Assembly: GCA_021158055.1 (NCBI GenBank)
Contig: JAGGVJ010000021.1
Location: 1 to 16,328, forward strand
Origin: Candidatus Iainarchaeum sp.
GTDB lineage: Archaea; Iainarchaeota; Iainarchaeia; JAGGVJ01
Direction: 5' to 3'
Length of the DNA stretch: 16,328 bases
Positions 1-16,328 of the stretch are shown one piece after another. The stretch's first letter is position 1. Each line of letters opens with the position of its first letter. The position numbers and the translations under genes were made by a program. The notes under the pieces were generated by a model. It saw nothing but the letters and a program-made list of their open reading frames with translations. It did no database searches and was not told where the DNA came from.

Positions 1-379
1 GAAACTTTTTTACTTTTGTTCCGCTGCCTATCAGCTTCCTCATGTGTTTTTGAGCGGTTTCAGGTTCAGAATCCCCTTCACCGACCACGCACGCCGTGGA
101 CGCAAGAATTTTTTTGGTTTCAGTGTTCACGGTTATAGTAACGTGCACGTATTTTTTGTGCCTGCCGCCATACATGCTGGTTTTATACTCTCCCCTGTTT
201 GTCATTTTTATTCCCGTGCCGTCTGAAGTGACGCTTACAAAACCCTTTTCAGGGACTAAAGCCAAAGTTTCAGATGCGGTTCTGGTTGATTTAAGAACGG
301 ATTCGTTTATATCCGCATTGCCGCAGGTTACATACGGCAGGAACAACCTGGAAATTGAGCCGGTTTTCGGCAGTGTTTT
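1..379 (-). pseudogene. Partial DDE transposase (IS4/IS5-like), runs off the left edge
   Basis: On the minus strand a frame is open from 379 down to base 1, bounded upstream by a stop at 380-382. Its translation contains SVTSDGTGIKMTNRGEYKTS, then YVHVTITVNTETKKILAS and VVGEGDSEP. This matches the core of IS4/IS5-type DDE transposases, where DGTGIK..NRGEW carries the first catalytic Asp (codon 221-223) and a following (H/G)DS motif carries the second (codon 71-73), about 50 codons apart. The third catalytic residue would lie beyond the left edge. Only about 50 codons precede the first Asp, there is no clear start codon, and the usual N-terminal DNA-binding region is missing, so the gene seems 5'-truncated or frameshifted. 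The exact upstream end is uncertain: the conserved part ends near 245, and the opposite strand may be the real coding frame above about 300. The C-terminal half cannot be judged here. Confidence 0.65.
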
Positions 380-2120
380 TTACACTGACCTGAATGAAAT
401 CCCGTTTGACAGGATCTGCGGGGAATACACATTGGATCTGATAATGAAATATAACGGTGACTTAAATTATATTTCACTCACTCAAAAAGGATTCCATGAA
501 TCGCCGGCCAGCTGCGAAGTTACCCTTGAAAACATGGGAAACACACTAAATTCACTGAACACATTTGTCGTAACAGACAATTACCTGCTTGAAGAAGACA
601 TCAAGCCATTGCTTGCGGGAGCAATTCCCCTGACAAACATGCTCTTGACAGACGACGTGCCTCTTGATGACCTGTCTTTTGCAGACACGATCAAACTGCT
701 GAAAAACAAATCAGGCCTGACTCCGAAAACAATAATCCTGATTGACCCGGACGCAGAGCGAAACAATATTTCTGTCGAAAGATTGTTCCTGAATTTATTC
801 AGGATCCACATTGAGGCGGTAAACCGAGAAAAAGCAGCGAACCTGTTTGAATTTGTAATCATGTCCGGTTCAGAAAGCCCGATGTCGTTTTCAGATCTTA
901 AAATGGTTCTCGGCAGCAAACTAGGTTTCAGCAGGCATGAAATTGGGGATTTGATTGATGTTGATGGTTATTTGGCCAGGGTTGCGGATATTCAGCCGAC
1001 TTTTGCTGGCGGTAAAAATGAGGTTGTTTTTGAGTTGTTTGACGGCAGCGTGCCTATTGCTGTGTTTCCTGAAATGAGCCGGGTTGTTGAGGGGAGCGGA
1101 ACTGATTTCGGCGGCATTACTGGCAGCAGGTTGGTTGTTAAAGATGCGTTTAGCGGCGGTCTGGAAGAAAAACCTTATGTAGTCACGTGTGTTGAGAGGA
1201 AGTCTTCGGTTCCAAAAAACCACAAGTACGGAAACGGTGATGTAATTGATGTAGCAAGTGTTGACGGATACCTGATTGAAGTATCTGACATTGAAAGTTT
1301 TGTCTTCAAAAAAGACGGTGTCTTTTTGACGCTGCTTGACAATGACATAATAATTGACCGGGTGTTTGTCAAAGAAGGTGAAAAAACCGATTTCAACGGA
1401 ATTCTTGACAGCAATGTTTTTGTCTATCATGCTGTCCCTCGCGGTAACGAATTAACAAGTTATGCGGTTTTGTTTGTGGAAAGCAAGTCAATTGTTCTAA
1501 AACGCAACTGCGACTACGGTGACAGGTTGTCTTCAGACAGGTTGGGCATTAAAGATGTTATTGAAGGCATTGGAGAATATTCAGTGGAATTTTCAGACGC
1601 TGATATTGAGGTTGGTTTAATCAGCAAACACAACGAGGAGTACATTTACCTGACTTTGCTTAAAGGCGAAGAGATTATAGCCGAGGAAAAAATATTTTAT
1701 AACGATCACGGGTTCCAAACCGCAACTGATTTCAACGGGATTTTAGACAGCAATGTGATTGTCACACGCTTGTACGTTGGATGTGAGGGAGGGTCTGAAG
1801 CAGGTATTATTGTCGAGAAAAAATCAGTTGGAAAAACAAACATTGTAATCGACAGCAACAAGATGAAAGTAGGCGAGGAAATTGAAATTGACAACAATTA
1901 CAAGGTGCTGCTCAAAGAAGTCTACAGGGGCATGTATTATGGAGAACACGCTGTTTTGGTGTTGTTTAAGGACATGGAGGAAATCAGCAAAAAACCAATA
2001 AAAGACGGCGAATCAACAGACTTTGACGGTCTTGCAGATTTCCATGTAACTGTTCTTGACATGTTCATCGATGCTTTCGAAGATAATTACGCAACCGTAA
2101 ACATTGACTATAAGCATTGA
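96..2120 (+). CDS. S-layer-like repeat protein, probably 5'-truncated
   Basis: The frame is open from GTG 96 to the stop at 2118-2120 (674 codons), but roughly the first 50 codons lie opposite the transposase fragment and are probably not real protein. The apparent hydrophobic start is therefore not trusted as a signal peptide. Later in-frame starts include ATG 174 and ATG 444; the true 5' end was possibly lost on insertion of the element. Residues about 60-280 are an unrecognised mixed alpha/beta region. Residues about 283-674 form four tandem units of about 90-110 residues. Each has the pattern G-[DE]-x-I-[DE]-x-D-G-Y-x-x-x-V, a strand-rich middle, then TDF-x-G-[IL] near residues 336, 431, 544 and 641. 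These resemble the duplicated beta domains of archaeal S-layer-related proteins, so a surface role is inferred. No C-terminal membrane anchor is visible. It is convergent with nothing and sits directly upstream of hypE. Confidence 0.6.
   Translation: MDARIFLVSVFTVIVTCTYFLCLPPYMLVLYSPLFVIFIPVPSEVTLTKPFSGTKAKVSDAVLVDLRTDSFISALPQVTYGRNNLEIEPVFGSVFYTDLNEIPFDRICGEYTLDLIMKYNGDLNYISLTQKGFHESPASCEVTLENMGNTLNSLNTFVVTDNYLLEEDIKPLLAGAIPLTNMLLTDDVPLDDLSFADTIKLLKNKSGLTPKTIILIDPDAERNNISVERLFLNLFRIHIEAVNREKAANLFEFVIMSGSESPMSFSDLKMVLGSKLGFSRHEIGDLIDVDGYLARVADIQPTFAGGKNEVVFELFDGSVPIAVFPEMSRVVEGSGTDFGGITGSRLVVKDAFSGGLEEKPYVVTCVERKSSVPKNHKYGNGDVIDVASVDGYLIEVSDIESFVFKKDGVFLTLLDNDIIIDRVFVKEGEKTDFNGILDSNVFVYHAVPRGNELTSYAVLFVESKSIVLKRNCDYGDRLSSDRLGIKDVIEGIGEYSVEFSDADIEVGLISKHNEEYIYLTLLKGEEIIAEEKIFYNDHGFQTATDFNGILDSNVIVTRLYVGCEGGSEAGIIVEKKSVGKTNIVIDSNKMKVGEEIEIDNNYKVLLKEVYRGMYYGEHAVLVLFKDMEEISKKPIKDGESTDFDGLADFHVTVLDMFIDAFEDNYATVNIDYKH
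1386..1756 (+). repeat. Near-identical 32-nt motif in two S-layer-like units
   Basis: A 32-base stretch at 1386-1417 recurs at 1725-1756 in the same frame with four mismatches by eye. Both encode TDFNGILDSNV. Weaker versions occur at 1101 (TDFGGITGS) and 2016 (TDFDGLADF). This supports internal duplication of the coding unit, most recent between the second and third units. Confidence 0.7.
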
Positions 2121-2151
2121 TTGCAGGTATTGAATATTGAGCCGGCCAAAA

Positions 2152-2168
2152 AAAGAATTAAATTCTTT
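2152..2168. promoter_or_regulatory. 17-bp AT-rich dyad upstream of hypE
   Basis: AAAGAATT A AATTCTTT is a perfect 8-bp dyad around a single base, lying between the S-layer-like stop codon and hypE. It is followed by a T-run at 2179-2184. It could be an operator, a TATA-containing promoter element for hypE (its centre is about 27 nt before ATG 2187), or a weak terminator for the upstream gene. The sequence alone does not separate these. Confidence 0.25.
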
Positions 2169-2240
2169 GCAAGTCATCTTTTTTGCATGGGCAATGAAAA
2201 CAGTTGTTTTTCAAAAGAAGACGGCAAAACAAGAGAAACA

Positions 2241-3302
2241 ATGGCAGAAGCAACAAAAGCACTTCAAGGCAGAATTTCCCTTGCCCACGGGGCAGGCGGA
2301 AAATCAAGCGCGGAACTTTTAGACCTGATTTTTTCAAAAATAGAGCTGAAAAACACGCCCGGCGGAATCGGTATTGACTGCGCGGAAGATTCGGCACTGA
2401 TTAATCTTGTTGACGGCAGCAAAACAATTGCTTTTACAACCGACACTTACACGGTAAAGCCGCTTTTTTTCCCTGGAGCAGACATCGGGTGGCTTTCGGT
2501 TTGCGGAACAGTAAACGACCTTTCTGTCATGGGTGCAAAGCCAGTGGCTGTTTCGTGTTCGCTTGTAATAGAGGAAGGATTTCCGGTTCAAGACCTTGAA
2601 AAAATAATCGGGTCCATGAACCGCGCAAGCAAGACCGCGGGAGTTCCCATTGTTTGCGGGGACACGAAAGTCATGGAAAAAGGAAGCATTGACGGGTTAA
2701 TCATAAACACTGCGGGAATCGGCGAAGTGGCAGACCTGGTAAGGAACAGCGGTGCAAAAGTCGGGGACACTGTCATTGTGTCAGGGCCTGTGGGAGACCA
2801 CGGGATTGCCTTGCTGTCAGTCCGCGAAGGGCTATCCTTTGAAACCTTGCTTGAGTCAGACGCAGCCCCCCTCAATACCCTTATGCAGTCAATACCTTTG
2901 CCTCACGCCGCAAAAGACCCCACCAGAGGCGGGCTTAACTCTGCATTGAATGAAATCGCCCTGAAAAGCTCCATACCTTCTTCTCACGCCCTTGGCAGAG
3001 GGATTGAAATAAGAATTGATGAAGACAAGATTCCGGTCCGAAAAGAAGTGAAGGCGGCGTGCGCAATGCTTGGGCTTGATCCATTGTCTGTCGCGTGCGA
3101 AGGAAGAGTGGTTGTCTGCACTGACAAGCCCACAGAAACACTTGAAGCCATGAAATCACACCCTCTTGGAAAAGGAGCGCAGGCAATCGGGCGCGTGACG
3201 GAAAAAACAGGCAAGAGCAAGGCAGGGGTTTTTCTCAGGACAGCTGAAGGGGGAACCAGGGTTTTAAGGATGCAGGACGAGGTAATTCCAAGAATTTGCT
3301 GA
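2241..3302 (+). CDS. hypE: Hydrogenase maturation protein HypE
   Basis: HypE accepts a carbamoyl group from HypF on its C-terminal cysteine and dehydrates it with ATP to a thiocyanate, the source of the CN ligands of the [NiFe] hydrogenase active site. The protein shows the PurM/AIR-synthase-like layout: LAHGAGGKSS at residues 14-23, a glycine- and Asp-rich ATP-binding core (FTTDTYTVKPLFFPGADIGW, then CGTVNDLSVMGA at 88-99), VCGDTKV at 138-144, KDPTRGGL at 225-232, and the diagnostic C-terminal PRIC ending exactly at the stop with the modified Cys353. From ATG 2241 the length is 353 aa, normal for the family. The frame stays open upstream to TTG 2121, with another ATG at 2187, but those add residues without family resemblance. 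hypF begins 28 nt downstream, so the pair is likely one transcript. Confidence 0.95.
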   Translation: MAEATKALQGRISLAHGAGGKSSAELLDLIFSKIELKNTPGGIGIDCAEDSALINLVDGSKTIAFTTDTYTVKPLFFPGADIGWLSVCGTVNDLSVMGAKPVAVSCSLVIEEGFPVQDLEKIIGSMNRASKTAGVPIVCGDTKVMEKGSIDGLIINTAGIGEVADLVRNSGAKVGDTVIVSGPVGDHGIALLSVREGLSFETLLESDAAPLNTLMQSIPLPHAAKDPTRGGLNSALNEIALKSSIPSSHALGRGIEIRIDEDKIPVRKEVKAACAMLGLDPLSVACEGRVVVCTDKPTETLEAMKSHPLGKGAQAIGRVTEKTGKSKAGVFLRTAEGGTRVLRMQDEVIPRIC

Positions 3303-3330
3303 TTGAGTGATTTGGTGTCAAGTGAGTTAA

Positions 3331-5652
3331 ATGAAAATCTTGATAAAAGGGACTGTCCAGGGAGTGGGGTTTCGCCCGCATGTTTTCTCGCTTGCGAAAA
3401 AGCACTCTGTGAAAGGTTTTGTGAGGAACGCGGGGCCAGACGTTGAAATAATCGCAAGCGGCAGCGTTTCAGAAAAATTTCTTGACGGACTTGTTTCGCT
3501 TGCCCCCCCGCTTGCAAAAATAACATCCGTTGAAGTTGACAAAACCGCTTTTGCGCACAGTGAAGATTTCAAAAATTTTGAGATAGTTTCAAGCTGTATT
3601 ATTGACGGAAACAATTTCAGGCTGCCTGTTGACTCGCGTGTCTGCGACAAGTGTCTGGCAGATCTTTCCGAAGCCAAAAACAGGCGGTTCGGTTACTTTT
3701 TGACTGCCTGCACTGACTGCGGTCCGCGTTTTTCAATAGGGGAAAAAGTTCCTTTTGACAGGGGCAACACTTCTTTTTCAGATTTTTCTTTTTGTCCGGA
3801 CTGCGAAAAAGAATTTTCAAATCCAGGTGACCGCAGGTTTTTTGCCCAGACAATCTCCTGCAGGGAATGCGGGCCAAAGCTTGAGCTTGAAGAAAAACAC
3901 GGCGCAAGAACAGCGGGATTTGCGGAAAGAGGAGACGAGATAGAAAAGATAGAAAGGACTGCAGAGCTTTTGAAAAAAGGAAAAGTTGGGCTTGTTAAGG
4001 GCTGGGGGGGATTTCACTTTGTGATGGATGCAACTTCGCCGAACGTGAAGGGTTTCAGGAAGCAAACATTTAGGGGAAACAAGCCGTTTGCGGTGATGGC
4101 AAAAGACCTCAAGTCAGTTGAAGAGTTTGCGCAGCCGACAAAACACGAAAAAAAACTGCTTGAGTCAAAAAAAAGACCCATTGTTCTCGTGGAAAAAAAA
4201 GAAAACAAAGAAAACGCGTTGTCTCTCCAAAACGAAAAATTAAATGAATATGTTTCGCCAAACCTTCACACTGTCGGTGTCATGCTTCCTTATTCACCGC
4301 TTCATTACCTGTTGTTTGAACTGATTGATTTTCCCCTGGTGTACACTTCCGCAAACAAGCCGGGGCTTCCGACAATCGTGTCTGGCGCAGAAGCGCGAGA
4401 GCTTTTCACTGCGGTTGATTCGCCGGTAGATTTTTTGCTTTCAGACAACCTTGAGATAAAAAACCGCTGTGACGATTCTGTTGTCCGGATGCAAGGCGAA
4501 AGGCCTCTTTTTCTGAGGCGAGGCAGGGGAAATGTTCCAGGCATGCAGAAACTTTCATTTAAATTTGAAAAAACAGTTTTTGCGCTTGGGGCAAGGCGCG
4601 ACTGCTCAATTTCCGTTGCTTCAAAAGGCATGCTTTTCCAGGGGCCTTACATCGGAAAAGCAGACTTTTTGGAAGTATCGCAGCAGATGCGCCTGGAGTT
4701 TGAAAAATACGTGTCCTGGTTTGGAAAACCCGATGTTATCGCATGCGATCTTCACCCCCAGTTTGAGTCAACAGTTCTTGCGAAAGAGTTGAGTGAGAAG
4801 TTATCGGTTCCTTTAATCCCTGTGCAACACCACTGCGCGCATTCTTTTTCACCTGTTTTTCACGAGAACGGGTTTTCACCGCAAGATGACTTTGTCTCAA
4901 TAGTGTGCGACGGCACAGGGCTTGGCAGCGACGAAGTTCTCTGGGGCGGGGAGGTGTTTTTGCGCAAAGACGGGGGGTTTGAAAGAGCAGGGCATCTGGC
5001 GCAAAAGCCTTACTTTGGAGATGCTTCCGCGCGGGAGCCGTTGAAAACCGCTGCTTCAATGCTTTTTGAAAACTTTGGTGAGGAAAAAACCTTTGAAGTT
5101 CTTCAAAGAGCTTACGGCAAAGAAGAATCAAAGTTTATCCTGTCATGCCTTGGAAGCGAGGGAAGCGCGACGACAAGCACGGGAAGGGTGCTTGACGCGG
5201 TTTCTGCATTGCTTGGGGTATGCACTAAAGCGACTTTTGAAGGGGAACCGGCAATGCGGCTTGAAAGCTCTGCCTTGGGCGGCGATTCATGCGCTCTTGA
5301 AAAAGAGCTTGAGCTTGAAATATCAAAAAAATCAGGAAAACTAATCCTTGAAACTTTCCCGTTGCTTGACGTTTGTGTCGGTTTTGAAAACAAGGGGATT
5401 TCCGGGAAAGACCTGGCGGCTTCCATTCAAAGAGCCCTCGGGCTCGGCATCGGGAAAGTTGCGCGCGAAGTGATTGAAAGCAACGGGATTGAAAAAGTTG
5501 TTTTAAGCGGGGGAGTGGTGTTTAATTTGGCGTTTGCGAAAGCCGTTGAAGAAGGGACTGGTGGTTCTGCTCAAGTGCTTGTCTGCCGGTGCCCGGGAGA
5601 TGCCGGAATTTCAGCAGGGCAGGCGGTTTGGGCTGCAGGCCTTCGTCTTTAA
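3331..5652 (+). CDS. hypF: Carbamoyltransferase HypF
   Basis: HypF converts carbamoyl phosphate and ATP to carbamoyl-adenylate and passes the carbamoyl group to HypE. All parts are present in order. The acylphosphatase domain (1-90) has VQGVGFRPHV. Two zinc-finger modules use C105/C108/C127/C130 and C155/C158/C177/C180. The YrdC-like domain (about 205-400) has KGWGGFHF, KPFAVM, YSPLHYLLF, TSAN and RCDDSVVR. The C-terminal Kae1-like domain (about 415-773) has CDLHPQFEST, VQHHCAH (metal-binding H500/H504), DGTGLGSD, WGGE, STGRVLDAVSALLG, LSGGV and GDAGISAGQA. The 773-aa length is normal. After RRF the His common in this family appears to be Phe171, a small oddity. ATG 3331 fits the start of the acylphosphatase domain exactly. 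It lies 28 nt after hypE. No hypA-D or hydrogenase gene is in view, though an EchD-like domain occurs at 6282-7169. Confidence 0.96.
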   Translation: MKILIKGTVQGVGFRPHVFSLAKKHSVKGFVRNAGPDVEIIASGSVSEKFLDGLVSLAPPLAKITSVEVDKTAFAHSEDFKNFEIVSSCIIDGNNFRLPVDSRVCDKCLADLSEAKNRRFGYFLTACTDCGPRFSIGEKVPFDRGNTSFSDFSFCPDCEKEFSNPGDRRFFAQTISCRECGPKLELEEKHGARTAGFAERGDEIEKIERTAELLKKGKVGLVKGWGGFHFVMDATSPNVKGFRKQTFRGNKPFAVMAKDLKSVEEFAQPTKHEKKLLESKKRPIVLVEKKENKENALSLQNEKLNEYVSPNLHTVGVMLPYSPLHYLLFELIDFPLVYTSANKPGLPTIVSGAEARELFTAVDSPVDFLLSDNLEIKNRCDDSVVRMQGERPLFLRRGRGNVPGMQKLSFKFEKTVFALGARRDCSISVASKGMLFQGPYIGKADFLEVSQQMRLEFEKYVSWFGKPDVIACDLHPQFESTVLAKELSEKLSVPLIPVQHHCAHSFSPVFHENGFSPQDDFVSIVCDGTGLGSDEVLWGGEVFLRKDGGFERAGHLAQKPYFGDASAREPLKTAASMLFENFGEEKTFEVLQRAYGKEESKFILSCLGSEGSATTSTGRVLDAVSALLGVCTKATFEGEPAMRLESSALGGDSCALEKELELEISKKSGKLILETFPLLDVCVGFENKGISGKDLAASIQRALGLGIGKVAREVIESNGIEKVVLSGGVVFNLAFAKAVEEGTGGSAQVLVCRCPGDAGISAGQAVWAAGLRL

Positions 5653-5660
5653 GTACAAAT

Positions 5661-5679
5661 CCGGTTTTCCGGTTTTTTT
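5661..5679 (+). terminator. Short hairpin plus T-run after hypF
   Basis: CCGG-TTTT-CCGG (5661-5672) is followed by seven T residues (5673-5679), beginning 8 nt after the hypF stop. The stem is only 4 bp, extendable by A/T pairs past a mismatch. T-rich tracts alone terminate archaeal transcription, so this is a plausible end for the hypEF transcript. Confidence 0.55.
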
Positions 5680-5680
5680 A

Positions 5681-5690
5681 AAATTTATAT
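5681..5690 (+). promoter_or_regulatory. Candidate TATA box for the GNAT gene
   Basis: AAATTTATAT lies directly after the hypF terminator. Its centre predicts a transcript start near 5712, about 19 nt before ATG 5731. A GGTGAT sequence at 5725-5730, complementary to archaeal 16S rRNA 3' ends, directly abuts the ATG, which is closer than usual for ribosome binding. Confidence 0.45.
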
Positions 5691-5730
5691 CTTCAAAAGT
5701 AATATAAAGCCATATTCAATAGATGGTGAT

Positions 5731-6255
5731 ATGACAATGACTACCGGTGGTCGAGTTATTGAAATTGTGCAGGATATGGATAGATCCATCTCGGTTATGT
5801 ACAATGCAGGTACCTGGCTTAAAACATCAGGTAAAAAACTTTCAAAGTGGAGGAAACCTGAAAACTTAAACCGCGATTTTTTATTGCAATATGTGAAACC
5901 TGATGAATTCTATGTTGTTCTGGTTAATGGAAGACAAGCAGCAGCTGCTATTCTTCAATTTGATCAAAATAGTCAGGATTGGAAATGTGTTGATAAAAAT
6001 AAAACCATACATGCATTGTATATTCATTGGTTATGTGTTGAACGTGAATATACAAGCACAGGATTGCCAAAAGTAATTATGGATTTTGCTGAACAAAAAG
6101 CGATTGAAAATGGCATCATTTTTTTAAGAGCAGACACTAATGCACAAATTATGAAATTAATGAAAATATATGAAAAATTGGGATTTGATCTGATTTCTAT
6201 AGAACAAAAAGATTATCGTCAAACCGCATTTTACCAGAAACCAGTAAGAAAATAA
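5731..6255 (+). CDS. GNAT-family N-acetyltransferase
   Basis: The 174-aa protein follows the GNAT pattern: an N-terminal helix segment around NAGTWLKTSGK (25-35), a central strand FYVVLVNGRQAAAAILQF (60-77), the beta4 / acetyl-CoA region ALYIHWLCVEREYTSTGLPK (95-114), then a helix and IYEKLGFDLI (146-155), typical of the GNAT C-terminus. It most resembles small stand-alone acetyltransferases of the 'WLKSKGINQW' type. The substrate cannot be told. The pyrophosphate loop is weakened: the first Gly of the usual R/Q-x-x-G-x-G appears to be Ser (YTSTGLPK), so acetyl-CoA binding may be altered. Base composition and codon choice (ATT, TTT, AAA, GAA) are clearly more AT-rich than in the flanking hypF and tsaC-like genes, suggesting recent acquisition. 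It has its own promoter and is convergent with the next gene, 26 nt apart. Confidence 0.8.
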   Translation: MTMTTGGRVIEIVQDMDRSISVMYNAGTWLKTSGKKLSKWRKPENLNRDFLLQYVKPDEFYVVLVNGRQAAAAILQFDQNSQDWKCVDKNKTIHALYIHWLCVEREYTSTGLPKVIMDFAEQKAIENGIIFLRADTNAQIMKLMKIYEKLGFDLISIEQKDYRQTAFYQKPVRK

Positions 6256-6281
6256 GTTACGAGGCAGTCCACTTCAATTTT

Positions 6282-7169
6282 TCATTTCCTTGCAACTTTT
6301 TTCATTGTGGAAGCGTCAATGATTGTTGAAACCGGCTTGTTTTTTTTCCCGCCGTCAATGTAGACCGCAACCCCTTGCCCGAAGTATTCCATTGCTTTTT
6401 TAGCAGTTGTTGCGGGCGGTTTCCCTGTTTTGTTTGCGCTTGTGGCAGTCACCGGGTTCCCGAGCATTGAGATGAGCCTGCACACCCATTTTTCATCAGG
6501 GATTCTCACACCGATTCTTTCAAAACCAACTGCCGCTTCACGCAAAAACTCATTTTTGGGCACAAGCAAAAAAGTAAACGGTCCGGGAAGCTTTTCCTCG
6601 ATTTCTTTTGCGTTTTCTTTTTCAAAAAACCTCCAGAGCATTTTTTTGCCGGAAACAAAAACCGGAAGCGGTTTTTCCAGATTGCGTTCTTTCAAGGCAT
6701 AAATCCGCTTGACTGCCAGCGGGTCGGCCACGTCTGCAAGCATGCCGTAAACCGTGTCGGTCGGTGCCACCACCACAAGCCCGTCTTTCAGGGCGTTTGC
6801 CGCAACACTCAGTGATTTTGAGTCGTCCTGGTTCAGCGCCGCAAGAGACTCCCGGTTTGTTTTGTCTTTTGCTTTTTCAGGGTAAAAGATTCTTTTTTTT
6901 GAATGGTCTCCGAAGTTTACTTTGAACTTTTCGTGTATCTCGCGCTCAAACAGCTCTGCTGAAGGAGAAAACCATTGAAAAGAAGGTGCTTTTTTGCTGC
7001 TTATCCTTACTGCAAGGCTTATCTGGTGGCGCCCGACAAAATGATAAACAAGGTGCAGGGCGTCTGACTCAAATGCGGAAATGTAGGCAAGGCGGTGGTC
7101 GGCGTGAAGTTTTTTTGCCTGCTCAAGCAATTCCTCTTGCGTTACATATTTTAACGACTGCAGTTTCAT
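6282..7169 (-). CDS. Fusion: EchD/NuoC-like domain + YrdC/TsaC domain
   Basis: Residues 1-98 resemble the 30 kDa complex I / EchD / NuoC family: VTQEELLEQAKKL (9-21), LHLVYHF (38-44), then APSFQWFSPSAELFEREIHE (61-80), KFKVNF, GDH and KKRIFYPE (to 98). This follows the family's PS..(W)..A...EREI.D.F.(6)H...R.I signature with small deviations (Lys81 where a hydrophobic is usual, one residue shorter before the final Arg). After a polar linker (99-117), residues 118-295 form a complete YrdC domain with PTDTVYGM (136-143), YALKERNLEKPL (157-168), LPGPFTFLL (194-202), VRIP and TATSANKTGKP (241-251). YrdC proteins of the TsaC/Sua5 type make threonylcarbamoyl-adenylate for tRNA t6A37; the C-terminal Sua5 domain is absent. 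The gene starts 39 nt after AMP phosphorylase ends, so it is likely cotranscribed. The two domains are in one uninterrupted frame. Function of the first domain here is unknown. Confidence 0.85.
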   Translation of the reverse strand: MKLQSLKYVTQEELLEQAKKLHADHRLAYISAFESDALHLVYHFVGRHQISLAVRISSKKAPSFQWFSPSAELFEREIHEKFKVNFGDHSKKRIFYPEKAKDKTNRESLAALNQDDSKSLSVAANALKDGLVVVAPTDTVYGMLADVADPLAVKRIYALKERNLEKPLPVFVSGKKMLWRFFEKENAKEIEEKLPGPFTFLLVPKNEFLREAAVGFERIGVRIPDEKWVCRLISMLGNPVTATSANKTGKPPATTAKKAMEYFGQGVAVYIDGGKKNKPVSTIIDASTMKKVARK

Positions 7170-7208
7170 TTGAAGTCCTTTTCCGTTTTAAGGCAAATCG
7201 TGCAAAGA

Positions 7209-8741
7209 TCATTCAACTGACTGGATAATGATTTTTTTAAGTACCACAGGGTGCCGTTTTTCAAGGTAGCTGATTGCCGATTCAAGCTTTTGCTTGTTTT
7301 CAGCATGCACTTCAAACAAAATGTCTCCCTTATGCACTTTTTCTCCCACGACCTTGTGAAAGTACAAGCCTGCCTTTTTGTCTTTCGGCGAACCCGCGAT
7401 CCTTGCAAGAAGGTTTGTTTTTTTGTTGCTTATCTGTTCAATGTAACCCTCTCTTTTTGAGAGCACATTTTTTTTGTATTCTGCAAGCTTGATTGATTTT
7501 GAAGTCACGGTTGATTTCCCGCCCTGCATCTTGATTATCTCGCGCATTTTTTTAAGGGCCAGGCCGTTTTCAATTGTTTTTTTTGCAAGGTCAAATCCGT
7601 TTCCCTTTTCCGCTTTCCCGGTCATTTCCAAGAGCACTCCGGCAAGCTCGCATGACTTTTCCCCAAGATCGTCGAAAATTTCTCCTTCAAGGGTCCGCAG
7701 AACAGCCCTTGCCTCGAGAGCCGGCCCGACAGCCCTTCCGATTGGCTGGTCTCCCTTTGTAATCAATGCCTCTGTTTTTATGCCGAGCCGTTTTCCTATC
7801 TCAACAAAATCGTCTGCAAGTGCTTTTGCGTTTTTAAGGGTTTTTACTTTGGTGTCAGGGCCCATCGGAATGTCAATTATCAGGTGGTTTGACCCGACAG
7901 ACGCCTTTTTGGCCATGACGCTTGCAATGACCTGTCCGCGGGGGTCTGCCCTCAACGGGTGCTCCACTTTGATGATTATGTCATCTGCGGGTGCAAGGCT
8001 CACCGCCCCGCCCCACGTGATAACAGCGCCGATTTTGTTTGTTATGCTCTTTATTTTTTCAAGGGGCAAATCCACAGGGCACAACACCTCCATGGTGTCT
8101 GCGGTTCCGGCAGCGCTTGTAATTGAACGCGAGGAAGTTTTCGGCATGCATAAACCGTTTGCAGCAAGTATTGGGACCACAAGCATTGTGGTTCTGTTTC
8201 CCGCCACGCCGCCGATGCAGTGCTTGTCCACAATTAGCGGCTTTTCAAATTTGATTTTTTCCCCGGAGTCAATTATCGCCCTGGTCATGTATTCAACTTC
8301 ATCCATGTTCAAGTCATTTATGTACATGGCCGTGACAAAGGCAGCGAGTTCAATTTGGCTCAAATTGTTTTCAATTATATCATTTACTATCTTGTATATC
8401 TCGGATTTTTCAAGAACCTGGTCGTTCATTTTCTTTTTTATGTACAGCATCGACTCCGGCGGTGAAGAGGGCTCAAGGAAAATTTCCTGCCCTTCTTTCA
8501 GGTTCAGTTTTTCGGCAAGCTCAAGTGACACGCCCACTTCGTCTTCTTTGACAAGCCGCGTGGTTTCGTTTACAATTGCTGTTATGTCATCGTTGTTTGC
8601 GCCGCAGACCTTTACGCGGTCTTCGATGTTTATCCCGAGTTCTTTCATGTCATTCGGGTGCATTACAATGACAAGGGGACCGCCTGTCGTAAGGTCTAAA
8701 AGTTTCACTTTGACTGGTATCGAATAAATCTTGACTTCCAT
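7209..8741 (-). CDS. AMP phosphorylase (archaeal DeoA family)
   Basis: The enzyme phosphorolyses AMP (and often CMP/UMP) to ribose-1,5-bisphosphate plus the free base, the first step of the archaeal nucleotide-to-RuBP route. The 510 aa match the archaeal length of about 500. Residues 1-90 are the extra N-terminal domain of the archaeal enzyme. The alpha domain and phosphate/nucleotide core follow: DKHCIGGVAGNRTT (172-185), KTSSRSITSAAGTADTMEVL (201-220), WGGAVSLAPADD (243-254) and GDQPIGRAVGPALEA (330-344). The C-terminal alpha/beta domain has SPKDKKAGLYFHKVVGEKVH (451-470). Bacterial thymidine phosphorylases lack the N-terminal domain. The start at 8741 gives MEVKIYSIPV, as expected. It lies 104 nt after the isomerase gene and appears to have its own promoter. 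Confidence 0.94.
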   Translation of the reverse strand: MEVKIYSIPVKVKLLDLTTGGPLVIVMHPNDMKELGINIEDRVKVCGANNDDITAIVNETTRLVKEDEVGVSLELAEKLNLKEGQEIFLEPSSPPESMLYIKKKMNDQVLEKSEIYKIVNDIIENNLSQIELAAFVTAMYINDLNMDEVEYMTRAIIDSGEKIKFEKPLIVDKHCIGGVAGNRTTMLVVPILAANGLCMPKTSSRSITSAAGTADTMEVLCPVDLPLEKIKSITNKIGAVITWGGAVSLAPADDIIIKVEHPLRADPRGQVIASVMAKKASVGSNHLIIDIPMGPDTKVKTLKNAKALADDFVEIGKRLGIKTEALITKGDQPIGRAVGPALEARAVLRTLEGEIFDDLGEKSCELAGVLLEMTGKAEKGNGFDLAKKTIENGLALKKMREIIKMQGGKSTVTSKSIKLAEYKKNVLSKREGYIEQISNKKTNLLARIAGSPKDKKAGLYFHKVVGEKVHKGDILFEVHAENKQKLESAISYLEKRHPVVLKKIIIQSVE

Positions 8742-8805
8742 TTCTTCAGCTCCGTAACCGGTTTTGGTTGTTTGCAGTTTCTTTTGTTTTTCAGTGATCT
8801 GGTTG

Positions 8806-8820
8806 TTTTTTTATACATTT
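8806..8820 (-). promoter_or_regulatory. Candidate TATA box for AMP phosphorylase
   Basis: On the minus strand, AAATGTATAAAAAAA sits in the gap between the isomerase stop and the phosphorylase start. It predicts a start of transcription near 8786, giving a leader of about 45 nt before ATG 8741. Transcription from the isomerase promoter may also read through. Confidence 0.45.
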
Positions 8821-8845
8821 TTTACAGGTGATGTGAACTTGTTTT

Positions 8846-9775
8846 TCAAAGCGTGTTTAGTTCTGCTGCGTCCCGAACCATTGACGAAATGAATGTTTGA
8901 GGGGTAAGCACGCCCATCTCGCAGATTATTCCGCGCACGAGTTCGATTTCAGTGCAGTCAAAAGCAGGGTTCAGCACTTTCAGGTTTTTTTGAAGCGCTG
9001 ATTTTATCACTTCAAGGGAACTCCTGTTTTCTATGGGTTCAAGAAAGCCCTGCAAAGTCAAAGGGTCAAACTTGTGCGACGAAGTGCACACGTAATGGTG
9101 CGCTTCCTCTGCCTTTGCAGCAAGGGAAATAAGCGACGTGCCTATTTTGTTCACCACGAAACCGTCGGAAGTAATCGCGTCTGCGCCTGAAAAAAACAAA
9201 TCAACGTCATTCATTATGTGACGCGCGGCAGAATCAACTATGAGAGTTGTGTTTATGCCGTAGGTTGAGAGTTCTTTTGCGCTTATCCTTCCCTGAAAAA
9301 GCGGCCGTGTTTCAGTGCATATGACACTGAATTTTTTTCCCTTGTCAAACGCCCTTTTAATCACGGCCATTACTGTGTTACTGTGGCAGTGAATCAGGAT
9401 GGTGCTGTTGTCCGGGATAAGGTTTGAGCCAAACTCGCTTATTTTTTCGTGTTCTTTCGGGAGTCTTAAGAGATAATCTTTGCAGGCGGAAATAGTCTTG
9501 TTTTTTCTTTTTTCAAATTCTTTTTCCTTTCCGGCTTTCAGTATGATGTACTTCAATGCGTTTCTGAGCATCGGTTCGGTTGGCCTTGAAGACGCAAGGA
9601 TTTTCGCGTTTTTTTCAAGTCCGGCCATGAATCCTTTTGCAGGTTCTTTTTCTGTTTCCCTTGCCCAGTAAAGAACAGCGCGCACTGCTTCTTTTGCAAC
9701 ATTTCGCGCCCCCTGAATTTCAAGGCGCTTTATTTTGCCGGCAGAGATCCTGATTTTGTTTTTTGTGTTTTGCAT
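8846..9775 (-). CDS. Ribose-1,5-bisphosphate isomerase
   Basis: It converts alpha-D-ribose-1,5-bisphosphate from AMP phosphorylase to ribulose-1,5-bisphosphate, the RuBisCO substrate. The 309-aa protein belongs to the eIF2B / methylthioribose-1-phosphate isomerase family: an N-terminal helical part with ASSRPTEPMLRNAL (61-74), then IHCHSNTV (128-135) containing the catalytic Cys130, TETRPLFQGRISAKEL (154-169), FFSGADAI (194-201) with catalytic Asp199, VNKIGTSLISLAAK (208-221), and a C-terminal segment with NPAFDCTE (269-276). The length and motifs fit archaeal R15P isomerase better than eIF2B subunits or MTNA, and the neighbouring AMP phosphorylase supports this strongly. It is the first gene of a minus-strand cluster. 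A weak AT-rich box on the minus strand (about 9810-9820) could be its promoter. Confidence 0.93.
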   Translation of the reverse strand: MQNTKNKIRISAGKIKRLEIQGARNVAKEAVRAVLYWARETEKEPAKGFMAGLEKNAKILASSRPTEPMLRNALKYIILKAGKEKEFEKRKNKTISACKDYLLRLPKEHEKISEFGSNLIPDNSTILIHCHSNTVMAVIKRAFDKGKKFSVICTETRPLFQGRISAKELSTYGINTTLIVDSAARHIMNDVDLFFSGADAITSDGFVVNKIGTSLISLAAKAEEAHHYVCTSSHKFDPLTLQGFLEPIENRSSLEVIKSALQKNLKVLNPAFDCTEIELVRGIICEMGVLTPQTFISSMVRDAAELNTL

Positions 9776-10164
9776 GCAATTTAATAAAGTAAAAAGAGGT
9801 TATTAATTTTGCCCCATATTGCTTTAGTTTTATTTCTGCGTTGTTTTAGTTTTGCTTTTGCGGATTATCTTGTTGTTTCAGATTTGCCGGCACATTATCC
9901 GGGAGGGTTTTACCGTTACAGCATCGCGGTTTTTTTAAAAAAGCGCAGTTTGTAGCATTTATTTAAATACTTCTTTAGTCATAGAATATGCAATAGTCAT
10001 TGCGCAAAAGAGTGTGTTGCATGTCCGCGGTCCAGTGCCGGGTTCAATAGTACAGCATAGCTTTTTGTGGGGTTAAGGAACCGCATGCTGTTTGTTTTTC
10101 TTTTGCAGGAGAGCTGCAGTTTAATGCACTGGTTTTTGGATAATACGTTTCTTGGAGGGTTCTT
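9776..10164. other. 389-bp divergent intergenic region with leader hairpins before ftsZ
   Basis: No protein gene is supported here. On the plus strand a good TATA-like box (ATTTATTTAAATAC, 9957-9970) predicts a start near 9990. That leaves about 175 nt before ftsZ, unusually long in a genome where other leaders look short. Directly at the predicted start, ATGCAA (9988-9993) pairs with TTGCAT (10017-10022). Further on, CAGCAT (10053-10058) pairs with ATGCTG (10085-10090), enclosing GGTT/AACC, and is followed by a T-rich run (10091-10104) that looks like a terminator or attenuator. A 9-codon frame with ATG 10021 and TAG at 10048-10050 lies between. It could be a regulated ftsZ leader or a small RNA of about 115 nt; no known RNA family was recognised. 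Confidence 0.4.
10154..10160 (+). promoter_or_regulatory. Ribosome binding site of ftsZ
   Basis: GGAGGGT ends 4 nt before ATG 10165. It is the strongest Shine-Dalgarno match on the plus strand here and fixes the ftsZ start. Confidence 0.8.
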
Positions 10165-11292
10165 ATGAAATCAATCATAAAAAAAGCAGTTAAAAACGCC
10201 AAAAAAGACACTGTAAAAAAAAGCAGGATAGCAGTTGACGATGATGACGAGCTTATAAATATTCTTGAAAGATGCTCTGCGAGAATAAAAGTGGTTGGTG
10301 CAGGCGGTTCAGGAAACAACACGCTTAACAGGATGGTTGAAATCGGAATTGTCGGCGCAACAACCCTTGCAATCAACACTGACGCACAGCACCTTGTGAA
10401 CACGAAATCCGACTCAAGGCTTTTGCTTGGGCAGGAAATCACAAAAGGGCTCGGGGCAGGTTCAAACCCGGAAATAGGGGAAGCTGCGGCCAGGGAAAAC
10501 ATTGACGAGTTGAAAGAACTGCTCAAGGGAAACGACATGGTATTCATCACCGGCGGAATGGGCGGCGGGACAGGAACCGGAAGCGCTCCCGTTGTTGCAG
10601 AAGTCGCAAAAGACCTTGGCATGCTGACAGTCGCAGTAGTCACACTGCCTTTCTCGGTCGAGGGAAACAGAAGGCGGGACAACGCGCTTGAAGGGCTCAA
10701 CAAGCTCAAAAAACACGCTGACACAGTGATTATTATTCCAAACGACAAGCTTCTTGAAGTCGCACCCGACCTGCCGATAACAGCAGCGTTCAAGGTGGCA
10801 GACGAAGTGCTTGTCAACGCAGTAAAAGGGATAACAGAAATGATCACAAAACCAGGTCTTGTAAACCTTGACTTTTCAGACCTCAAGACAATCCTCAACC
10901 ACGGCGGAGCCGCAATGATCGGCCTCGGGGAATCGGAGGGACAGGAAACAGGCGAGGCAAGAGCCCTTGAAGCAATTGAAAACGCTTTGAGTTCACCTCT
11001 TCTTGACGTTGACATAACTGATGCTTCAAGAGCGCTCATCAATGTCACCGGCGGAAACAGCATGACCTTAAGGGAAGCGGAAATGATTGTCGAGGCAGTC
11101 AGTTCAAGGATTCACCCGAACGCCCACATAATCTGGGGTGCAATGATTGACGAGGAAGTCACCAAAAACACCATTCAGGCAATGGTTGTGATAAGCGGAG
11201 CCAGATTCCCGTACCTTGAAGACGGGGGAACAATGCAGAAAGCCACTGATGCCAAAGAGGGAGTGGACCTGGAACTTGATTACGTGGACTGA
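10165..11292 (+). CDS. ftsZ: Cell division protein FtsZ
   Basis: FtsZ is the tubulin-like GTPase that polymerises into the division ring. The 375-aa protein has a lysine- and Asp-rich N-terminal extension (1-38), then IKVVGAGGSGNNTLNRM (41-57), NTDAQHL (71-77), the tubulin signature GGMGGGTGTGSAPVVA (130-145), TLPFSVEGNRR (160-170), PNDKL (192-196) and the T7 synergy loop NLDFSDLK (234-241) with the catalytic acids Asp236 and Asp239. The C-terminal domain ends after FPYLEDGG; a short acidic tail, DLELDYVD, closes the protein and may bind partners such as SepF. All catalytic residues are intact. secE begins 26 nt downstream, so the two are probably cotranscribed, as in many archaea. Confidence 0.97.
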   Translation: MKSIIKKAVKNAKKDTVKKSRIAVDDDDELINILERCSARIKVVGAGGSGNNTLNRMVEIGIVGATTLAINTDAQHLVNTKSDSRLLLGQEITKGLGAGSNPEIGEAAARENIDELKELLKGNDMVFITGGMGGGTGTGSAPVVAEVAKDLGMLTVAVVTLPFSVEGNRRRDNALEGLNKLKKHADTVIIIPNDKLLEVAPDLPITAAFKVADEVLVNAVKGITEMITKPGLVNLDFSDLKTILNHGGAAMIGLGESEGQETGEARALEAIENALSSPLLDVDITDASRALINVTGGNSMTLREAEMIVEAVSSRIHPNAHIIWGAMIDEEVTKNTIQAMVVISGARFPYLEDGGTMQKATDAKEGVDLELDYVD

Positions 11293-11318
11293 AATGCAAA
11301 ACTGATTAAGGTGTTTTA

Positions 11319-11534
11319 ATGGTTAAAAGAATTGGAAAATTGTTTACTGGGATAAAAAGTTACCTGAAAAATTTTATTGCTTCGTCAAAAAGGGTGCTTA
11401 AGATTTCAAAAAAGCCGTCCGGTCCCGAGTTTAAAAGAATTGCCCAGATAACCGGAATCGGATCTTTTCTCATCGGAATGGTCGGATTTGTGATTTACTT
11501 GGCTTTTAATGTGGTTAAATTGATTGCTCTTTGA
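11319..11534 (+). CDS. secE: Preprotein translocase subunit SecE (Sec61-gamma)
   Basis: This 71-aa protein has a basic amphipathic N-terminal half (residues 1-42, including SGPEFKRIAQITG around 34-46) and one membrane helix (about 44-68, with GSFLIGMVGFVIYLAF). That is the size and shape of archaeal SecE, which clamps SecY in the protein-conducting channel. GGTG at 11311-11314 precedes ATG 11319 and may act as the ribosome binding site. Its position between ftsZ and spt5 is the classic archaeal arrangement and raises confidence for such a small gene. A T-rich stretch after the stop (11548-11576) probably ends the ftsZ-secE transcript. Confidence 0.92.
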   Translation: MVKRIGKLFTGIKSYLKNFIASSKRVLKISKKPSGPEFKRIAQITGIGSFLIGMVGFVIYLAFNVVKLIAL

Positions 11535-11764
11535 TGGATAGATCAATTGCTTTTTGATTTGTTTTGATTTGGTTGCTTGTTTGCCTGTGGTTTTCGGCTA
11601 AACAACCATTTTTAATAATCAATTGCCTTTAGTATTTTAGTTATATCCTTTAGTGTATATTATTATTTTTAAATGAATTATTATTCTAATGATAATGGAT
11701 CATGTTTAACAATAATGTATTATATTTAACAATGATGACAAATTATTTTTAACGGACTGATTTT
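11535..11764 (+). promoter_or_regulatory. AT-rich region with spt5 promoter and short direct repeats
   Basis: No gene is seen in these 230 bp. T-rich tracts come first, then very AT-rich DNA. ATGTTTAACAATAATG (11702-11717) is repeated as ATATTTAACAATGATG (11722-11737) at 20-bp spacing, and TTTAAC occurs once more at 11748-11753. The second copy includes TATATTTAA (about 11721-11729), which predicts a transcript start near 11751, 14 nt before the spt5 ATG. The repeats may be a regulator binding site overlapping the TATA box, or may simply reflect low complexity. Confidence 0.4.
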
Positions 11765-12211
11765 ATGATTTACAGTGTTAGAACAACAGTCGGACAGGAA
11801 AAAACAGTCGCTGATATGATAACAAGGCGCGCCAAGCAACAAAATGCACCCATATATTCGGTTTCAATAATCGACAATTTGAGAGGGTACGTGCTTGTGG
11901 AATCAGAGTCAGAAGTAGTTGTAAGAACAGCTATTTTTGACATGTCCCATGTCAAGGGAGTGATTTCCGGTTCAATGGAAATGAAAGACGTTGCTCACCT
12001 GTTTGAAGCAAAGCCGATTTTGAGCGGTGTTGAAGTCGGTGCCTTAATCGAACTTGTGGCGGGACCGTTCAAGGGAGAACGCGGCAAAGTAAAACGAATT
12101 GACAACACAAAAGAAGAAATAACCATTGAACTGATTGAGTCAGCGGTTCCGATCCCGATAACCGTCAAGTCAAACTACATAAAAGTGATTGACAAGGGAA
12201 AAGGAAAATAA
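11765..12211 (+). CDS. spt5: Transcription elongation factor Spt5
   Basis: Spt5 (archaeal NusG) binds the RNA polymerase clamp and keeps the enzyme processive. The 148-aa protein has an NGN domain (residues 1-82) beginning MIYSVRTTVGQEKTVADMI, with GYVLVES (41-47) and the strand VKGVIS (63-68), followed by a KOW domain (about 88-143) with GALIELVAGPFKGERGKVKR (92-111). That is the typical archaeal size and layout. It lies after secE but behind its own AT-rich promoter region. The ribosomal protein L11/L1 genes that follow in many archaea are missing; a minus-strand glycosidase ends 4 nt after the spt5 stop. Confidence 0.95.
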   Translation: MIYSVRTTVGQEKTVADMITRRAKQQNAPIYSVSIIDNLRGYVLVESESEVVVRTAIFDMSHVKGVISGSMEMKDVAHLFEAKPILSGVEVGALIELVAGPFKGERGKVKRIDNTKEEITIELIESAVPIPITVKSNYIKVIDKGKGK

Positions 12212-12215
12212 GGGC

Positions 12216-13346
12216 TTAATTTTTAGGTTTAGATGAAAGAATAATACCGGAATCTTTAAAATATTTTTTCGCGGCAATTGTCCATAACTGCGGATCGCAC
12301 CCTCCTTTTTTGATTTCAGGATTATTTAAGATAAATGTTTCAGGGGCAGTGTCCAGTTTTGATTTAATCCTTAAACTTACTTCTTCCACGTGTTTCAGGC
12401 TTTTTGCAAGACCTGCAAATTTATATTTTTCCGCCCAGATTCTGTGTTTTGCTGCCCCGCTGTTAATTATTGCCTGTTCAAAAGGCCAGACTGCCCTGGA
12501 ATGATACTCTGATTTTATGTTATCTGCTGCTTTTCGTTCAAGTGTCCTGTACCCGATGGGTGTTTCAAGTTTTTTTGATGTTTCAATAATTCCTTCCAGT
12601 TGTTTGTTTTTCAGGTCCCCGGGTTCAAGGTAAAAAAGCATGTGCAGGAAATCAGAGTTTATTGCTTCAATAGGTCCTTCTTTGTCAAGGGCAATGTAAA
12701 ATTTGTTTGATTTTTGTTCATATAATTTTTCCATGCCCTTCATCATTTTTTCCGCAACCCTGAAATATTCGGGGTTTAATAGTTTTGCAGCGCATTTCAT
12801 TCCCTGCATATTCTGGACATGCGCCAACAAGTAGCACACAGGATAAGCAGGTTCGCCGTTTTTCCTGTTTATTATTTCAGAATCTTTCCAGTAAGTTACT
12901 TTTAATGCAAATTTTTTTGCATTGCAGAATTTTGGGTCTTCCATGAATAGGTTATTTTGATTGAGATGGGAGATGATATATTTTGTTGCATTTTCTATGT
13001 TTTTCTTTTGGCGCTCTGCCAGACTTTTATCACCAGTCAAATCTATATAAAATTTGTGCCCTATCAGGAACAGGGCGGTTGTATCGCAGGCATTAAATTT
13101 GGTTGTTAATCCTCCCCAGTTTGCCGCAGGATATTCATGAACTATTTTACCGGGTTCTTCCCCGCTTTTAGGGTTTTTGTTTACCCCTTGTTCATGAGTG
13201 CAGAAATTGAGCTGGCTTTTAAGCATTTTTGAGTTTCTGGAAAGAATTGCGGATATAATACTGTCTCTTGTAAAATTTTTTGGAAAATTAGGAAGACCTG
13301 CATTATAGAGAGTGAATCCCAGATATTTTGTTTTGAGTCTCTCCAT
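12216..13346 (-). CDS. Six-hairpin glycosidase, debranching-enzyme-like
   Basis: The 376-aa protein resembles the catalytic (alpha/alpha)6 barrel of amylo-alpha-1,6-glucosidases and related GH15/GH63-type enzymes. Motifs in order: NFTRDSIISAIL (24-35), NACDTTALFLIGHKFYIDLT (85-104), YWKDSEIIN (152-160), a segment AINSDFLHMLFYLEPGDL (228-245), IGYRTLERKA (264-273), YHSRAVWPFEQAII (281-294) and GGCDPQLWTIAA (348-359). Acidic residues in TRDS, the YLEPGD segment and WPFE are candidates for catalysis, not assigned further. There is no signal peptide and no N-terminal beta domain, so it is probably cytoplasmic, acting on a glycogen-like or trehalose-like glucan; the substrate is unknown. It appears more AT-rich than the neighbouring core genes and intrudes in a conserved neighbourhood, suggesting transfer. 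The transcript is probably leaderless. Confidence 0.75.
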   Translation of the reverse strand: MERLKTKYLGFTLYNAGLPNFPKNFTRDSIISAILSRNSKMLKSQLNFCTHEQGVNKNPKSGEEPGKIVHEYPAANWGGLTTKFNACDTTALFLIGHKFYIDLTGDKSLAERQKKNIENATKYIISHLNQNNLFMEDPKFCNAKKFALKVTYWKDSEIINRKNGEPAYPVCYLLAHVQNMQGMKCAAKLLNPEYFRVAEKMMKGMEKLYEQKSNKFYIALDKEGPIEAINSDFLHMLFYLEPGDLKNKQLEGIIETSKKLETPIGYRTLERKAADNIKSEYHSRAVWPFEQAIINSGAAKHRIWAEKYKFAGLAKSLKHVEEVSLRIKSKLDTAPETFILNNPEIKKGGCDPQLWTIAAKKYFKDSGIILSSKPKN

Positions 13347-13364
13347 AAACTTAATTTGATTTAA

Positions 13365-13380
13365 GTTATATATATTTGTT
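13365..13380 (-). promoter_or_regulatory. TATA box of the glycosidase gene; leaderless start
   Basis: On the minus strand AACAAATATATATAAC is centred about 25 nt before ATG 13346, which places the transcript start on the ATG itself. Between box and start lies an inverted repeat, CTTAA-6 nt-TTAAG (13350-13365), that could serve as an operator. Confidence 0.5.
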
Positions 13381-13397
13381 AAATATTTTCAAAGCGA

Positions 13398-13407
13398 TTT
13401 ATTAAAT
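13398..13407 (+). promoter_or_regulatory. Candidate TATA box of the HEPN gene
   Basis: TTTATTAAAT predicts a start near 13429, about 10 nt before ATG 13439. The overlapping TTTTAATAG (13409-13417) would instead give a leaderless transcript. This 92-bp gap is divergent with the glycosidase promoter. Confidence 0.35.
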
Positions 13408-13438
13408 GTTTTAATAGTTCTTTGAGAGAGATTATATC

Positions 13439-14137
13439 ATGGCACCTGTCAGCACCGCGGGAGACAGCGGATTTCTCGGGTTTATAATCGCGGTTTTTGC
13501 GATTCTTTTTGCGTCGTACATAATTTCCGAAGTTTTTCGGCTTTTTGACTTCTTGTCTATCTTTCTGCTTTTGTCGTTTTCTGCAGTCGCAGCCAAATTT
13601 TTGCTGTTTTCAGGGGAAAATGCAGATTCTTCAAAGCCGTGGATGGGCAGAAAAGAGATTATTTTTGAAGGGGTGGCAAGCAAAGAGCCAAAACCGTTCA
13701 GGCCTGAAAAGACAGCGGAACAAGTGCCTGAAATAGAAGTCAAGGGCAGTAAAATTGTTTCCTTTGATGTTGAAGACGACTATGTTGTCATGATCCGCGA
13801 CCTTCTTTCAAAAGCAGAAGGGCAAATCAAGGAAGGCTGGTTTGAAGAATCCGTTTCAAACTGCCGGCTTGTCTTAAGCTACTTTCTGCAAAGGCTTTGC
13901 GAGGCCTACGACGTGGAATACTCCCGCGATGACTGGGGGGAAATAGTCCCCAAGCTTGAAATGAAGGGTGTCCACCTGCCTTACGAAAGGATATGGTGGA
14001 TTAACCGCGAGCGCGCAAGCATCCAGCACCCCAACTTCGAGAAAACAACGGAAGAAGAGGCAATGCAGGCGCTGGAGATTACAAAACAAGTCCTGGCAGG
14101 CGTGGAAGCCCAAAAATTGGGGTTTAAAGCGAAATAA
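13439..14137 (+). CDS. Membrane-anchored HEPN-domain protein
   Basis: The 232-aa protein starts with two likely membrane helices (about residues 12-30 and 37-57), separated by a short loop, so both ends probably face the cytoplasm. A charged linker (58-112) follows. Residues 115-222 form an all-helical domain of the HEPN / DUF4145 type: DLLSKAEGQIKEGWFEESVSN region (121-141), CRLVLSYFLQRLCEAYDVEY (142-161), and WWINRERASIQHPNFEKTTE (186-205), then EEAMQALEITKQVL (206-219). R192 and H197 form the R-x4-H motif found in HEPN ribonucleases; the 'RxxxxHP..T.EEA..AL' pattern is typical. HEPN domains occur in toxins, RNA processing and defence, but no antitoxin or nucleotidyltransferase gene is adjacent, so the role is open. 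Its transcript ends at a strong hairpin shared with the next gene. Confidence 0.7.
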   Translation: MAPVSTAGDSGFLGFIIAVFAILFASYIISEVFRLFDFLSIFLLLSFSAVAAKFLLFSGENADSSKPWMGRKEIIFEGVASKEPKPFRPEKTAEQVPEIEVKGSKIVSFDVEDDYVVMIRDLLSKAEGQIKEGWFEESVSNCRLVLSYFLQRLCEAYDVEYSRDDWGEIVPKLEMKGVHLPYERIWWINRERASIQHPNFEKTTEEEAMQALEITKQVLAGVEAQKLGFKAK

Positions 14138-14181
14138 ATCACGCAAAGTGGAATAAATTACGTGCAAAAAATAAAAAACAG

Positions 14182-14222
14182 AAAAAGCAACAGCCGGATA
14201 CAAGCCCCGACCGTTGCTTTTT
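14182..14222. terminator. Bidirectional terminator, 10-bp perfect stem
   Basis: AAAAAGCAAC (14182-14191) and GTTGCTTTTT (14213-14222) are perfect inverted repeats around a 21-nt loop. Each strand ends the stem in T5. It lies between the convergent HEPN gene (stop at 14137) and the thioredoxin-fold gene (stop at 14254), so it can serve both. Confidence 0.75.
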
Positions 14223-14253
14223 AGCTATGTTGTTGTGCATTTTTCAATTGTTC

Positions 14254-16095
14254 TTAGCAGGAGCCGCCCACATCAACGTTTGCGGAAGAAGGCATTTCAA
14301 GGTCAATGTCGCACCCTGAAAGGTCCGGGTTTTGCAGGCACACGCCTCTCTGCACTGTGTCTATGCTGTAGCCCCGCAGGAAAATGCTGTTGTTCACAAG
14401 CCAGGTCGGTGAAGCGGTTATGCCGAGCTCGTCTGTAAATGCAATGCTTTCTTCAAGAAGCTTTGTCCCTTCGACTCCTTTTGCGCATTCTTCAACGCTT
14501 GTCGCGTCAATTCCCGCGTTGCCCGCACACTCCGCAAACATATCTCCAATGTTCCTGTAATCGGCGTTTGCGCATTCAAGGTAGTCAAGCAGCTTGTCAG
14601 GGTAGTTTTCCATTATGCACACTTGCCTCAGGTTCTCGTCCACTTCGTTTTGGCCGTGAAGGCTTGAGAAATTACCGTCGCCGTTGCTTTCAGCAATGAA
14701 CCGGATGTTGTATTCAAGGTCAGGCATTGACTTGACCATTTCTTTCAAAGTGGCTTCAGCCATTGTTCCGTAAGGGCACTGGCTCATCACAAACAAGTCA
14801 ACAGTGTTTTTGATTTCTTCCCTTCCGATAGTTTTTATCGGGGCAGTGTTCAGCAAATACAAACTGTTTTCTGTTTCCGTAAGGTATTGTTCTATCACGC
14901 CGAACTGCTCGTGTTTTTCAACGTTGTCCGGGTAAAAGAAGTATGCCGGAAGCCCGCTTATCTCGGCTTCTTTTATGAGCTCCTGTCCTTCAACCGAATC
15001 CATGTCAATTTCCTTGATGGCAAGGTTTGAGAAAAGCCCTTTGATTGAGCCGATCATCTGTGCAGGATCGCACAAGGCGCAAGTTTTGTCGTTTAAGATA
15101 AGCAGGTTTATCTCCTGTTCGGGAGGCAGGTTTTTGCACACTTCGCTTTCAGAGGCAAACTTGCATATTGCGCGTTTCAGTGAGATGGGATCGCGCCTTC
15201 CGCTGTACGGTTCTCCGTCAATGTAAAAAGTCGGCGAGCCGGATATTCCAAGCTGTTTTGCGCGCTTTATGTTCTCGCTTAAAAGAGTTTTTCCTTCTTC
15301 CCCCAAAGCACACGCTTCAAGTTCTGTTATCTCTTCCGCGGTCAATCCCGCGGTTTCAGCGGAAGCTCCCCAGTCCTTTTTGCCATGAGAAAGGTTGTCT
15401 GCAACAGCCAGCAGGTAGTCAAACAGTTTTCCATGCGAGTTTTTCAGCACGCACAACTGCCTGGTGTCTTCCTCTACTTCAGGCTGGCCGTGAAGGCTTG
15501 AAAAAGAGCCGTTGCCTGTTTCTTCTGCAATGAAGTAAATGTTGAATTCAACTTCTTTCCCGAACTCTTCAAGAACAGGTATGAGTGACTTTTCTGCCCG
15601 GGTCCCGTGAGGACAATAGCTCATGGCAAAAAGATCCACTTGAGTAAGCGCGTCTTCATATATCTCACCACTTCCATTTGCGGGTTCAGTTCCGCTCCCG
15701 CCGCCGCTTCCTGCGCCGCCCGCGCCTCCCCCTCCGCTTCCTGCGCCCACGCTTGTGTTTTGGTCTTCAGGGGGAATTACCATATTGACCGTTCCCCCTT
15801 GAGGCGTGCCTATGAGTCCTTCAAGCGCACCGTTGCCGATGGACACGGCGGCAAAAACAAGGATTATCGCGGCAACTGAAAACAGCATAATCTTTGAAGA
15901 ATCAAACGGTTTGGGTTGTTTTGGTCTTGATTCGTTTTCAGGGCCTTTTTCGGCAACTTGTTCTTCACCAATTTTTTTGGCTTCAGATTGTGGTTGAGAT
16001 TCTTCTGCGTGCCTGTCTTCTTCTTTTCTCGGGCTCAAAGCAGTTTTTTTTGCATTTGCATTTCTTTTGTGCTTGTTTGATTTCTTTTTTGACAT
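14254..16095 (-). CDS. Membrane-anchored protein with three thioredoxin-fold domains (DsbA/GILT-like)
   Basis: The 613-aa protein has a charged cytoplasmic N-terminus (1-66), one membrane helix (about 68-88) and a Gly/Ser-rich linker (117-142), so its bulk is extracytoplasmic. Domain 1 (152-320) has MSYCPHGT (C161) and SLHGQPEVEEDTRQLC (200-215). Domain 2 (about 328-425) has the redox pair CALC (339-342) and a cis-Pro-like GLPAYFFY. Domain 3 (431-595) repeats domain 1 with MSQCPYGT (C440), SLHGQNEVDENLRQVC (478-493) and a cis-Pro-like ASPTWLV. The SLHG..E...N....C string parallels the GILT signature C-Q-H-G-x2-E-C-x2-N-x4-C with two Cys replaced. Domains 1 and 3 have one Cys at the usual active site, so a classic CxxC reaction there is unlikely; other Cys may substitute. 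The protein ends in Cys613. A role in disulfide chemistry of surface proteins is inferred. Confidence 0.85.
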   Translation of the reverse strand: MSKKKSNKHKRNANAKKTALSPRKEEDRHAEESQPQSEAKKIGEEQVAEKGPENESRPKQPKPFDSSKIMLFSVAAIILVFAAVSIGNGALEGLIGTPQGGTVNMVIPPEDQNTSVGAGSGGGGAGGAGSGGGSGTEPANGSGEIYEDALTQVDLFAMSYCPHGTRAEKSLIPVLEEFGKEVEFNIYFIAEETGNGSFSSLHGQPEVEEDTRQLCVLKNSHGKLFDYLLAVADNLSHGKKDWGASAETAGLTAEEITELEACALGEEGKTLLSENIKRAKQLGISGSPTFYIDGEPYSGRRDPISLKRAICKFASESEVCKNLPPEQEINLLILNDKTCALCDPAQMIGSIKGLFSNLAIKEIDMDSVEGQELIKEAEISGLPAYFFYPDNVEKHEQFGVIEQYLTETENSLYLLNTAPIKTIGREEIKNTVDLFVMSQCPYGTMAEATLKEMVKSMPDLEYNIRFIAESNGDGNFSSLHGQNEVDENLRQVCIMENYPDKLLDYLECANADYRNIGDMFAECAGNAGIDATSVEECAKGVEGTKLLEESIAFTDELGITASPTWLVNNSIFLRGYSIDTVQRGVCLQNPDLSGCDIDLEMPSSANVDVGGSC

Positions 16096-16100
16096 AAAAA

Positions 16101-16157
16101 CACCTCAAAAGTTGAATTTAATTAAAAGTTGTGGTTTGCAATTTATTTATTATAAAA
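16101..16157 (-). promoter_or_regulatory. Promoter and ribosome binding site of the thioredoxin-fold gene
   Basis: On the minus strand a TATA-like TTTATAATAAATAAAT (16141-16156) predicts a start near 16126 and a leader of about 30 nt. GAGGTG (16101-16106) precedes the ATG at 16095 by 5 nt and is a strong Shine-Dalgarno match that fixes this start. Confidence 0.65.
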
Positions 16158-16328
16158 CAATTTTATTGATTAGTGTATTATCTTGTGTACAATTGTTAAA
16201 TAATACTTGTGGGTTGTCAATAATAAATATTTTAGTTAATTATGTAAATGATAAAAATTCACTTAATTCACAAATAGGTAATAAATCAAAAGATTTATAT
16301 AATAGATATCAAATATTAAGTATATATA
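16158..16328. other. AT-rich gene-free right end with a possible plus-strand promoter
   Basis: No coding or RNA gene is seen. GATTTATATAATAG (16292-16305) is a good TATA-like box on the plus strand. Its predicted start, near 16324, suggests a divergently transcribed gene just beyond the window. Confidence 0.4.

Follow-up and report, generated by a model that had tools for sequence, protein, structure and literature searches.

A single gene of a Diapherotrites genome encodes an EchD-like hydrogenase subunit that is joined end to end to TsaC, the enzyme catalyzing the first step of the universal tRNA modification t6A. It is probable that this gene gives rise to one bifunctional protein supplying EchD and TsaC together. 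As judged from sequence comparison, the presence of the two domains, their completeness, their uniqueness in the genome and two vacated positions elsewhere are established. The families are known, and the EchD-TsaC layout is new as far as our searches go.

The genome is a MAG of 1.15 Mb in 45 contigs (95% complete, 0.05% contamination) and the sole genome of its order in the comparison set. The window analyzed here is the whole of contig C6 (16,328 nucleotides).

Architecture of the fusion gene

The fusion gene lies on the minus strand of the window, with its ATG at 7169 and its TGA at 6282-6284 (Table 1). The uninterrupted frame of 295 codons described in the earlier note is thereby borne out, as are its two domain calls, joined end to end, by Pfam, NCBIfam and AlphaFold/Foldseek. 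Inspection of the frame revealed no in-frame ATG, GTG or TTG between residues 15 and 131. Hence, the TsaC part, lacking a standard start codon of its own, can only be translated within the fusion, and an internal start yielding two overlapping proteins is excluded.

Table 1. Coordinates of the fusion gene and its neighbors in the window, and of the hydrogenase operon on contig C20 (locus L071).
Feature	Position	Strand	Basis
EchD-TsaC fusion gene	6282-7169	-	single open frame, 295 aa, ATG start
EchD/MbhK/NuoC-like (Complex1_30kDa) domain, residues 9-100	6870-7145	-	PF00329, pLDDT, Foldseek, BLAST
Linker, residues ~101-125	6795-6869	-	pLDDT and alignment
TsaC/YrdC domain, residues 126-292	6294-6794	-	PF01300, TIGR00057, invariant columns, Foldseek
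AMP phosphorylase gene	7209-8741	-	TIGR03327 over cut-off
Ribose-1,5-bisphosphate isomerase-like gene	8846-9775	-	TIGR00511 266 bits, cut-off 314
hypE, hydrogenase maturation	2121-3302	+	TIGR02124 over cut-off
hypF, hydrogenase maturation	3331-5652	+	TIGR00143 617 bits, over cut-off
NuoL-like	L071 5819-7606	-	
EchE, large subunit	L071 4591-5832	-	
NuoK/MnhC-like membrane protein	L071 4007-4597	-	without Pfam match
NuoN-like	L071 2719-4014	-	
EchC, small subunit	L071 ~2309-2722	-	
NuoH-like	L071 1366-2304	-	
Fer4 protein	L071 1031-1369	-	

Each half was modelled with AlphaFold from a separate alignment. With the EchD alignment, residues ~10-90 adopt a confident NuoC/EchD fold (block pLDDT about 80-94), which Foldseek matches to NuoC chains and to 6cfw_K. 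With the TsaC alignment, residues ~120-295 form a confident TsaC fold (pLDDT mostly 92-97) matching TsaC/Sua5 crystal structures with E ~1e-16, and the predicted structures are thus in line with the layout proposed before. The linker takes the place of the EchD C-terminal tail and runs into the first TsaC helix. It is of low confidence in both models, with pLDDT values below 50 around residues 89-102.

In a profile search of the genome the fusion is the only match to PF00329, and the only match to PF01300 besides the YrdC domain of HypF. The separate EchD/NuoC or TsaC/Sua5 that the earlier note had suggested looking for was not found in this search; a second copy of either may lie in the missing 5% of the genome.

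The EchD half and the hydrogenase it would serve

The Pfam model PF00329 matches residues 9-100 with an E-value of 3.0e-10 and 41.2 bits (curated cut-off 22.5). The N-terminal call of the earlier note had been staked on this search, and the match is significant. The NCBIfam model NuoC_fam (TIGR01961) gives 21 bits, below its curated cut-off of 122.45. Since the free EchDs of the related genomes G060 (45 bits) and G086 (59 bits) fall under the same cut-off, this model is too narrow for this branch.

The best BLAST match of the fused EchD is the EchD of G086 (E 3e-13), followed by that of G060. It is 37% identical to the G086 protein, whereas the free EchDs of G060 and G086 share 31% identity with each other. 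Seven of 13 strongly conserved positions are kept; three other divergent EchDs keep 8/12, 9/14 and 8/11. By these measures of sequence, conservation of the fused EchD is comparable to that of free EchDs, and it is not more diverged. The alignment identifies it as a short, nearly complete EchD that is missing the C-terminal P-(L/W)-R-(K/R)-D tail alone. This tail is present in most relatives, and the EchDs of G060 and G086 also keep it only in part. The EchD tree is weakly resolved, and the fused EchD groups weakly with G086 and G060; in the EchE tree the present genome groups with the same two genomes (94/93).

The EchE of this genome belongs to an operon for a group-4 membrane [NiFe] hydrogenase on contig C20 (Table 1). 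Both cysteine motifs of EchE are intact (RICGICSHCH and DPCFACLDR), the four cysteines of EchC are kept, and EchD is the one subunit missing from the operon. The fused EchD in turn is located outside any group-4 hydrogenase or complex I operon, the window contig containing none. Loss of the hydrogenase is excluded, because the C20 operon is complete but for EchD. The idea that the fusion is a relic of a lost hydrogenase operon, raised in the earlier note, has therefore to be abandoned: EchD alone is lacking, and hypA, hypC-hypD, hypE and hypF are all present.

Among the 87 genomes of the phylum, a group-4-type large subunit and PF00329 occur in the same 16 genomes and in no others, with 17 genes of each kind. 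EchD is found directly upstream of EchE in 15 of the 17 cases. One further EchD is free-standing (G060; 108 aa, L077 9001-9327, about 6.5 kb from the hydrogenase large subunit), and the last is the fusion. The free-standing gene is divergent from a gene for an EamA-like transporter, and a similar transporter gene adjoins the hydrogenase operon in G014 (L072 16108-17082).

The EchD half could also be idle, the C20 hydrogenase working without EchD and the gene being a TsaC with a decaying N-terminal extension. The loss of the C-terminal tail and a PF00329 score that is the lowest of the phylum set (43.5 bits in that search) would fit such a decay. However, none of the other group-4 large subunits of the phylum lacks an EchD gene, and the fused EchD, about as conserved as the free ones, keeps a confident NuoC fold. 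An idle EchD half is therefore unlikely.

The TsaC half

The C-terminal part, assigned to YrdC in the earlier note, matches PF01300 (Sua5_yciO_yrdC) over residues 126-292 with E 7.1e-41 and 140 bits (cut-off 25.1). The NCBIfam model for L-threonylcarbamoyladenylate synthase (TC-AMP synthase), TIGR00057, covers residues 115-289 with 141 bits (cut-off 123.2). All 11 invariant columns of the TsaC alignment are kept, including Lys160, Ser244 and Asn246. Both KxR (K160-E-R162) and SxN (S244-N246) are present, the catalytic residues that serve as the criterion for the TsaC/Sua5 family (PMC10321239). PF00329 and PF01300 are the only Pfam domains of the fusion; the acylphosphatase, zinc-finger and Kae1-like domains of HypF are absent. 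Since Kae1, Bud32 and Pcc1 are encoded in the genome, the t6A pathway would need the TsaC of the fusion.

Two vacated positions and the origin of the fusion

In the short-TsaC relatives examined, the TsaC gene shares the strand of kae1 and precedes it directly or at a short distance, often with a 4-base overlap. The shared gene order is NDK - dCTP deaminase - IF2 - S6e - eIF2-gamma - PIN - RpoE' - Spt4 - S24e-like - CPBP - TsaC - Kae1, in which the names other than CPBP and Kae1 were assigned by reading translations. Contig C20 of the present genome contains the same block with Kae1 30 bases after CPBP, and TsaC alone is absent. Kae1 (L071 9087-10082) is encoded upstream of the hydrogenase operon, with a single gene (purT) in between. 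Since this operon lacks EchD and the CPBP-Kae1 block lacks TsaC, both parent genes are gone from their expected positions on one contig. The two that have vacated C20 are found joined on C6. Most likely, the join arose by relocation followed by end-to-end fusion: EchD is already outside the operon in the related G060, and TsaC would have moved away from the kae1 locus.

The same fusion was not found in the 86 other genomes of the phylum, as judged by open-frame lengths, nor in the 34 genomes of the phylum of G087. It was also absent from the 80 best TsaC relatives in GTDB genomes, in which every match begins at or after query residue 67, and a scan with the whole fusion protein returned no relative. 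Among the genomes searched, the fusion is thus restricted to one, which answers a question raised by the earlier note. A literature search for a YrdC-NuoC or TsaC-hydrogenase fusion retrieved nothing relevant, and none of the papers found reports TsaC attached to a subunit of an energy-converting complex.

This distribution bears on a regulatory or channelling device, akin to the link between t6A and membrane redox complexes considered in the earlier note, in which the tether would put TC-AMP synthesis on the membrane hydrogenase and t6A would respond to the state of the hydrogenase, local pH or bicarbonate, or the reverse. Besides the fusion itself, a single gene separates kae1 from the hydrogenase operon and another separates bud32 from hypC-hypD, as such a device might lead one to expect. 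Nevertheless, no relative has kept the fusion, G060 has EchD and TsaC on different contigs, and the neighborhood of kae1 is otherwise an ordinary phylum-wide block; we consider the device improbable. It is equally improbable that the fusion was selected as a physical tie between the membrane hydrogenase and t6A synthesis (and with it the fidelity of translation), one protein coordinating energy conservation with decoding. A regulatory link is not needed to explain the fusion, and none of the data calls for one.

A fusion known from a single MAG, with no second genome containing it, might also result from two contigs joined in frame by chance or by binning. Several observations speak against such an assembly artefact. 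The frame continues through the join, which coincides with domain boundaries and lies inside the contig, and neither parent gene is found at its home position or anywhere else in the genome. In addition, the GC contents of the two halves (0.44 and 0.48) are in line with the genome, and contamination is minimal. We therefore regard an artefact as very unlikely.

Proposed role and comparison with known fusions

For the bifunctional protein we propose the following roles. EchD and MbhK normally assemble with the peripheral arm of their hydrogenase. The EchD domain of the fusion would accordingly assemble in trans with the peripheral arm of the C20 hydrogenase (EchE/EchC). The tethered TsaC domain would make threonylcarbamoyl-AMP from threonine, bicarbonate and ATP, which would be handed to Kae1/KEOPS for t6A formation. 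The "dual-use enzyme" considered in the earlier note is supported in this sense, as one protein carrying two roles, each half being the only copy detected in the genome. Counter-points to the bifunctional protein are the single MAG, the lost EchD tail, the lowest PF00329 score, the 7/13 positions and the weak grouping in the EchD tree.

If both roles are true, a respiratory subunit and a probably essential tRNA-modification enzyme cannot be independently expressed, localized or lost, and the fusion would clearly exemplify, in nature, how genome reduction can tie together essential functions that are unrelated. The gene is also a trap for annotation: unless it is read as both, the C20 hydrogenase is called incomplete and the genome seems to be without an ordinary TsaC.

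With EchD/MbhK/NuoC proteins (PF00329; MbhK of Pyrococcus furiosus MBH, 6cfw chain K) the N-terminal half shares the fold, the ERE-H/W-E/D motif and the co-occurrence with a group-4 large subunit. It differs from them in being encoded away from the hydrogenase operon, in the lost C-terminal tail and in the attached TsaC. EchD-EchE and NuoC-NuoD fusions (E. coli NuoCD, HycE) show that an EchD/NuoC domain can bear another domain at its C-terminus; in these, by contrast, the added domain is a neighboring subunit of the same complex. Frames of 540-597 aa, the length expected for such fusions, occur in the phylum of G087.

The C-terminal half has in common with single-domain TsaC (COG0009) the complete domain, KxR/SxN, a TIGR00057 score over the cut-off and the TsaC fold. 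Unlike single-domain TsaC, it follows an N-terminal EchD domain and is not encoded beside kae1, as it is in most of the short-TsaC relatives examined. YrdC/TsaC-like domains are found in the multi-domain chains of Sua5, HypF and TobZ (PMC10321239, PMC9654439). In TsaN (TsaD-TsaC-SUA5-TcdA, PDB 8ide) the YrdC domain is likewise joined to others in one chain. In HypF, TobZ and TsaN, the partners of the YrdC domain share its carbamoylation pathway or belong to an analogous one, whereas in the EchD-TsaC fusion YrdC is combined with a structural component of a respiratory complex to which it has no chemical connection.

Maturation genes and other neighbors

As the earlier note had pointed out, hypE and hypF are close to the fusion gene on the other strand; they end 0.63 kb away. 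The genome further encodes HypA, which adjoins a Mrp/ParA-type ATPase, and a HypC-HypD fusion. With HypA, HypC-HypD, HypE and HypF present, a matured hydrogenase is expected.

The fusion to a hydrogenase subunit and the vicinity of hypF could suggest that the YrdC half provides carbamoyl-adenylate for CN ligands rather than for t6A, as the earlier note had hinted, but three findings make this most improbable. A full-length HypF is encoded whose own YrdC domain spans residues 212-398; Kae1, Bud32 and Pcc1 are present in the genome while no TsaC other than that of the fusion was detected; and TIGR00057 scores the fusion above its cut-off versus 24 bits for hypF.

HypC and HypD are fused in one frame of 412 aa (G000:C31 34186-35424; L194 6187-7425), a second fusion with hydrogenase genes. 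The bud32 gene (L194 4136-4792) is separated from hypC-hypD by one CoaBC-like gene. At both the kae1 and the bud32 locus, besides the fusion, t6A genes are thus found beside hydrogenase genes, possibly by chance.

A match to the [NiFe] large-subunit family PF00374 was detected in 38 of the 87 Diapherotrites genomes. HypD and the HypF zinc finger were detected in only three of these 38 (the present genome, G016 and G073), both searches pointing to the same genomes. The other 35 apparently carry [NiFe] hydrogenases without the known enzymes for synthesis and assembly of the CN/CO ligands, and incompleteness of the MAGs is not an easy explanation for all of them.

The AMP phosphorylase gene, likewise on the minus strand, precedes the fusion by 39 nt, and the two are likely co-transcribed. 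The apparent cluster comprises three genes and begins with the ribose-1,5-bisphosphate isomerase-like gene.

Between hypF and the fusion, a gene for a GNAT acetyltransferase (5731-6255) has a GC content of 0.33 and a GC3 of 0.24, compared with 0.44-0.49 GC for its neighbors, which suggests that it was recently acquired. The contig starts (2-346, minus strand) within an open frame that resembles part of a transposase and has no Pfam match, probably a repeat that broke the assembly. Finally, the minus strand at 14254-16095 encodes a protein of 613 aa with two thioredoxin/DsbA-like domains and an N-terminal hydrophobic segment.
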